Positions 1-58,217 of a stretch of DNA of 58,217 bases are shown piece after piece. How positions within the stretch are numbered: the stretch's first letter is position 1; every line of letters starts with the position of its first letter. This DNA is from Clostridiaceae bacterium OM02-2AC (GTDB taxonomy: Bacteria > Bacillota_I > Bacilli_A > Erysipelotrichales > Erysipelotrichaceae), in the NCBI GenBank assembly GCA_003481775.1, contig QULU01000031.1, forward strand, positions 1 through 58,217, in the 5' to 3' direction. The notes below the pieces were generated by a model. That model did no database searches. It had not been told where the DNA came from and saw nothing but the letters and a program-made list of their open reading frames with translations. A program made the translations under genes and the position numbers.

Positions 1-471
1 TCAATGGGAGGGGCAATAAATCTTGAATTTATTCCTCTACCCCTATTCCATGTATTATCTGTTAGCATGCAGAAGGCTGTTATAATACTTACAATATTTC
101 AGCTTATAACCTGCATAGATTCTGCGTGGAAAATGCGCTGTTTCTGCTTCAGCAGCCATGCTATACTATAGGTACGCGGAGAATTTATAAGCTGCACCAT
201 GCTGCTTTAACGTATGGTGATTCACTTGGTGGATAGGTTACCCTGTTACACTGGTGCTGTATAAACACCGTGCTTTTTCGATAGGATTGCGGCAATACGC
301 TATTTAGCGGTGCACAACCATCAAATACCAGGAAACAGGCTTTGTGCATCCATTTTTCATCGCATCAGCAGCCGCCATATGAATGCAGCCCTTATCCGTA
401 TGCAATATCTTACAAGAGAATATTATTTTTTTATGTTACCATACATACAGCGACAGAAAGAAGGAATACGA
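1..471. other. non-coding stretch upstream of the AraC gene
   Basis: No convincing gene is seen. A 7-base perfect inverted repeat (AATAAAT/ATTTATT, about 17-35) flanked by purine- and pyrimidine-rich arms lies at the left edge and could be the end of a transcript from outside the window, but it has no T-run. An open frame reaches back from the AraC gene to 310, but it has no ribosome-binding site and I do not count it as coding. Confidence 0.4.
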
Positions 472-1308
472 ATGGCAGCATTGCAGGAGCAGCGACACAT
501 CTATTATGATAAGGACCTTCAGATTGAGGCGTATAATCTGAGTGGAATCGTACAGAAATTTCCTGTTCACTTTCATGAATTTTATGTAATCGGATTTATG
601 GAGGGTGGAAAACGTCATCTCTGGTGTCGGAATCAGGAATATGATACACAGCGCGGAGATGTTATTTTATTCAATCCGCGTGAAACGCATAATTGTGCGC
701 CGATAGCCGGAGAGGTTCTGGATTATCGTGCAATCAATGTTCCTGTTGATGTCATGGACAAGGCAGTAAAGGAGATAACCGGGAAAAACATCCATCTTCA
801 GTTTAAGGATACGCTGATTCCGCAGGCAGAGCTGGCACTGTCAATTCGGGAGCTGTATGATGTTATCGTATCACAGAGCAGTCTGCTGGTGCGTGAGGAG
901 GCCTTTTACTTTCTGATTGAACAGCTGCTGGAAGAGCATATGGTTCCGGTAGAAGCAAGCAAAGAGCTTACAGAAACGGTGAAGGCTATGATGGAATATC
1001 TGGATACACATTATGAACAATCGGTTTCACTGGAAACACTTTCCGAAATCAGTGCGATGAGCCGCTATCAGCTGCTGCGTCTGTTCACCAGAGAGGTTGG
1101 TGTTTCTCCATATCGCTATCTGCAATCCATTCGGATCGCAAAAGCAAAGCGTCTGCTGGAACAGGGCGAAGCAATCGGTAAGATAGCTCTGGATTGCGGA
1201 TTTTCCGATCAGAGCCACTTTACAAACTACTTTAAAAGCTTTATCGGTATAACACCAAAGCAGTATCAGCGTATATTCACACAGAAAAGGAGCGATTTGG
1301 ATGAATGA
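472..1308 (+). CDS. AraC-family transcriptional regulator with cupin sensor domain
   Basis: A 278-residue protein with an N-terminal cupin-like ligand domain (HFHEFYVIGF near residue 33, then a GDVILFNPRETH strand near 63-74) and a C-terminal double helix-turn-helix of AraC type (about 175-270, with LETLSEISAMSRYQLLRLF and IALDCGFSDQSHFTNYFK). This is the normal size for cupin-AraC regulators. The ATG at 472 is chosen because GAAGGA sits 8 bases ahead of it; upstream ATGs in the same frame have no ribosome-binding site. The end overlaps the next gene by 8 bases, so it is the first gene of a three-gene operon with a permease and a DUF2000 protein and probably controls them. The ligand is unknown. 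Confidence 0.88.
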   Translation: MAALQEQRHIYYDKDLQIEAYNLSGIVQKFPVHFHEFYVIGFMEGGKRHLWCRNQEYDTQRGDVILFNPRETHNCAPIAGEVLDYRAINVPVDVMDKAVKEITGKNIHLQFKDTLIPQAELALSIRELYDVIVSQSSLLVREEAFYFLIEQLLEEHMVPVEASKELTETVKAMMEYLDTHYEQSVSLETLSEISAMSRYQLLRLFTREVGVSPYRYLQSIRIAKAKRLLEQGEAIGKIALDCGFSDQSHFTNYFKSFIGITPKQYQRIFTQKRSDLDE

Positions 1309-2215
1309 GCGGATCAAGGGGCATATGCTTGCGTGTATGACTATTCTTATATGGGGAACCACCTTTATTTCAACCAAGGTGCTGCTGCGGGATTTTACAC
1401 CTTTGCAGATACTGTTCACGCGTTTTATGATTGGCTATCTGGCCTTATGGGCAGTCGCTCCAAGGCTGACGAGAATCAGGCAGAAAAAGGAAGAGCTGTA
1501 TTTTCTTGCGGCAGGACTCTGTGGAGTTACCCTGTATTTTCTTATGGAGAATATAGCACTTACCTATACACAGGCAAGCAATGTCGGGATCATCGTTGCT
1601 GTTTCACCATTTTTTACCATGTTTTTCGGAATCTGGCTGTTGAAACAGAAGCGTCCCGGAGTACGTTTTTTCATTGGCTTTTTGATTGCCATGACAGGAA
1701 TTCTCTGTATTTCCCTGGAGGGCAGTCAGAATCTGGAATTAAATCCAAAGGGTGATCTGCTGGCTCTGGGAGCGGCCATCGTATGGGCACTGTATTCCAC
1801 AATAACAAAGAAAATAAGCAGCTTTGGATATACGATTATCCCGATGACTCGCAGAATCTTCTTTTACGGTTTGTTGTGCATGCTTCCGGTTATTTTCATA
1901 TCCGGAATGGAGCTGCCGAAGCTGGAACAGCTTACGGTGTTAAATACTGCCAATATACTGTTTCTGGGACTGGGAGCCAGTGCAATGTGCTTTGTTTCCT
2001 GGAACAGTGCCGTCCGCATTCTGGGCACCGTACAGACGAGTGTGTATATCTATGCAGTGCCAGTGGTCACCACGCTGGCATCGGTATGGATTTTGAAGGA
2101 GACAGTCACCATCATTGGTGTGATTGGTATCGTAATGATTGTTTTGGGTCTTCTGCTGTCGCAGAATCGTAAAGGAGAACGGGTATGGAGAAAAACAGAA
2201 AATGCGTCATGGTGA
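1301..2215 (+). CDS. EamA/DMT-superfamily membrane transporter
   Basis: A 304-residue, highly hydrophobic protein with about ten membrane spans arranged as two EamA repeats. The opening (ILIWGTTFISTKVLL) and the second repeat (ALGAAIVWALYSTITKK) are typical of drug/metabolite transporters, which export amino acids or other small metabolites. The ATG is preceded by AAAAGGAG with an 8-base gap and overlaps the end of the AraC gene; its last 31 bases overlap the DUF2000 gene. Tight packing suggests one transcript with translational coupling. The substrate cannot be read from sequence. Confidence 0.9.
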   Translation: MNERIKGHMLACMTILIWGTTFISTKVLLRDFTPLQILFTRFMIGYLALWAVAPRLTRIRQKKEELYFLAAGLCGVTLYFLMENIALTYTQASNVGIIVAVSPFFTMFFGIWLLKQKRPGVRFFIGFLIAMTGILCISLEGSQNLELNPKGDLLALGAAIVWALYSTITKKISSFGYTIIPMTRRIFFYGLLCMLPVIFISGMELPKLEQLTVLNTANILFLGLGASAMCFVSWNSAVRILGTVQTSVYIYAVPVVTTLASVWILKETVTIIGVIGIVMIVLGLLLSQNRKGERVWRKTENASW

Positions 2216-2604
2216 TGGATGAATCACTGGCACCGGGAATTGCAGCAAATACTGCGGCATTGCTGGGGATGACACTGGGAAGTAAGGTGAAGGAAGCCAT
2301 CGGCTGTGATGTTCAGGATGCGGATGGTAATATACATATGGGCATTCTGCAAATACCGCTTCCGATTCTGAAGATGGAAACAGAAAAGCTTCAGGAATTG
2401 CGGCGTCAGCTGTTTGATCAGGAATACGAGGATGTCATTATCGTCGATTTCAGTGATGCGGCACAGACATGTAATGTTTATGAGGACTGGATTGTAAAGG
2501 CAAAAAATCTGCCGGAGAATCAGTTTCATTACCTCGGTATTGGCCTGTATGGTGATAAAAAGAAAATCAACAGATTATGCGGAAGCCTGCCGCTGTACCG
2601 GTAA
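2185..2604 (+). CDS. DUF2000 family protein
   Basis: A 139-residue soluble protein with the family opening KCVMVMDESLAPGIAANTAA and a later VIIVDFSDAAQ strand; DUF2000 proteins have a peptidyl-tRNA hydrolase II-like fold of unknown function. AAAGGAGA lies 7 bases before the ATG, which is within the 3' end of the permease gene in another frame. From what I know of the family, AraC, EamA and DUF2000 genes often occur together, so a shared role in sensing and exporting a metabolite is plausible but not shown here. Confidence 0.85.
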   Translation: MEKNRKCVMVMDESLAPGIAANTAALLGMTLGSKVKEAIGCDVQDADGNIHMGILQIPLPILKMETEKLQELRRQLFDQEYEDVIIVDFSDAAQTCNVYEDWIVKAKNLPENQFHYLGIGLYGDKKKINRLCGSLPLYR

Positions 2605-3150
2605 TGCTCGTACAGGAAAGTATTCTATTTATCTTGAATATGAAGGAATTGATCCGCAGAGGTATTTATGAGTAGAAATAAGAAAATGAGAGCAGCAGGG
2701 AATCGGCACCAGCATATCGCCTCCACATCAGCGGTATGCATGGGATTGCTGAAGCTGGCAAAGTGGTAGAAGTAGGATACTATGGAAATCCTGCGTCATT
2801 TGAGTGCTTCAAAACTGTTATCCAGTATTCTTCACAGGCATTGGTAGTCGTGCAAAGGGCATTGAACATCGGATCAGATCAGTTTGACAGAAAGCAAGGT
2901 GTTTTGCACAGACGAAGGATGATAAAAACAGATATAGGATGGAAAAGATAAAGCAAGAAAAGCAGGCCGGATGAGGATAAAATTGAAGGCTTGCTTTTTT
3001 GTGTACAGCTTTGTGTTTTAGGTAATTATAAGCAAAAAAAGCTGTAAAAGGTGGTATTGCTACCAGTGGTTGCGGATTTGGAATGTATGAAGTATGGTAA
3101 AATCTTATGGAAACTGATAGAATACAGTCATCAGGAAATGAGGAAAACGT
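2605..3150. other. intergenic region, no supported gene
   Basis: Short open frames occur here (for example 2667-2769 and 2736-2951) but none has a good ribosome-binding site or a recognisable product. The region ends in a terminator-like hairpin followed by the promoter area of the XRE gene. It may hold remnants of a decayed gene. Confidence 0.4.
2960..3000 (+). terminator. intrinsic terminator
   Basis: The arms AAGCAGGCC and GGCTTGCTT pair over 9 bases with one G-T pair, around a 19-base loop, and run into six T's. Confidence 0.55.
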
Positions 3151-3930
3151 ATGGAATTCAAAGACAATTTATACCGTATAAGAAAAGAAAAAGGAATGTC
3201 GCAGGAAGAGCTTGCAGCGCTGTGCGATGTGTCGCGGCAGGCGATATCCAAGTGGGAGAATGGTACTGCCAATCCGGATATGGAGAATCTGAAAACACTC
3301 TCCAGAAGCTTGCAGGTCAGCATTGATGAGCTGCTGGGAAATAAAATCCCTCTGGAGAAAGAGGTTATTAAGGAAAAGGAAGTTATCTATGTGCATAACC
3401 GCTATACGTATGAAAAGCGGTATCGCTCCAGGCTGACAATCTGTGGGATTCCACTCGTGGACATCAATGTTGGAAGAGGACGCACGGAGGAAGGCTACTG
3501 GCGTGTTGCCAGGGGAATTATTGCGATAGGAAATGTTTCCGTTGGTGTGATTTCCATTGGTCTATTAAGCGTGGGAGTATGCAGTCTGGGTCTGCTCACG
3601 CTAGGGCTGTTGTTCGCCATCGGTCCGCTCGCATTATCCTACTTTGCCATTGGCTGTCTGGCGATTGGCTACATCAGCATCGGTGCGATTGCTATTGGTG
3701 TATACAGTATCGGTGCGATATCCATCGGGTTTAAATTTGCTATGGGCGCTCTTGCATATGGTGAAATTGCGATGGGAACAAATCCGGTTGGGGATATCGT
3801 ATACCATCTGCGCTCCTCCAATACCTGCTTTCTGGAGTCGCAGGAATATCTGCAGTTTCAGGAATACCTATCCAGAGAATCACTGCCGAAAATCATTGAA
3901 TTTTTTGTACAGGTGATACCATTGTGCTGA
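3151..3930 (+). CDS. XRE-type regulator fused to hydrophobic Ile-Gly repeat domain
   Basis: A 259-residue protein. Residues 5-60 form a Cro/CI-type helix-turn-helix (KGMSQEELAALCDVSRQAI, then SKWENGTANPD). Residues 60-115 are a charged linker. Residues about 120-215 are a Gly-rich hydrophobic tract with a short motif (A/S/V)-(I/V/L)-G repeated some fifteen times at 5-7 residue spacing, such as SIGLLSVGVCSLG and AIGYISIGAIAIGVYSIG. Such fusions are known in Bacillota, but the role of the repeat is not. It may be membrane-embedded or a beta-solenoid. GAGG lies 8-9 bases before the ATG. Monocistronic by context. Confidence 0.8.
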   Translation: MEFKDNLYRIRKEKGMSQEELAALCDVSRQAISKWENGTANPDMENLKTLSRSLQVSIDELLGNKIPLEKEVIKEKEVIYVHNRYTYEKRYRSRLTICGIPLVDINVGRGRTEEGYWRVARGIIAIGNVSVGVISIGLLSVGVCSLGLLTLGLLFAIGPLALSYFAIGCLAIGYISIGAIAIGVYSIGAISIGFKFAMGALAYGEIAMGTNPVGDIVYHLRSSNTCFLESQEYLQFQEYLSRESLPKIIEFFVQVIPLC

Positions 3931-4246
3931 AACAGGGAAACAGTGCTGCTCATACAGGGGAAAATGAGTTTTCTTAATTTATCATATAACAGTAAAAAAA
4001 ATGGATATAGGTAAACAGATGTATGCGAAGGAATAGGAAGCTCGCGTATACTCATAATTGATGTTGTGAAGCAGCATTTTCATAAACCACAATCTTGTAA
4101 AAGAAATAAATACGATGCCGGATCATGTAGGGTTCTGTCATTTTTTAATAATCCTCTTAAATGATTTAAAAGTCATCAGTATATTTTTCTATTCCTGTAT
4201 TCCTATTGTGAAAAATATGATAAAATTAAGCCTTGTAGGTGATAAT
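3931..4246. other. intergenic region, nothing recognised
   Basis: AT-rich stretch between the XRE and MATE genes. An in-frame extension of the MATE gene reaches back to 4115 but lacks a ribosome-binding site. No terminator or clear promoter could be assigned. Confidence 0.4.
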
Positions 4247-5611
4247 ATGAAAAATATGACACAGGGCAATGTCACAAAGCTGATTATGGCATTTGCAATA
4301 CCTGTTTTACTCGGTAATGTATTTCAGCAATTCTATACCATGGCGGACACCATGATGGTTGGTCAGATTCTGGGGGTAAATTCCCTTGCGGCTATCGGTG
4401 CGAGTGCATCGCTTTCCAATCTGGTTATTGGACTTTGTACCGGTGTTTCCATGGGCGTTTCCATCATGATTGCACAATATTACGGAGCGCGTGATGAAGA
4501 AGGTATGAAAAAAGCCACAGCAGGCTGTATCAAGCTTTGCATGATCAGTGTTGTGGTAATCTTTGCTGTCGCAATCCTGTTGAAAAAGCCGCTGCTGTAT
4601 CTGTTACAGACACCCTCCTCCATTCTGGGGATGGCGGATTCCTATCTGACCATAATTATCGTGGGACTGTTTGTGACCATGGCGTACAATATGATGGCGA
4701 GTATGATGCGTTCCATCGGAGACAGTCGGACACCGCTGTATTTTCTAATCATTGCATCCATTCTGAACGTGGCTCTGGATTACATCTTCATTGCGATCAT
4801 TCAGCTGGGTGTGGCTGGGGCAGCATATGCTACCGTTATTGCACAGTTGGTTAGCGTTATCCTGTGCTTTCTTTATATGCGTAAAAAATATCCGATGTTC
4901 ATCGTAAAAAAAGAGGACTTCCATGTCGAGCGTGAAATCTTGCGAAAGCAGTTATCCATGGGGATTTCCATGGGCTTGATGAATTCCATCGTTTCTCTTG
5001 GCTCTGTCATTTTGCAAAGTGCAGTAAATAGTCTGGGAGAAGTAACGATCGCAGCGCATACCGCAGCCCGCAAGGTAGTGGAAATGTTTATGCAGCCGCT
5101 GATCAGCATTGCGATTGCCGATACGACCTTTGTCTCTCAGAATCTCGGGGCACAGCGCTTCTCCAGAATCCGCGCCGGTATGAAATCCAGTGTGTGGATC
5201 AGCTTTTTGTGGGTGTGCATTGTGGTTCTCTTATCCTTTACCTGCATTGACTTCTTCATCGGCTTCCTTGTCAATGCAAAGCAGACGGAAGTTATATCTC
5301 TGGCGGCTTATTATACCCGCATCAGCAGTGTCTTCTATTTCATCCTGGCTGTCTTGTTTATCTATCGAAACGGATTGCAGGGACTGGGCAACGGCAGGGG
5401 ACCGATTATTTCCAGCTGTATCGAAATGGCGGTGAAAATAGCGGCAACCTTTGCCTTGATTCCGTTTACCGGCTATACCGGTGTATGCCTTGCGGAACCG
5501 ATTGCATGGTCGCTCATGGGACCGTGCCTGATGGTGTTCTTCTATCGAGATCTCAAAAGGAAGGAACAGCAGCTGGAAATGCAACCGATGGAAGCATATC
5601 AAAAGAATTGA
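4247..5611 (+). CDS. MATE-family multidrug efflux transporter
   Basis: A 454-residue integral membrane protein with about twelve spans and the MATE layout of two MatE halves: the N-terminal half opens with NVTKLIMAFAIPVLLGNVFQQFYTMAD cut short here as the family signature, followed by MMVGQILG; the second half carries IAAHTAARKVVEMF and NLGAQRF. It would export cationic drugs or metabolites using a Na+ or H+ gradient. The ATG at 4247 is chosen for the AGGTGAT box 3 bases upstream, a box used by several genes in this window. A terminator follows directly, so it is likely monocistronic. Confidence 0.9.
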   Translation: MKNMTQGNVTKLIMAFAIPVLLGNVFQQFYTMADTMMVGQILGVNSLAAIGASASLSNLVIGLCTGVSMGVSIMIAQYYGARDEEGMKKATAGCIKLCMISVVVIFAVAILLKKPLLYLLQTPSSILGMADSYLTIIIVGLFVTMAYNMMASMMRSIGDSRTPLYFLIIASILNVALDYIFIAIIQLGVAGAAYATVIAQLVSVILCFLYMRKKYPMFIVKKEDFHVEREILRKQLSMGISMGLMNSIVSLGSVILQSAVNSLGEVTIAAHTAARKVVEMFMQPLISIAIADTTFVSQNLGAQRFSRIRAGMKSSVWISFLWVCIVVLLSFTCIDFFIGFLVNAKQTEVISLAAYYTRISSVFYFILAVLFIYRNGLQGLGNGRGPIISSCIEMAVKIAATFALIPFTGYTGVCLAEPIAWSLMGPCLMVFFYRDLKRKEQQLEMQPMEAYQKN

Positions 5612-5628
5612 ATTACAATAACCGAAAC

Positions 5629-5663
5629 AATGACATTTACACAGGAGTGCAGATGTCATTTTT
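5629..5663 (+). terminator. intrinsic terminator of the MATE gene
   Basis: AATGACAT and ATGTCATT form an 8-base perfect stem around a 16-base loop, followed by a T-run, 18 bases after the stop codon. Confidence 0.75.
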
Positions 5664-5809
5664 ACATATGCAGCACCAAGGCTGTACGTGCATAAAAACA
5701 GGTATCCCTGTAAGCAGGAGCGAATCTATAACTTAAAGCTTGTCTTTTTTTACAAAACAGAAGCATGTGAACGAAGTAGCTATAGGAAAAAAGAATTCCA
5801 ACCAGCAGG

Positions 5810-7708
5810 CTAGTCGAAATCCTTTTCCAGTGATGTTTTCAATATTTCCGTAAAATGCAGAAAGCTGGGCTTTTTGAAAAAATTCTGCAATAGCTCCTCA
5901 TTGCGCACAAAGGTACTCATATAATACCAGAACTGGAACGCCTTCGGATTGTTCTTTTCGATGGATACCAGCATAACGATCCGAACATTGTGATTTTTAT
6001 CCCATGCGATCGGCTTCTTCAATACCCCCAGCGATACAAAGGTTTCATCCGAAAACGGTGTGAGCGGATGCGGTACGGCGATACAGTTGCCAAAGTAAGA
6101 GCTGGTTATCTGCTCCCTTGCCTTAATGACCTCCAGAAATTCATCGTCAAGGCTATATTTTTCAATGGCATTGCGACAGATAATATCCAGAATCTCTTCT
6201 TTATCCTTTACTTCTCCATAGAAATAGCAATCCTCGCTGAATTTTTCAAGAATGGAATCCGTGTCTGTATAGCCGTTGATCGCCAGATTGATTTTCTCGA
6301 AATCCTTCTCATCCGGGAAGATACTGATCAGCGTGATACCACCCTTATATTTCTCACTGTCTCTGTCGGTGGAGAAAATAGCGTCATAATCCTCGGTATC
6401 AAAATCGTCAGCATCTCCTGTGATAAAGGTAATCTCTGCAATCTGATTGGGAAACCAAGTCAAAATCTTATGACGCAGCAGAACTGTTTCTGACTTGCGA
6501 AGCGATGTGATAATCAATATTTTCTTAGCAGAATTTCCCAGATGAATATTTTCCAGCCCATAATTGAAATACAGGGACAGATAGGAAATTTCATCCGCAG
6601 AAACACTCAGGTGAAACCGTTCCTTAATCAGCAGCGTGAAATATAAGGCAATATCATAAGCAAGCGGAAAGGACTGCTTAATCTCCGGTGCCATCATGTT
6701 ATTCAGCTGTGTGCCGGATTTGATACGATAGATCAGCGGTACGAGATGTAGTGCCAGAAACAGCTTCAGGCTTTCCGCAGGCTCAAAGTTGACACAGAAC
6801 TTGTTGCGGATATACAGAAAGGAATCGTTGATAAAATCATTAACCTCTTTCTGTAGACGATCATTTCTGGAATAATCAAGCTTTCCTAAAATGGTCTGTG
6901 TTAACAGATTGATCTCATTTAACATGTATTGCTTCTTAATACGGTATCTGGTAAGAAAGCGTGTCAGGATTTCCGTAGAAATCTGATATTCTGTGGAATC
7001 CGGCATATCCTGTTCCATATGCTGTTCAATGAAATGCCCTTTTCTGACTCTGCGCAATGTGAGTGCAATATGCGCGGTAATATTCTGAATGGTCTGTTCA
7101 TTGATTTGATAATGGTACTTGAAAAACACATCCGCCACTACATTGTAAATATCCGACACATCCTCGGATAATGCGAAATGATCGGCGGATTCATCATTGA
7201 TTTCATTTTTCGCGATGCACATCCGCTTGTCGATTTCTCTTCCTTCGATTTTATAGCCCAGATTTGTTTTATGAATCAGTGTCAGATCATACTGCGTCAG
7301 AAGCTTTTTGATTTCGTTCAGTGCGTGATACAGTGTGGATTCACTGATATAAAAGGTCTCTGTCAGTGTATATTTCGATACATAGCCTGTCGCATCCATC
7401 AGCATTTTCATAACGGAATGGACACGGTTTTTTGTATTACAGGAAAGCTGCAGCGTTTTCTTGCGCAGAATCTCCATGTCCTTTTCAAATGCCGTATCAT
7501 CCAGTACACATAATCTGGTTCCCTTTCCTGCAAGTGTATCCAGTACAAATGAGGAATAGGAATCGCAAAAATCACGGACGAGCTTCAGCTCGTTTTTTAC
7601 TGTCCGTACACTGATATCAAACATAGCAGCGAGTTCATTGGATGAAACATACGTTCCCCTGTTGTCCACATAAAAAGATAAGATCGAGTATTGTCTCTTT
7701 GTCAGCAT
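5810..7708 (-). CDS. PRD-containing PTS regulator (BglG/MtlR type) with EIIB- and EIIA-like domains
   Basis: A 632-residue regulator: N-terminal helix-turn-helix of the HTH_11 kind (SSNELAAMFDISVRTVKNEL, residues about 20-40), a second HTH (about 90-150), two PTS regulation domains (about 180-390), a degenerate EIIB domain (KILIITSLRKSETVLLRH, without the usual phospho-Cys) and a C-terminal EIIA-2 domain with the active-site-like AVPHPLTPF. In this family, PTS phosphorylation of PRD and EIIA histidines tunes DNA binding. AGGTGATAAA before the ATG at 7708 sets the start, ahead of an alternative six codons upstream. It faces the mannose-family PTS operon and very probably activates it. Confidence 0.88.
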   Translation of the reverse strand: MLTKRQYSILSFYVDNRGTYVSSNELAAMFDISVRTVKNELKLVRDFCDSYSSFVLDTLAGKGTRLCVLDDTAFEKDMEILRKKTLQLSCNTKNRVHSVMKMLMDATGYVSKYTLTETFYISESTLYHALNEIKKLLTQYDLTLIHKTNLGYKIEGREIDKRMCIAKNEINDESADHFALSEDVSDIYNVVADVFFKYHYQINEQTIQNITAHIALTLRRVRKGHFIEQHMEQDMPDSTEYQISTEILTRFLTRYRIKKQYMLNEINLLTQTILGKLDYSRNDRLQKEVNDFINDSFLYIRNKFCVNFEPAESLKLFLALHLVPLIYRIKSGTQLNNMMAPEIKQSFPLAYDIALYFTLLIKERFHLSVSADEISYLSLYFNYGLENIHLGNSAKKILIITSLRKSETVLLRHKILTWFPNQIAEITFITGDADDFDTEDYDAIFSTDRDSEKYKGGITLISIFPDEKDFEKINLAINGYTDTDSILEKFSEDCYFYGEVKDKEEILDIICRNAIEKYSLDDEFLEVIKAREQITSSYFGNCIAVPHPLTPFSDETFVSLGVLKKPIAWDKNHNVRIVMLVSIEKNNPKAFQFWYYMSTFVRNEELLQNFFKKPSFLHFTEILKTSLEKDFD

Positions 7709-7785
7709 TTTATCACCTGCAATCATTACCCCCTCTGTTTCATTTTCTAGTATAACCCAATCTATTTCAAAAATATTTTAATCTT

Positions 7786-7807
7786 ATTGCACGAGCATCC
7801 GTGCAGA
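7786..7807 (+). promoter_or_regulatory. putative operator copy 1 for the PTS operon
   Basis: A 22-base element starting ATTGCAC and ending CGTGCAGA. It recurs in inverted orientation at 7833-7854, with 18 of 22 positions the same. Each copy is itself a GCAC...GTGC dyad. It lies between the divergent PRD regulator and PTS operon, where such a regulator would bind. Confidence 0.5.
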
Positions 7808-7832
7808 AGCGAAAAAGCAATCCTTCAGAAAA

Positions 7833-7854
7833 GCTGCACGATTGCTGGTGCAAT
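7833..7854 (-). promoter_or_regulatory. putative operator copy 2 for the PTS operon
   Basis: Inverted copy of the element at 7786-7807; read on the minus strand it begins ATTGCAC and ends CGTGCAGC. The two centres are 47 bases apart, and copy 2 ends about 85 bases before the first PTS gene. Confidence 0.5.
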
Positions 7855-7939
7855 AAAAGAAAAAATAAAGGGATCACAGAATGGTAAAGTAAGGGTGTAG
7901 TTCAAAGGCCGTTGAACCGTAGGTAAAGGAAGTGAAGAA

Positions 7940-8359
7940 GTGATAGAGCCGATAACGTATGTGATACTGAATCATGGTAGATTTGGAGAGGAGCTGATCA
8001 AAAGCGCAGAGCTGATTGCAGGGAAAACAGAGCATGTTCATGCTGTTTCACTATTGTCCGGAATGTCAATAGAGGAATATTACGAGGAGGTCAGAGACTA
8101 TCTTACAGGCGTTCAAGGAGAAATCCTTGTATTGGCAGACCTGTATGGAGGAACCCCCTCCAATGTAGGGATGATGCTGCAGCGGGAGTTTTCACTCCAT
8201 GTACTATGCGGTGTCAATCTGCCGATGCTGATAGAGCTGATCTTGAAGCGCAACAATGACGAATGTACGATTCAGGAGCTGATGGAGGCTGGTCTTGAGG
8301 CGGCGAAAGCATCTATTATACAGCCGGAACCGATAGCATTCGATGAAGAAAGGGGATGA
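7940..8359 (+). CDS. PTS mannose/sorbose-family EIIA subunit
   Basis: A 139-residue cytoplasmic EIIA-Man protein. VILNHGRFGEELIKSAE near residues 8-24 contains the His that takes phosphate from HPr, and LADLYGGTPSNVG is the family's second signature. EIIA and EIIB are separate genes here, unlike the fused ManX. The start is GTG, with AAAGGA about 10 bases ahead. Its stop overlaps an upstream ATG of the EIIB frame, so the two are translationally coupled. Confidence 0.92.
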   Translation: MIEPITYVILNHGRFGEELIKSAELIAGKTEHVHAVSLLSGMSIEEYYEEVRDYLTGVQGEILVLADLYGGTPSNVGMMLQREFSLHVLCGVNLPMLIELILKRNNDECTIQELMEAGLEAAKASIIQPEPIAFDEERG

Positions 8360-8364
8360 GCAGC

Positions 8365-8859
8365 ATGTCAGAAATTAAGCTCATACGTATTGATTTTCGA
8401 CTGATGCATGGTCAGGTTGTCACCAACTGGATCAAGCAGGTATCCGCAGATTCCATCCTGATAGTGGATGATAAGCTGGCGGCAGACAAGTTTTTGGCAC
8501 AGGTATTCCTGATGGCAGCGCCTCCGGGCGTAAAGGTGGCAATACGTCCGATAGAAAAAGCGGTAGCTGCATTCAAAAAGGATGTATTTAAGGATAAGAA
8601 GCTGCTGATTTTGTTTAAGTCTGTGGAAAATGCAAAGAAGGCCTTCGATCTGGGATTTCCGATGAAGGCACTGCAGGTGGGCGGTCTTGGCAATGGGACA
8701 AACAAGGTCATGATTTCAAATGAGCTGTCGTTAAGTGAACAGGAAGCGGATATGCTGGAGGCTATGCAGAATGAGGGTGTAGAGGTTACGCTGCAGGTAA
8801 CGCCGAAGGATCCGGCATTCACACTACACGACGCTTTAAAGGAAGTACGCGGGAAATAA
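8365..8859 (+). CDS. PTS mannose/sorbose-family EIIB subunit
   Basis: A 164-residue EIIB-Man protein. RIDFRLMHGQVVTNW near residue 10 has the phospho-accepting His of the family (R-x-x-H-G-Q-V), which passes phosphate from EIIA to the incoming sugar. Further family motifs are ILIVDDKLAAD and LQVGGLG. The ATG at 8365 is 9 bases after GAAAGGGG; an ATG at 8356 touches that box and is less likely. Second gene of the PTS operon. Confidence 0.92.
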   Translation: MSEIKLIRIDFRLMHGQVVTNWIKQVSADSILIVDDKLAADKFLAQVFLMAAPPGVKVAIRPIEKAVAAFKKDVFKDKKLLILFKSVENAKKAFDLGFPMKALQVGGLGNGTNKVMISNELSLSEQEADMLEAMQNEGVEVTLQVTPKDPAFTLHDALKEVRGK

Positions 8860-8967
8860 TGCTGCCATGCGGTGAAAAACGATTGTTAAAAACTGCATGG
8901 TACAGCAATGAGGGAGTATTAAAAGCATATTTCAGGAATTATAAAATGAAATGAAAAGGAGATATTT

Positions 8968-9741
8968 ATGAACATAGGATTAGCCCTGGTATTTGGTGTA
9001 CTCTACTGGCTGGCAACCAATAAACTCTGGTATGGTACACTGCATCTCGTCCGTCAGCCACTGGTTCTGGCGGTTCCGATTGGACTTATTATGGGAAACC
9101 TGGGGGATGCGATGAAAATCGGCGCATCTCTACAGATGATTTATTTAGGCGCAATAGCTCCGGGCGGTACACTGCCTGCGGATGAAGCGCTGGCATCCTG
9201 CATTACGATTCCGGTGGCACTGGCAGCCGGATTAGCGCCGGATATTGCTGTAACCATTGCTGTTCCGGTAGGACTTCTGGGAGTCCTGCTGGATAATCTG
9301 AAGCGTACCTATCATTCCTACTTTGTCCACCTTGCGGACAAGGCAGCTGAAAAAGGGGATATGAAAGCGATGGGCAGAGCGGAATTCTGGTATCCGTTCT
9401 TCTGTTCCATTCCACTGCGTGTTCTTCCGACAACGCTGGCACTGCTGTTTGGAACCGATGCCGTATCCGCGTTCCTGAATGCGATTCCTGCATGGGCAAT
9501 GAACGGTCTGAGTGTTGCGGGCGGTCTGCTTCCGGCCCTTGGCTTTGCGGTAACCATCATGGTCATTGGGAAAAAGGAGCTTATCCCATACTTTATTCTT
9601 GGCTTTGCAATGTATGCCTACACAGGTATGAATACGATAGGAATTGCGGTAATTGCAATTTGTATTGCAATTCTTCAATCACAGTTTACCAACAGTACCG
9701 GCAGTACAGTCGTTGTAGATGATGATGAAGGAGATTTCTGA
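8968..9741 (+). CDS. PTS mannose/sorbose-family EIIC membrane subunit
   Basis: A 257-residue membrane protein of the EIIC-Man family (PTS_EIIC sorbose-type) with PLVLAVPIGLIMGNLGDAM and LGAIAPGGTLPADEALA near the start, which help form the sugar channel together with EIID. AAAAGGAG lies 7 bases before the ATG. Note the 108-base gap after EIIB, the only sizable gap inside the PTS block. Its stop is one base before the EIID start. Confidence 0.92.
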   Translation: MNIGLALVFGVLYWLATNKLWYGTLHLVRQPLVLAVPIGLIMGNLGDAMKIGASLQMIYLGAIAPGGTLPADEALASCITIPVALAAGLAPDIAVTIAVPVGLLGVLLDNLKRTYHSYFVHLADKAAEKGDMKAMGRAEFWYPFFCSIPLRVLPTTLALLFGTDAVSAFLNAIPAWAMNGLSVAGGLLPALGFAVTIMVIGKKELIPYFILGFAMYAYTGMNTIGIAVIAICIAILQSQFTNSTGSTVVVDDDEGDF

Positions 9742-9742
9742 T

Positions 9743-10588
9743 ATGAGCGAACTTAATCTGAAGAAAAATGAAGTAATCAAGGGCTGGGCAAAATATTATC
9801 TTACAGCCGAGGTGAATTCCGGCTTTGAGCGTTTGACGGCTCCGGCATTCTCCTATGGTATGAGTGCAATTCTTGCGAAGCTGTATAAGGAGGATGAAGA
9901 GGAATACAAGAAAGCATTACAGCGTCATTTGATGTTCTATAACTCCGAGGCAACCTGGGGCTCCGTTATCTTCGGTATGACCTGCGCTTTGGAGGAGGAG
10001 CGCGCAATCATGCTGCAGGAAGGGGCAGGCAGTGAAGAGCTGGAGGCCTCCGCAGATATGATCAGCAACCTGAAGGTCGGTCTGATGGGACCACTGGCAG
10101 GAATTGGAGATACCATCAATCACGGTATGCTTCGTCCGCTGCTGTTATCCATGTTTATTCCACTGGCCGCAGAGGGGAACTGGCTGGCAGGCGTCGGTCC
10201 ACTGCTGATCTGGGGTGTTGCCATAACTTTCCTTGCGTATACACTTGTCACAAAGGGCTATACACTGGGAAGAAAATCTGTGGTATCCATTCTGAAATCC
10301 GGTAAGCTGAATCAGTTCATTAAGACAGCCAGTGTGCTTGGTCTGTTTATGATGGGAGCATTGTCTTCCACCTATGTAAAGCTTGTTACACCAATATCAT
10401 GGGCGAATGCAGTTGGTGAAAAACAGCTGCTGCAGGATGTTTTGAATAAGATTTTCCCGAATATTCTGCCGCTGCTCGTCGTATTTGGCATTTATTTCTA
10501 TATTAAGAAAAGCGGGCCGAAGTATGTACGCATTCTGGTATCCATCCTGGTGCTGTCTGTGGTACTTTCCTTCTTCGGTATCGTTTAA
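9743..10588 (+). CDS. PTS mannose/sorbose-family EIID membrane subunit
   Basis: A 281-residue EIID protein: long N-terminal cytoplasmic part (FYNSEATWGSVIFGMTCALE, then GLMGPLAGIGDTINHG), both EIID signatures, and C-terminal membrane spans. With EIIC it forms the permease. AAGGAGAT lies 7 bases before the ATG at 9743 and is inside the end of the EIIC gene. EIID exists only in the mannose/sorbose PTS family, which fixes the class of the transporter. Confidence 0.93.
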   Translation: MSELNLKKNEVIKGWAKYYLTAEVNSGFERLTAPAFSYGMSAILAKLYKEDEEEYKKALQRHLMFYNSEATWGSVIFGMTCALEEERAIMLQEGAGSEELEASADMISNLKVGLMGPLAGIGDTINHGMLRPLLLSMFIPLAAEGNWLAGVGPLLIWGVAITFLAYTLVTKGYTLGRKSVVSILKSGKLNQFIKTASVLGLFMMGALSSTYVKLVTPISWANAVGEKQLLQDVLNKIFPNILPLLVVFGIYFYIKKSGPKYVRILVSILVLSVVLSFFGIV

Positions 10589-10600
10589 GGAGGAGCATGT

Positions 10601-11419
10601 ATGGAACAAAAGCAATGGATTGATTTGAATAACAAGGTCGTGATTGTGACCGGTGGTGCGATGGGAATCGGGGAAGCTATGGTAAAGGATCTGCTTGCCT
10701 GCAATGCCAGAGTCGCAATCTTCGATCTGGCAAAGCCAAAGGATTTCTGTGAGGATGAGCGTAAGATGTATGTGCATCTGGATATCCGTAATAAAAAGGA
10801 GGTCGAGGCTGGTGTTGATGCCGTAGTACAGAAATTCGGGACAGTGGATGCTCTGGTAAACGATGCCGGTGTAACCAGACCGCGGATTCTTGTCGATTAC
10901 TATGGCAGTGAACCGCAGTATGAGCTGAGCGAAGAGGATTTTGATTTTATGGTCGGTGTCAATCAGAAGGGAACGTTTCTGGTGTCGCAGGCGGTGACAC
11001 GCGTATTGTATGGAAAAAAGGAGGGAGTTATCATCAACCTCTCTTCCTGTGCAGGATTGATGGGCTCCCGAGGACATAGCTGCTATTCTGCCACAAAGGC
11101 TGCGATTCATGCCTTTACAATTTCCTGGGCAAAGGAGCTGGGACCGTATAATATTCGTGTTGTCGGTGTGGCACCAGATATTCTGGATCGTACCCCTGCC
11201 AATAATGATGAAAAATATAGAGCGCAGGCATATGGTCGCGGCTGGGATGTCAATACCAAGCCGGAGGAGTTCTTCAAAAATTACAAATCCTCTATACCAT
11301 TAGGAAGACCGGGACATCTGTATGAGGTAGCGGATCTGATCTGTTATCTGATTTCCGATCATGCCAGCTATATCACCGGCGTCACCATTCCGGTATCCGG
11401 AGGAAAAAGCAAGGGATAG
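10601..11419 (+). CDS. SDR oxidoreductase, likely sorbitol-6-phosphate 2-dehydrogenase
   Basis: A 272-residue short-chain dehydrogenase. The NAD-binding motif is TGGAMGIGEAM (residues about 19-29), the NAG-like motif is NDAGV, the catalytic set is NLSSC...YSATK, and the C-terminus ends GVTIPVSGGKSKG. The internal segment DYYGSEPQYELSEEDFDFMV is one I associate with SorD/SorF-type sorbitol-6-phosphate dehydrogenases of sorbose operons. It would convert sorbitol-6-phosphate to fructose-6-phosphate. It is 12 bases after EIID with an AAGGAGG box, so it belongs to the PTS operon and probably handles the imported phospho-sugar. Confidence 0.75.
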   Translation: MEQKQWIDLNNKVVIVTGGAMGIGEAMVKDLLACNARVAIFDLAKPKDFCEDERKMYVHLDIRNKKEVEAGVDAVVQKFGTVDALVNDAGVTRPRILVDYYGSEPQYELSEEDFDFMVGVNQKGTFLVSQAVTRVLYGKKEGVIINLSSCAGLMGSRGHSCYSATKAAIHAFTISWAKELGPYNIRVVGVAPDILDRTPANNDEKYRAQAYGRGWDVNTKPEEFFKNYKSSIPLGRPGHLYEVADLICYLISDHASYITGVTIPVSGGKSKG

Positions 11420-11460
11420 ATAACACGAGGGTTATATCGTAACCACTTGCATAAGAATAC

Positions 11461-11483
11461 AGCGGTCTGCAGGGCAGGCCGCT
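11461..11483 (+). other. intercistronic hairpin
   Basis: AGCGGTCTGC and GCAGGCCGCT form a 10-base stem with one G-T pair and a 3-base loop, followed only by TTCC. It is more likely an mRNA-stabilising or attenuating hairpin between the SDR and MtlD-like genes than a full terminator. Confidence 0.5.
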
Positions 11484-11618
11484 TTCCATAAGGTGCGTGC
11501 TATGCCCAAAAGCATGCAGCTACTGCACAGGAATGCAAAAATGCAAGGCTATGCGTGTCATAGTGATGCTTATTGCCTTGCGATATGGTCCCATAGAGAA
11601 ATGGGAGACTGGAGGAAC

Positions 11619-12707
11619 ATGAAAGAAGCAGTACTTATTGGCGCAGGACAGACAGGGCGCGGCTTTATCGCACCCATCCTGCAGGCAAATGCATATCATA
11701 TTACGTTTATTGATAAAAATAAAGAGCTTATAGACCAGCTGAATGCGGAAAAATCTTATACCGTTCACTACTTTGGTGATACGAAGAAGCCGATTCAAAT
11801 TACCGGCTATGATGCCTATACGACGGCAGAGGAGGAAGCCGTGGAGAAGCTGGCACACTCAGATTTGATCACGACAAGTGTATTCGCAGGGAATATAAAG
11901 GAGCTGGTGGGGCTATTGCGTGCTGCGGCTGAACAGTGCGATGAAAAGCAGCTGCGGATCATATGCTGTGAAAACGGTGTCCACGTAAAACAGCCGCTTG
12001 TGGATGCGAATATATCCAATAGTATTTCTGAGGGTGTTATTTTTTGTACCACACTGCAGCCAGAGGAAAAAAGTCTGGCACTGATTAGCGAGGATGTCGC
12101 AGAGCTACCGGTGGATGGCAGTGTAAAGGGGATGCTTTTAGACCTTCAGGGAATGCCGCTAGAAGCAGATTTTCCATCCCTGATTCAAAGAAAAATTTAT
12201 ACGTATAATTTCATGAGCGCGATCGTTGCATATCTGGGGGATTTTCTACAATATGAGGTTTATGGAGAAGCCGCAAATGATACACAGATTATGGAGCTGA
12301 TGGATCGAGCAGTACCAGTTGTCAGTACGATCATCGCAAAGGAGTATGCGGTGGAACAGGATGTGCAGCTTGCCTTTACCATGCGTGCCGTGCATAAATT
12401 CCGTAACAGGGATATCTATGATACGGTGTATCGCAATGCGCGGCAGGCACAACGTAAGCTGAAAAAAGAGGAACGGCTGTATGAACCGCTCCGACTTGCT
12501 GAAAAATATGGACAGAAATGCGGGTATATCGTACTTACGGCAGCTGCGGCTATGCGGTATGCTGTGGTTAAGGAAGGCAACGATTTGGATACTCTTATGA
12601 AGCTGTATGAGAATTTTCACGCTGCGGATAAGCTGAGGGAGGTATATGCCATGCTAAAGGAAAGCATATCCCTACAGGAGTTAATCAAATTCTGTGCTGA
12701 ATTCTAG
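11619..12707 (+). CDS. mannitol-1-phosphate 5-dehydrogenase-like polyol dehydrogenase
   Basis: A 362-residue protein of the long-chain mannitol dehydrogenase family. The Rossmann motif is IGAGQTGRGFIAPIL at residues about 5-19, and the conserved K(R)-x-Y-x-x-N-x-x-H-type region is seen in RKIYTYNFMSAIVAYLG. MtlD itself interconverts mannitol-1-phosphate and fructose-6-phosphate; the length fits (about 380). GGAGG lies just before the ATG at 11619. As the last gene of the PTS operon it probably works with the SDR on the same sugar phosphate, for example reducing a ketose-1-phosphate to a hexitol phosphate that the SDR re-oxidises. The exact substrate is not certain. Confidence 0.75.
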   Translation: MKEAVLIGAGQTGRGFIAPILQANAYHITFIDKNKELIDQLNAEKSYTVHYFGDTKKPIQITGYDAYTTAEEEAVEKLAHSDLITTSVFAGNIKELVGLLRAAAEQCDEKQLRIICCENGVHVKQPLVDANISNSISEGVIFCTTLQPEEKSLALISEDVAELPVDGSVKGMLLDLQGMPLEADFPSLIQRKIYTYNFMSAIVAYLGDFLQYEVYGEAANDTQIMELMDRAVPVVSTIIAKEYAVEQDVQLAFTMRAVHKFRNRDIYDTVYRNARQAQRKLKKEERLYEPLRLAEKYGQKCGYIVLTAAAAMRYAVVKEGNDLDTLMKLYENFHAADKLREVYAMLKESISLQELIKFCAEF

Positions 12708-12851
12708 GTGTATGATTTCCTTCCCTATGAGCATTGTACGTATGAACAGCAGAGCACTCTATACCTGTTAAAAATATGCAGCATCCATTCATGTAATGTA
12801 TTAACAATATTTTCGATACCTGTGATAAGGCTGCGGCAGAAAGAATAGATT

Positions 12852-12895
12852 AAAAAACTGTTTTATAGAGGCATATGCTTATAAAACAGTTTTTT
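12852..12895. terminator. bidirectional intrinsic terminator
   Basis: A 16-base perfect stem (AAAAAACTGTTTTATA and its complement) around a 12-base loop, with A- and T-runs on each side. It lies between the convergent MtlD-like and Rpn-like genes and can serve both. Confidence 0.9.
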
Positions 12896-12912
12896 TATTT
12901 GGATTGTATGTA

Positions 12913-13805
12913 TTACTTCATTGACATAACCTGATCCTTCAGCTCCTGAAAAGAATTACAGACCAGGATCAAGCTGGATACGGCTTCGATTTGTTCATTG
13001 CTCAAAGATTGCAGCCAGGCTGAACAATCCTCATGATATTTACTTTCCAGCTGTTTGATTAACAGCAATTCTTCTCCTTTCTTTTTTCCTTCTTCAAAGC
13101 TGTCCTCCAAGCCATAGCGGTAACGTGCCTCTCCCATCTGAATGGCCATTGCGGTTGACCACAGCTCATCGTCCTTTTGCATTTCCTCGTACTTATCCAC
13201 GAATACCTTCACCAGCCTTTCCTTTGACTTCAGTATATCATTTTTTTCATTGTTTTCAAACAGGTACACCAGCTGTTCAAAGTCATTCAGTCTTTGCAGC
13301 TCCTTCTCCTTTACAATGTCATTGATTGCCGGCATATGAATATAGGTGCGAAGGATAAGCGGATAGTAGCTTTCATTCTCTCCCTGCTCATTGCGCATCT
13401 GGTAGTGATTGATCAGATTTCGGTTGTTCCATGCATACTCATCAATGAAAATAATCTGGTATACCGGCTTTAAATCCTTGTACTTCTTTCCACTATTCAG
13501 CTGATTATTCAATGCTCTGGCTCCATAAAATTCAAAGCGCATCATTTCCGCTATTCCCTTATAGGTCGTCTGCATCTCGATATTGAAATGACGATTCATT
13601 TCATCCTTCACATGGACATCCAGAATGATACGCTTCTTTCCAATGATGCCCGATCCAGATTCGGATTCAGGACGGTACTTTCCTTAACCCTGATTCCGGT
13701 AGCACGCTGAATAATGGTGTTGCGGGCGTACACGGAGCCTTCGTCCTCACGGGAAAGGGTGTACTTAAAAAATAGATCATTGCTGTAATTCAGTTGATTT
13801 GACAT
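12913..13805 (-). pseudogene. Rpn / PD-(D/E)XK nuclease-family transposase, frameshifted
   Basis: Two reading frames together give one protein of about 297 residues. The first 65 codons (SNDLFFKYTLSREDEGS, RNTIIQRATGI, VLNPNLD) are the usual N-terminus of Rpn-type recombination-promoting nucleases. After about 13655 the frame is wrong, and the next correct segment (GIIGKKRIILDVHVKDEMNR, then HFNIEMQTT) continues in the neighbouring frame to 12913. One missing base near 13650-13660 explains it. The nuclease D...E-x-Q core (LDVHVKDE...NIEMQ) lies just after the break. Start at 13805 follows GGAGG. Real decay, phase variation and a sequencing error cannot be told apart here. Confidence 0.8.
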
Positions 13806-14085
13806 CTTCATGTCCTCCATTCTGTAAGGGTTCCTTACACCCCTTTATACGTATGAAATCTGTGAAACTCCTAAATTATCCACACTTTATTGATTTTTCT
13901 TGTACTTTTTGTATGCCAAAAGGGAAATGAAATATATACAAAGCTTTACCCACCTGTATGTGGCTTTCCATATTTTTATAGCATGCCGAAGAGAGCTTGC
14001 TGTTTCTTCCTATCGGTATCCGGGGACAAGCCCTTTTTCACATGGCGATGAGCATCTACTGAAAAAATTACATTTCTGTTTCATA
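13806..14085. other. intergenic region between divergent genes
   Basis: Holds the upstream region of the Rpn-like gene. A 68-codon open frame at 13900-14106 has no ribosome-binding site and no recognisable product, so it is not called. Confidence 0.4.
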
Positions 14086-14114
14086 TTTACACATCCTGTT
14101 TCATGAGTTATAAT
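14086..14114 (+). promoter_or_regulatory. promoter of the FMN riboswitch-ribU unit
   Basis: TTTACA, 17 bases, TATAAT. Transcription would start near 14121, about 45 bases before the aptamer. Confidence 0.7.
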
Positions 14115-14165
14115 AAAAATACAGATTGTGTTGACGCATGACCTGCATTCAAAATTGAATAACAA

Positions 14166-14279
14166 GTCTTTGTGGCAGGGTGAAATTCCCTACCGATGGT
14201 GATAGTCCATGACCCGCGTAATGAGCGGCTGAGCCAGCGAAATTCTGGCACCGACGGTAAAGTCCGGATGAGAAAAGAC
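14166..14279 (+). ncRNA. FMN riboswitch (RFN element)
   Basis: The conserved RFN blocks are present in order: GGCAGGGTGAAATTCCC, ACCGATGGTGATAGTCCATG, GACCCGCG, GAGCGG, CTGAGCCAGCGAAATTCTGG, ACCGACGGT and AAAGTCCGGATG, closed by the P1 stem GTCTTT/AAAGAC. FMN binding would favour the terminator at 14295-14334 and switch off riboflavin uptake. Confidence 0.95.
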
Positions 14280-14294
14280 ATTTTCTGTAAACAT

Positions 14295-14334
14295 ACACCT
14301 GAAGACGAGTTTTTTCGTAGTCAGGTGTTTTTTT
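14295..14334 (+). terminator. riboswitch expression-platform terminator
   Basis: ACACCTGA/TCAGGTGT stem with an 18-base loop followed by seven T's, directly after the FMN aptamer and before ribU. Confidence 0.85.
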
Positions 14335-14353
14335 GAAATGGAGGAGATGTGAA

Positions 14354-14962
14354 TTGAAAAACAACATGAGTGCAAAGCGGCTTGCCCTGATTGGCATGCT
14401 TGGCGCACTGGGAGCGATACTGATGATGTTTCGCTTTCCCATTCCGTTTATGCCGCCCTTTCTAAGCTTTGATCTGGCTGCGATACCGGAGCTGATTGGA
14501 GCCTTCGCTCTGGGACCGGTGGCAGGCGTTCTAATTGTCTTTATCCGTGTTATGGTACAGATGGTGATTTCCGGCTCCAATTCCATGTTTACCGGAGAGC
14601 TGCAGAGCTTTTTGCTGGGAGTTGCCCTTGTATTACCCGCCGCCCTGCTTTATCGTCATAAGAAGACACGAAAGGAAGCACTGCTGGGAATGGCGGCAGG
14701 AACTTTGGCTAGTACGTTACTTGCTGTATTAACCAATCTGTTTTTGATTATTCCATTCTATGTTGCCCTGTATAACATGAATATGGATCAGATTATCCAG
14801 TCCTGTTCCAAGGTCAATCCGATGATGAATTCTGTCACTACCATGGTGATTCTGGGCATTGTTCCGTTTAATCTGATAAAATACGGGATCAGCTGCCTGA
14901 TAACCTTTGCCGTATATAAGAAAATCAGTCCGATGATTCACCGATTCGCAAATAGTCAGTAA
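14354..14962 (+). CDS. ribU: riboflavin ECF transporter S component RibU
   Basis: A 202-residue, six-span S component. SAKRLALIGMLGALGAILM at the N-terminus carries the A-x-x-x-A-type contact for the EcfT subunit, and FLSFDLAAIPELIGAFALGP is the RibU/ECF signature. Control by the FMN riboswitch just upstream makes the substrate riboflavin. GGAGGAGATGTG is best spaced for a TTG start at 14354; an ATG four codons later is the alternative. EcfA/EcfT subunits are not in the window and are normally shared by several S components. Confidence 0.93.
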   Translation: MKNNMSAKRLALIGMLGALGAILMMFRFPIPFMPPFLSFDLAAIPELIGAFALGPVAGVLIVFIRVMVQMVISGSNSMFTGELQSFLLGVALVLPAALLYRHKKTRKEALLGMAAGTLASTLLAVLTNLFLIIPFYVALYNMNMDQIIQSCSKVNPMMNSVTTMVILGIVPFNLIKYGISCLITFAVYKKISPMIHRFANSQ

Positions 14963-14975
14963 GGAGGAAATGAAG

Positions 14976-15431
14976 ATGACATTTGAAGAAGGAGTAGCAT
15001 TGCTGTTTCACAAGCTGGGGGATTCCAAGATTATGGCCCTTGGCTCCAGCGTCAATGATTACGTCATGGTACGTAATGTAAGCTGTCTGTTCTATGATGG
15101 AAAAATCTATTTTAAGACAGATAAGAATTTCCGCAAGACACAGCAGCTGTACCAGAACCCGCAGGTGGCACTCTGCACAGGCGGCGTTCAGGTAGAGGGA
15201 ATCGCCGTAAACAAGGGGCTTGTCGTGGATGAGCCGGGAAGAAGGTTTGAAGCCTTGTATAAGAAATATCTGTGGCAGAGCTATAATGCATACAGCCACG
15301 AGGATACAGAGATTCTGATAGAGGTAACACCGCGGTTTGTGGAAATCTGGGATGAGGATGAGAATCGCAATGCGTTTCAGACCTTCCTTGACTTTGATAA
15401 AAAGACAGTGGAAATCAAGCCGTACGATTAA
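14976..15431 (+). CDS. pyridoxamine 5'-phosphate oxidase-family flavin-binding protein
   Basis: A 151-residue protein of the FMN-binding split-barrel class: MALGSSVNDYVMVRNVSCLF at residues about 19-38, then KIYFKTDKNFRKTQQLYQNP and VALCTGGVQVEG. Such proteins bind FMN or F420/heme and are often small flavin reductases. GGAGG lies 8 bases before the ATG at 14976 (an ATG at 14970 is too close). It starts 13 bases after ribU, so it shares the FMN riboswitch, which supports a flavin-related role. The substrate is unknown. Confidence 0.82.
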   Translation: MTFEEGVALLFHKLGDSKIMALGSSVNDYVMVRNVSCLFYDGKIYFKTDKNFRKTQQLYQNPQVALCTGGVQVEGIAVNKGLVVDEPGRRFEALYKKYLWQSYNAYSHEDTEILIEVTPRFVEIWDEDENRNAFQTFLDFDKKTVEIKPYD

Positions 15432-15618
15432 CGTATGCGAAAGACGGGTACAGGATGACAAAATGCTGTGCCTTTTTCTATATATCAGATACATTCACCC
15501 TCTTTTTCCTTGCCTGCAGCATTCTACGTACACAACAGTATAACGAAGTCGATTTTCTTCTCATTCTGCAGGTTTTTGTGGTATACTACATTTGCCTGTA
15601 GGGCAGGGAGTGATATCA

Positions 15619-16509
15619 ATGATGAAAGATTATTTAGTAAAGGCGCTTGCATGCAATGAGCATGTGAGAATCTATATATGCTCTTCTACGCATATGGTGG
15701 AGGAAGCAAGAAAACGTTTTGATTTATGGCCGACAAGTGCGGCTGCCTTAGGACGCGTATTGACTGTGGGCTCCATGATGGGAAGCATGCTGAAAACAGC
15801 ACAGGAACAGATTACGATTCGCATCAACGGCGGAGGTCCCATTGGCACTATTCTGGTGGACGCCTACAGTGACGGTCATGTGCGCGGCTTTGTGAGTGAC
15901 CCGCATATCATGCTGCAATACAATGATACCGGAAAACTGGCGGTCGGAGCTGCTGTGGGGAAAGACGGTTATCTGGAAGTTGTGAAGGATATGAACATGA
16001 AGGAAAACTGGAGCGGTACCGTTGCGTTGCAGAGCGGTGAAATCGGTGATGATTTTGCATACTACTTTACCGCAAGCGAACAGACACCGTCCGCAGTCAG
16101 TGTCGGTGTGCTCGTTAATACCGACAATTCCATCCTTTCTGCAGGTGGCATGATTATCCAGATGCTTCCGGACGCAGAGGAAGCGGATATCGTTAAGGTG
16201 GAACAGATTGTGGCAAATCTAAAGCATATGTCCACCATGATTCAGGAATACGCCAGTCTGGAGGATATTCTGCGTGATCTGTTTGACGATGTCAGAATCC
16301 TGACAGGACAGGATATTGAATTCCGCTGTAAATGTGATCGTGCAACCATGAAGCGTGTTCTGACAACCCTTCCAAAGGAAGAACGCCAGCAGATGATCGA
16401 AGAGGATCACGGCTGTGAAATCACCTGTAATTTCTGTGGAGAGAAATATCAATTCAGCGAGGAAGAGCTCCTGGAGCTGGAAAGGTTTATCGAGACACAT
16501 GCCAAATAA
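15619..16509 (+). CDS. hslO: redox-regulated molecular chaperone Hsp33
   Basis: A 296-residue Hsp33. The N-terminal domain carries [19 protein letters not shown] and the C-terminal zinc-switch has the four cysteines C-K-C (FRCKCD, about residue 237) and C-N-F-C (about 271). Oxidation of these cysteines releases zinc and activates holdase function in the cytoplasm. The ATG at 15619 follows AGGGAGTGAT; an ATG one codon later is equally possible. It overlaps dusB by 11 bases. Confidence 0.96.
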
Positions 16510-17515
16510 CAGCTGGAAAATCAGAGATATCATGATACCGAATCAAGTGGTAATCGCACCGATGGCCGGGATATCCAATCCTGCCTTTCGCGTAATCTGC
16601 AAGGAATTCGGTGCCGGACTTATTTATACGGAGATGGTTTCGGATAAGGCGCTGTATTATGATAATGAAAAAACCGTAGGAATGACGGATGTTGAGGAAC
16701 AGGAGCATCCCCTGGCCATGCAGATATTCGGACATGATATAGAGACAATGGTGTATGCCGCAAAATTTCTGGATGAAAAAACCGATTGTGATATCATTGA
16801 TATCAATATGGGATGTCCTGTCACAAAAATTGTGAAATCCTTTGCGGGAAGCGCCCTGATGAAGGATGTCGATCATGCTGTGGAAATGAGCAGGGCTGTT
16901 GTACAGAGTGTAAAGAAGCCGGTTACCGTAAAAATGCGAATCGGCTGGGATATGGATCAGATTACATGTCTTGAGCTTGCCCGTGGTCTGGAGTCTGTCG
17001 GAGTGCAGGCACTTGCTGTGCATGGACGAACCAGAAAACAGATGTATGAAGGCTGCGCAGACTGGTCCTATATTAAAAAGGTGAAGGAAGCTGTATCCAT
17101 TCCTGTAATGGGAAACGGTGATGTGCGAAGCGGTGAGGATGCAGTGCGCATGCTGAAGGAAACCGGCAGTGATGCTGTCATGATCGGCCGCGGTGTTTTG
17201 GGCGATCCCTGGCTGATTAAGGATATTGTTCATTATCTGGATTGTGGTAAGCATATGCCGGAGGTAACGCTGGAGGAAAAATTCGCAATGGCCAGACTGC
17301 ACGCAAAACGCCTGTGTAATCTAAAGGGTGAATTCGTCGGTATTCGTGAAATGCGCGGGCACGCTGCCTGGTATGTGAAGGGGCTGCCAAAGAGCCATCA
17401 GCTCAAGGATCAGCTGACCAAAATTGAAACCTACGAGGAAATGCAAAACATTTTATCCGCATATGAAGCAGAGTATGCGAGAATGCGAGAACAGTATAAA
17501 CAGGGAAACCGTTGA
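16499..17515 (+). CDS. dusB: tRNA-dihydrouridine synthase DusB
   Basis: A 338-residue FMN-dependent tRNA-dihydrouridine synthase. [20 protein letters not shown] is the N-terminal signature, [20 protein letters not shown] carries the catalytic Cys, and KMRIGWD plus [12 protein letters not shown] complete the TIM barrel. It reduces specific uridines in the tRNA D-loop. The ATG lies inside the 3' end of hslO, so the two are coupled. In Bacillus subtilis hslO, dusB and lysS are also near each other; here pepF lies between. Confidence 0.93.
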
Positions 17516-17586
17516 ACTGGTGATAGTTCATTATGTTACAGGGATAGTGCCTGTAACGAATGAACAGCCGTTTCAAACGGTTTTTT
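17506..17586 (+). terminator. long intrinsic terminator after dusB
   Basis: An extended imperfect hairpin: outer arms AAACCGTT/AACGGTTT and inner arms GTTCATT...GTTACAGG with CCTGTAAC...ATGAAC, then TTTTTT. It ends the hslO-dusB transcript. Confidence 0.8.
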
Positions 17587-17870
17587 CTTTTTACATAGTG
17601 GTATAGAAGAATCATATCTTTTATCCATATACCTTAACTACTGACAATATTATATTTAGAAAGCATATGTGAACAATGTTCCAGCATGTATTCCTGTATT
17701 TCTGTTGAAAACTGCCGTGGATTCCCCTGGTCAACACTCCCTTTATTTGTACGAAGGGATCAGGATATGTGTGCACATATCCAATAAACAAAAGGAAAGA
17801 GACATATTTTCACATTGTTTGGATATCTTTTACATGAAATTTCTCGTATAATGATTCATGAGGTGATAGC

Positions 17871-19565
17871 ATGAAATTTAAGGATTATAAGTATGAGCGT
17901 TACAGCTATGAGGCTTATGCAGAGGCGATGCAGCAGGCAGGCACGAGGCTGAAGGAAGCAAAGGATTACCAAAGCTTTAAGAAAGCATTTGATGAGGGGA
18001 AACGGGCATTTGAGCATCTGGATACGATGTATAATATCTGCTATGTCCGCTATACAATCAATACGGCAGATCCCTTTTATCAGGCAGAAAACGATTACTG
18101 GGATGAGGCAATGCCGAAGATGAAGTCCCTGACAACGGCGTTTGACAGAGAGGTACTGGCTTCTCCATTTGCCAAGGAGTTGAAAAAGGATGTTCCGGAA
18201 ACCTATTTTTTGCTTGCGGAGTTTGCACAGAAGAGCTTTTGTGATGAAATCATTGAAGAGCTGCAGGAGGAAAACCGCTTGCAGAGCAGTTATCAGAAAC
18301 TGATTGCCAGTGCACAGATTCCCTTCGATGGTGATATCTATACCTTATCAGAGCTTGGTGTAAAAATGGAGTGCGCTGATCGGGACATTCGGAAACGAGC
18401 TACCCAGGCATACTGGGGATGGATGCAGTCACAGCAGGACGAGATTGATGATTTATATGACCGCATGGTTAAGGTACGCGATCGCATGGCGAAAAAGCTG
18501 GGCTATAAGAATTATGTAGAGCTGGCATATATGCTGCAGTGCCGCTTTGATTACAAGAAGGAGGATGTGGCAAATTACCGCCGGCAGGTTCTGGAGGATG
18601 TCGTACCGTTATGCAATGCATTATATGAACGGCAGCGGGAACGTTTAGGCTATGACAGACTGCATGTATATGATGAAAAATATGAATTTGCGAGCGGCAA
18701 TCCGACACCGAAATACGATACACAGGAAATGATTGCACGGGCTAATACAATGTATCATGAGCTGGATGCACGCTGTGGAGCATTCTTTGATTTCATGGTG
18801 GAGCATGATTTGCTGGATCTTGACAGTAAAAAGGGGAAGGCAGGCGGAGGCTATTGTACCGTGTTTGCTGAGGATCACTCTCCGTTTATTTTCAGTAATT
18901 TCAATAAGACAAGCCATGATGCGGAGGTTCTCACTCATGAGGCAGGACATGCCTTTCAGGTGTTTACCTCCATGGGAATCCGACCGGTGGAGTGTATCTG
19001 GCCAACCTATGAGAGCTGTGAAATTCATTCTATGAGTATGGAATTCTTTACCTGGCCATGGATGGAAACCTTCTTTGAGGAGGATGCGGATAAGTATCGT
19101 TTTCTGCATCTGGGGGGTGCTGCTAAGTTCATTCCTTACGGCGTTCTGGTGGATCATTTCCAGCACGAGGTGTATGAGCATCCGGAAATGACACCGGTGG
19201 AAAGACGGCAGACCTGGAGAAGATTGGAGAAGCAGTATCTGCCGCATAAGGATTACACAGACTGTGAATTTCTGGAGAATGGCGGATGGTGGTTCCGTCA
19301 GAGTCATATCTTTATGACACCATTCTATTATATTGATTATACACTGGCGCAGGTGTGTGCATTACAGTTCTGGTATCGCCTGTATCAGAAGGATGAAACC
19401 GCATTTGAGGATTATTATCGTATCTGCCAGATAGGTGGAACAAAGACATTTACGCAAATCGTGGCGGCAGCGAATCTGAAGGTGCCATTTGCGGATGGGT
19501 GTTTAAAGGATGTCATGAAGGCCGTGCGCAGCTATCTGGATCAGGTGGATGACAAAGCGCTTTGA
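17871..19565 (+). CDS. pepF: M3-family oligoendopeptidase
   Basis: A 564-residue zinc metallopeptidase of the M3 family (PepF type). The catalytic motif H-E-x-x-H is LTHEAGHAFQVF near residue 350, with the third ligand Glu in PTYESCEIHSMSMEF about 25 residues on. It trims short peptides in the cytoplasm. AGGTGATAGC directly precedes the ATG, and a TATAAT -10 lies about 25 bases upstream. No partner gene; an extended leader region with a T-box follows before lysS. Confidence 0.92.
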   Translation: MKFKDYKYERYSYEAYAEAMQQAGTRLKEAKDYQSFKKAFDEGKRAFEHLDTMYNICYVRYTINTADPFYQAENDYWDEAMPKMKSLTTAFDREVLASPFAKELKKDVPETYFLLAEFAQKSFCDEIIEELQEENRLQSSYQKLIASAQIPFDGDIYTLSELGVKMECADRDIRKRATQAYWGWMQSQQDEIDDLYDRMVKVRDRMAKKLGYKNYVELAYMLQCRFDYKKEDVANYRRQVLEDVVPLCNALYERQRERLGYDRLHVYDEKYEFASGNPTPKYDTQEMIARANTMYHELDARCGAFFDFMVEHDLLDLDSKKGKAGGGYCTVFAEDHSPFIFSNFNKTSHDAEVLTHEAGHAFQVFTSMGIRPVECIWPTYESCEIHSMSMEFFTWPWMETFFEEDADKYRFLHLGGAAKFIPYGVLVDHFQHEVYEHPEMTPVERRQTWRRLEKQYLPHKDYTDCEFLENGGWWFRQSHIFMTPFYYIDYTLAQVCALQFWYRLYQKDETAFEDYYRICQIGGTKTFTQIVAAANLKVPFADGCLKDVMKAVRSYLDQVDDKAL

Positions 19566-19738
19566 TGATGGTAACAGGGAAGCTGCATATTCTTGAAATA
19601 TCGTGTCCATGAGCGATAGCTGAAGGGCTAGTATGAAGTGCTGTAGCATTTGAAAGGCCATGGTATTCATAAACCTTTTACGGTAGGGAAGGAATCAAGG
19701 AAAGCCTTGTTTTATCAGTAATTTTAAGGAGTTTTCGA

Positions 19739-19767
19739 TTGACAAAGGCAGGGTTTGTCTATATAAT
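19739..19767 (+). promoter_or_regulatory. promoter of the lysS T-box transcript
   Basis: TTGACA, 17 bases, TATAAT: full consensus. Transcription would start near 19774. Confidence 0.88.
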
Positions 19768-19773
19768 CATAAT

Positions 19774-21528
<1,755 letters not shown>

Positions 21529-21532
21529 AAAG

Positions 21533-21561
21533 TAACGCAACCTATTTGGGTTGCGTTATTT
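21533..21561 (+). terminator. intrinsic terminator after lysS
   Basis: TAACGCAACC/GGTTGCGTTA, a 10-base perfect stem with a short loop, followed by TTT. It marks the left edge of the AT-rich island. Confidence 0.85.
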
Positions 21562-21599
21562 GTCTGTTTACCAAATACTTGAATTATGAGGTGAAGACA

Positions 21600-22363
21600 T
21601 TGTCAAATAAAAAATATTATTCTATTATGATCGACATAGTTGATGCTAGGAAATATAAAAATCGTAATGAAATACAAGAATTTATGAAATGTATTATTAT
21701 GTACTTGAATAAAATATTTTATAAATCTTTAAAGAAACCATTAATGTTTAGTGCAGGGGATGAAATTCAAGGCTTGTTTTATGAATCATTGGCCGCGTAT
21801 TTATGTGTTCGATTTTGCATGATGATTTATTATCCAGTTAAAATTAGGGCAGGAATTGGATATGGAGAATTAGCATTTGATAATGAAAATTGGAAATATA
21901 CTCGTCACAACTTCTTCAAAGGCAACAATCGTTGAATGCACAAAATGTTAAATTAATTGCTGAATTATTATATCCGATTTTCGATGAAAACATTATGGTT
22001 TCGTACATTGAATTTAAAGACCAATTAAATTTTATATTAGAGATGAAAGCTAATATAGTACCTATGCAATCTTTGAGTTATGCAAGAATCGGAAGTTTTC
22101 CCAAGGGAGAATTAAAAAACAACATAGTTATATCAAATGATATTGATCAAGTATATTTTATGCCATTACGCGAACTTTTAGAGGATAGTAATATGTTAGT
22201 GGAAAATACAGGGAAGAAGGGAATGTCTACAATGATTTCAGGAATATTAGGAACTACACGTCAAAATATTGATAAACATATTCGCTTAGGAAAGATAGAT
22301 GAAAATAGAAAAATTGATTTTTCTGTTGCTTGTTGGCTGATTGAGGAACTTGATAATGTATAA
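21600..22363 (+). pseudogene. SatD-family protein, frameshifted
   Basis: The first part (21600-about 21900: YYSIMIDIVDARKYKNRNEI, FSAGDEIQGLF, IRAGIGYGEL) matches the N-terminus of SatD-family proteins, whose IDI...GDE...GIG layout resembles a nucleotidyl-cyclase-like fold. The second part, one base out of frame from about 21890 to 22363, carries SSQLLQRQQSLN and a C-terminal helix-turn-helix-like end (TTRQNIDKHIRLGK). One lost base near 21890-21925 rejoins them into about 254 residues. The start is TTG at 21600 after GAGGTGAAG. AT-rich compared with lysS. The related SatE-like gene follows. Confidence 0.65.
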
Positions 22364-22454
22364 TATGTTATTATTTATTATTTTCCATATCTCATCTGTT
22401 AATTGATGTTTGCTCTGTTAAACTGAAAAATAAATACAAAGAAAAAGAGCGAAT

Positions 22455-22794
22455 ATGGCTTTAATATCAATTTTAGCGATATTAATATTAGTGAAACCAA
22501 CTGGCGTACTAATTTCATTGGCCTTTAAAGTTATCTTCAAAGAAGAGAAATGTAATAACGAGTTAAAAATTGGTACATATATAGGATATTTAGAGAGAAT
22601 TATATTTTTTTTATTATGTATCTTTAATTTCTATTTCTACCATAGGTTTTATTATTGCTGCAAAAACTTTAGTTAGATATAAGGATATCAATAATAATAA
22701 AAATCATTTTCAAGAAAAGTACTTAATAGGAACATTCTTAACTACAATTGGAGCTTTATGCTGCTTTGCGCTCATTAAGTTTTTAAGTACTTAA
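22455..22794 (+). pseudogene. SatE / DUF3307-like small membrane protein, frameshifted
   Basis: The first frame gives LAILILVKPTGVLISL and GYLERIIFFLLCIFN, typical of the C-terminal module of DUF3307 membrane proteins. The match then moves to the next frame (STIGFIIAAKTLVRYKDI ... YLIGTFLTTIGAL) and ends at 22794. One extra base near 22620-22640 explains the break. Joined length is about 112 residues with three membrane spans. It follows SatD, its usual partner, and may be its membrane component; what the pair does is unknown. Confidence 0.6.
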
Positions 22795-23097
22795 AAAGGA
22801 AGATGCATATCAATATATTCTTTTTCTGTACATATCTATATGTAACCTTCATGTACTGCATCACTGTGTGCGTTATAGAATAAAATATCCAGATTTAAAT
22901 GGCTAAAAATTTTGCAGTAACGCTGATTCACTTGCAAAAATAGTAATTGATGGAACTTTATCTACGAATGGCTCACTTCCATCATTTCCTAGTTGAATTA
23001 CTCGTAATCAAATACAATTACATACAGGTACAGTACATCTCATAGATAGGCATATATATTAAAGCATTAGAAGGAGTGCTGTGCTTTTTTTGTCTAA
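22795..23097. other. AT-rich trailer region next to the CRISPR array
   Basis: No gene, hairpin or promoter could be supported. It lies at the old (trailer) end of the array, so the array transcript would run out here. Confidence 0.4.
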
Positions 23098-24482
23098 GCT
23101 TAAAATGTCTAGCCTCAGAGGAGGCTAGACAAAGTCGTAATGGAACGAGTACATGGCATAACAATTTAGATACGCTAGCCTCAGACGAGGCTAGACTGTA
23201 CTTTTGATGTAAGAGAGAGGTTAAAGTCATATTTAGATACGCTAGCCTCAGACGAGGCTAGACTCACTGCATCTATATATGATTCCATTGGCAAATTCGA
23301 TTTAGATACGCTAGCCTCAGACGAGGCTAGACCTCTTAACATTGTGTTTACATACTCAATACATATATTTAGATACGCTAGCCTCAGACGAGGCTAGACC
23401 AAATATGTTGCGACAATAAACGTCGAATCACTGATTTAGATACGCTAGCCTCAGACGAGGCTAGACCAACACCGTTTCCAGATGTTGAAAAACAGCTTGA
23501 AATTTAGATACGCTAGCCTCAGACGAGGCTAGACTATATATTACAATGTCATTTGTCAGAGGTCAGAGTATTTAGATACGCTAGCCTCAGACGAGGCTAG
23601 ACAGGAGGATGTTAAGCACTGGCATAAAGAGGCTAAAGATTTAGATACGCTAGCCTCAGACGAGGCTAGACTTTTTATTCTTCGATAATCTGGCCAGTGT
23701 AGATGGATTTAGATACGCTAGCCTCAGACGAGGCTAGACATCTCATATCTTTTGCGGGTTGGTTGCATTTCGTAATTTAGATACGCTAGCCTCAGACGAG
23801 GCTAGACATTAGCAATCACACACCTACGACGCTTATAAGGCATATTTAGATACGCTAGCCTCAGACGAGGCTAGACATGTTTGCAAAGAAGGTTATACAG
23901 AAGAAAGAAATTTAGATACGCTAGCCTCAGACGAGGCTAGACTTGGAAATGGGAACAGCAGCAGTGACACATATCTATTTAGATACGCTAGCCTCAGACG
24001 AGGCTAGACATTATTTTGACAATCAATCGAAAAAAAGAATCAGTATTTAGATACGCTAGCCTCAGACGAGGCTAGACATATAATGTAATTAAATTAAATT
24101 TTGTCACACCTATTTAGATACGCTAGCCTCAGACGAGGCTAGACAACTGAAGATCAGCTTTTCACTAAATCACTCCTACATTTAGATACGCTAGCCTCAG
24201 ACGAGGCTAGACGTTTGTATATATCTGTGCATCCGGATACTCATCATATTTAGATACGCTAGCCTCAGACGAGGCTAGACTCGGTCGTGGTGTAAATAGT
24301 TTGACCACGATTCCTATTTAGATACGCTAGCCTCAGACGAGGCTAGACAACTTGTAAATACACTCATGGACAACATCTCAGAATTTAGATACGCTAGCCT
24401 CAGACGAGGCTAGACGCTCTTATCCTGTACCGATTGCCATCACCATCATATTTAGATACGCTAGCCTCAGACGAGGCTAGAC
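23098..24482 (-). CRISPR. type I-C CRISPR array, 21 repeats and 20 spacers
   Basis: Twenty identical 33-base repeats start at 23165, 23231, 23300, 23367, 23434, 23502, 23570, 23639, 23707, 23775, 23844, 23910, 23977, 24045, 24112, 24180, 24248, 24316, 24383 and 24450; a degenerate one lies at 23098-23130. On the minus strand the repeat begins GTCTAGCCTC, has the palindrome CTAGCCTC/GAGGCTAG and ends GTATCTAAAT. Spacers are 33-36 bases, all different. The degenerate repeat at the left and the leader at the right, next to cas2, show transcription leftward, the same direction as the cas genes. Spacer targets could not be identified from the window. Confidence 0.98.
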
Positions 24483-24647
24483 AGTGAAAATTATTGCATT
24501 TTAAGACGTTTGTAACAAAATCATTTCTTTTCATAACTATTATTGGTTATGGAAATGAAAAAGCTGTTACAAAATGCGATAAAACGCAATTTTAAGGCGC
24601 GAACCTCCCAGGGATCTCATGTGAGCTTACGGTTCGCGCAAAATAAT
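24483..24647 (-). promoter_or_regulatory. CRISPR leader
   Basis: Lies between cas2 and the first (newest) repeat. It holds two inverted repeats: TTTGTAACA (24509-24517) with TGTTACAAA (24565-24573), inside which ATAAC/GTTAT and CATTT/AAATG also pair; and GCGCGAACC (24597-24605) with GGTTCGCGC (24631-24639). From memory, the second is common in type I-C leaders. An array promoter should lie here, but I could not place it with confidence. Confidence 0.75.
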
Positions 24648-24948
24648 TCATATAAACAATACGTCTTCTTCAACATTGAAGCTGGGCTTAACTCCTATAT
24701 GTTCTACTTTATTTTTGTAATTGTTACCTAAATAGTAAAATCTTAAACTATCATGTTCTTTATCAATTAATCCAGTAAGCTTGTGTTTAACCTCTCTGCA
24801 TTTCGCTTGATCCATAACACATTCAAAAACTGAATTTTGAACTCTTTGACCATAATTCACACATACTTTAGCAACGTTCCTTAATCTTTTTTTACCTGCG
24901 CTGTTTTGGGTGTTGACATCATAAGTTATTATAACAAGTATTTCTCAT
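24648..24948 (-). pseudogene. cas2: CRISPR adaptation nuclease Cas2, frameshifted near the start
   Basis: The body reads ILVIITYDVNTQNSAGKKRL through RVQNSVFECVMDQAKC to the end, a normal type I-C Cas2 of about 99 residues. But no start codon exists in this frame. The ATG at 24948 overlaps the cas1 stop by one base (TGATG), the classic cas1-cas2 junction, and would read M-R-I-L-V-I-I if the AAA at 24941-24943 were AA. The open span is 301 bases, one more than a multiple of three. So cas2 carries a one-base insertion, real or from sequencing. If real, spacer acquisition should fail. Confidence 0.85.
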
Positions 24949-25979
24949 CACTTCCATAAAAACGGTGGATATTCAGGTAAATCGCCACGAATTGTTCTAG
25001 CAAGTAACAGCGCCTGAACGTAAGGAACCAAACCCCACTCTATCTTTTGATCAAGGAATGGGTGCTTTATCGTTTCCTGTTTTTTCTTTTGCCATGAAGA
25101 CAGAACCGCTTTTCTAGTCGTATCATCCATATAAACAGCGCCACTATCGGTTTTTGTAAATCCATCAGCATTTACTATATTCATATTTATTAGTGATAAA
25201 ACAAAACGATCAGCCAGAATTGAGCGTAATTCTTCCATTAAATCTAATGCTAAAGAGGTGCGTCCAGGAAGATCAGTATGTAAAAATCCAACATAAGGAT
25301 CTAAGCCAACAGATTCAAGCGCTGATGTGACATCCTTTGCTAAAAGTGTATACGTGAAGGAAAGAAGAGCATTAACATTATCTAGCGGAGGTCGTTTATT
25401 TCTACCATGAAAATAGAAATCATTTTTCTGTTGGAGAATTAAATCATCAAATACATGGAAGTAACAATTTGCTGCATTGCCTTCGATTCCTCTTAAAGTG
25501 TCTGCAGAATCCGCTTTTCTAGCTTCTTTTGCAGATAATCTGATCGTTTCAGCTGCTGTTTCGATTTTTTCAACATCTATTCTCATACCATAATCTCGTT
25601 TGGCACGAAGTAATATATTTCTGGAATTGATTAGCTTTGCTGTTATCATGTTTTTTGCATATGCTAGACGTTTTTCGCTTGATTCAGATATTCTGAATTG
25701 TTCTTTCCGCAACAGGACGTTTCCACGTTCCTCTCCAACAACTCTAGCAAGAAATCTTCCATGCATTGTCATAAATGTTAATGATATTCCCATATCTGCA
25801 CATTTCCCCATAAGTGCAGGACTTACGCCTGTAAAACCAAATCCAACAATCCCTTCCATGTTATGTAAGGGAAACCTCGACACAGATTTATCTTCTTTTG
25901 TGGCGATAATGTTTTCACCATCCAACGATAAATAGGTCCTAGGTGTTGTTATATACAGTGTGTTCAAAAGTTTTTTCAT
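24948..25979 (-). CDS. cas1: CRISPR adaptation integrase Cas1 (type I-C)
   Basis: A 343-residue Cas1. The metal-binding residues are visible as Glu in RGIEGNAANCYFHVF (about 168), His in YVGFLHTDLPGR (about 236) and the acidic LALDLMEELR. With Cas2 it integrates new spacers at the leader end. Start overlaps the cas4 stop by 4 bases (ATGA), and the stop overlaps the cas2 start by 1 base, so the three are translated as a coupled block. Full length with no break. Confidence 0.97.
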   Translation of the reverse strand: MKKLLNTLYITTPRTYLSLDGENIIATKEDKSVSRFPLHNMEGIVGFGFTGVSPALMGKCADMGISLTFMTMHGRFLARVVGEERGNVLLRKEQFRISESSEKRLAYAKNMITAKLINSRNILLRAKRDYGMRIDVEKIETAAETIRLSAKEARKADSADTLRGIEGNAANCYFHVFDDLILQQKNDFYFHGRNKRPPLDNVNALLSFTYTLLAKDVTSALESVGLDPYVGFLHTDLPGRTSLALDLMEELRSILADRFVLSLINMNIVNADGFTKTDSGAVYMDDTTRKAVLSSWQKKKQETIKHPFLDQKIEWGLVPYVQALLLARTIRGDLPEYPPFLWK

Positions 25980-26644
25980 ATACCTTTATCTCCTAAATAT
26001 TTATCAAAGTATTCGTCAACAGAAGGATTTTGATTCAGTTTAGGAAGACAGATATCTTTTAAAGAACATGCATTGCATTTTTTAGATATTTTTACTTTAG
26101 GAGTATATTGCTTTAAATACAGTTTATGCATTTCTTCACAAAATGCTTTAACTGTACTGCGCATGTCAGAAAAAAATAAAACTTCAGTTCTTCGTCTTGT
26201 TTCTCCATAAAATAGATAACCCTTTTCAATCTTACACAAAAGCATTTCTTCCAAACACATTGCCTGTGCACATAATTGCAAGTCATCAGCTTGATATTGT
26301 TTAGGTTCTCCTCTTTTATATTCAATAGGGAAAGGAAGATAGCGTTTAGAATCTTTTGAAATAGAAATACCTTCTTCTGATGGATGAAATTCTACAATAT
26401 CACAAATACCACTAATACCCATAGTCCTTGAAAATACAGAAAGTCCTCTACGTATGAGTATTCCATTTCTTGTTTCAGAGAATGCACCATTATGTGCATT
26501 CTCATGAAAAATCTGACCGTCTATCGTACGGTAATTCTCTGCCCACTGTTGTTCAATATGTATGAGTGCCCATTGACGGCGGCAAAATGCAAAATGCTGA
26601 ATACCTGAAAGCATTAAAAATTCGTCTTCATTATATTCCATCAT
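25976..26644 (-). CDS. cas4: Cas4 exonuclease (type I-C)
   Basis: A 222-residue RecB-like Cas4. Four cysteines for the Fe-S cluster are seen in FAFCRRQW (about 21) and C-N-A-C-x5-C near residue 192; the nuclease core has CDIVEF and PIEYKRGEPKQ (D...E-x-K). Cas4 trims prespacers and selects the PAM during adaptation. It overlaps cas7 by 14 bases and cas1 by 4 bases, as usual in type I-C operons. Confidence 0.96.
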   Translation of the reverse strand: MMEYNEDEFLMLSGIQHFAFCRRQWALIHIEQQWAENYRTIDGQIFHENAHNGAFSETRNGILIRRGLSVFSRTMGISGICDIVEFHPSEEGISISKDSKRYLPFPIEYKRGEPKQYQADDLQLCAQAMCLEEMLLCKIEKGYLFYGETRRRTEVLFFSDMRSTVKAFCEEMHKLYLKQYTPKVKISKKCNACSLKDICLPKLNQNPSVDEYFDKYLGDKGI

Positions 26645-27476
26645 AAATTTCTGGTTCTAGACCTTCTAATGGAGATAACGTGATTGTGAAATCTTCAAAG
26701 CAATTTGGCGTATCCACATCATTTTTTACCTCAACCTTTAAAGAATTGTGTACTTTTGCTGAACTGTATTGTCCTGCTAAACAATTATGCTTCCACCAAT
26801 ATACCTTACAAACTTCCATGCTTCCTTCCGGTCTTGCACTGGAGGCATCGTTCATGAACAGGGAACATAAAGCTTCTTTGATTTTCTCAGCATCCTCTTC
26901 ACTGAAACCTGTTTTTTCTGCCAGCTGGTGATTGATGCTTCCTTTACATACATATAAACCAAAATCAACACGGTGCTTCATTCCCATAGTGTCAGAGGAA
27001 CGTTTTTCAGATGGCTCACTATTTACGCTCTTTGTTATCTGCATATCGGTTGTTACAACTGGATTGATACTTTCTGCAGTTCTTATAGAAACAGGACCTC
27101 TTACACCTACAGAAACATTATTCGTTTTAAATGCGAAGACCTGCCCAAATGCTCTGACATCGGTCCATTGTTTACAGGCAGCTGCAGCATAAGCTTCACG
27201 ATCCTTTAAAACCGCTTTTAATTCCTTATTATTAGAAGCACGTTCACTTAAGCTTTTGAATCCATCGCTGCTTCTTTCATCAGATTGGACGAAGATATTT
27301 TCTCCCATATCCTGCAGACGGTTTCTGATTTTCCGTTTAATACATACGTCAGATACTTCTCCAAATCCTTTAAAATCGATTCTAGGCTGATTCCCTGAAA
27401 GTGGATCACCATTCGGATTTGCTTTATTTACTGTGAAAATAACTGCGAAATCGACTTTGTTTGTAAATGCTGTCAT
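26631..27476 (-). CDS. cas7: Cascade backbone subunit Cas7 (Csd2, type I-C)
   Basis: A 281-residue Cas7 of the Csd2 family: NKVDFAVIFTVNKANPNGDP at the N-terminus is the family signature, with DVRAFGQVFAF and GVRGPVSIRTAESI in the RNA-recognition core. Several copies coat the crRNA spacer in Cascade. The ATG has AAGGAGGAG about 6 bases ahead, located within the end of cas8c, and its first bases overlap the cas8c stop. Confidence 0.97.
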   Translation of the reverse strand: MTAFTNKVDFAVIFTVNKANPNGDPLSGNQPRIDFKGFGEVSDVCIKRKIRNRLQDMGENIFVQSDERSSDGFKSLSERASNNKELKAVLKDREAYAAAACKQWTDVRAFGQVFAFKTNNVSVGVRGPVSIRTAESINPVVTTDMQITKSVNSEPSEKRSSDTMGMKHRVDFGLYVCKGSINHQLAEKTGFSEEDAEKIKEALCSLFMNDASSARPEGSMEVCKVYWWKHNCLAGQYSSAKVHNSLKVEVKNDVDTPNCFEDFTITLSPLEGLEPEIYDGI

Positions 27477-29353
27477 GATTTAGACTCCTCCTTTTGTTTG
27501 TTTTTTTCTTTTCTTTCAGTATTGATTCGTTTGATTTCATTTCTCTGACAATCAAAACCAATAACAAAATAAGCGTTTAAATTTTGAATGTGTTCTATAG
27601 ATTCCATATCCATTACTGCGTGTAACTCTTCCATTAAGTCCTGTTTCATTGAAAGAAGATAATCACATTTTTTTCCTAGTTTCTCAACATAAGGTCTGAT
27701 TTTCTTATCTAGCGTAGTAAGCGTTACAAATGGATGTTCTTGAAATGGTGCGTATAAACGCATTGCATTTGTTGGACGATCTTCCTTTTGAATGTTTAAA
27801 GCATATTGTTCAATTGCATCATATATTGCAAGAATTCTTCCTAATAAATAGGGGATATTTGATTTAGCTAATTTTTTGTTTTCCATAATATTCACACTCC
27901 AATTCACTCCTTCTCTATCGTAACAGTATTTTTTGAATACTGCACACAGTATACCTATACATTTATTCCAGTTATACTTCGTATTCGTTGACATGGTCTT
28001 TATCTGATTGTTAAGTCGAATGATAAAATCATCCGGAATAGGTTTCCCTTCAGAAATACATGGCAGTAAGCGTCCCATCTGCAGTGTCATCAACTGATCA
28101 TCCACTTCAAAGAATGCACCACGTAATGTCCCATATGCACAAGAAATGATTTCTCTGGGAATTGGGGTCATTACATCGCTCATATAATCAGCTTTTGAGT
28201 ATTGAGGCCAGCTACAATATGTAAACCAGTTCTGTAGATGTTTGTAGTATGTAGAAGCATCTATTTCCTGATAGTAGGTTATTGAAAATCTACCAATCGT
28301 AGCAGCATCCATTGCCATGATGACGATGTTATCATTATGATCGCTGATATTCTGCCTATAACCGTCAATTGCTTTATTTACACGTTGTGCGTAATCTTCT
28401 TCTGTATCTACTTTGTCCGGTAAAGCAGGAAATAAGCTTTCGTCTAATGCGAATGCCGTCATAATGTTATCACAGTGTGCATTCCATACCAAAATCGTTT
28501 GTCCATTTTGCTTATATGCCTGTTTTTGTATCAACCATCGCAAAGCATTATGAATTTTCTGAGATGTTTCATATCCAATGGAAATCGCTTCTTTTTTAGA
28601 AACAAACCTGCCGCGATATGTAAAACCGTTTGCATCATTAGTAGAAATTAACTTAGCTTTATCTTTTCCTTGACGAAGTTTCGCAGGATGTTTTTCTGTG
28701 CAATACATCATTTTACCTGTTATATAGCAGAGATCCTCGTCGGTATGTAGACTGGTATAGAATTTGTGGTAGGTATCGAATAGCATTTTGTCACACCATG
28801 GTTCAACAATTCGTTTTTGTATACCTCTGATTTTAAAGCGGACAAAAGCTTCTGTTTGAACAACTGTTTTCTGGATTTTATATTTCTTATCCAATTGTTC
28901 TCCATCTAATTTTAAGATATCGCAAGAGATCAAGTCAGAGATGAGTGTACCTTGTTCAAGATATTGATAGATTGGTATAATGCTAGAGTGGGTGTAAGAA
29001 GAATCTATCCATTGTTTTAGAAGACTTTGGTGTGCAAGAACATGCGGATCGTTTCGTTTACCAGTATACTCTGCATAATCTTTTGAGATATAAATTAGCT
29101 TATCGTGTAAAGGATGAGGCGTAATACCGCTTGATCTACTCGCTGAATCCTCAGTCACAGGAATGACAGTGACGGCATCATCATTAGGAATTTCTATTGC
29201 ATGGATAAATTTTCCGTTTTCATCCAAAACAACTTCAATCTGTGCTTTTGTAGTTAGATGGCTAAGCGGTAATAACATCCCTGTTTCACTTTCCTTGCCC
29301 ACTTCACTCTGACATATATCATAGGTTTCTAGTAATTTACTCGCCCAACTCAT
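27473..29353 (-). CDS. cas8c: Cascade large subunit Cas8c (Csd1)
   Basis: A 626-residue Cas8c/Csd1, the large subunit that reads the PAM and recruits Cas3; in type I-C an internal start can also give the small subunit Cas11c. Family features are the LLPLSHLTTKAQIEVVLDEN opening, TLRGAFFEVDDQLMTLQMGR and a long C-terminal helical part. The ATG at 29353 follows GGAGGTGA; an upstream start is not supported. It overlaps cas5 by 17 bases. A possible internal Cas11c start was not resolved. Confidence 0.95.
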   Translation of the reverse strand: MSWASKLLETYDICQSEVGKESETGMLLPLSHLTTKAQIEVVLDENGKFIHAIEIPNDDAVTVIPVTEDSASRSSGITPHPLHDKLIYISKDYAEYTGKRNDPHVLAHQSLLKQWIDSSYTHSSIIPIYQYLEQGTLISDLISCDILKLDGEQLDKKYKIQKTVVQTEAFVRFKIRGIQKRIVEPWCDKMLFDTYHKFYTSLHTDEDLCYITGKMMYCTEKHPAKLRQGKDKAKLISTNDANGFTYRGRFVSKKEAISIGYETSQKIHNALRWLIQKQAYKQNGQTILVWNAHCDNIMTAFALDESLFPALPDKVDTEEDYAQRVNKAIDGYRQNISDHNDNIVIMAMDAATIGRFSITYYQEIDASTYYKHLQNWFTYCSWPQYSKADYMSDVMTPIPREIISCAYGTLRGAFFEVDDQLMTLQMGRLLPCISEGKPIPDDFIIRLNNQIKTMSTNTKYNWNKCIGILCAVFKKYCYDREGVNWSVNIMENKKLAKSNIPYLLGRILAIYDAIEQYALNIQKEDRPTNAMRLYAPFQEHPFVTLTTLDKKIRPYVEKLGKKCDYLLSMKQDLMEELHAVMDMESIEHIQNLNAYFVIGFDCQRNEIKRINTERKEKNKQKEESKS

Positions 29354-30077
29354 GCAATTCACCTCCTTCCTCATGTTCAACACTCTTAAAATTGATATCT
29401 TTTTCAAATCTCTTGATATCGCCGGTTCCTACAATACGCCTGATTGCACATTGTTCAGGGCGGATGAATGTAATAATACCTTTTTTCATGACTGGTGTCC
29501 AAAAAGTCGCAATCAGTTTGCCTTTTTCTTCTTCATGCAACCATTCGTCTGGGTAGATGAATCCATGAACCATAGTACTGAAAGGCACTATGGTATGGTC
29601 ATCATAAAAACCTTTTCCTTCACCAAATTCACATGGTTCTACATACGCCTGACATTCACGCGTACCAAGAAATACATCCCTTCGTCCACCACGATTAACC
29701 ATGCGCTTTGCGATTAACCAATGTTTATTCTCATTACGATCTTTTTCTAATTCTTCATGGTGTAGATTCCATTCAAAGTGTGCTTTTACCTGATATTCAA
29801 CATCTGTTAAATAGGTGTAGTAGGAGAGAGTATTACCTCCGTGGTAATTGATTGGTCGAATACCTTGTGTTGTGAATTGAATCTCATTCATAATGCGAAC
29901 TTCATCAATAAACCAGCTGATTGTCGGCTTAAAGTAAATACTTTTAACAACTCCCTTTAAAGCTTCATATGTTGGAATTTGATAAGAAAACTTCTCGCCA
30001 GATACACGATTGAGAGGATCTGAAAAAAGAGCATATTTACTTTTTACGCAAAATGTGATTTCGTTTTTCTTTTTCAT
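29337..30077 (-). CDS. cas5: Cas5c, Cascade subunit and pre-crRNA endonuclease
   Basis: A 246-residue Cas5c (Cas5d). Type I-C lacks Cas6, and this subunit cuts pre-crRNA at the base of the repeat stem, leaving an 11-base 5' handle. Signatures: ITFCVKSKYALFSDPLNRVSG cut short, PTYEALKGVVKSIYFKPT, and NRGGRRDVFLGTRECQAYV near the C-terminal half. AAGAAGGTGAAAAA precedes the ATG. It is the first gene of the tightly overlapping cas5-8c-7-4-1-2 block; upstream is a 760-base gap to cas3 with unusual content. Confidence 0.97.
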   Translation of the reverse strand: MKKKNEITFCVKSKYALFSDPLNRVSGEKFSYQIPTYEALKGVVKSIYFKPTISWFIDEVRIMNEIQFTTQGIRPINYHGGNTLSYYTYLTDVEYQVKAHFEWNLHHEELEKDRNENKHWLIAKRMVNRGGRRDVFLGTRECQAYVEPCEFGEGKGFYDDHTIVPFSTMVHGFIYPDEWLHEEEKGKLIATFWTPVMKKGIITFIRPEQCAIRRIVGTGDIKRFEKDINFKSVEHEEGGELHELGE

Positions 30078-30110
30078 TTTTTCACCTTCTTTCTAATAAA
30101 TTTATTTTAT

Positions 30111-30147
30111 AATACAATATGATGTTTTAAATACGTCATATTGTATT
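30111..30147. promoter_or_regulatory. 14-base inverted repeat in front of cas5
   Basis: AATACAATATGATG (30111-30124) and CGTCATATTGTATT (30134-30147) pair over 14 positions with one G-T. On the minus strand it is followed at once by TATAAAAT, a possible -10 for cas5, rather than by a T-run. So it is more like an operator or mRNA hairpin than a terminator. It overlaps the last codons of the 52-residue reading frame. Confidence 0.5.
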
Positions 30148-30294
30148 TAAAATCGAAATTGATTTGAAGAGTGCGTAGATGAGTGCGATGACTAAGCAAT
30201 ATATAATTCTTAAGGTTATATTCATAAAACCTTTATGCAGCAGCACATAGCCATCATCTTTTTCTTCATCTCTTCTTTCAGTAAGCTTTTCCAT
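30136..30294 (-). CDS. small 52-residue single-span membrane peptide between cas3 and cas5
   Basis: Not recognised. The peptide has a charged N-terminus (MEKLTERRDEEKDDGY), then one hydrophobic helix (ITLRIIYCLVIALIYALF) and a short polar tail, the build of small membrane toxins or regulators. AGGAGG is upstream but 15 bases from the ATG, longer than normal, so translation is uncertain; a 28-codon frame from a GTG nearer that box also exists. It is the first frame behind the minus-strand promoter at 30458-30486, which the crRNA-like RNA appears to target. It could be the toxin of a CreTA-like guard or a leader peptide. Confidence 0.42.
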   Translation of the reverse strand: MEKLTERRDEEKDDGYVLLHKGFMNITLRIIYCLVIALIYALFKSISILNTI

Positions 30295-30438
30295 GAATTA
30301 AAGTTCACACCTCCTAACATGTGATAATAAGCAGAATTGAATAATGTGGCCATGTAAGCCCTATCATCAATTACAAGGTAAGCCTATCATATAATTTTTG
30401 TTTTTACAAGCTTTATTTAAAAAATAAATTAAAAGGTG

Positions 30439-30473
30439 ACCCAAAACAATATTTTCAATTATACACAAACGAA
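30439..30473 (-). promoter_or_regulatory. partial protospacer with TTC PAM over the cas5-side promoter
   Basis: On the minus strand, TTC (30473-30471) is followed by GTTTGTGTATA (30470-30460), identical to the first 11 bases of the pseudo-spacer at 30785. In the full 31-base ungapped comparison 23 positions match, with a second matching block AAATAT. Of the eight mismatches, those at 12, 24 and 30 fall on the every-sixth positions that type I effectors ignore. The site includes the TATAAT of the promoter. Confidence 0.75.
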
Positions 30474-30486
30474 GTTAAAAAATGAA
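30458..30486 (-). promoter_or_regulatory. putative promoter reading toward the 52-residue frame and cas5
   Basis: TTCATT (30486-30481), 17 bases, TATAAT (30463-30458). The -10 is perfect, the -35 weak. An alternative -35 TTAACT lies closer. Transcription would start near 30451, 157 bases before the small frame and about 375 before cas5. Confidence 0.6.
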
Positions 30487-30491
30487 TTTAT

Positions 30492-30508
30492 AATAGAGTA
30501 AAAAAGTT
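30492..30508 (-). promoter_or_regulatory. shared upstream element, copy 1
   Basis: On the minus strand this reads AACTTTTTTACTCTATT, 5 bases before the -35 of the cas5-side promoter. The same 17 bases, in the same orientation to its promoter, precede the divergent promoter at 30724. The match extends outward with CCATAA. Confidence 0.6.
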
Positions 30509-30690
30509 TATGGAATTTTCTATATTAAGTTGAAATATATAACAGAAACTTGAAAATTAGTATAATCAAGATACAATTAAATAAACGAAGATTATTTAAT
30601 GTTGGTAATACGAATGTACTTCTATACCCTTATTTAATGCACTCTTATTGAATCTGTGTTTAAGATATATGTGAATGATTTTAATCCCAT

Positions 30691-30707
30691 AACTTTTTTA
30701 CTCTATT
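30691..30707 (+). promoter_or_regulatory. shared upstream element, copy 2
   Basis: AACTTTTTTACTCTATT, 16 bases before the -35 of the crRNA-like RNA promoter; identical to the element at 30492-30508 on the other strand. Confidence 0.6.
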
Positions 30708-30723
30708 CGAACTTATTTCTATT

Positions 30724-30752
30724 TTGACTTAGTCTTGAATTTACCTTATAAT
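30724..30752 (+). promoter_or_regulatory. promoter of the crRNA-like RNA
   Basis: TTGACT, 17 bases, TATAAT. The strongest promoter in the gap, pointing toward the end of cas3, where no gene on this strand exists until 33343. Confidence 0.85.
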
Positions 30753-30758
30753 ATGGTA

Positions 30759-30836
30759 GTCAGTTAAGGACTGTGGATCTAAATGTTTGTGTATATTGGT
30801 AAATATATGTTTTAGGAAAGGCTAAATGCCTTTTTC
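30759..30836 (+). ncRNA. crRNA-like guide RNA with degenerate repeat (CreA/CreR-type candidate)
   Basis: The predicted transcript of about 78 bases begins with a small stem-loop (CAGT-TAAGG-ACTG or AGTC/GACT), then TGGATCTAAAT (30774-30784), which matches the 11-base Cas5c handle CGTATCTAAAT in 9 positions, with the last 8 identical. A 32-base pseudo-spacer follows (30785-30816), close to the array's 33-36, and then the hairpin AAAGGC/GCCTTT with a T-run, which would replace the 3' repeat stem. Its first 11 bases match a TTC-flanked site in the promoter facing cas5. Known CreA and CreR RNAs have this plan and lead Cascade to repress a promoter without cleavage. The RNA itself is not experimentally known here. 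Confidence 0.8.
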
Positions 30837-30839
30837 TTT
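30817..30839 (+). terminator. terminator of the crRNA-like RNA
   Basis: AAAGGC (30817-30822), loop TAAAT, GCCTTT (30828-30833), then TTCTTTT. It touches the cas3 stop codon on the other strand. Confidence 0.82.
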
Positions 30840-33206
30840 TTACACAAACATATCCTCCAACTCCTTCCTAACCTCCAACCCTGTATCCTTCTTATAAAAT
30901 CCATTCCTCAAAACCAGCATGCCGTTAAACTCAAGCTGATAAATCATATCTTCCTTCTCCAGTTCCTTATACTTGTGTTCATAAACATTTACCATAAAGC
31001 GCTGTGTCTTATCAAGTAGTGCATACTTTTCTGCATTGCTAATGGAACTATTCAGCTGATCAATTAGTTTCTTGCCATCTCCGTATGGTACCAAAACACC
31101 AATACTCTGAGAATCAATCATTTCAAATGCCATTCCCGCACTCTTTAATGCGTGACCCAGACAAGGATGAGAGAGATTGTCAGAATCTTTTATATTTCTT
31201 GCTCGCGATAATAGCTCAAATAAGGAAACTTTACGATTATCAATCTTTGTTGAATATTCTGTATCCTGTCTGCGATTAAATAAATAAGAATCATAATACT
31301 GTCGTATAAAGGATAGCGTTAAAAGCTCATCTACACGATTTCCTTCCTTTGAAGCATGTAGCTGTGACAGGAGGATATTTGTCTCATCCTGTCCTTTTTT
31401 TACATCCTTAAGTTTTTCGATATGCTCTTCATTGGAATTGATGAGATAGACAGTCCCTAACTCTGGATTTTTACCGTTTCTATTGCATCTGCCGGCAGCT
31501 TGAAGAATACTATCAAGTCCGCATAGGGAACGTATGACAACATCACAATCTATATCGACTCCTGCTTCGATCAGATTAGTCGCTATACACAACACAGTAT
31601 CTTTTTGTTCCATATGCTCTTTTAAATCCTCCAATGTACGATGGCGATGCTCCGGACACATGCTCGTGGATAAATGATATAGATAAAGCCTGTCTATCTC
31701 ATGATGCTGCTCACAGGCGCGATATAAGTTTCGTGCATCTGCTTTTGTATTGACAATCACCAGCATACTGGTGCCCGGCTCCAGCTTTTGATATATAAAA
31801 TTCGATAAATCAGCAATTGAATAGCCGCCCCTGCGACAGGCATCTTCTATATGGACACGCTTAAATTGTTCCTGCATTTCCTTTGTCTGTTTTACAATTT
31901 CAGATTCTGAAGCCAACTTGATAGGATAGGTGGTAGTTTCCAATAATGGCTGTGTTGCCGTACATAATACCACCGTAGTATTACAATTATAAGCAAGAAA
32001 GTTCATCATTTCATTAAACATCGATATTGTTTGAACTGGTATTTTCTGAGCTTCATCTATAATGAGTACAGAGTCGGCTAACTGATGAAACCTGCGTACA
32101 TCCGTTGTTCGATCTTTAAACATCACATCGAACAGACGAACTGCTGTCGTCAAAATTACGGGCTTATTCCAGGAGGAACTGTAGTAATCATAATCTGTAT
32201 ATTGAGATGGGATAATATTGGAATGATGCTCCAAAACAAAATCTTCATTGAAAAATTGCTTCATCACTTCCGCATTTTGTTCCAATATGGTCTTAAAGGG
32301 TGCAACATAAATGATATGCTTCTTATGGTATTTTTTCGCATGATGTAGAGCATAACGAAGTGATGCTAGTGTTTTACCTGAGCCAGTTGGACAGGACAAA
32401 CGATAAATACCAGGAGAATGGCTGCTAAATGCTTTACACTGATTAGAGATACTAGTGCGTAATTCATTGATTGTACTGATAGAGGAATTTGCAGTTATCT
32501 CAGCTAAATGACTCTCAAGCTTATCTGTTGCTGCTTGCCATATAGTATCTTCTGTATAAACGATTGTTTGTGTGTGTTCCATGAAATTGCGAGTATCTTC
32601 ACGATCTCCATGAATTAGTAAAGACATAAGAAGTCGTTGTAAAGCTCCAATATAAAAATAATAATCCTTCGCATCTTGAGCCGTTTTTTGCTTCATGAAA
32701 TTTGCAAGATAGATCGAAAGTTCCTTATGCGCTGCACGGAAAAGATATTCCAATTCCTCTGTGGAAATAAAGTCATTCATAAAGGCGGTAATGTGTTCCA
32801 TATCCAATGCTTTTTCCGGATAACACCGGCTGCGCAAGGCATTATCACCATGCACATTTATGAAATCACATAACCCATGATGAGAAACAATTGCATTTGC
32901 TAACATGAGTTTTACCAGACACTCACTCATATCACTGTAAGATCTGCACACCTCAAGCAGAATCTGCGCGCCGGCTGAAGAATGATTCACCTTAGGAAGG
33001 AATATATTTTCCAATGCTGCTTTGGTTATGTATTTCTGAAATTCCTTGGAAGCCTTCCCGCAGTCATGCAAAAAAGCAGCCAGCTTCATGCAATTTGTAA
33101 GACCTCTTGCTGCTGCGTATTCTTCAATCGCCGCAAAGGTATTGATACTATGCTCCTGTAATGACTGCATTTCCTGATTGCTATTTATATGTGCCAATAT
33201 GTTCAT
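30840..33206 (-). CDS. cas3: Cas3 nuclease-helicase (type I-C)
   Basis: A 788-residue Cas3 with an N-terminal HD nuclease (KLAAFLHDCGKASKEF, about residue 45) and a superfamily 2 helicase: Walker A in CPTGSGKTLASLRYAL (about 275), the DEAH-box variant LIIDEAQKIP, TATQP, and the C-terminal motif QAAGRCNRNGK. It is recruited by Cascade and degrades target DNA. The start at 33206 is fixed by the promoter TTGACA-17-TATGAT at 33256-33228, whose transcript begins only about 15 bases earlier. It is transcribed apart from the rest of the cas genes, with the 760-base gap after it. Confidence 0.97.
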   Translation of the reverse strand: MNILAHINSNQEMQSLQEHSINTFAAIEEYAAARGLTNCMKLAAFLHDCGKASKEFQKYITKAALENIFLPKVNHSSAGAQILLEVCRSYSDMSECLVKLMLANAIVSHHGLCDFINVHGDNALRSRCYPEKALDMEHITAFMNDFISTEELEYLFRAAHKELSIYLANFMKQKTAQDAKDYYFYIGALQRLLMSLLIHGDREDTRNFMEHTQTIVYTEDTIWQAATDKLESHLAEITANSSISTINELRTSISNQCKAFSSHSPGIYRLSCPTGSGKTLASLRYALHHAKKYHKKHIIYVAPFKTILEQNAEVMKQFFNEDFVLEHHSNIIPSQYTDYDYYSSSWNKPVILTTAVRLFDVMFKDRTTDVRRFHQLADSVLIIDEAQKIPVQTISMFNEMMNFLAYNCNTTVVLCTATQPLLETTTYPIKLASESEIVKQTKEMQEQFKRVHIEDACRRGGYSIADLSNFIYQKLEPGTSMLVIVNTKADARNLYRACEQHHEIDRLYLYHLSTSMCPEHRHRTLEDLKEHMEQKDTVLCIATNLIEAGVDIDCDVVIRSLCGLDSILQAAGRCNRNGKNPELGTVYLINSNEEHIEKLKDVKKGQDETNILLSQLHASKEGNRVDELLTLSFIRQYYDSYLFNRRQDTEYSTKIDNRKVSLFELLSRARNIKDSDNLSHPCLGHALKSAGMAFEMIDSQSIGVLVPYGDGKKLIDQLNSSISNAEKYALLDKTQRFMVNVYEHKYKELEKEDMIYQLEFNGMLVLRNGFYKKDTGLEVRKELEDMFV

Positions 33207-33227
33207 ACTCCCACCCCTGTCTATGTA

Positions 33228-33256
33228 ATCATAGCGCTTACATGAAGGCATGTCAA
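33228..33256 (-). promoter_or_regulatory. cas3 promoter
   Basis: TTGACA (33256-33251), 17 bases, TATGAT (33233-33228). Near consensus. It shows cas3 has its own promoter, and rules out starts upstream of about 33221. Confidence 0.8.
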
Positions 33257-33342
33257 TGTCAATGTTTCTTTGAATAAATGGATATTTAAGGTATAATGTA
33301 AGAGAATGTTAAAATAGCCTGTAATTTTGGAGGTAATTACAT

Positions 33343-35223
33343 ATGTTAATATACGAAGGGACAAAATATGATTTCAGAATGGACATGGACCTTGATAAAA
33401 TACCTCATCTCTTAGAGGAAAAGCTTTATGAGCATATGCATATCCATACGAGTAAAAAAGAAGTAACCTCGTGGAAAAATTCACTTCAATATATGTATAA
33501 GGTATTAAATGATCCGAATATACCCGATACCTGCGGTGTAGCTATTGAATACAATATTCCCAAAACGAACAAGCGTGTGGATTTTATTATGTCCGGATAT
33601 AATCATGATGGGAAAGCAAGTGCTATTATCATCGAGCTAAAGCAGTGGGAGCGTGTGGAAACGGTATTCGACCGCGAGGATTTGATAAATACCGAGGTGA
33701 TGACAGCACTGGGAAAAGGAGTGCATCGCGTTGTACATCCCTGTTATCAGGCCTGGTCTTATGTACAGCATATGAATGATTATATTGAAGAAGTAGGAAA
33801 AAAAGACATACAGCTGTACCCCTGTGCATATCTGCATAATTATGACTTAAGGAAAGAGCAAAATATCATAAATCCAATTTATAATGCATGTATTGAAAAA
33901 TCACCATTATTCACACAGGGAGAGATTCCAAGACTGCGGGAGTTTATCAAAAAGCATTTGAAACAAGGGGATCATAAGGAAGTGCTGTTTCTTATAGAGA
34001 ATGGCAGAATTCGGCCTTCTAAAAGTCTTCAGGACTGCATTTCTTCAATGCTGGATGGAAATCAGGAATTTACAATGCTGGATACACAGAAAGTGGTCTT
34101 TGAAGAAATCCTTTATATGGCCAAATTGTGTCAAAAGGATAAAAGGAAACGGGTAATGATTGCAAAAGGCGGCTCAGGAACAGGGAAGTCTGTGATTGCT
34201 GTAAATGCGATGGTGAATCTGTTGAAGGAAGACATGTTTGGACAATATATAACAAAGAATGCGGCTCCGCGCAATGTTTATATGGACAGACTTGCTGGTA
34301 AAATGAAGAAAAACAAAATCAAATCGCTGTTCGCTGCCCCGGATAAATTTTATCAGCAGCAGCCGGATGATTATGATTTTTTGATTGTGGATGAAGCGCA
34401 CAGATTAAGAGAAAAATCAGGTATGTTTCAAAAAGGTGAAAACCAGATACAGGAGCTGATAAGATCATCGCTCTTTACTGTTTTCTTTATCGATCCCTAT
34501 CAGCGTGTTCATTTTCGTGATTTTGGAAGTATCTCCGAGTTTCAAAAACAGGCACAGCTACAAAATGCGGAGGTGATACAATATGAATTGCATTCACAAT
34601 TTCGCTGTAACGGATCGGATGGATACCTTGCTTGGGTAAGAAATATGCTGCAGCTGGAAGAAACAGCAAATTTCAATTTCAAGGATATCAACTTTGATTT
34701 TCGTGTCATTGATGATCCAAATGAATTAAGAGCTATGATTTGTGAAAAAAACGATGGATCAGGGAAAGCCAGAATATTGGCGGGATATTGCTGGGAATGG
34801 GAAAAAGCCGGTAGAAATGATCCGAATCACAATGATATTGAGATTGGTGATTTTAAAATGAGCTGGAATCTGGATGCTAGTGATCCATATGCAATCAGTG
34901 AAGGGTCCATTCATCAAGTAGGGTGCATTCATACAACACAGGGGCTTGAATTTGATTATGTAGGAGTTATCATAGGAGAAGATCTCCGTTATGAAAACAA
35001 TGAGCTTGTGACTGACTATAAGCAGAGAGCGAAAACGGATTCTTCTGTAAAGGGACTGAAAAAGCTGTATCGTGAGAATCCGGAGAAGGCAAAACATATG
35101 GAGCGACAGATTATACTGAATACGTATTACACGTTAATGACTAGAGGAATGAAGGGGTGCTATATCTATTGCTGTGATTCAAATCTGCAAAAGTACATCA
35201 AAATGTCAATAGCTGATGCATAG
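33343..35223 (+). CDS. DUF2075-type helicase with N-terminal restriction-like nuclease domain
   Basis: A 626-residue protein. Residues about 60-130 resemble a PD-(D/E)XK nuclease: RVDFIMSGY...IIIELKQWERV. From about 255 there is a DUF2075/Schlafen-type P-loop ATPase: AKGGSGTGKSVIAVNAM (Walker A), DFLIVDEAHRLR (Walker B), SQFRCNGSDGYLAWV and a C-terminal CIHTTQGLEFDYVGVI helicase motif. GGAGG precedes the ATG, and TATAAT lies at 33292. It is divergent from cas3 with about 135 bases between the starts. Proteins of this kind occur in defence islands, but a specific role is not established. Confidence 0.8.
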   Translation: MLIYEGTKYDFRMDMDLDKIPHLLEEKLYEHMHIHTSKKEVTSWKNSLQYMYKVLNDPNIPDTCGVAIEYNIPKTNKRVDFIMSGYNHDGKASAIIIELKQWERVETVFDREDLINTEVMTALGKGVHRVVHPCYQAWSYVQHMNDYIEEVGKKDIQLYPCAYLHNYDLRKEQNIINPIYNACIEKSPLFTQGEIPRLREFIKKHLKQGDHKEVLFLIENGRIRPSKSLQDCISSMLDGNQEFTMLDTQKVVFEEILYMAKLCQKDKRKRVMIAKGGSGTGKSVIAVNAMVNLLKEDMFGQYITKNAAPRNVYMDRLAGKMKKNKIKSLFAAPDKFYQQQPDDYDFLIVDEAHRLREKSGMFQKGENQIQELIRSSLFTVFFIDPYQRVHFRDFGSISEFQKQAQLQNAEVIQYELHSQFRCNGSDGYLAWVRNMLQLEETANFNFKDINFDFRVIDDPNELRAMICEKNDGSGKARILAGYCWEWEKAGRNDPNHNDIEIGDFKMSWNLDASDPYAISEGSIHQVGCIHTTQGLEFDYVGVIIGEDLRYENNELVTDYKQRAKTDSSVKGLKKLYRENPEKAKHMERQIILNTYYTLMTRGMKGCYIYCCDSNLQKYIKMSIADA

Positions 35224-35227
35224 TAAA

Positions 35228-35259
35228 AAAGGGTGAAGCAATTTCAAGCATCACCCTTT
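35228..35259. terminator. bidirectional terminator
   Basis: AAAGGGTGA/TCACCCTTT, 9-base stem, between two convergent genes; A-run on one side and T/C-rich on the other. Confidence 0.7.
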
Positions 35260-35260
35260 C

Positions 35261-36277
35261 TCATACTTTATAATGGTTCCTATTGGCCTGATTCTTTTTC
35301 AGTTCTGTTACCGTTTCCTTCAAGCTATACCTGCAATGACCATCTCTGCCGACTACCGTTTCTGCAGCGTCCAGAGAGCTTTGTATCGCTTCCTCGCAGG
35401 CTTCGATGGCAGCACGGAAAACCTTGTCAATCTGCTGCTCATGAAGAATAGTTTGCGATATAAATGAGTCAGCAGATGCATGAGGAATTTTATTTGCTGT
35501 GGAAAAGGCAATCGCAATATCGCCACTGCCATTTCCCAGATAGGAGCCAAGGTGCGCGAGTGCCACCGGCATACGTTTGCATACGCGTTTCAACTGTCTG
35601 TCGGACATTGGTATATCTGTTGCCAGAATTATTATGATACTGCCCTGCTCCACCTGTTCCTTCGCAGTATCACAAAAGGATACATCTTTCATGATATAAT
35701 CATTCTTTAATCCGAAATTGGACAAGACAAGAAGCCCCACCGTATATTCTTCTCCATTTAGTTCCAGCACTCTTGACGCGGAACCGATACCGCCCTTCAT
35801 TTCAAAGCAACTCATACCGCGGCCTGCTCCCACAGCACCCAGTGCAAAATCCTTTCTCGCATCTGCAATCGCCTCATATACATTTGACTCCTGAATGCTA
35901 CATGCCCGTATATCATTCAGATACCCGTCATTGCATTCCCCAATCACTACATTCACAGTGCCGCTCGTCGTACCGATTTCCGGATGATCCTGCAGCATAT
36001 AGCGCACCAATGCCTGCTGAACAGTCCCCACACTCAGCGTATTTGTCAATGCGATCGGACTTTCCAATACACCAAGCTCCTCCAGCTGTATCAACCCGCT
36101 GGTCTTTCCAAATCCATTGATCACGTGGCATGAAGCTGTCAGCTTCTCACGAAAAATATCACCCTTTGTCGGTAGGATCACCGTAACACCGGTCTGCACG
36201 TTACCAGCTGCTATTGTTGTATGTCCGACACGGACTCCTTTTACATCCGTTATTTTATTTCTATTACCCTTTTTCAT
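35261..36277 (-). CDS. P1-family (DmpA-like) aminopeptidase
   Basis: A 338-residue peptidase of family S58/P1. ITDVKGVRVGHTTI at the N-terminus, TTSGTVNVVIGECNDGYLND, GAVGAGRGMSCFEMKGGIGS and the nucleophile region GNGSGDIAIAFST (Ser after the G-N-G, site of self-cleavage into two chains in DmpA) are all present. These enzymes release N-terminal residues, including D-amino acids or beta-amino acids, from short peptides. AGGTGATGA lies 3 bases before the ATG. It begins the core-like part of the window to the right of the defence island. Confidence 0.88.
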   Translation of the reverse strand: MKKGNRNKITDVKGVRVGHTTIAAGNVQTGVTVILPTKGDIFREKLTASCHVINGFGKTSGLIQLEELGVLESPIALTNTLSVGTVQQALVRYMLQDHPEIGTTSGTVNVVIGECNDGYLNDIRACSIQESNVYEAIADARKDFALGAVGAGRGMSCFEMKGGIGSASRVLELNGEEYTVGLLVLSNFGLKNDYIMKDVSFCDTAKEQVEQGSIIIILATDIPMSDRQLKRVCKRMPVALAHLGSYLGNGSGDIAIAFSTANKIPHASADSFISQTILHEQQIDKVFRAAIEACEEAIQSSLDAAETVVGRDGHCRYSLKETVTELKKNQANRNHYKV

Positions 36278-36443
36278 TTCATCACCTCGCAGTATAAGGA
36301 TATCACATGCAGCATTCTGTTTAACATCTTATTTATAAAAAGAATGATACATACTGTCTTTTGATATCTTCATCCCTTCCATATCTATAGGCGAAGGGTA
36401 GAAAATATGCTATGATATAACAATACAGAAAGGGGAGATACCG

Positions 36444-37838
36444 ATGCAGGAAAAGGGTATATTACAGGGAAATCTGACAAAGGCATTGCTGCGCATGGCT
36501 GTACCGCTGTTTGTGCTGAATCTGGTAAACTCCCTCTACAATATCATTGACACCTTTTGGGTTGGACAGCTTGGTGAGCTGCAGGTCGGTGCTGTTTCGC
36601 TTGTCGGCCCTATTATGTGGTGTGCACAAAGCGTTGCCATGGGGCTGAGTGCAGCTGCGATTGCTTTACTTTCCACACGGCTTGGGGCAAATCAAAAGGG
36701 GGACGCCTGCCGTTTCGCAACAGCTCTATTATATTTTGCGATAGGCTTTGCCATTGTGCTGAGTATGGGAACACTGCTTCTGCTGCATCCGATTCTTAGC
36801 TGGCTGGATACTCCGAAGGAAATCTATGATGCCAGTTATCAATATCTGTTTGGGATTTCCTTTGACTATATCGGTCTTCTTATGCTGAACCTCTATATGG
36901 CAATGCGCCAGAGTGCGGGGGACAGCCAGTCCGGCGTAAAGCTGAATATGTGTGCTTCCCTGTTGAATGCAGTCCTGGATCCGATTTTCATTTTTGTTTT
37001 TCACTTTGGTATCCTTGGTGCTGCGATCGCCACGGTTGTATCCAAGCTGGTCATGGTACCGGTTGCATGGCGGCGTCTGCATGATAAAGCCTTTCCGGTA
37101 CATATCGATTTTCGGGCATATCCGTTTCGTCCTGCGGATGGAAAAATCATACTGAAGCTCTGCATTCCTGCCGCAAGCGGTCAGTTTCTTGAAAACCTGG
37201 GCTTTGTCATCATGAATAAATATATTGTCTACTATGGTGCTGTTGCCATATCGGCATACGGTGTCGGTGCAAAAATGGTGACGCTTGCCTATATACCTGT
37301 CATGTCAATCGGTGCGGTACTGGCAACCTTTGTCGGTCAGAATCTGGGGGCCGGCAATACAGAGCGTGCCCGCAAAGCATTTCATACAGCGATGAAGCTG
37401 TCAACACTGTTCTCCTGTGCTCTGACCATCATCGGAATGCTCGTAATCACACCGTTTATACACTTGTTTGTACCAAATGCTTCTACACAGCTTATGGAGC
37501 TAACACAGGAATATGCGTTCTTCGCCTTGCTGTGCGGTGTTTTCATGGGATGGTATATCAACTTGAATGATGGTGTGTTCAATGGCTCCGGTCATACGAA
37601 TTATACCTTTATCTTATCCATGATGCGTCTTTGGGCATTCCGCATTCCGATGATTCTGCTGTTTCATCGCTTTACAAGCCTTGGCATTACAGGAATATGG
37701 CTGGCGATGCTGCTTAGCAATATCTTTGAATGCATACTGGCACAAGCCATTTATCTCAGACATCACTGGGAGCACACCGCAATCCTTACAGAAACGGAAA
37801 GCATACAGCCATCAGAAGAGACTGTAAAAGAAATATAA
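36444..37838 (+). CDS. MATE-family efflux transporter
   Basis: A 464-residue MATE transporter with about twelve spans. It opens with GNLTKALLRMAVPLFVLNLV and NIIDTFWVGQLG, and the second half has ISAYGVGAKMVTLAYIPVMS and GQNLGAGNTERARKA. It is only a distant relative of the MATE protein at 4247. AAAGGGGAG precedes the ATG by about 8 bases; TATGAT at 36409 may be the -10. Monocistronic. Substrate unknown. Confidence 0.9.
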   Translation: MQEKGILQGNLTKALLRMAVPLFVLNLVNSLYNIIDTFWVGQLGELQVGAVSLVGPIMWCAQSVAMGLSAAAIALLSTRLGANQKGDACRFATALLYFAIGFAIVLSMGTLLLLHPILSWLDTPKEIYDASYQYLFGISFDYIGLLMLNLYMAMRQSAGDSQSGVKLNMCASLLNAVLDPIFIFVFHFGILGAAIATVVSKLVMVPVAWRRLHDKAFPVHIDFRAYPFRPADGKIILKLCIPAASGQFLENLGFVIMNKYIVYYGAVAISAYGVGAKMVTLAYIPVMSIGAVLATFVGQNLGAGNTERARKAFHTAMKLSTLFSCALTIIGMLVITPFIHLFVPNASTQLMELTQEYAFFALLCGVFMGWYINLNDGVFNGSGHTNYTFILSMMRLWAFRIPMILLFHRFTSLGITGIWLAMLLSNIFECILAQAIYLRHHWEHTAILTETESIQPSEETVKEI

Positions 37839-37866
37839 AGGGCACCCATACAACTGCAGGGTGCCT
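37835..37866 (-). terminator. terminator of tiny peptide gene B
   Basis: GGCACCC/GGGTGCC hairpin; on the minus strand it is followed by CTTTATATTTC. It lies about 37 bases after the stop of peptide gene B and overlaps the end of the convergent MATE gene. Confidence 0.6.
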
Positions 37867-37902
37867 GATCTATCATACACAGCGCGATACTGCTGTGGGA
37901 AG

Positions 37903-37983
37903 TTATCGGATAAAGTTTTCTTCACGATATCCCAGAAACAGGATACATGCGATAGCTTCTGCAATTTCTATGAACTTTTTCAT
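37903..37983 (-). CDS. tiny hydrophobic peptide B, 26 residues
   Basis: Not recognised. It starts M-K-K-F, continues with a 14-residue hydrophobic stretch (IEIAEAIACILFLGY) and ends REENFIR. CAGGAGGG lies 9 bases before the ATG, an excellent site. Promoter with a direct-repeat operator at 38012-38066, terminator at 37835-37866: a complete monocistronic unit. Peptide A at 38374-38439 has the same plan (M-K-K, hydrophobic core with Cys, G-Y) and the same promoter geometry, which argues for a real paralogous pair. The role could be a membrane toxin, a sensor-kinase modulator or a signal peptide; nothing in the sequence decides. Confidence 0.62.
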   Translation of the reverse strand: MKKFIEIAEAIACILFLGYREENFIR

Positions 37984-38011
37984 GGTAGCGTCCCTCCTGT
38001 CTTACACCTAT

Positions 38012-38066
38012 AGTATACCGGATGGGCCTTGCTTCGTCGTGTGAATTTACTTACACTTTGCTTACA
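38012..38066 (-). promoter_or_regulatory. promoter and OmpR-type direct repeat of peptide gene B
   Basis: On the minus strand: TGTAAG (38066-38061), 5 bases, TGTAAG (38055-38050), 9 bases, ACGACG (38040-38035), 17 bases, TATACT (38017-38012). The weak -35 and the 11-base-pitch direct repeat are typical of promoters activated by an OmpR/PhoB-family response regulator. Confidence 0.6.
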
Positions 38067-38107
38067 ATCCTGTTAGCTGATTGACAGGCTGATAGATTTT
38101 CTGGTTC

Positions 38108-38194
38108 TGTATAGGATGCATACAGACAAAACCATATTCTGATTTTATTGATTAGAGGACACCGATGCCAACGCGGTGTTTTACATCCTATACA
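38108..38194. other. nested inverted repeats
   Basis: The outer arms TGTATAGGATG (38108-38118) and CATCCTATACA (38184-38194) are perfect over 11 bases; the inner arms ACACCG (38159-38164) and CGGTGT (38174-38179) over 6. No T-run on either side. Possible structured RNA or remnant of a small mobile repeat, lying between the two peptide genes. Confidence 0.45.
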
Positions 38195-38314
38195 AGAGTC
38201 TGTGCATTTCATTCAGAATTAGAAAAATAACATGAGAATCGCTGCGCTTCCCCTTTTCCATAGCTGCAGCGGTTGTTATTTCATTTGTGGTGATGGCAGA
38301 AAATAGGAAAGCAA

Positions 38315-38340
38315 TAAAAAAGCGCCTTTTGGCGCCTCTT
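38315..38340 (-). terminator. terminator of tiny peptide gene A
   Basis: On the minus strand AAGAGGCGCC, loop AAAA, GGCGCTTTTTT: a 10-base stem with G-T pairs followed by a T-run, 34 bases after the peptide A stop. Confidence 0.85.
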
Positions 38341-38373
38341 GCAATGAAAAAGGAAAGATGTCAAATCAGATGT

Positions 38374-38439
38374 TCAGGCATGATATCCAAAGAATGCCAA
38401 ACAGAGCGCAGTGCCAATCCAGCTCAACAGTTTTTTCAT
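38374..38439 (-). CDS. tiny hydrophobic peptide A, 21 residues
   Basis: Not recognised. M-K-K-L-L-S-W start, hydrophobic core IGTALCLAFFGY and end H-A. AAGGAGGAG lies 7 bases before the ATG. It has its own promoter at 38467-38521 and a strong terminator, so a transcript of about 140 bases is made for this peptide alone. It resembles peptide B in length, in the M-K-K start, in a Cys in mid-helix and in the G-Y after the helix. It is divergent from the DEAD-box helicase gene. Confidence 0.65.
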   Translation of the reverse strand: MKKLLSWIGTALCLAFFGYHA

Positions 38440-38466
38440 CTCCATCTCCTCCTTCTTTCTATCTGC

Positions 38467-38521
38467 ATTATATCGTATGCACACAGGTTTGTCGTGTGTT
38501 TCTGCTTACAGCAAGATTACA
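38467..38521 (-). promoter_or_regulatory. promoter and OmpR-type direct repeat of peptide gene A
   Basis: On the minus strand: TGTAAT (38521-38516), 5 bases, TGTAAG (38510-38505), 9 bases, ACGACA (38495-38490), 17 bases, TATAAT (38472-38467). Every spacing equals that of the promoter of peptide gene B, and CACACGAC next to the -35 is also shared. Confidence 0.65.
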
Positions 38522-38611
38522 GTTTTGTAATATTTCCTGTATCCTGTCTTTGCGTTTCCATACGTTATCCCGTATAATAGGTAGGAAAGCTGAAACATAT
38601 AGGTGATAAAC

Positions 38612-40045
38612 ATGAAATTTGAAGATTATAAGCTGGATGCCTCCATCTGTGAGGCGCTGCATACATTGGGCTATCAAAGTCCGCTGCCGGTACAGGAGGC
38701 TGTCATACCGCTCATGCTGGAAAAAAAGGATATTCTGGTGAAATCCAGAACAGGAAGTGGAAAGACCGCATCCTTTGCGATACCTGTTATACAGGATTTG
38801 ATTTGGGAGGAACGCTCGCCTCAGGCTCTGGTACTGAGTCCGACCAGAGAGCTTGCCCTGCAGATCAAGGGAGAATTTGATAACATCGGTGCCTATAAGC
38901 GCATTAAGACGGCAGCTGTATTCGGAAAGCAGCCCTTCCGTTTTCAGGCACAGGATTTAAAGCAGCGGACACACGTTGTCGCAGGAACACCGGGAAGAGT
39001 GCTCGACCATCTGGAGCAGGGAACTCTGCGCACCGACAGGATTCGCTATATCATTATCGATGAAGCGGATGAAATGCTGAATATGGGGTTCATTGAAACC
39101 GTACAAAAGATATTCTTCCATCTTCCGAAAACCGCGTCTGTCTGCATGTTCTCCGCAACACTGCCACAGGAAATACAGGAGCTTGCCCATGACTTCCTGA
39201 AGCAGCCGGCATCTGTGGAAATCGAGTCGCAGACCTCCGTCAGTGAGCAGATGCATCATTATGCATACCGTATGAAGGAACACGAGAAGCCGCAGGCACT
39301 GCTGAAGCTGTTATGCAAGGAGCTTCCCGAATCCTGTATCATCTTCGCAAAGACACAGGAGCATGTCCGCGAAATATGCCGTATGCTGTATGATAAGGGA
39401 ATCAGTGTTGATCAGCTGCACGGCGGTATGCTGCAGGAGGATCGACTGGAAAACATGAAGGATTTCCGTCTGGGAAAGCTGCGTATACTAACCGCAACAG
39501 ATGTTGCCGCAAGAGGTATTGATATACAGGATGTTACGCATATAATCAATTACGATATGCCAAATAAAAAAGAAACCTACATACATCGTATCGGCCGCTC
39601 TGCACGTCTGGATCGCAGCGGAACCGCGATAACCTTTGTTTCACAATATGATGATTTCCGCCTTCAGGAGCTGGAGGAATATCTGGGCAATGCACTGGAA
39701 TTTCATGACTGCAATGAGCTTGCAGCTGTGATTGCGGACGCTGAGACATTGAGAAAGCTGGGCACTCCGAAATCTCAAAAAGAGGAAAAAGGGAAGGAGC
39801 TGCGCAAGGATACGATGAAGCTGTATCTTGGCGGAGGGAAGACCAAGAAAATTCGTCCCGGTGATATCGTTGGGGCCATCTGTGAGATAGAGGGCGTCTG
39901 TGGCGATGATATCGGTGTTATTCAGGTACAGGATCATCAGTCTTATGTGGATATCCTGCATGGTAAGGGATTGCAGGTGCTGCATGCACTGCGTCAGAAA
40001 ACCATCAAGGGGAAAAAGCTGAAGGTAGAGCGCGCGAAGGAGTAG
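38612..40045 (+). CDS. dbpA: DEAD-box RNA helicase with C-terminal DbpA-type RNA-binding domain
   Basis: A 477-residue helicase: SRTGSGKTASFAIPVIQ (Walker A, about 48-64), PTRELALQI, GTPGRVLDHL, IIDEADEMLNMGF, MFSATLP, then the second domain with ATDVAARGIDIQ and YIHRIGRSAR. Residues about 400-477 (TMKLYLGGGKTKKIRPGDIV to the end) look like the DbpA RNA-recognition domain that binds 23S rRNA hairpin 92, so a role in late 50S assembly is likely. AGGTGATAAAC precedes the ATG at 38612; TATAAT lies at 38573. Confidence 0.87.
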   Translation: MKFEDYKLDASICEALHTLGYQSPLPVQEAVIPLMLEKKDILVKSRTGSGKTASFAIPVIQDLIWEERSPQALVLSPTRELALQIKGEFDNIGAYKRIKTAAVFGKQPFRFQAQDLKQRTHVVAGTPGRVLDHLEQGTLRTDRIRYIIIDEADEMLNMGFIETVQKIFFHLPKTASVCMFSATLPQEIQELAHDFLKQPASVEIESQTSVSEQMHHYAYRMKEHEKPQALLKLLCKELPESCIIFAKTQEHVREICRMLYDKGISVDQLHGGMLQEDRLENMKDFRLGKLRILTATDVAARGIDIQDVTHIINYDMPNKKETYIHRIGRSARLDRSGTAITFVSQYDDFRLQELEEYLGNALEFHDCNELAAVIADAETLRKLGTPKSQKEEKGKELRKDTMKLYLGGGKTKKIRPGDIVGAICEIEGVCGDDIGVIQVQDHQSYVDILHGKGLQVLHALRQKTIKGKKLKVERAKE

Positions 40046-40143
40046 TCATACAGCCGTCACAATTTGTAAAAAATGTAAAAAGGTACTTCCGAATTCAAAC
40101 CACACAGCGTATACTTGTACTATAAGACACAGGAGGTATGATT

Positions 40144-40656
40144 ATGCTTGATAAAAAAGTATCAGAATTGCTGAATGATCAGATCAATAAGGAGCTGTAC
40201 TCTGCATATCTGTATCTGGATTTCTCTCTCTATTATCAGGAGCAGGGGCTGGATGGCTTTGCGAACTGGTACAGGATTCAGACGCAGGAGGAACGCGACC
40301 ATGCGATGCTGCTTCTGCAGTATATGCAGAATAATGGAGAACACATCACACTGGAACAGGTGAACAAACCGGATAAAGTATGTACTGCCTTAAAGGATCC
40401 GCTGGAATTTGCATTGGAGCATGAACGCTATGTAACCAGCCTGATCAATACCATCTATGACGCAGCACATCAGGTGAAGGACTATCGCACGATGCAATTT
40501 CTCGACTGGTTCGTAAAGGAACAGGGTGAGGAAGAAAAGAATGCGGAGGATATGGTGAAGAAATTTGAATTATTCGGTACAGATCCAAAGAGTCTGTACA
40601 TGCTGGATAATGAAATGGCTGGCCGTGTGTACAGTGCGCCTTCCTTAGTATTATAA
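40144..40656 (+). CDS. ferritin, non-heme iron storage protein
   Basis: A 170-residue ferritin. Ferroxidase ligands are seen as Glu in NKELYSAYLYLDFS (about 17), E-x-x-H in QTQEERDHAMLLLQ (about 50-53) and Glu/Gln in the third and fourth helices (ALEHERYV, FVKEQGEEEKNAED). It forms a 24-subunit shell that oxidises and stores iron. AGGAGGT is 6 bases before the ATG at 40144; an ATG at 40138 touches the box. A strong terminator follows. Confidence 0.94.
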   Translation: MLDKKVSELLNDQINKELYSAYLYLDFSLYYQEQGLDGFANWYRIQTQEERDHAMLLLQYMQNNGEHITLEQVNKPDKVCTALKDPLEFALEHERYVTSLINTIYDAAHQVKDYRTMQFLDWFVKEQGEEEKNAEDMVKKFELFGTDPKSLYMLDNEMAGRVYSAPSLVL

Positions 40657-40669
40657 GAGAAATACATCA

Positions 40670-40710
40670 TCGTCTGTAAGAGAATATACTCTTTTACAGG
40701 CGGTTTTTTT
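40670..40710 (+). terminator. terminator after ferritin
   Basis: CGTCTGTAAGAG/CTCTTTTACAGGCG, about 12 paired bases, loop AATATA, then GTTTTTTT. Confidence 0.9.
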
Positions 40711-40861
40711 ATATTCGGCTTATACCGCTTCACCTGCTGGTGATAAGGCTGTTTTCCCGCAATCCCGCATCCGGTATTAAATTTGCATAAATTACGCATA
40801 AGCTATTGACCGTTCCCCTGGGGACTGCTGTACAATAAGCTCAAACATGAGGTGATATGGT

Positions 40862-41494
40862 ATGAGAATTCAGGAGATTGCGGATATAACCGGATTAAGC
40901 AAGAAAGCAATCAATCTGTATGAAAAAAAAGGAATGTTACAGGTTTTTCGGGATGACAGCGGCTACCGCTGTTATACACAGGAGCATGTCCGTATTTTAA
41001 TGCAGATAAAAATATTGCGAAGAATGGATGTCTCCCTTGCGGATATCAGTCACTTGCTGCAGGAGAAAAACCTGCAGCTGCTGGATACGCAAAAGGAACA
41101 GCTGGAGAAAAAGCTTGCGCAGTGTGAGCTGCAAAATTTTTATATGCAACGGATTGCGGAGCTGCTGGAGGAGAACGACACAGAGCTGCTTCAGTCTGTG
41201 GATCAGGAGATGGAGGAAGCATGGGAAGACGTTCAGGAACCGCAACCCAATAAGCGCAGTGTTTCTTCCTTCATTGTTGTGGAGGTCATGCTTGCGACAT
41301 TTCTGCTTGATAATGAAAATATGCTCTATGTCGTGATTGGTGTAGTGCTGCTTGTTCATGTATTTTATGTTATTGGAAAGGCTTCTCCCTACCTGGAAAG
41401 TCCTCTGGATTATTTGCTTTATATAGGAGGACGGAAGGTGCGCAGCCTATTTGATGAAAGGAGAAAGCATGATGAAACAGATTGTTCTGAATAA
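40862..41494 (+). CDS. MerR-family regulator with C-terminal membrane spans
   Basis: A 210-residue protein: MerR helix-turn-helix at 1-70 (RIQEIADITGLSKKAINLYE), a coiled-coil dimerisation helix to about 125, then two hydrophobic stretches (SSFIVVEVMLATFLL and MLYVVIGVVLLVHVFYVIG) that would anchor it in the membrane, and a basic tail. A membrane-bound MerR is unusual. AGGTGATATGGT precedes the ATG. It overlaps the ABC ATPase gene by 26 bases, so it probably controls its own operon, perhaps sensing envelope stress or an antimicrobial peptide. Confidence 0.85.
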   Translation: MRIQEIADITGLSKKAINLYEKKGMLQVFRDDSGYRCYTQEHVRILMQIKILRRMDVSLADISHLLQEKNLQLLDTQKEQLEKKLAQCELQNFYMQRIAELLEENDTELLQSVDQEMEEAWEDVQEPQPNKRSVSSFIVVEVMLATFLLDNENMLYVVIGVVLLVHVFYVIGKASPYLESPLDYLLYIGGRKVRSLFDERRKHDETDCSE

Positions 41495-42140
41495 GGTTTG
41501 TTTTTCCTATGATACAGAATGGATTTTAGAGGATTTGGACCTTACGATTCAGCAGGGAGACGGATGTATTCTGCTGACCGGGAAAAACGGAGCAGGGAAG
41601 AGTACCCTGTTAAACGTATTATGTGGGTTTCTGCCACCGGAGTATGGCAGCCTTGTACGGGATGGCATGACGATTGGTTATCTGCCATTTGTTCATCCTT
41701 TGTATCGCCATCTGACTGTTTTGGAAAATTTACGGTATTTCTACCGCAGCTTTCATGGTAAGGATCTGGATTTACAGGATGCGGCTGTACAGGAGGTTTT
41801 GCAGGCACTGTCCATTGATTATCTAAAACAACGCATGGACCAGTGCAGCTCGGGTCAGCAGCAGAAGGCGGGCATTGCCTGTATACTGCTTAGCAATGCG
41901 GATGTGATTATCATGGATGAGCCGTTTGTTGCCATAGATGCGAAAAGCAGTGAATGCTTGTGTGAGCTGATTCGCAGGAAGTGTCAGGATACGGTATTTC
42001 TGATTACCAGCCATACCTCAGCCGGCATGCTACCTGTTGTGGATCGACTGCTGGCACTGGATGGACGTCATTTGGTTCTGGATACGAAAGACCATAGGAA
42101 AATCATGCAGTATTTTCAGCCGGAGGAGGAAGCTGTATGA
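41469..42140 (+). CDS. ABC transporter ATP-binding protein
   Basis: A 223-residue ATPase with Walker A LTGKNGAGKSTLLN (about 37-50), signature CSSGQQQKAGIACIL, Walker B VIIMDEPFVAID and the switch His in LITSHTS. Size and context fit an exporter ATPase of the kind that pairs with a separate permease. GGAG lies 6 bases before the ATG at 41469. Its stop overlaps the start of the permease gene (ATGA). Confidence 0.93.
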   Translation: MMKQIVLNKVCFSYDTEWILEDLDLTIQQGDGCILLTGKNGAGKSTLLNVLCGFLPPEYGSLVRDGMTIGYLPFVHPLYRHLTVLENLRYFYRSFHGKDLDLQDAAVQEVLQALSIDYLKQRMDQCSSGQQQKAGIACILLSNADVIIMDEPFVAIDAKSSECLCELIRRKCQDTVFLITSHTSAGMLPVVDRLLALDGRHLVLDTKDHRKIMQYFQPEEEAV

Positions 42141-43159
42141 TTCGCTATGAGCTTCTCCGAATTCTGCGCAGTCGAAAATGGCAGTACCTGATTCCTGCCG
42201 CTTTGCTTGCCTATATCTATATCGGCGGCATAAGCAGCATTACGACAACAGGCGACAGCATGTTTGCACCGTCGCAGGATCAGCGGATACAGGCAGCGGC
42301 ATGCATGGCAGCCTTTCTGTTTCTCAGCATTTTTTATCAAATCGCATGGGAGGAAGAGCCGCCGCTTTCCTGGCAGACACTTCTGGCTTTTCCACTTACC
42401 TGCCGTAAAGGCTATCTCTGTAAGCTGTTCGTGCTATTGCTGTTTCAGCTCCCTGCCGCTGCTATTGGGATTGGGGTATATGCAGTCATACAGAAAACGA
42501 TCACATCATCTTTTCTCAGCTTTCTGCTCTGTATACAGCTGCTGTATCTGACAGGCTTTCTTTACGGCTGCTATAAATCATCACAGGGCTATCTGGCAGC
42601 GATGGGAACCATTACGATCGTCAATGCTACAAAGCGGCTTGTTCCAATCTTTCTCGTTTTCTGTATTTTGAATGGGAAAGAGTGGAGTGCGGCATTTGCC
42701 AGTCTGTGGCCGATACTACTGCTGTTTTGTCTGAGTGTGATCATCGGATTATGGATCCTCCTTCCAGTATGCATGAGACGTAAGCTGCATCGGGAAATGA
42801 TTCTGAGTAAGCTGTTTCCCAATCTGAAATTCACACCGGGACAGCTGATGCTGATGCAATACCAGAGGGGGGCAGATCACCTGCTGCAATTCATCTTTCA
42901 CAGATGTGATACACACAGCAGTACCTATTGGAAAACGTGCGCGGTTATCGAGGTAAGTATAAAGCTGCACGCTTTATCTTTTGCCTTGCTTCTCTTTTTT
43001 CTGCTGTGGTTTATTATAAAGCTGAGCTTTCTGGTTCTGATTGCTGCAGTACTTTGTCTGCTTCATATCCTGTACTGTTTTCGCCTGGAAAGCAGGACGA
43101 TGCATGCAGTCAGGATACAGGATACGGCACTTGTACAGGGAAAGAAAGCAAGACACTAG
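42137..43159 (+). CDS. ABC transporter membrane subunit
   Basis: A 340-residue membrane protein with about eight hydrophobic spans in two groups, separated by a cytoplasmic stretch (MRRKLHREMILSKLFPNLKF). No close family could be named. Its start overlaps the stop of the ATPase gene by 4 bases, so the two form one transporter under the MerR regulator. The end of the operon is marked by a hairpin at 43306-43359. Confidence 0.8.
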   Translation: MIRYELLRILRSRKWQYLIPAALLAYIYIGGISSITTTGDSMFAPSQDQRIQAAACMAAFLFLSIFYQIAWEEEPPLSWQTLLAFPLTCRKGYLCKLFVLLLFQLPAAAIGIGVYAVIQKTITSSFLSFLLCIQLLYLTGFLYGCYKSSQGYLAAMGTITIVNATKRLVPIFLVFCILNGKEWSAAFASLWPILLLFCLSVIIGLWILLPVCMRRKLHREMILSKLFPNLKFTPGQLMLMQYQRGADHLLQFIFHRCDTHSSTYWKTCAVIEVSIKLHALSFALLLFFLLWFIIKLSFLVLIAAVLCLLHILYCFRLESRTMHAVRIQDTALVQGKKARH

Positions 43160-43305
43160 ACGGAATCGTACAAATCGTCGAATCTGGTATTACGTAAGCT
43201 CTGTATACAGTCTTTCCTTGGCACGATGAACCCCACACAAACGCAATGACAGTTTATTTCTGATGTTTCGTTTTTATCTACGATACGGCTGTAATCACAG
43301 TACAA

Positions 43306-43359
43306 AGGAATCAAAAGAATCAGCTTCATCATTTTCGTGATGTCCTGATTCTTTTTCCT
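43306..43359 (+). terminator. putative terminator of the MerR-ABC operon
   Basis: AAAAGAATCAG (43313-43323) pairs with CTGATTCTTTT (43344-43354), with further pairing CATCA/TGATG in the loop. It ends in TTTTTCCT. Confidence 0.6.
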
Positions 43360-43843
43360 GCTCACGATTAAATTACTGGCGTATTAGAAATATACATCCG
43401 CTTTCCCGTTTATACTGTTTTATGTGCAGACCTCTACTGATGAAATTTAAAGGTAAACACAAGAAAAGAAATACTGTAGAGAAATCGCAAACTGAAAACT
43501 CAGGCAGGGAAGCTGTTTTTTCAACAATTTTTACTTCGATTTTGTTCAACTAAGACACTGCGATATAAACACCAGACAGCGGAAGGTACAGAAGCATAGC
43601 TTCACATACCTGTATTTCATATTTATAGGGTATCTAAGTTAATATCTGAAAGAGACAGCACAACGATAAGTGGTACTAGCCTGTTTTGCCATAGCTGAAC
43701 TTCCTCTTACGATAGGGCAGCTTTTTGATTTCCTCTAAGCTGTAGCGATGAATAGGTTCCTCATATGAAGGGTATTGTTATCTATGTTAGGTCGGTGCAT
43801 TGCACTGCGATAAAGCCGCTTTGTCTTCTTCCTGCTATTTCTG
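43360..43843. other. intergenic region, no supported gene
   Basis: On the minus strand about 43677-43775 a 33-codon open stretch without a start (EEPIHRYSLEEIKKLPYRKR) looks like a gene fragment, but I cannot name it. The region ends in the promoter of the LacI gene (TTGACA at 43844, TATGAT at 43869). Confidence 0.4.
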
Positions 43844-43889
43844 TATTGACAACCTTTGTAATTTTGGCTATGATATACATGAAGTTAGT

Positions 43890-43899
43890 TAAACGTTTA
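43890..43899. promoter_or_regulatory. LacI-family operator in front of its own gene
   Basis: TAAACGTTTA, a perfect dyad with central CG, followed by CGT, between the -10 and the ribosome-binding site of the LacI-type gene. The longer form of the same dyad occurs before alsE. Confidence 0.7.
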
Positions 43900-43917
43900 C
43901 GTAAAGGAGGTATCGAT

Positions 43918-44910
43918 TTGGAACAGCATAAGTATAATATCATTGATATCGCACGTCTGGCGCAGGTATCGACCGCCACAGTATCGCGCGTACTGCATGA
44001 AAAGGGTGGATATTCCAAGGAAACGGAAACACGTGTACGCAGGGTTATTGCGGAATATGGCTTTCAGCTTAATAAAAATGCACAGGGGCTGCGGACGCAG
44101 AGAAGCAGAAATATCGGTGTTATCGTACCGGATATCACCAATGAATTTTTTGCGAGGATCATCCGTTATCTGGAGCTGTTCTTCCTCCGGCATCAGTATT
44201 CCGTTTTGATATGTGATTCCCATGAGGATATCGAAATCGAGCAGCTGCATATCCGTAATCTTAAGGAGCAACAGGTTGAGGGCATTATTTATATCTCGGG
44301 GAAAAATGCAAACCCGATACAGGAATCCGCGTTTTCCATACCGATTGTCTATATTGATCGTAAGCCGGAGGATGTGCACATCTTTGTACATTCGGATAAT
44401 CGGCAGGGCGGATATCTTGCTGCCAGAGAATTGATAGAAAAACAGTGCCGCAGAATTTTGTTTTTAAGAGATCAGAAGAAGGCATCGACAATTCGGCAGA
44501 GAAGAAGCGGTTATCTGGAAGCTTTGGAGGAAGCGGGAATACCGTTTCAGGAATCCTGGGAAATCATGACGAAAAGCGATTATACAAGTGTATTCGATAC
44601 GGTCACGCAGCTGATTCAGAAGGATGGCTGCTTCTTTGACGGTGTGTTTGCAACCAACGACAATATGGCACTGGCTTGTCTGCACGCATTGCATGCACAG
44701 CAGATCCATGTGCCTAAACAGGTGAAAATCGTTGGCTTTGACAATGTTTCTATTTCGCAGTTCTGTCATCCGGCACTGACGACGATTACGCAAAATACAG
44801 AGCGGATGGCAGAAGCGGCAGGAGATGCGCTGCTGAAGCGGATTCATCATGAGCTGGAAAAGCAAGAATTTATCATACCGGTTTCTCTTTGTGTAAGAGA
44901 ATCAACCTGA
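43918..44910 (+). CDS. LacI-family transcriptional repressor
   Basis: A 330-residue LacI/PurR-type protein: helix-turn-helix NIIDIARLAQVSTATVSRVL at residues 7-26, hinge helix, and periplasmic-binding-protein-like sensor (IGVIVPDITNEFFARIIRYL, FDGVFATNDNMALACL, KIVGFDNVSISQF). The start is TTG at 43918, 7 bases after AAAGGAGGT; the upstream open frame is not needed and would make an atypical 381-residue protein. The dyad at its promoter and a stronger one before alsE imply autoregulation and control of alsE, with a sugar phosphate related to allulose or ribulose as probable inducer. Confidence 0.9.
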   Translation: MEQHKYNIIDIARLAQVSTATVSRVLHEKGGYSKETETRVRRVIAEYGFQLNKNAQGLRTQRSRNIGVIVPDITNEFFARIIRYLELFFLRHQYSVLICDSHEDIEIEQLHIRNLKEQQVEGIIYISGKNANPIQESAFSIPIVYIDRKPEDVHIFVHSDNRQGGYLAARELIEKQCRRILFLRDQKKASTIRQRRSGYLEALEEAGIPFQESWEIMTKSDYTSVFDTVTQLIQKDGCFFDGVFATNDNMALACLHALHAQQIHVPKQVKIVGFDNVSISQFCHPALTTITQNTERMAEAAGDALLKRIHHELEKQEFIIPVSLCVREST

Positions 44911-44941
44911 GCTCACGTAGGTGAGCTTTCAAAAGAGTACA

Positions 44942-44959
44942 TACGTAAACGTTTACGTA
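44942..44959. promoter_or_regulatory. LacI-family operator in front of alsE
   Basis: TACGTAAACGTTTACGTA, an 18-base perfect palindrome, 3 bases ahead of the ribosome-binding site of the epimerase gene. It contains the dyad found at 43890. A hairpin GCTCAC/GTGAGC just after the LacI stop lies between. Confidence 0.8.
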
Positions 44960-44975
44960 AAAGGAGGATATGTTT

Positions 44976-45689
44976 ATGGAGCCTATGTTTAGTCCGTCTC
45001 TCATGTGCATGGATTTATTGAAAATCAGAGAGCAGATACAAATCTTAAATATGCATGCCGATTTTTATCACATTGATATTATGGACGGTCATTTTGTTAG
45101 AAATATTACATTATCTCCGGATTTTGTCAAAGCAGTAGCCCGCGTCAGCAGTATACCACTGGATTGTCATTTAATGGTGACCCATCCAGATGACTATATC
45201 ACTATGCTTGCACAGGCAGGTGCTGCCTTTATTTCACCGCATGCAGAAACCATCAACACGGATGCCTTTCGCATCCTACATAAAATTCATGCGCTTGGGT
45301 GCAAAGCCGGTATTGTACTGAATCCGGCAACGCCTTTGTCCTATATTCAGCATTACCTGCATTTGATTGATAAAATCACCATTATGAGTGTTGATCCGGG
45401 CTTTGCCGGACAGGCTTTTATTCGTGAAATGCTGGATAAGATAAAAGAAGCGAGAGCACTTAAGCTACAGCATGGCTATCGTTATCTCATTGAAGTGGAT
45501 GGCTCCTGCAATGCAGCAACCTTTCAGGAGCTGCGCGAGGCAGGGGTTGAGGTGTTCATCGTGGGCAATTCCGGTCTGTTCCAGCTGGATGAGAATTTAC
45601 ATACGGCATGGGAAAAAATGCTGGCACAGTTTCAGGGGATTGCGGCTTCCGGAATGCATCCGGCTTTGACGAAGCAGCGACCTAACTAA
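44976..45689 (+). CDS. alsE: D-allulose-6-phosphate 3-epimerase-like protein
   Basis: A 237-residue TIM-barrel epimerase of the ribulose-phosphate 3-epimerase family. The order SPSLMCMDLLK, YHIDIMDGHFVRN(I)TLSP, PLDCHLMVTHPDDY, MSVDPGFAGQAFI and IEVDGSCNAAT follows E. coli AlsE more closely than Rpe as I remember them. AlsE interconverts allulose-6-phosphate and fructose-6-phosphate. The ATG at 44976 is 8 bases after AAAGGAGG. Its promoter has a LacI operator, and the regulator gene is next to it. The transporter and kinase are not in the unit, so the source of the substrate is unknown. Confidence 0.82.
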   Translation: MEPMFSPSLMCMDLLKIREQIQILNMHADFYHIDIMDGHFVRNITLSPDFVKAVARVSSIPLDCHLMVTHPDDYITMLAQAGAAFISPHAETINTDAFRILHKIHALGCKAGIVLNPATPLSYIQHYLHLIDKITIMSVDPGFAGQAFIREMLDKIKEARALKLQHGYRYLIEVDGSCNAATFQELREAGVEVFIVGNSGLFQLDENLHTAWEKMLAQFQGIAASGMHPALTKQRPN

Positions 45690-45738
45690 TTCATTGGAAA
45701 ATCTCTGACTGTTGTAAGCCTGCGCGCAATCATGAAAA

Positions 45739-45783
45739 AGCAGAGGCTTCCATCATGCGTTGATGATGGATGCTTCTGCTTCT
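45739..45783 (+). terminator. hairpin after alsE
   Basis: AGCAGAGGCTTCCATCAT pairs imperfectly with ATGATGGATGCTTCTGCT around a 6-base loop, ending TTCTG. The 190 bases up to the next (convergent) gene hold nothing I recognise. Confidence 0.6.
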
Positions 45784-45975
45784 GTAGATTGTTTTAAAGG
45801 CACTTTTATAGCCTCGTTGATCATGTGTGTGCTAGCACTGCGTAAACTGTAAGGCCCGGTGATGACCTGTGCATACCATCAGGAGGCAGTCCTCTTATAT
45901 AGATTTTAAAAAGCATCATCTAATAGGAAGCGTACGCCTTTGTAAAAGCTTCATTTATATTTGCAGATCTGCATG

Positions 45976-46653
45976 CTATCGCTGTGGAAACTGAAAATCC
46001 TGCAATGCTGTATTCATAAAATCATGAAACGGCTTCATTGCCTGAAACAGGGGGCAGGCTAGTGTGAGAAATTTCTTGCGGTCCTCCACCTCATCATCCA
46101 TGAGTGGATATTCCAGACACCAGCTTTTATGGCAAAGATAGGAAGCCATGGGGTGGTCAGGATCATACCCCTTTGGAACGCGCTTCAGCTTCGTGCCTGT
46201 GATGGTAAAGCGCTCCTGAAATGCAGGCGCGTCAATAATGGCGGCAAATTCTTCCGGTTTTGCGGCAATCGCATCCCGCATCATAGCTGTAGCGTCCTTA
46301 AATATATCCGCAAACAGGCCTCCTCCCAGAAAGCTTTGATCATCCGGCATCAGATGAACATAATATCCGACCGGGATGGGAAGCTTACCCTTTGCGGAGA
46401 TATGAGCACGGAAGGCTGGCAGATACGGTGTTTTATCCTTACTGAATCGGGTATCCCGCACCTGTTTGAACGTCAGCTCTTTCGGCGCAAAGCCGGTAAT
46501 GGAGGAATCGAAGCATGCTATGCGCTCCATCAGCTCCTGTAAAAGCTCCTCAAACTCCGCTTCCGCTGCCTTTCGCAGCTCTTTATGACTCTGAAACCAC
46601 TCCCGGTTATTGTTTTTTTGAAGCTGTCGCAAATATTTCATCATGATACTCAT
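45976..46653 (-). CDS. DUF2461 family protein
   Basis: A 225-residue protein of the DUF2461 (TIGR02453) family: NNREWFQSHKE near residue 15, FKQVRDTRFSKDKTPYLPAF and GYYVHLMPDDQSFLGGGLF, and PKGYDPDHP toward the end. No biochemical role is established. AAGGAGG lies 9 bases before the ATG at 46653, one base after the stop of the sigma-factor gene, so the two are co-transcribed. Confidence 0.9.
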   Translation of the reverse strand: MSIMMKYLRQLQKNNNREWFQSHKELRKAAEAEFEELLQELMERIACFDSSITGFAPKELTFKQVRDTRFSKDKTPYLPAFRAHISAKGKLPIPVGYYVHLMPDDQSFLGGGLFADIFKDATAMMRDAIAAKPEEFAAIIDAPAFQERFTITGTKLKRVPKGYDPDHPMASYLCHKSWCLEYPLMDDEVEDRKKFLTLACPLFQAMKPFHDFMNTALQDFQFPQR

Positions 46654-46654
46654 A

Positions 46655-47509
46655 TCAGGCAACCTCCTTTGCGTTCTGAACCTTTTTCATAAGCTCTGAT
46701 TCCACCAGCTCCTTTAACAGATGCTTGGCATCCACTGTACAGCGAAAGGCAGGCAGCTGATCGAAGCTGTCCATAATCTCCTCCAGCTCTTCCATATGAT
46801 CACAGAATTCATTCAGGATACGCTTATCCAATGTTTTCAGTCTGCTGTATTCCAGATTCTGTGGTTGAAGACGCTGTGTCATCACTGCATAGGGAATCCG
46901 TTTATCACACTGGCAGAATCCATTGGATACTGCACCGCAATAGGTGCTCAAAAAGGAAGCCATGCGCTTTCTTGCCCGTGATAGCCGCTGCCGGTATGCT
47001 TCCGGGGTCATATCCAGAATTTCTGCAGCGCTTTTACTGTCGATATGAAACATTGTCCCGAGAATATAAATGCAGCGATCCTGCGGCTTCAGACATTGCA
47101 GCATGACATTGGTACAGGAGAGCTTCAGCTCTCTTGCGGCCTCCTCCTTCGTACAGCCTGTCAGGGCTTCCTCTTCATCCGGCACATAGCTTGCCCGCAG
47201 ATCATTCGCATAGAAATCAAAATCCAGGGGGTGAGCTGCGAACATGGTGCTTTTTACATCCATCAGATAGTTCACTGCAATGCGATATACCCAGGTTTGA
47301 AATTTACTTTCCCTGCGAAAGGTGGAAATACTGGTCATAACCTTAATGAGGATTTCCTGAGCGGCATCCTGTGCATCCACTATGGTTCCCAGCATACGCA
47401 GTGACAGATTGAATACCATATCCTGTATTTCTGCCAGAACCTCCTCTAAGGCAAGGCGGTCTCCCTGAACTGCCTGCTCGATTCGTTTGTTTAATTCTTC
47501 CTGCTGCAT
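46655..47509 (-). CDS. ECF-type RNA polymerase sigma factor with C-terminal extension
   Basis: A 284-residue protein. Region 2 (LRMLGTIVDAQDAAQEILIK, FRRESKFQTWVYRIAVNYLM) and region 4 (MFHIDSKSAAEILDMTPEAY, RQRLSRARKRM) of ECF sigma factors occupy residues 1-185. The other 100 residues contain four cysteines (YCGAVSNGFCQCDK) and a helical end, longer than a plain ECF factor. The extension may sense metal or redox state. No anti-sigma gene is next to it; the following gene is the DUF2461 protein. Start at 47509 follows AAGGAGG. Possible promoter TTGACA (about 47610) upstream. Confidence 0.85.
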   Translation of the reverse strand: MQQEELNKRIEQAVQGDRLALEEVLAEIQDMVFNLSLRMLGTIVDAQDAAQEILIKVMTSISTFRRESKFQTWVYRIAVNYLMDVKSTMFAAHPLDFDFYANDLRASYVPDEEEALTGCTKEEAARELKLSCTNVMLQCLKPQDRCIYILGTMFHIDSKSAAEILDMTPEAYRQRLSRARKRMASFLSTYCGAVSNGFCQCDKRIPYAVMTQRLQPQNLEYSRLKTLDKRILNEFCDHMEELEEIMDSFDQLPAFRCTVDAKHLLKELVESELMKKVQNAKEVA

Positions 47510-47859
47510 GATATCAGCCTCCTTCACTCTTCATATAATTAGACGGCGGTATGTACGATTTGTGACAGAATTTCTTACCTTTAGTGTAAAAGTATTCCAG
47601 AGGATGTCAAGCTTTTCATCTCGTCCTTCCAATCAGCAGCAGACAAAGGAAACATATCACAGATGAGGAGCATTAACAAAGTGCAAGAAGCCGACGCCAT
47701 AGACAAGGCGCTTATCCGCTTTCAGATATAATAATAAGAAGGGCAATTTTCCAATGATTCTTTCTGCATTTTCTATTGCTAATTCAGCTCATATTCGATA
47801 AGCATTCAGATGAAGAAGCGAATGGCAGGAAGGAAGTAATTTCAGGGATTTTGATAAAC
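47510..47859. other. intergenic region, mostly empty
   Basis: Contains the putative sigma-factor promoter near 47580-47610. A 22-codon frame at about 47660 has only a distant AAAGGAAA and is not called. The right end is the terminator of the YitT-like gene. Confidence 0.4.
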
Positions 47860-47888
47860 GAAAAAGAAAAAGCCGTATACAAACGGCT
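47860..47888 (-). terminator. terminator of the YitT-like gene
   Basis: On the minus strand AGCCGT-TTGTAT-ACGGCT followed by TTTTCTTTTTC, 15 bases after the stop. Confidence 0.85.
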
Positions 47889-47902
47889 CGTTCCTGTGCA
47901 AT

Positions 47903-48589
47903 TTATGCGCTCAGCTTATGCTTTGTCACAAAGCTGATTGTCTGAATGATGACCATCAGGGATATAAAGCTGAATACGGAAATCAATGCATTCTGTGTGA
48001 TTACACCGGAGGCGATTACAACAGAGCCATCCAGAAAGAACAGAATCACACTGACCTTTAGGAATTTAAAGACGTATTGAATTAAAAGCGCTATGACATC
48101 CGTGCCTCCGGTTGCACAGGCGTGGTTTAAGGCAATGCCAATGGCAGCACCGACCAGCAGCCCTCCAAGAACTCCCGCAACCGCCAATTCCAGAAGCGGA
48201 TGAATATCCAGAAGGAACTGTGTTGTATGAAGGGAGGGAATCAGTTTCATAAACAGCGGTGTTGCCAGAGTGATGTATAACGTTTTGATACCGAAGCTTT
48301 TCCCCAGTACGATGGTGGATAAGATCAGCAGCGGTATGGAAATACAAAGGGACATCGTGGAAACCGGAATACCAAATACGGTGGAGCAAACCAGAGAAAG
48401 CCCGGTGATTCCACCCGGTGCAAGTCCGGTTGAGGTGAAGAAGAAATTAACCGCAACAGCGGTAATAGCAGCAGCAAACGTGATCCATCCATAATCCTTG
48501 ACAAGTGTCAGGATGGAGCTTTCTTTAAAAGAACTCTCAGCGGGAGAGTTCTTTGTATTATTCAAGACCGTATGTTTCTGCTGCTGCAT
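47903..48589 (-). CDS. YitT-family membrane protein
   Basis: A protein of up to 228 residues with five or six spans; FFFTSTGLAPGGITGLSLV and HACATGGTDVIALLIQYVF are the paired YitT/DUF161 motifs. It lacks the C-terminal DUF2179 domain. Function is unknown in the family. The start is unclear: the ATG at 48589 overlaps the epimerase gene by 32 bases without a ribosome-binding site, and codons 15-22 coincide with a terminator-like hairpin (48528-48554). A start after the hairpin would need a non-ATG codon. It may depend on coupling to the epimerase. Confidence 0.82.
   Translation of the reverse strand: MQQQKHTVLNNTKNSPAESSFKESSILTLVKDYGWITFAAAITAVAVNFFFTSTGLAPGGITGLSLVCSTVFGIPVSTMSLCISIPLLILSTIVLGKSFGIKTLYITLATPLFMKLIPSLHTTQFLLDIHPLLELAVAGVLGGLLVGAAIGIALNHACATGGTDVIALLIQYVFKFLKVSVILFFLDGSVVIASGVITQNALISVFSFISLMVIIQTISFVTKHKLSA
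48528..48554 (-). terminator. terminator-like hairpin between epimerase and YitT genes
   Basis: AAAGAACTCTC/GAGAGTTCTTT, 11 perfect pairs, 5-base loop, then T and AAAG. It begins 4 bases after the epimerase stop and lies inside the assumed N-terminus of the YitT-like protein. Confidence 0.65.
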
Positions 48590-49274
48590 CGATTGCGGCT
48601 CTGCATTTCTTCACACCAGCTGCTGCTCCATCTGGATCCTTGAAAATTGCACTGGACAGAACGATGACATCCGGATTGCATGCAATCAGCTTGTCCATAT
48701 TATCGGCACGAAGACCGCCGTCTACTGCCAGCTCACATTTTGGATTCTTTTCATCAATCATCTTGCGTGCACGCTGTACAAGATCAATGGCACTTTTTCT
48801 CCATCCCCAGTTGTCTTTTCCATCGGTTTCATCCACACCGTGCGTTACGATGTGCAAACGATCGATATCGTAAATGCTTTCCTCGACAAAGCATAGCGGT
48901 GTATAGCATCCCAGTGTCAGACCAACCTTGATGTTGCGTTCACGACACCAGTTGATGATATATGCCAGCTGCGCCCCGATAAAGTGCTCCGCAGGTATAA
49001 TCAGCATATTAGCTCCTGCTTCGTCAATCTGTTCAATGAACATTCTGTCCATACTAACGGTATAAATGTGGCATTCGATCGGCTTATCTGTTTCCGGGCG
49101 TATACCTGCAATAATCTGATGACCACCCATCAGCTTCATGTTTTGTAAATCGTGCATGTCAGCTGCATCGGAATGGATATAGTCAACTCCGGCATCACTG
49201 ACTTCCTTTACCAAATCGGCAATTCTGCCATAATTAACGTGTGCAAGGCCAGCTGCAATTTTGATATGTTTCAT
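48558..49274 (-). CDS. ribulose-phosphate 3-epimerase-family protein
   Basis: A 238-residue TIM-barrel protein. ADLVKEVSDAGVDYIHSDAADMHD, PIECHIYTVSMDRMFI, NMLIIPAEHFIG and CELAVDGGLRADNMDKLI correspond to the strands of Rpe-like epimerases, but the usual catalytic Asp/His positions differ (HSDAADMH instead of H-x-D-x-M-D-G-x-F), so the substrate is probably not ribulose-5-phosphate. GGAGG lies 10 bases before the ATG at 49274. Divergent from the EIIA-Glc gene at 49503, which suggests it works on the sugar of that PTS. Confidence 0.75.
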   Translation of the reverse strand: MKHIKIAAGLAHVNYGRIADLVKEVSDAGVDYIHSDAADMHDLQNMKLMGGHQIIAGIRPETDKPIECHIYTVSMDRMFIEQIDEAGANMLIIPAEHFIGAQLAYIINWCRERNIKVGLTLGCYTPLCFVEESIYDIDRLHIVTHGVDETDGKDNWGWRKSAIDLVQRARKMIDEKNPKCELAVDGGLRADNMDKLIACNPDVIVLSSAIFKDPDGAAAGVKKCRAAIDAAAETYGLE

Positions 49275-49502
49275 AAGTAAGTTCCTCCTTCTTTTCGCAC
49301 CCTTATTGTACGCTACTTCGCTAAACTTCCGCAATCGCAGGATGTGGAAACGCCATCCGTATCAATAAGGCAATTTATAAACATTGCTGTAAGAAATTAC
49401 CACATAGAAAAGGCTACGAAAATAACAGTGAAATGATTGTAATGCACACAGGAAACAGGTAAGATATACTTGTAATAAATATTTCATCAGGAGGTATGAC
49501 AT

Positions 49503-49994
49503 ATGTTCGGCTTTAGAAAAAAAGAAAAAAGCAGGGAAGAGCTCCTTGCTGTTGTGGATGGAACACTGATTCCGATTGAGGATGTAAAGGATCCTGTATT
49601 TTCTCAGAAGATGATGGGAGACGGCTTTGCCATTGCATCTACAGGCGATACCATTTATGCATGTGCAGATGCAGATATAACCATGCTGTTCCCCAGCAAT
49701 CATGCGGTTGGTCTGACGTTGAAAAACGGTATGGAAATTCTGATTCATGTCGGAATTGATACGGTAAATGAAAACGGAAACGGCTTTACCTGTCTGTGCG
49801 AGCAGGGCAAGGCTGTGGAGAAGGGCGAGCCGTTATTGAAAATGGATCGTGATTATCTGTTATCAAAGGGATATGATCTGAGTGTTATTGTTATCTTTAC
49901 AAATAAGGACAGCTATGCGGAATTCCGCAGAGAGGAGCCAGTCGAGGTCAAGGGCGGAGAAAGTGTAGCCGTAACCTACACCCTGCCACAATAA
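49503..49994 (+). CDS. PTS glucose-family EIIA protein
   Basis: A 163-residue EIIA-Glc (Crr-like) protein. His of the active pair are seen in FPSNHAVGLTL (about 75) and EILIHVGIDTVNENG (about 90, the phosphate acceptor); DGTLIPIEDVKDPVFSQKMM is the N-terminal signature. It would phosphorylate the EIIB domain of the EIICB protein at 53354, which has no EIIA domain of its own. GGAGGTATGACAT precedes the ATG. Strong hairpin follows. Confidence 0.95.
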   Translation: MFGFRKKEKSREELLAVVDGTLIPIEDVKDPVFSQKMMGDGFAIASTGDTIYACADADITMLFPSNHAVGLTLKNGMEILIHVGIDTVNENGNGFTCLCEQGKAVEKGEPLLKMDRDYLLSKGYDLSVIVIFTNKDSYAEFRREEPVEVKGGESVAVTYTLPQ

Positions 49995-50036
49995 CTTGGC
50001 GGTCAAACGGCTGGTTCACTTCAGGGGATATAAAAA

Positions 50037-50088
50037 GGGAAGTATGATTTTATTGTATATCAATAGAATCACAGCTTCCCGATTTTCA
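50037..50088. terminator. hairpin terminator after EIIA
   Basis: GGGAAG...CTTCCC with ATGATTTTATTG/CAATAGAATCAC between, loop TATAT, then GATTTTC. Works for EIIA and may also serve the convergent regulator. Confidence 0.75.
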
Positions 50089-50240
50089 TTTGCACAAAAT
50101 AGGCTGTTCCTTACTGTTAGCCCTTGTGCTGTTTTGCATGCAGCGACAGGGCTTATCGCTTGATTGGATATGCACCTGCAAGCAGCGAATATCTGTTCTA
50201 TGCCTTACTATACAGGATTCCAGCAAGCAAGGGATATAAT

Positions 50241-51776
50241 TTATTCCTGTGCTACCGATTTAAAATTATAGGGATCGTTTTTCACCTTGTAATATTCCCG
50301 GATCACATCCTTTAAGCGAAGGATATCGTAATCATGCAACAGAGAATTGACCTGTAGTATGGTAATGTCTGTATGCAGATTGAGCTCCAGCGTGCTGATG
50401 ATCAAATCGACATTGCTGATATCACACTCATAGATGGAAAAGAACGTTTCCTGGGAAATAATGTCGATTTCCGGTATCTGTGCACTGAGCTTTCTGCGCA
50501 GCAGGTTTCCGGCTCCCACACCACCGTGAGCTACCAGTATGGTTCTCAGCGGCTGCTTCATATTTTCCAACGAGGCTGCCAGGTGCAATGCGAGAAAGCC
50601 AACCTCATCATCGCTCACCTTACAGTGGAAATGCTCTTCGATGACGGAAACACTGTTTCTGGCTACCTGAAAGGTACGCTCATAAAGAGAATGTATTTCC
50701 TGCATCAGCGGATTTTCATTGGGAATACCATGACGAAAACGGATAATGGCAGGACACAGATGGTCGTATACAGACTGGCGCAGCTCTTCATCCCTGTCAA
50801 AGGGCAGATGCAGCTGTTCACTCCATGAGGTAAGCAGGGCATCACTCAGCATGCGTGCCTCCTGCTGTTCCTGTTCACTCAGATCGCGGCTGTTTTGCAG
50901 GGCAAGAAAATAAACCTGAAGATAGCGTATTTCCACATCCGGAATCTGCAGTCGGTAATGATTTGCCAGTCGGTCGCATAGCTCGCGTGCTTCCTTATAA
51001 AATGGCTCCTTTCGCAAATCCTCTATGAAGGAATCCGAAAGGTGCACAATGTGGCGGTCCTGAATGCGCAGATAGGTGACAAACATGCGCAGCAGAACAA
51101 GCACCATGGAGGGAAAGGTCAGAGAATTGATATACGGATTGCCGGAGCGTAGAATGCAGTCGGTAAAATCCTTAACCTCGTCATCGGTAACCTCCAAACC
51201 CGGGAACACATAGGAGCCGTCACAGCGGTAATCCTCACGTCGTATGATATCAATAAACATCTGGTAGCCGTTGTCCCGCAGCATCAGCTCCAGCAGGAAA
51301 TTACGGATATTTTTTTCCTTGCCCTCCATGCTGATGCCGTTGTTGTTTTTCCGGTGTAATGCAATTTTAAAGGTTTCCAAATCTTTGGTTAAGGACAGAA
51401 TATCCTTATGAATGGTGGCACGGGATACAAACAGCTGTTCACTCAGCTCATAAATGCGGCAGCTGTCAAAGGCACTCAGCTGCATACCGATAAAAATTTT
51501 ACGAGCCTGAGGAGAATAATCCGCAAGCGTTTTGTTTTTCTCCCGCACACTTTCCAGTACATGCAGCTTATCCTTGACCTTACCGTCAATACGGATACCG
51601 ACGCCGGTTTTTTTAATCAGCTTGAGGTTGTTTTCTTCAAGATACTGATCCACGATCTGAAGGTCGTTGCGAATCGTCTTGTTGGAAACAGCAAGCTCTT
51701 CAGAGATTTTATCAATCGTAATATAGGCGTCCTGCTTCAGCAGAACATCCACGATTTTCATGATTCGTTTATTCAT
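50241..51776 (-). CDS. PRD-containing PTS-linked transcriptional regulator
   Basis: A 511-residue regulator: HTH_11 (TIDKISEELAVSNKTIRNDL, about 20-40), second HTH (LSEQLFVSRATIHKDIL), two PRDs (about 180-400, with ALHLAASLEN carrying the conserved His) and a C-terminal EIIB-like domain (ILVAHGGVGAGNLLRRKL) in which the usual Cys is missing. No EIIA domain, unlike the regulator at 5810. It is divergent from the dipeptidase-EIICB-membrane protein operon (112 bases) and probably controls it and the EIIA gene by PTS phosphorylation. Confidence 0.87.
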   Translation of the reverse strand: MNKRIMKIVDVLLKQDAYITIDKISEELAVSNKTIRNDLQIVDQYLEENNLKLIKKTGVGIRIDGKVKDKLHVLESVREKNKTLADYSPQARKIFIGMQLSAFDSCRIYELSEQLFVSRATIHKDILSLTKDLETFKIALHRKNNNGISMEGKEKNIRNFLLELMLRDNGYQMFIDIIRREDYRCDGSYVFPGLEVTDDEVKDFTDCILRSGNPYINSLTFPSMVLVLLRMFVTYLRIQDRHIVHLSDSFIEDLRKEPFYKEARELCDRLANHYRLQIPDVEIRYLQVYFLALQNSRDLSEQEQQEARMLSDALLTSWSEQLHLPFDRDEELRQSVYDHLCPAIIRFRHGIPNENPLMQEIHSLYERTFQVARNSVSVIEEHFHCKVSDDEVGFLALHLAASLENMKQPLRTILVAHGGVGAGNLLRRKLSAQIPEIDIISQETFFSIYECDISNVDLIISTLELNLHTDITILQVNSLLHDYDILRLKDVIREYYKVKNDPYNFKSVAQE

Positions 51777-51888
51777 AAGCGTGCACCCTCGCTTTCACTT
51801 GCAACTATACGTGTGAAACGCTGTTCTGTCAAGAATGACAGCGGGAATTTTATGTGGAATTTATAACCATTGAAGGAGGTACAATACA

Positions 51889-53250
51889 ATGAAATCTAAC
51901 AAGTATACAACAGAAAGTACCAAGCAGCTGCTGCAGGATTTGAAGCAGCTGGTGGAAATACCGTCCGTGCGTGATATGACCACGGCACGAGCATCCGCTC
52001 CCTTTGGCGAAGCAATTCGTCATGCAATGGATGTCTTCCTGCAGCTTGCACAGCGGGAGGGCTTTATCGTCCGTGATTTTGACGGCTATGCTGTAGATGC
52101 CCAGCTTGGTGAGGGAGATGATTATATCGGAGTGCTCGCTCATCTGGATGTGGTGGAAGCAGGGGAGCGTGCCTTCTGGCACAGCGATCCCTTTCAAATG
52201 CGGGAGGAAAACGGCATGCTGTATGGCCGTGGAGTCAACGATGATAAGGGACCGCTGCTGGCTGCGTTATATGCCATGATGCGGATCAAGCAGGAGGGGC
52301 GTACACTGTATCATCCGATTCGCCTTATCGCCGGAGGGGCTGAGGAAACAACATGGGAGTGTATGGAGCATTATTTCAAACACAACCCGCAACCGATTTG
52401 CGGCTTTTCTCCGGATGGCAACTTTCCTATCGTAAATGGAGAAAAGGGAATTTTGCAGGTACGCTTTTTGCTGGATGCAGATGCGGATATCCGTCTGCAT
52501 TGCAAGGAGCGTCTGCATATCGTCTGCGATGATTTGCAGGTAATCGTTCCCAAGGACAGAGATATCAGCTTTATAGAGCGTACCAATCTGATTGAGGTTA
52601 TGCCGGATGGCATAAAAATCACCTATCGTGGTGTGCGTGCACTTTCCCGCAATCCGCAGCGCGGCGATAATGCCATCTTCAAATTTGTTAAGGATTTCCA
52701 CGGACACCTTGATAAAACAAGCTCTCTGTATTCGATGGTGAATATGGTGTATGAGCTTTTTCTGGATGATTTCTATGGTAAGAAAAGCGGGCTGTATCAT
52801 GAGGATGCCGCGATGGGCTGCAGTTCCGTCTGTCTGATGTCCCTGAATACACAGGCGGAAAAACTGGAGCTGTGTGTGGATGTGCGTTATGTACGGACGA
52901 GGGATGAGCAAAAGCTTCTCCATGTATTACGTCAGATGGCACTGCATTACGGCTGTGATCTCGAGGTGCTTCGCCATAAGCGTCTGCTGTATGTTGAACC
53001 GGACAGCACACTGATTCAGAGTCTGAAAAAGGCATATTACAAGGTTATGAAGGAAGAGGCTGAAGTGTTCACCAAGGGAGGAGCCTCCTATGCCCGCGTT
53101 CTGGATCATGGAGTGGCCTTTGGTGCGACCTTCCCAAAGGAGGACCCCCGCCCGCATATGCCGAATGAATGTATGCCTGTGGAATCGCTGTTAAAGGCAA
53201 GTGAAATCTACTACGAAGCACTTGTGGAACTGGCATGTACAAAAGGGTGA
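51889..53250 (+). CDS. Sapep/PepV-type Mn-dependent dipeptidase (M20 family)
   Basis: A 453-residue metallopeptidase. VLAHLDVVEAG (first metal His and Asp), MLYGRGVNDDKGPLLAALYA, RLIAGGAEETTWECMEHY (catalytic Glu pair) and FSPDGNFPIVNGEKG are the PepV/Sapep motifs; the lid domain spans about 185-330. It cleaves dipeptides such as carnosine-like ones in the cytoplasm. AAGGAGGTACAATACA precedes the ATG. It is first in a unit with a PTS EIICB, an unusual partner, suggesting that the transported sugar carries an amino-acid or peptide part, but this is inference. Confidence 0.9.
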   Translation: MKSNKYTTESTKQLLQDLKQLVEIPSVRDMTTARASAPFGEAIRHAMDVFLQLAQREGFIVRDFDGYAVDAQLGEGDDYIGVLAHLDVVEAGERAFWHSDPFQMREENGMLYGRGVNDDKGPLLAALYAMMRIKQEGRTLYHPIRLIAGGAEETTWECMEHYFKHNPQPICGFSPDGNFPIVNGEKGILQVRFLLDADADIRLHCKERLHIVCDDLQVIVPKDRDISFIERTNLIEVMPDGIKITYRGVRALSRNPQRGDNAIFKFVKDFHGHLDKTSSLYSMVNMVYELFLDDFYGKKSGLYHEDAAMGCSSVCLMSLNTQAEKLELCVDVRYVRTRDEQKLLHVLRQMALHYGCDLEVLRHKRLLYVEPDSTLIQSLKKAYYKVMKEEAEVFTKGGASYARVLDHGVAFGATFPKEDPRPHMPNECMPVESLLKASEIYYEALVELACTKG

Positions 53251-53353
53251 TGAAAAATTACCACAATAATAATGAATTACCGTGACTCATTGCATTCTTT
53301 TTCAAATTGGCGGACATGCTAAAATGAAAGCGTAAACAAAGGAGGAACAAGCT

Positions 53354-54967
53354 ATGAAAAACATTCAGGCAAAACTTCAGACATTTGCCGGGGCAATGAT
53401 GGTTCCAATCATCCTGCTTGTACTCGTTGGTTTCTTCGTAGGTATCGGTAGTGCATTTACAAACTACATTCTGCCAGAAGGAAACATCCTGTACAACCTG
53501 TTCACCATGATCACCAATTTGGGATTCATGTTTATGAACAACCTGCAGCTATGGTTCGCCGTGGCGATTGCCTTCACTCTTGCCAAGAAGGAGAAAGGAT
53601 GGGCAGCATTTGCGGGTCTGATCTTATTCTTCTGCTTTATGAGAGGAATTGAAGGATGGGCTGCACTGGAAGGATGGACCGCTGAAACAACAACCGTCGA
53701 CGCACTGGTAAAAAGCGGCTATACACAGCAGGCTGCCTTGAACTTCAATGCTTTATGGTCAAGCTCTTTGGGGATTTATTCATACAACATGGGAATCTTC
53801 TCCGGTATCGTTACCGGTCTGATTGCCGCAGGATTGCACAACAAATTCGTTGATACAAAGCTGCCGGCAATGTTCGGATTCTTCGCAGGTACAAAATTCG
53901 TCATTATTATGGTTGCTCTTGCTTCCATTCCACTGGCAATCGCCTTCTACTATGTATGGCCGTATGTCGCAGGTGCTTTGCAGAGCATCACCGGCTTCAT
54001 CCGTACAAGCGGTTTGCTGGGAACCTTCGTGTTCGGTACACTGGATAAGATGCTGCTGCCATTTGGTATTCACCATCTGATTGCCTTCCCGATTGAATAT
54101 ACAAAGGTCGGCGGTACGATGATGATCGATGGTGTAATGTACGAAGGTGTTAAAAACATTATCAACGGTCAGGCTGCAAGCGCAAGCGCAACCGGCTATA
54201 TTACAAGAAACTTCACCAACGGACGTCTGCTGTTCCAGCTGGCTGGTCTGCCCGGTGCCGCATTTGCAATGTATCGCTGTGCAAAACCAGAAAATAAGAA
54301 GAAGGTAGCATCACTGCTGGTGCCATCTGTCTTCACACTGGCGATGGTTGGAATTTCAGAGCCAATCGAGTATACCTTCCTGTTCGTTGCACCTGCACTG
54401 TACTGGCTGGTATATGCACCATTGTGCGGTCTGTGCTATGTGGCAGCGGAAATTACGAATATTTCCATCAACGGAACAGCATTGTTCTTCATGATTCCAA
54501 ACCTGTTCCAGCCGCAGAAGGTACATGCCATGAGCGCATTGTGGCTGCTTCCTGTAACCTTTATCGTATATTACTTCGCATTCAAATTCGCAATTACGAA
54601 ATTCAACTTGAAAACACCTGGTCGTGATGATGAGAGTGAAATCAAGCTGATGAGCAAAAAAGAATACAATGAAATCAAAAACAGCGGCAAGGATGTAGCG
54701 AATGCAGCTGCTGCACCTGAGGACGCATTGGAGGTACGCATTATTGAAGCTCTTGGGGGAGCGGACAATATTGAAACTGTAACCTGCTGTGCCAGCCGGC
54801 TTCGTGTAACTGTCAAGGATGATTCCCTGATTGCACCGGATGCAAGCTGGAAAAATTATCTGGAGGCTATCGGCGTTGTACGTGGAAAGAACTCTGTTCA
54901 GGTAATATATGGCGTTCGTGTTGTAAACATCACAACAAAAGTAAAGGATTATCTGCATTTAGACTAA
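53354..54967 (+). CDS. PTS glucose-family EIICB protein
   Basis: A 537-residue protein: EIIC membrane domain to about 430 (LPFGIHHLIAFPIEYTKVGG, GLPGAAFAMYRCAKPENKKK, GISEPIEYTFLFVAPALYWL) and a C-terminal EIIB domain (VRIIEALGGADNIETVTCC, then ASRLRVTVKD) with the phospho-Cys. The GISEPIEY motif is that of the glucose/maltose/glucosamine group; MalX-like architecture. Without an EIIA domain it needs the protein at 49503. GGAGG precedes the ATG. Transcribed 103 bases after the dipeptidase gene. Confidence 0.94.
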   Translation: MKNIQAKLQTFAGAMMVPIILLVLVGFFVGIGSAFTNYILPEGNILYNLFTMITNLGFMFMNNLQLWFAVAIAFTLAKKEKGWAAFAGLILFFCFMRGIEGWAALEGWTAETTTVDALVKSGYTQQAALNFNALWSSSLGIYSYNMGIFSGIVTGLIAAGLHNKFVDTKLPAMFGFFAGTKFVIIMVALASIPLAIAFYYVWPYVAGALQSITGFIRTSGLLGTFVFGTLDKMLLPFGIHHLIAFPIEYTKVGGTMMIDGVMYEGVKNIINGQAASASATGYITRNFTNGRLLFQLAGLPGAAFAMYRCAKPENKKKVASLLVPSVFTLAMVGISEPIEYTFLFVAPALYWLVYAPLCGLCYVAAEITNISINGTALFFMIPNLFQPQKVHAMSALWLLPVTFIVYYFAFKFAITKFNLKTPGRDDESEIKLMSKKEYNEIKNSGKDVANAAAAPEDALEVRIIEALGGADNIETVTCCASRLRVTVKDDSLIAPDASWKNYLEAIGVVRGKNSVQVIYGVRVVNITTKVKDYLHLD

Positions 54968-54989
54968 CCATAATAGAGGAGATGAGCAT

Positions 54990-55529
54990 ATGGCATCCAT
55001 TGCAGGAGGAGTCAGTATGAAAAGAAGAGACGTTATCCGACAGAAAAACAAGCTAGCAGTAACAGGCAATTTCCGTTATATCCGCTATGCGAAGTATGCA
55101 TGTGTTGCCATGGTCGTATTATTTCTGGTATATGTCGCTTCTTTCGCAAGCCTGAGCGGTAAATCCTATGAGGAGCTGATCAGCAAAAGTCCAATCGTTA
55201 TCACCGGGTTTATGATCTGTACGGCCAATCTGTATGTCTGGTATGTACTCAAGCATTTCCTGAAGGATCTCGAGGTTCCCCAGCATGTGGAAAGTGTACG
55301 TGTAAATCTGCTTCTGATGACCGTCGGACAATTCGTCCTGATGAACTTTATCTCAGCGATTCTGATGATCCTGTCATTGAGAAAATATTTCCAGTGGAAT
55401 ACCTTCTCTTTGAAGCGTGCACTGAAGGAAATAAAAAAAGAAGGACAGCTGTCTGTATTGATTGTAACTGCACTCGTTCTGATTCTCTTCATCTCTCTCG
55501 TATTTGGTATCTATTTCTCTATTCGTTAG
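54990..55529 (+). CDS. uncharacterised four-span membrane protein
   Basis: Not recognised. A 179-residue protein with a basic N-terminus (MKRRDVIRQKNKL) and four hydrophobic spans (YACVAMVVLFLVYVASFA, IVITGFMICTANLYVWYVL, VNLLLMTVGQFVLMNFISA, LSVLIVTALVLILFISLVF). Both the ATG at 54990 (after GAGGAGAT) and the one at 55017 (after AGGAGGAG) have good sites; the second gives 170 residues. It begins 22 bases after EIICB, so it is the last gene of the PTS operon. Confidence 0.72.
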   Translation: MASIAGGVSMKRRDVIRQKNKLAVTGNFRYIRYAKYACVAMVVLFLVYVASFASLSGKSYEELISKSPIVITGFMICTANLYVWYVLKHFLKDLEVPQHVESVRVNLLLMTVGQFVLMNFISAILMILSLRKYFQWNTFSLKRALKEIKKEGQLSVLIVTALVLILFISLVFGIYFSIR

Positions 55530-55533
55530 CTTA

Positions 55534-55570
55534 CAGCGGCTCTGATCATGCAAAGGGCCGTTGTTTTTTT
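55534..55570 (+). terminator. terminator of the EIICB operon
   Basis: CAGCGGCTCT/AGGGCCGTTG stem with G-T pairs, loop GATCATGCAA, then seven T's. Confidence 0.85.
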
Positions 55571-55752
55571 AGCGAGGGAGTCTGTCCGCGTCATTCTGAA
55601 AAAAGCAAAACGATAGCAATCAGGAAAGCAATTTCACACAATCGGATTTCTGATAAATTCAGAAGCTGATTTTTTGCGGATATACATAAAAAGGTAATAA
55701 TTTGTTTTTGAATTCCTTGCAATATACGCTATAATGGTATAGGTGAAGGAAT

Positions 55753-58029
55753 ATGAGACAGATTGCCAGAAAACAACTTAATGCAATGCTGAAGCATATG
55801 GACTCCTATCCGCTGATTTGTATCTACGGACCGGACGGCTTTGGCAAGACAACAGCAATCGCTGCCTTTCTGCATAATCGAAAAGAAAGGTGCTGTTGGA
55901 TTCATATGCATAAGAAAAATCGTAAACAGCTTGGGGAGATTTTTCAGAAAAGTATAGAGAGCGGCAGGTATGATATTATCATACTGGATCAATATCGCAA
56001 TCATATACTGGACAGACAAATCATGGAGGTATACGAACGGAGGGAACATAGCTGCAGGCTCATACTGCTTGCGTCAGGAATTCCCTCTTTTTTTAATTCG
56101 GAGCTATACAGATGGGCGCTGCTGATTCCCACGACGATGCTGCGGTTTCAGTTTGCCGATGTTCAGAAGCTGGCAGCTGTGAATCAGATATGCATTGATG
56201 AACGGGAAGTACGGGATATCCTGAGAGCTACCTGCGGATGGACGGTTGGTGTACATGCGCTGCTGGAGGAATATGGAGCTGTACGCACGCTGCATCCGGA
56301 TATGCAGCTGTTCCCGTTATTTGATGTATATATTTACCGGCAGCTGAATCAGGCCCAGCGGCAGAGTCTGGCTGTGCTGTCAGTTCCCGAGCATTTCAAT
56401 ACCCAGCTTATTGAGGCCTTGTGTGTGGATACCGGCATCATGAAAATATTGACCTGGATGATGAATTTTCACTGGTTCGTACAGGCGGACAGGGCTACCC
56501 GCCATTTCACGTATACGCCGATATTTCGGGATTTTCTTTATGACAAATTTCTTACATATGAGAAAAATCCAAGTCATCTCTATCGCAAGATAGCGGATTA
56601 TTATGAAAGCAGCGGAGATATTCTGAATTGTCTGCGTCAGCTGTATCTGTTAAAGGATTATAAAAAAATACTGCAGCTGCTGGAATTATATGAAAGCAAA
56701 AACTTTGCGGATTATGATGCCGATTTAATGCGGAATATATACCAGATGGTACCGATGGAGCTGTACGTTGATTATCCGTATGCATGGCTGCATGCCATCA
56801 TGGATAATTTCAATAACCTGCAGGATATATTCTATGGAAAACAGCTGCTGGAGGGCTTTCTTCACGCTTTGCAAAGTGGTTGCCTGCATGGGGATGAAAA
56901 GCTGTTACAGGGTGAGGTAGAGCTGATACTGGCATACTCCCGCTATAATAATTTACATGAGATGAGCCGCTATTTTAAACGGTCAAAAACGCTTCTGCGT
57001 AATCAAACCTCCCGCATCGGAAATCCGGAAATCATATCAACCTTCGGCAGTCCGCACAATCTGTTTTTATATCATAGAAAACCGGGAGATATCCAGCGAA
57101 TCATCAATATCATACACAAGGATCTTCACTACTATTATGAAATAACCAATAATTCAAACGGCGGCTTAAAGGAACAGGCAGCCGCTGAACAGCAGTTGGA
57201 AAGTGGCCGTTTCACAGAGAGCATACATACCGCGTGGGAAGCGTACTACATTGCCGAGCATTACCGTCAGAAATGGATTTGTGTATCCTCGCTGTTCACG
57301 ATTGGAAGAGCTGCTTATCATCTGCGAGATCAGACATTGCTGCAATTTGTTCATCAGCAGCTGTCTGCGCTGCGCGAAAAGGTGACCCTGCCACCGCTCC
57401 TTTCGGAAATCGATCTTGCGCAGGCCTATTTATATATTCTATCCGATCAATGCGAAAGCGTTGCAGAATGGATACGGGAGGGCAGAGAAGGAGATTTACT
57501 GCAGGGAGCAATCTTATATTCATCAGTTGTCTATGGGATGTATTTGATCAAAATCCGAAATTATGCAAAGCTACGTGTTGTCGCATCTCTGCTGGAAAGT
57601 CAGTCACATGAAACCAGACAAATGTTTGGAATGATATATGCACTGCTGTTTCACTGTATACTGATGAATGCGGAGAATCAACAGGACATGCTTTTAGAGG
57701 ATGTCCGGCATATCATCAAAATCTGTCAGCCGGATGGTATCATGACGGTAATTCTGGAAATAGGTAAGGATGTTTTTCTTTCCTGCAGCAACAGCTGGAA
57801 ATGGAGAAAGCTGAAACGCCTGCTCGAGGAGCATCGCGATTATAACAGCTATGGCCTGACAGAAAGAGAGCTGGAGCTGGTCGATTATGTCTTAAAGGGA
57901 TATAGCCGTAAGGAGATGGCTGAGGTCAGTGGATTAAGAGAGAATACGATTGCTTCCTATATGAAAAAGCTCTATCGAAAATTAGATATACACAATCGCA
58001 GAGAGCTGAAGAAAATGTTTATGAAATGA
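55753..58029 (+). CDS. MalT/LuxR-like ATP-dependent transcriptional regulator
   Basis: A 758-residue protein of the STAND type: N-terminal P-loop YGPDGFGKTTAIAAFL (about 26-41), Walker B-like YDIIILDQYRNH, a middle of helical repeats (about 280-690) and a C-terminal LuxR helix-turn-helix (TERELELVDYVLKGYSRKEM, then AEVSGLRENTIASYMKKLYR). Large LuxR regulators of this plan bind an inducer and ATP, then activate promoters. AGGTGAAGGA precedes the ATG. The target operon is not clear; the PTS operon ends just upstream and the right side is outside the window. Confidence 0.87.
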   Translation: MRQIARKQLNAMLKHMDSYPLICIYGPDGFGKTTAIAAFLHNRKERCCWIHMHKKNRKQLGEIFQKSIESGRYDIIILDQYRNHILDRQIMEVYERREHSCRLILLASGIPSFFNSELYRWALLIPTTMLRFQFADVQKLAAVNQICIDEREVRDILRATCGWTVGVHALLEEYGAVRTLHPDMQLFPLFDVYIYRQLNQAQRQSLAVLSVPEHFNTQLIEALCVDTGIMKILTWMMNFHWFVQADRATRHFTYTPIFRDFLYDKFLTYEKNPSHLYRKIADYYESSGDILNCLRQLYLLKDYKKILQLLELYESKNFADYDADLMRNIYQMVPMELYVDYPYAWLHAIMDNFNNLQDIFYGKQLLEGFLHALQSGCLHGDEKLLQGEVELILAYSRYNNLHEMSRYFKRSKTLLRNQTSRIGNPEIISTFGSPHNLFLYHRKPGDIQRIINIIHKDLHYYYEITNNSNGGLKEQAAAEQQLESGRFTESIHTAWEAYYIAEHYRQKWICVSSLFTIGRAAYHLRDQTLLQFVHQQLSALREKVTLPPLLSEIDLAQAYLYILSDQCESVAEWIREGREGDLLQGAILYSSVVYGMYLIKIRNYAKLRVVASLLESQSHETRQMFGMIYALLFHCILMNAENQQDMLLEDVRHIIKICQPDGIMTVILEIGKDVFLSCSNSWKWRKLKRLLEEHRDYNSYGLTERELELVDYVLKGYSRKEMAEVSGLRENTIASYMKKLYRKLDIHNRRELKKMFMK

Positions 58030-58158
58030 CATGAGAAATCATGTTGTTTTTTTTAACTAAATCTTTTACGAACCCCTTTTTTAAGGGTATTTTTCGATGC
58101 TTTTACTTTCTACAAATGTGATATTATACAGACAACGGATGCCATGACACATGAAAAA

Positions 58159-58181
58159 AAGAAGCGGCCCAGCCGCTTCTT
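58159..58181 (-). terminator. terminator of a gene beyond the right edge
   Basis: AAGAAGCGGC/GCCGCTTCTT with a 3-base loop; on the minus strand it runs into TTTTTTTC. It probably ends a leftward gene that lies outside the window. Confidence 0.8.
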
Positions 58182-58217
58182 ACAGTAACCTACTGTAGTG
58201 AATGTTTGTCTGTCTAC

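Follow-up and report, generated by a model that had tools for sequence, protein, structure and literature searches.

A probable CreR-type guide RNA gene between cas3 and cas5 of a type I-C CRISPR-Cas locus, predicted to act on the cas5 promoter

Introduction

What is a single, degenerate CRISPR repeat with transcription signals of its own doing between cas3 and cas5 of a type I-C locus? The question is raised by the window, i.e., the whole stretch of 58,217 nucleotides that was analysed, for which a first-pass annotation had proposed a local guide RNA silencing a promoter. CreR has been described as a crRNA-like RNA that autoregulates cas genes in type I-B, I-E and V-A systems (PMC13131331), and its range is given elsewhere as "Type I and Type V-A" (PMC12737573). 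No type I-C case was found in the CreR literature considered here, and I-C elements may figure in the lists of the primary surveys. For CreTA/CrePA a degenerate-repeat guide is described which directs Cascade to a promoter by partial complementarity behind TTC, without cutting by Cas3; the target of CreTA is a toxin promoter (PMC9458426).

Results and Discussion

The type I-C locus of the window

A profile search revealed a complete type I-C locus with cas3, cas5c, cas8c, cas7c, cas4, cas1c, cas2 and an array, all on the minus strand. The gene for cas3 (30840..33251; TIGR01587 and TIGR01596) is convergent with the guide gene and separated by 762 bases from cas5c (29337..30077; TIGR01876). It is followed by the cas8c open frame (27473..29407; TIGR01863), whose true start is possibly internal, by cas7c (26631..27476; TIGR02589), cas4 (25976..26644; TIGR00372) and cas1c (24948..25979; TIGR03640), and by the cas2 open frame (24648..24860; PF09827), the N-terminus of which lies outside the match. 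The CRISPR array (23164..24482) consists of 20 identical 33-bp repeats with spacers of 33-36. Divergent from cas3, a protein with a Schlafen-group-3 helicase domain (PF09848) is encoded at 33343-35223 on the plus strand.

A lone repeat with promoter and terminator

The cas3-cas5c gap carries on its plus strand everything that the first-pass annotation had listed, namely a promoter, a small stem-loop, a handle, a pseudo-spacer and a terminator. The predicted promoter TTGACT-17-TATAAT (30724..30752) consists of TTGACT at 30724-30729 and TATAAT at 30747-30752 with a spacing of 17 nt. It agrees with the consensus at 11 of 12 positions and was the top one of 14 promoter-like matches in 29800-31400, where 8.0 were expected (sd 3.4). 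In type I-C systems the crRNAs are processed by Cas5c, without Cas6. The hairpin predicted for this processing, CAGTT-AAG-GACTG (30761..30773, plus strand), is a degenerate repeat; it is short, with 5 bp including one G-T pair, and its stem ends exactly at the 11-nt 5' handle TGGATCTAAAT (30774..30784, plus strand). By sequence comparison this handle is Cas5c-like. The claimed likeness to the array repeat was borne out, since 9 of 11 bases, and all 8 at the 3' end, agree with the handle CGTATCTAAAT of the window's array. Moreover, TGGATCTAAAT is identical to the last 11 nt of the array repeats in two other loci (L001 and L016). Array and lone handles also differ in a Blautia MAG (L049), where the array at 7403-7714 has AGGATAGAAAT and the lone element TGGATCTAAAT.

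The guide (30785..30814, plus strand) comprises 30 nt up to the terminator stem, or 32 nt up to AAAGGC. It is followed by a predicted intrinsic terminator, a hairpin plus T-run at 30815..30839 on the plus strand, which occupies the position of a second repeat; its part at 30815-30835 was the sole terminator-like match in 29800-31400 (0.5 expected). The whole element, 30724-30839, thus has one degenerate repeat copy and then a terminator in place of the two near-identical repeats of an ordinary array. A standalone degenerate repeat inside or next to a cas locus is one of the features of CreR. An ordinary array remnant was considered and discarded on account of the single degenerate repeat, the own promoter and the own terminator. 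An Rfam search of the whole window yielded an FMN riboswitch (RF00050; 14162-14283, plus strand) as the only match at or above the gathering score and nothing at the guide element. As a side observation, the last codons and the stop of cas3 (30849-30841, minus strand) repeat the first nine bases of the guide, GTTTGTGTA, there behind TAT and not TTC. This copy could pair with the guide in a plus-strand transcript reading past the terminator.

A target on the predicted cas5 promoter

The counterpart of the guide lies on the minus strand of the same gap. A TTC PAM (30471..30473) directly precedes a protospacer at 30440..30470, which matches the guide at every one of the 11 seed positions and at 23 of 31 overall, with mismatches at positions 12, 14, 16, 23, 24, 25, 29 and 30. 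Both values had been claimed before, the seed for 30470-30460, and both hold. When the gap was shuffled 20,000 times with its dinucleotides preserved, a TTC-led seed of 11 bases never arose (one shuffle gave 10). The overall match was equalled in none of 5,000 gap shuffles, the highest of which reached 21, and with 23/31 the target ranked first among the 2,618 TTC sites of the whole window, the next one scoring 18/31. The first-pass annotation had also noted that three of the eight mismatches fall on every-sixth positions. The count is correct, but about 1.3 would be expected by chance, so that, taken alone, it carries no evidential value.

The target overlies the TATAAT at 30463-30458 of a predicted promoter that reads toward cas5 (TTCATT-17-TATAAT; 30458..30486, minus strand; 9/12), so that the -10 box falls within the seed region. 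The -35 box TTCATT is weak, and a stricter promoter scan of 29800-31400 omitted this promoter. A PAM-led partial match to a cas promoter, as described for CreR, is therefore present in the window, with a promoter that is predicted and has a weak -35 box. Since the covered promoter belongs to cas5, the leader of which contains a 52-aa frame, autorepression of the effector is likelier than silencing of an unrelated promoter. The proposal of a guide for some local promoter was amended in this sense, and also because the element recurs beyond this locus.

Recurrence in other type I-C loci

For comparison 121 loci were oriented, consisting of 80 I-C loci listed from genome contigs, 40 genome stretches and the window. 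Loci L081-L117, being short or derived from other queries, were left out of the class counts. A usable upstream region was available for 108 I-C loci including the window, after removal of the duplicates L121, L123 and L154; early pairing and promoter counts had dropped only L121 and L154. An element was counted when a lone handle near cas3 or cas5 was followed by a guide agreeing with a TTC site close by in at least 13 of 17 positions. The same plan had already appeared in L049 and L002 when lone handles were first screened for, and a screen of 107 loci with guide shuffles yielded 21 guides at p <= 0.002. Using the rule given above with a lowered gap threshold, 29 of the 108 loci, about a quarter, were found to carry the element, again including the window, and 79 were without it. 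The handle was exact in 12 of them, had one change in 14 and two changes in 3. Fifteen elements share the position of the window's, between cas3 and cas5, and the rest lie before cas3. When TTC was replaced by each of 14 control trinucleotides, 0-5 of the 108 loci scored. The scores of 46 near-perfect lone handles were bimodal, with 26 at 13-16, one at 12 and 19 at 7-10.

The PAM also emerged when it was not presupposed. Among the same number of lone handles (46) the best match reached at least 15/16 in 9, all with TTC before it; at least 14/16 in 23, of which 21 had TTC; and at least 13/16 in 29, of which 25 had TTC. The same rule was then applied to fresh loci. A first draw of 12 loci, from which L167 was left out as it had no nearby cas3 or testable region, gave an element with match in 5 of 11. 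The second draw comprised 30 of 46 matching genomes; once 3 duplicates had been removed, 21 of the remaining 27 were set aside for a gap of 80 or less. Of the six with a gap above 80, three matched (L177, L184 and L200). In each of these the gap holds an exact handle, with a guide match of 15-17 of 17, while all 14 control trinucleotides gave 0.

Other results mark the edges of the class. L149 has a handle without a target in its gap, and L165 and L173 score 11/17 and 10/17, respectively. A screen of whole loci was less clear, with 7 TTC matches versus 1-4 for each of 18 other trinucleotides, and permuted handles gave 19 matches, 15 of them inside one array. On plasmid pLPZ1 of Lacticaseibacillus paracasei (L176, 4566-4995) the handle-like sequence GCGAATTGAAAT is followed by a guide that agrees in its first 13 bases with a TTC site in front of cas5c.

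The loci compared are distant from the window. By its DEAD-box helicase the host is closest to Longicatena and Amedibacillus, and it probably belongs to the Erysipelotrichales. The best Cas5c identity was 67% among the 80 matches listed from genome contigs, and class and phylum draws for the window's order gave a best Cas5c match of 60% (398 genomes). Searches for the same order with the DEAD-box protein reached 52-53% (299 genomes), and no match at E 1e-165 was obtained in 249 genomes. Viral contigs contained two Cas5c relatives but neither the guide seed nor the target pattern, phage and plasmid records were without a close Cas5c, and plain blastn of the element against eight genomes gave chance-level and array-repeat matches only. 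Rather than being lost across this distance, the handle, the TTC, the seed match and the pattern of flipped bases all return, and we consider the element of the window to be one of a recurrent class, as judged from these sequences, and not unique to its locus.

Pairing pattern and joint change of guide and target

Type I effectors flip out every sixth base of the guide. Of the 29 loci, 26 have a mismatch at position 6 and 17 have one at position 12, compared to 11 of 406 cells for the other 14 positions of 1-16. When loci were selected by plain matches over positions 1-17, blind to phase, 24 of 39 mismatches fell on position 6 or 12 (p 2e-13). The mismatch at position 6 may reflect neutral drift at an unpaired base instead of selection. 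From position 17 on the match is gone in most of the 29 loci. The window is an outlier. It is paired at 6, mismatched at 12, 14 and 16 and paired again at 17-22; with a guide of 30-32 nt its pairing is longer and less regular than the about 16 bases of most relatives.

Joint change of seed and target, which the first-pass annotation had proposed to look for in related gaps, was seen in one genus, in I-C loci distant from the window. A Cas5c match was found in 6 of 26 genomes of this genus (L140, L141, L144, L145, L153 and L154), and all six carry the element with a match. The guides of L140 and L153 differ at positions 6, 8, 12 and 15; at 8, 12 and 15 the two targets show the same differences. 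L140 and L141 share the same guide, and their targets differ at position 12 only. L144 and L145 have a different guide and a different target site from L140 and L153.

These observations bear on the view that the element is a decayed orphan repeat-spacer unit, without function, which matches the cas5 promoter by chance. The single degenerate repeat, the two handle bases unlike the array and the decay of the match past position 11 would all suit such a relic. A TTC-led match never reached in 20,000 shuffles, a predicted promoter and terminator of its own, and the return of this layout, built around other guides, in 28 further loci, with PAM and flip pattern and with joint changes in one genus, speak against it, and we regard the relic as very improbable.

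Anatomy of the class

Further features of the window's element were found in its relatives. A promoter scoring 9/12 or better stands directly in front of the element in 14 of 18 cases including the window, versus 3.8 expected, these first relatives having been selected. In 27 of the 29 elements a repeat hairpin with 4 bp or more lies at a distance of 0-2 nt from the handle (17.2 expected), and in 20 the hairpin at the handle has 5 bp or more (7.9 expected). A hairpin of 7 bp or more lies downstream in 27 of 29 elements, and in 26 the folding z is below -2. The 5' arm of this hairpin starts at guide positions 13-46, in 12 of them at 13-20. A T-rich end accompanies this hairpin in 13 of 29 only; elsewhere the terminator is a candidate. 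Visual inspection of element sequences revealed no second repeat.

In 14 of the 29 loci the target footprint lies over or directly next to a promoter that reads in cas direction and scores 10/12 or better (3.8 expected); the window is not among the 14. In L023 and L071, for example, the target lies on or just after TTGACA-17-TATAAT. A looser test of promoter overlap was weak (7 of 18 versus 4.5 expected). The targets split 16 versus 13 between the strands, and in many relatives the target lies 7-100 bases before the cas gene, leaving no space for another gene.

A predicted autorepressor of the effector operon

Taken together, the element at 30724-30839 probably encodes a CreR-type guide RNA that brings the I-C effector to the cas5 operon promoter, where it would repress transcription without cleavage. 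The match beyond chance and the recurrence make a local silencing guide, as first suggested, the best reading of the sequence. Cas5c would cleave the transcript at the hairpin base, so that the 11-nt handle remains. By analogy to type I biochemistry, Cas5c-Cas8c-Cas7 should assemble on the handle-bearing RNA, and the loaded effector would bind the cas5 promoter via TTC and seed. Again by this analogy, incomplete pairing beyond the seed would avoid cutting by Cas3, and every sixth guide base would be flipped out in I-C pairing. Effector in excess of crRNAs would then lower its own synthesis, and its occupation by crRNAs or anti-CRISPR proteins would let synthesis rise. As the repressed promoter would drive the effector genes, negative feedback would result.

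Action on DNA is favoured over antisense RNA by targets on either strand. Given the split of 16 versus 13, about half of the loci leave no possibility of antisense pairing with cas mRNA, and the window is one of them, its guide and the cas5 leader having the same sense. Antisense action was consequently dismissed as a mechanism for the class. A related proposal takes the RNA as mainly an effector decoy, like phage Racr RNAs, or as an antisense RNA, the promoter match being incidental. RacrIC1, a phage-borne inhibitor, is likewise a lone mimic of a single I-C repeat (PMC10651486). In contrast to RacrIC1, the element of the window appears to be chromosomal, lies within a complete I-C locus and has a target. 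No mobile-element context was seen for this cas locus, and the match is retained where guides differ, which renders a decoy or antisense role extremely unlikely.

The preferred reading, a CreR-type autorepressor, agrees with the known CreR elements in several respects. Like them, the element of the window is crRNA-like, lies beside cas genes and has a degenerate repeat with limited complementarity to a cas promoter (PMC13131331, PMC12737573), and it probably works like CreR and belongs to it, as far as this sequence likeness goes. It differs in its subtype I-C, in having one repeat-like hairpin and in the hairpin or terminator that replaces the second repeat; most I-C relatives, moreover, pair only about 16 bases. 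In the type I-B system of Parageobacillus, crRNAs of less than about 26 nt bring about repression without Cas3 cleavage (PMC10551041). The proposed element resembles this case in that short pairing would lead to repression and not to cutting, although the crRNAs there were engineered and the subtype is I-B (PMC10551041).

If correct, our reading extends RNA-guided self-control of CRISPR to type I-C, with a guide made by Cas5c. The way in which cutting is avoided is suggested by most relatives, which stop pairing after about 16 bases and leave every sixth base free. Each such locus would then be able to sense spare effector as well as anti-CRISPR proteins. The elements may offer natural short-guide silencers, and more of them can be searched for by a simple rule, i.e., a lone handle plus guide plus TTC target at a cas promoter. 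Shmakov et al. 2023 reportedly predicted mini-arrays and lone repeats whose spacers show partial matches to cas promoters, for a variety of type I and V-A systems. Going by this description, their standalone-repeat elements resemble that of the window, and I-C cases are possibly among them.

Small open frames in the cas5 leader

Between the target and cas5, the leader contains a 52-aa open frame (30136..30294, minus strand) with one hydrophobic, predicted membrane stretch. Homologues were found in four clusters (P0121-P0124) with a conserved core, the C-terminus being shifted in P0124. The frame had no match in Pfam. Its ribosome site has a long spacing, and the frame scan of the window found none with a good site. 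Small frames are also located between the target region and cas5 in L160, L173 and L176; the one of L176 (pLPZ1) has 18 aa and ends in MLIFVLDIAPP. In L049 a 70-aa frame (1118-1330, plus strand) lies between target and cas3.

Such frames might suggest an addiction module in the manner of CreTA/CrePA, in which the guide represses the promoter of a membrane-type 52-aa toxin, freed upon loss of the effector, with a secondary effect on cas5. The position of the 52-aa frame, its hydrophobic stretch and homologue clusters, the small frames before cas5 in L160, L173 and L176 and the 70-aa frame before cas3 in L049 fit this idea, and CreTA guides act alike (PMC9458426). Unlike in CreTA/CrePA, however, the target promoter of the window serves cas genes, with the 52-aa frame as a candidate toxin. 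The small frames appear mutually unrelated by eye, the 52-aa frame has the long ribosome-site spacing and lacks a Pfam match, and the short distance between target and cas gene in many relatives has no space for a toxin gene. Addiction as the main function is thus decidedly unlikely. Both functions might also be combined in a short-guide RNA that holds down the I-C effector operon, the first product of which would be a small toxin or alarm peptide in the window, L160, L173 and L176. We consider such a dual role unlikely; if it applied, the same RNA would set effector levels and make the cell depend on the effector.

Finally, the cas5 leader of two relatives contains an insertion behind the target. 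The one in L140 (5130-5992) contains a transposase-like frame. That in L166 (5209-5998) contains a degraded frame, which we take to resemble DUF4062.
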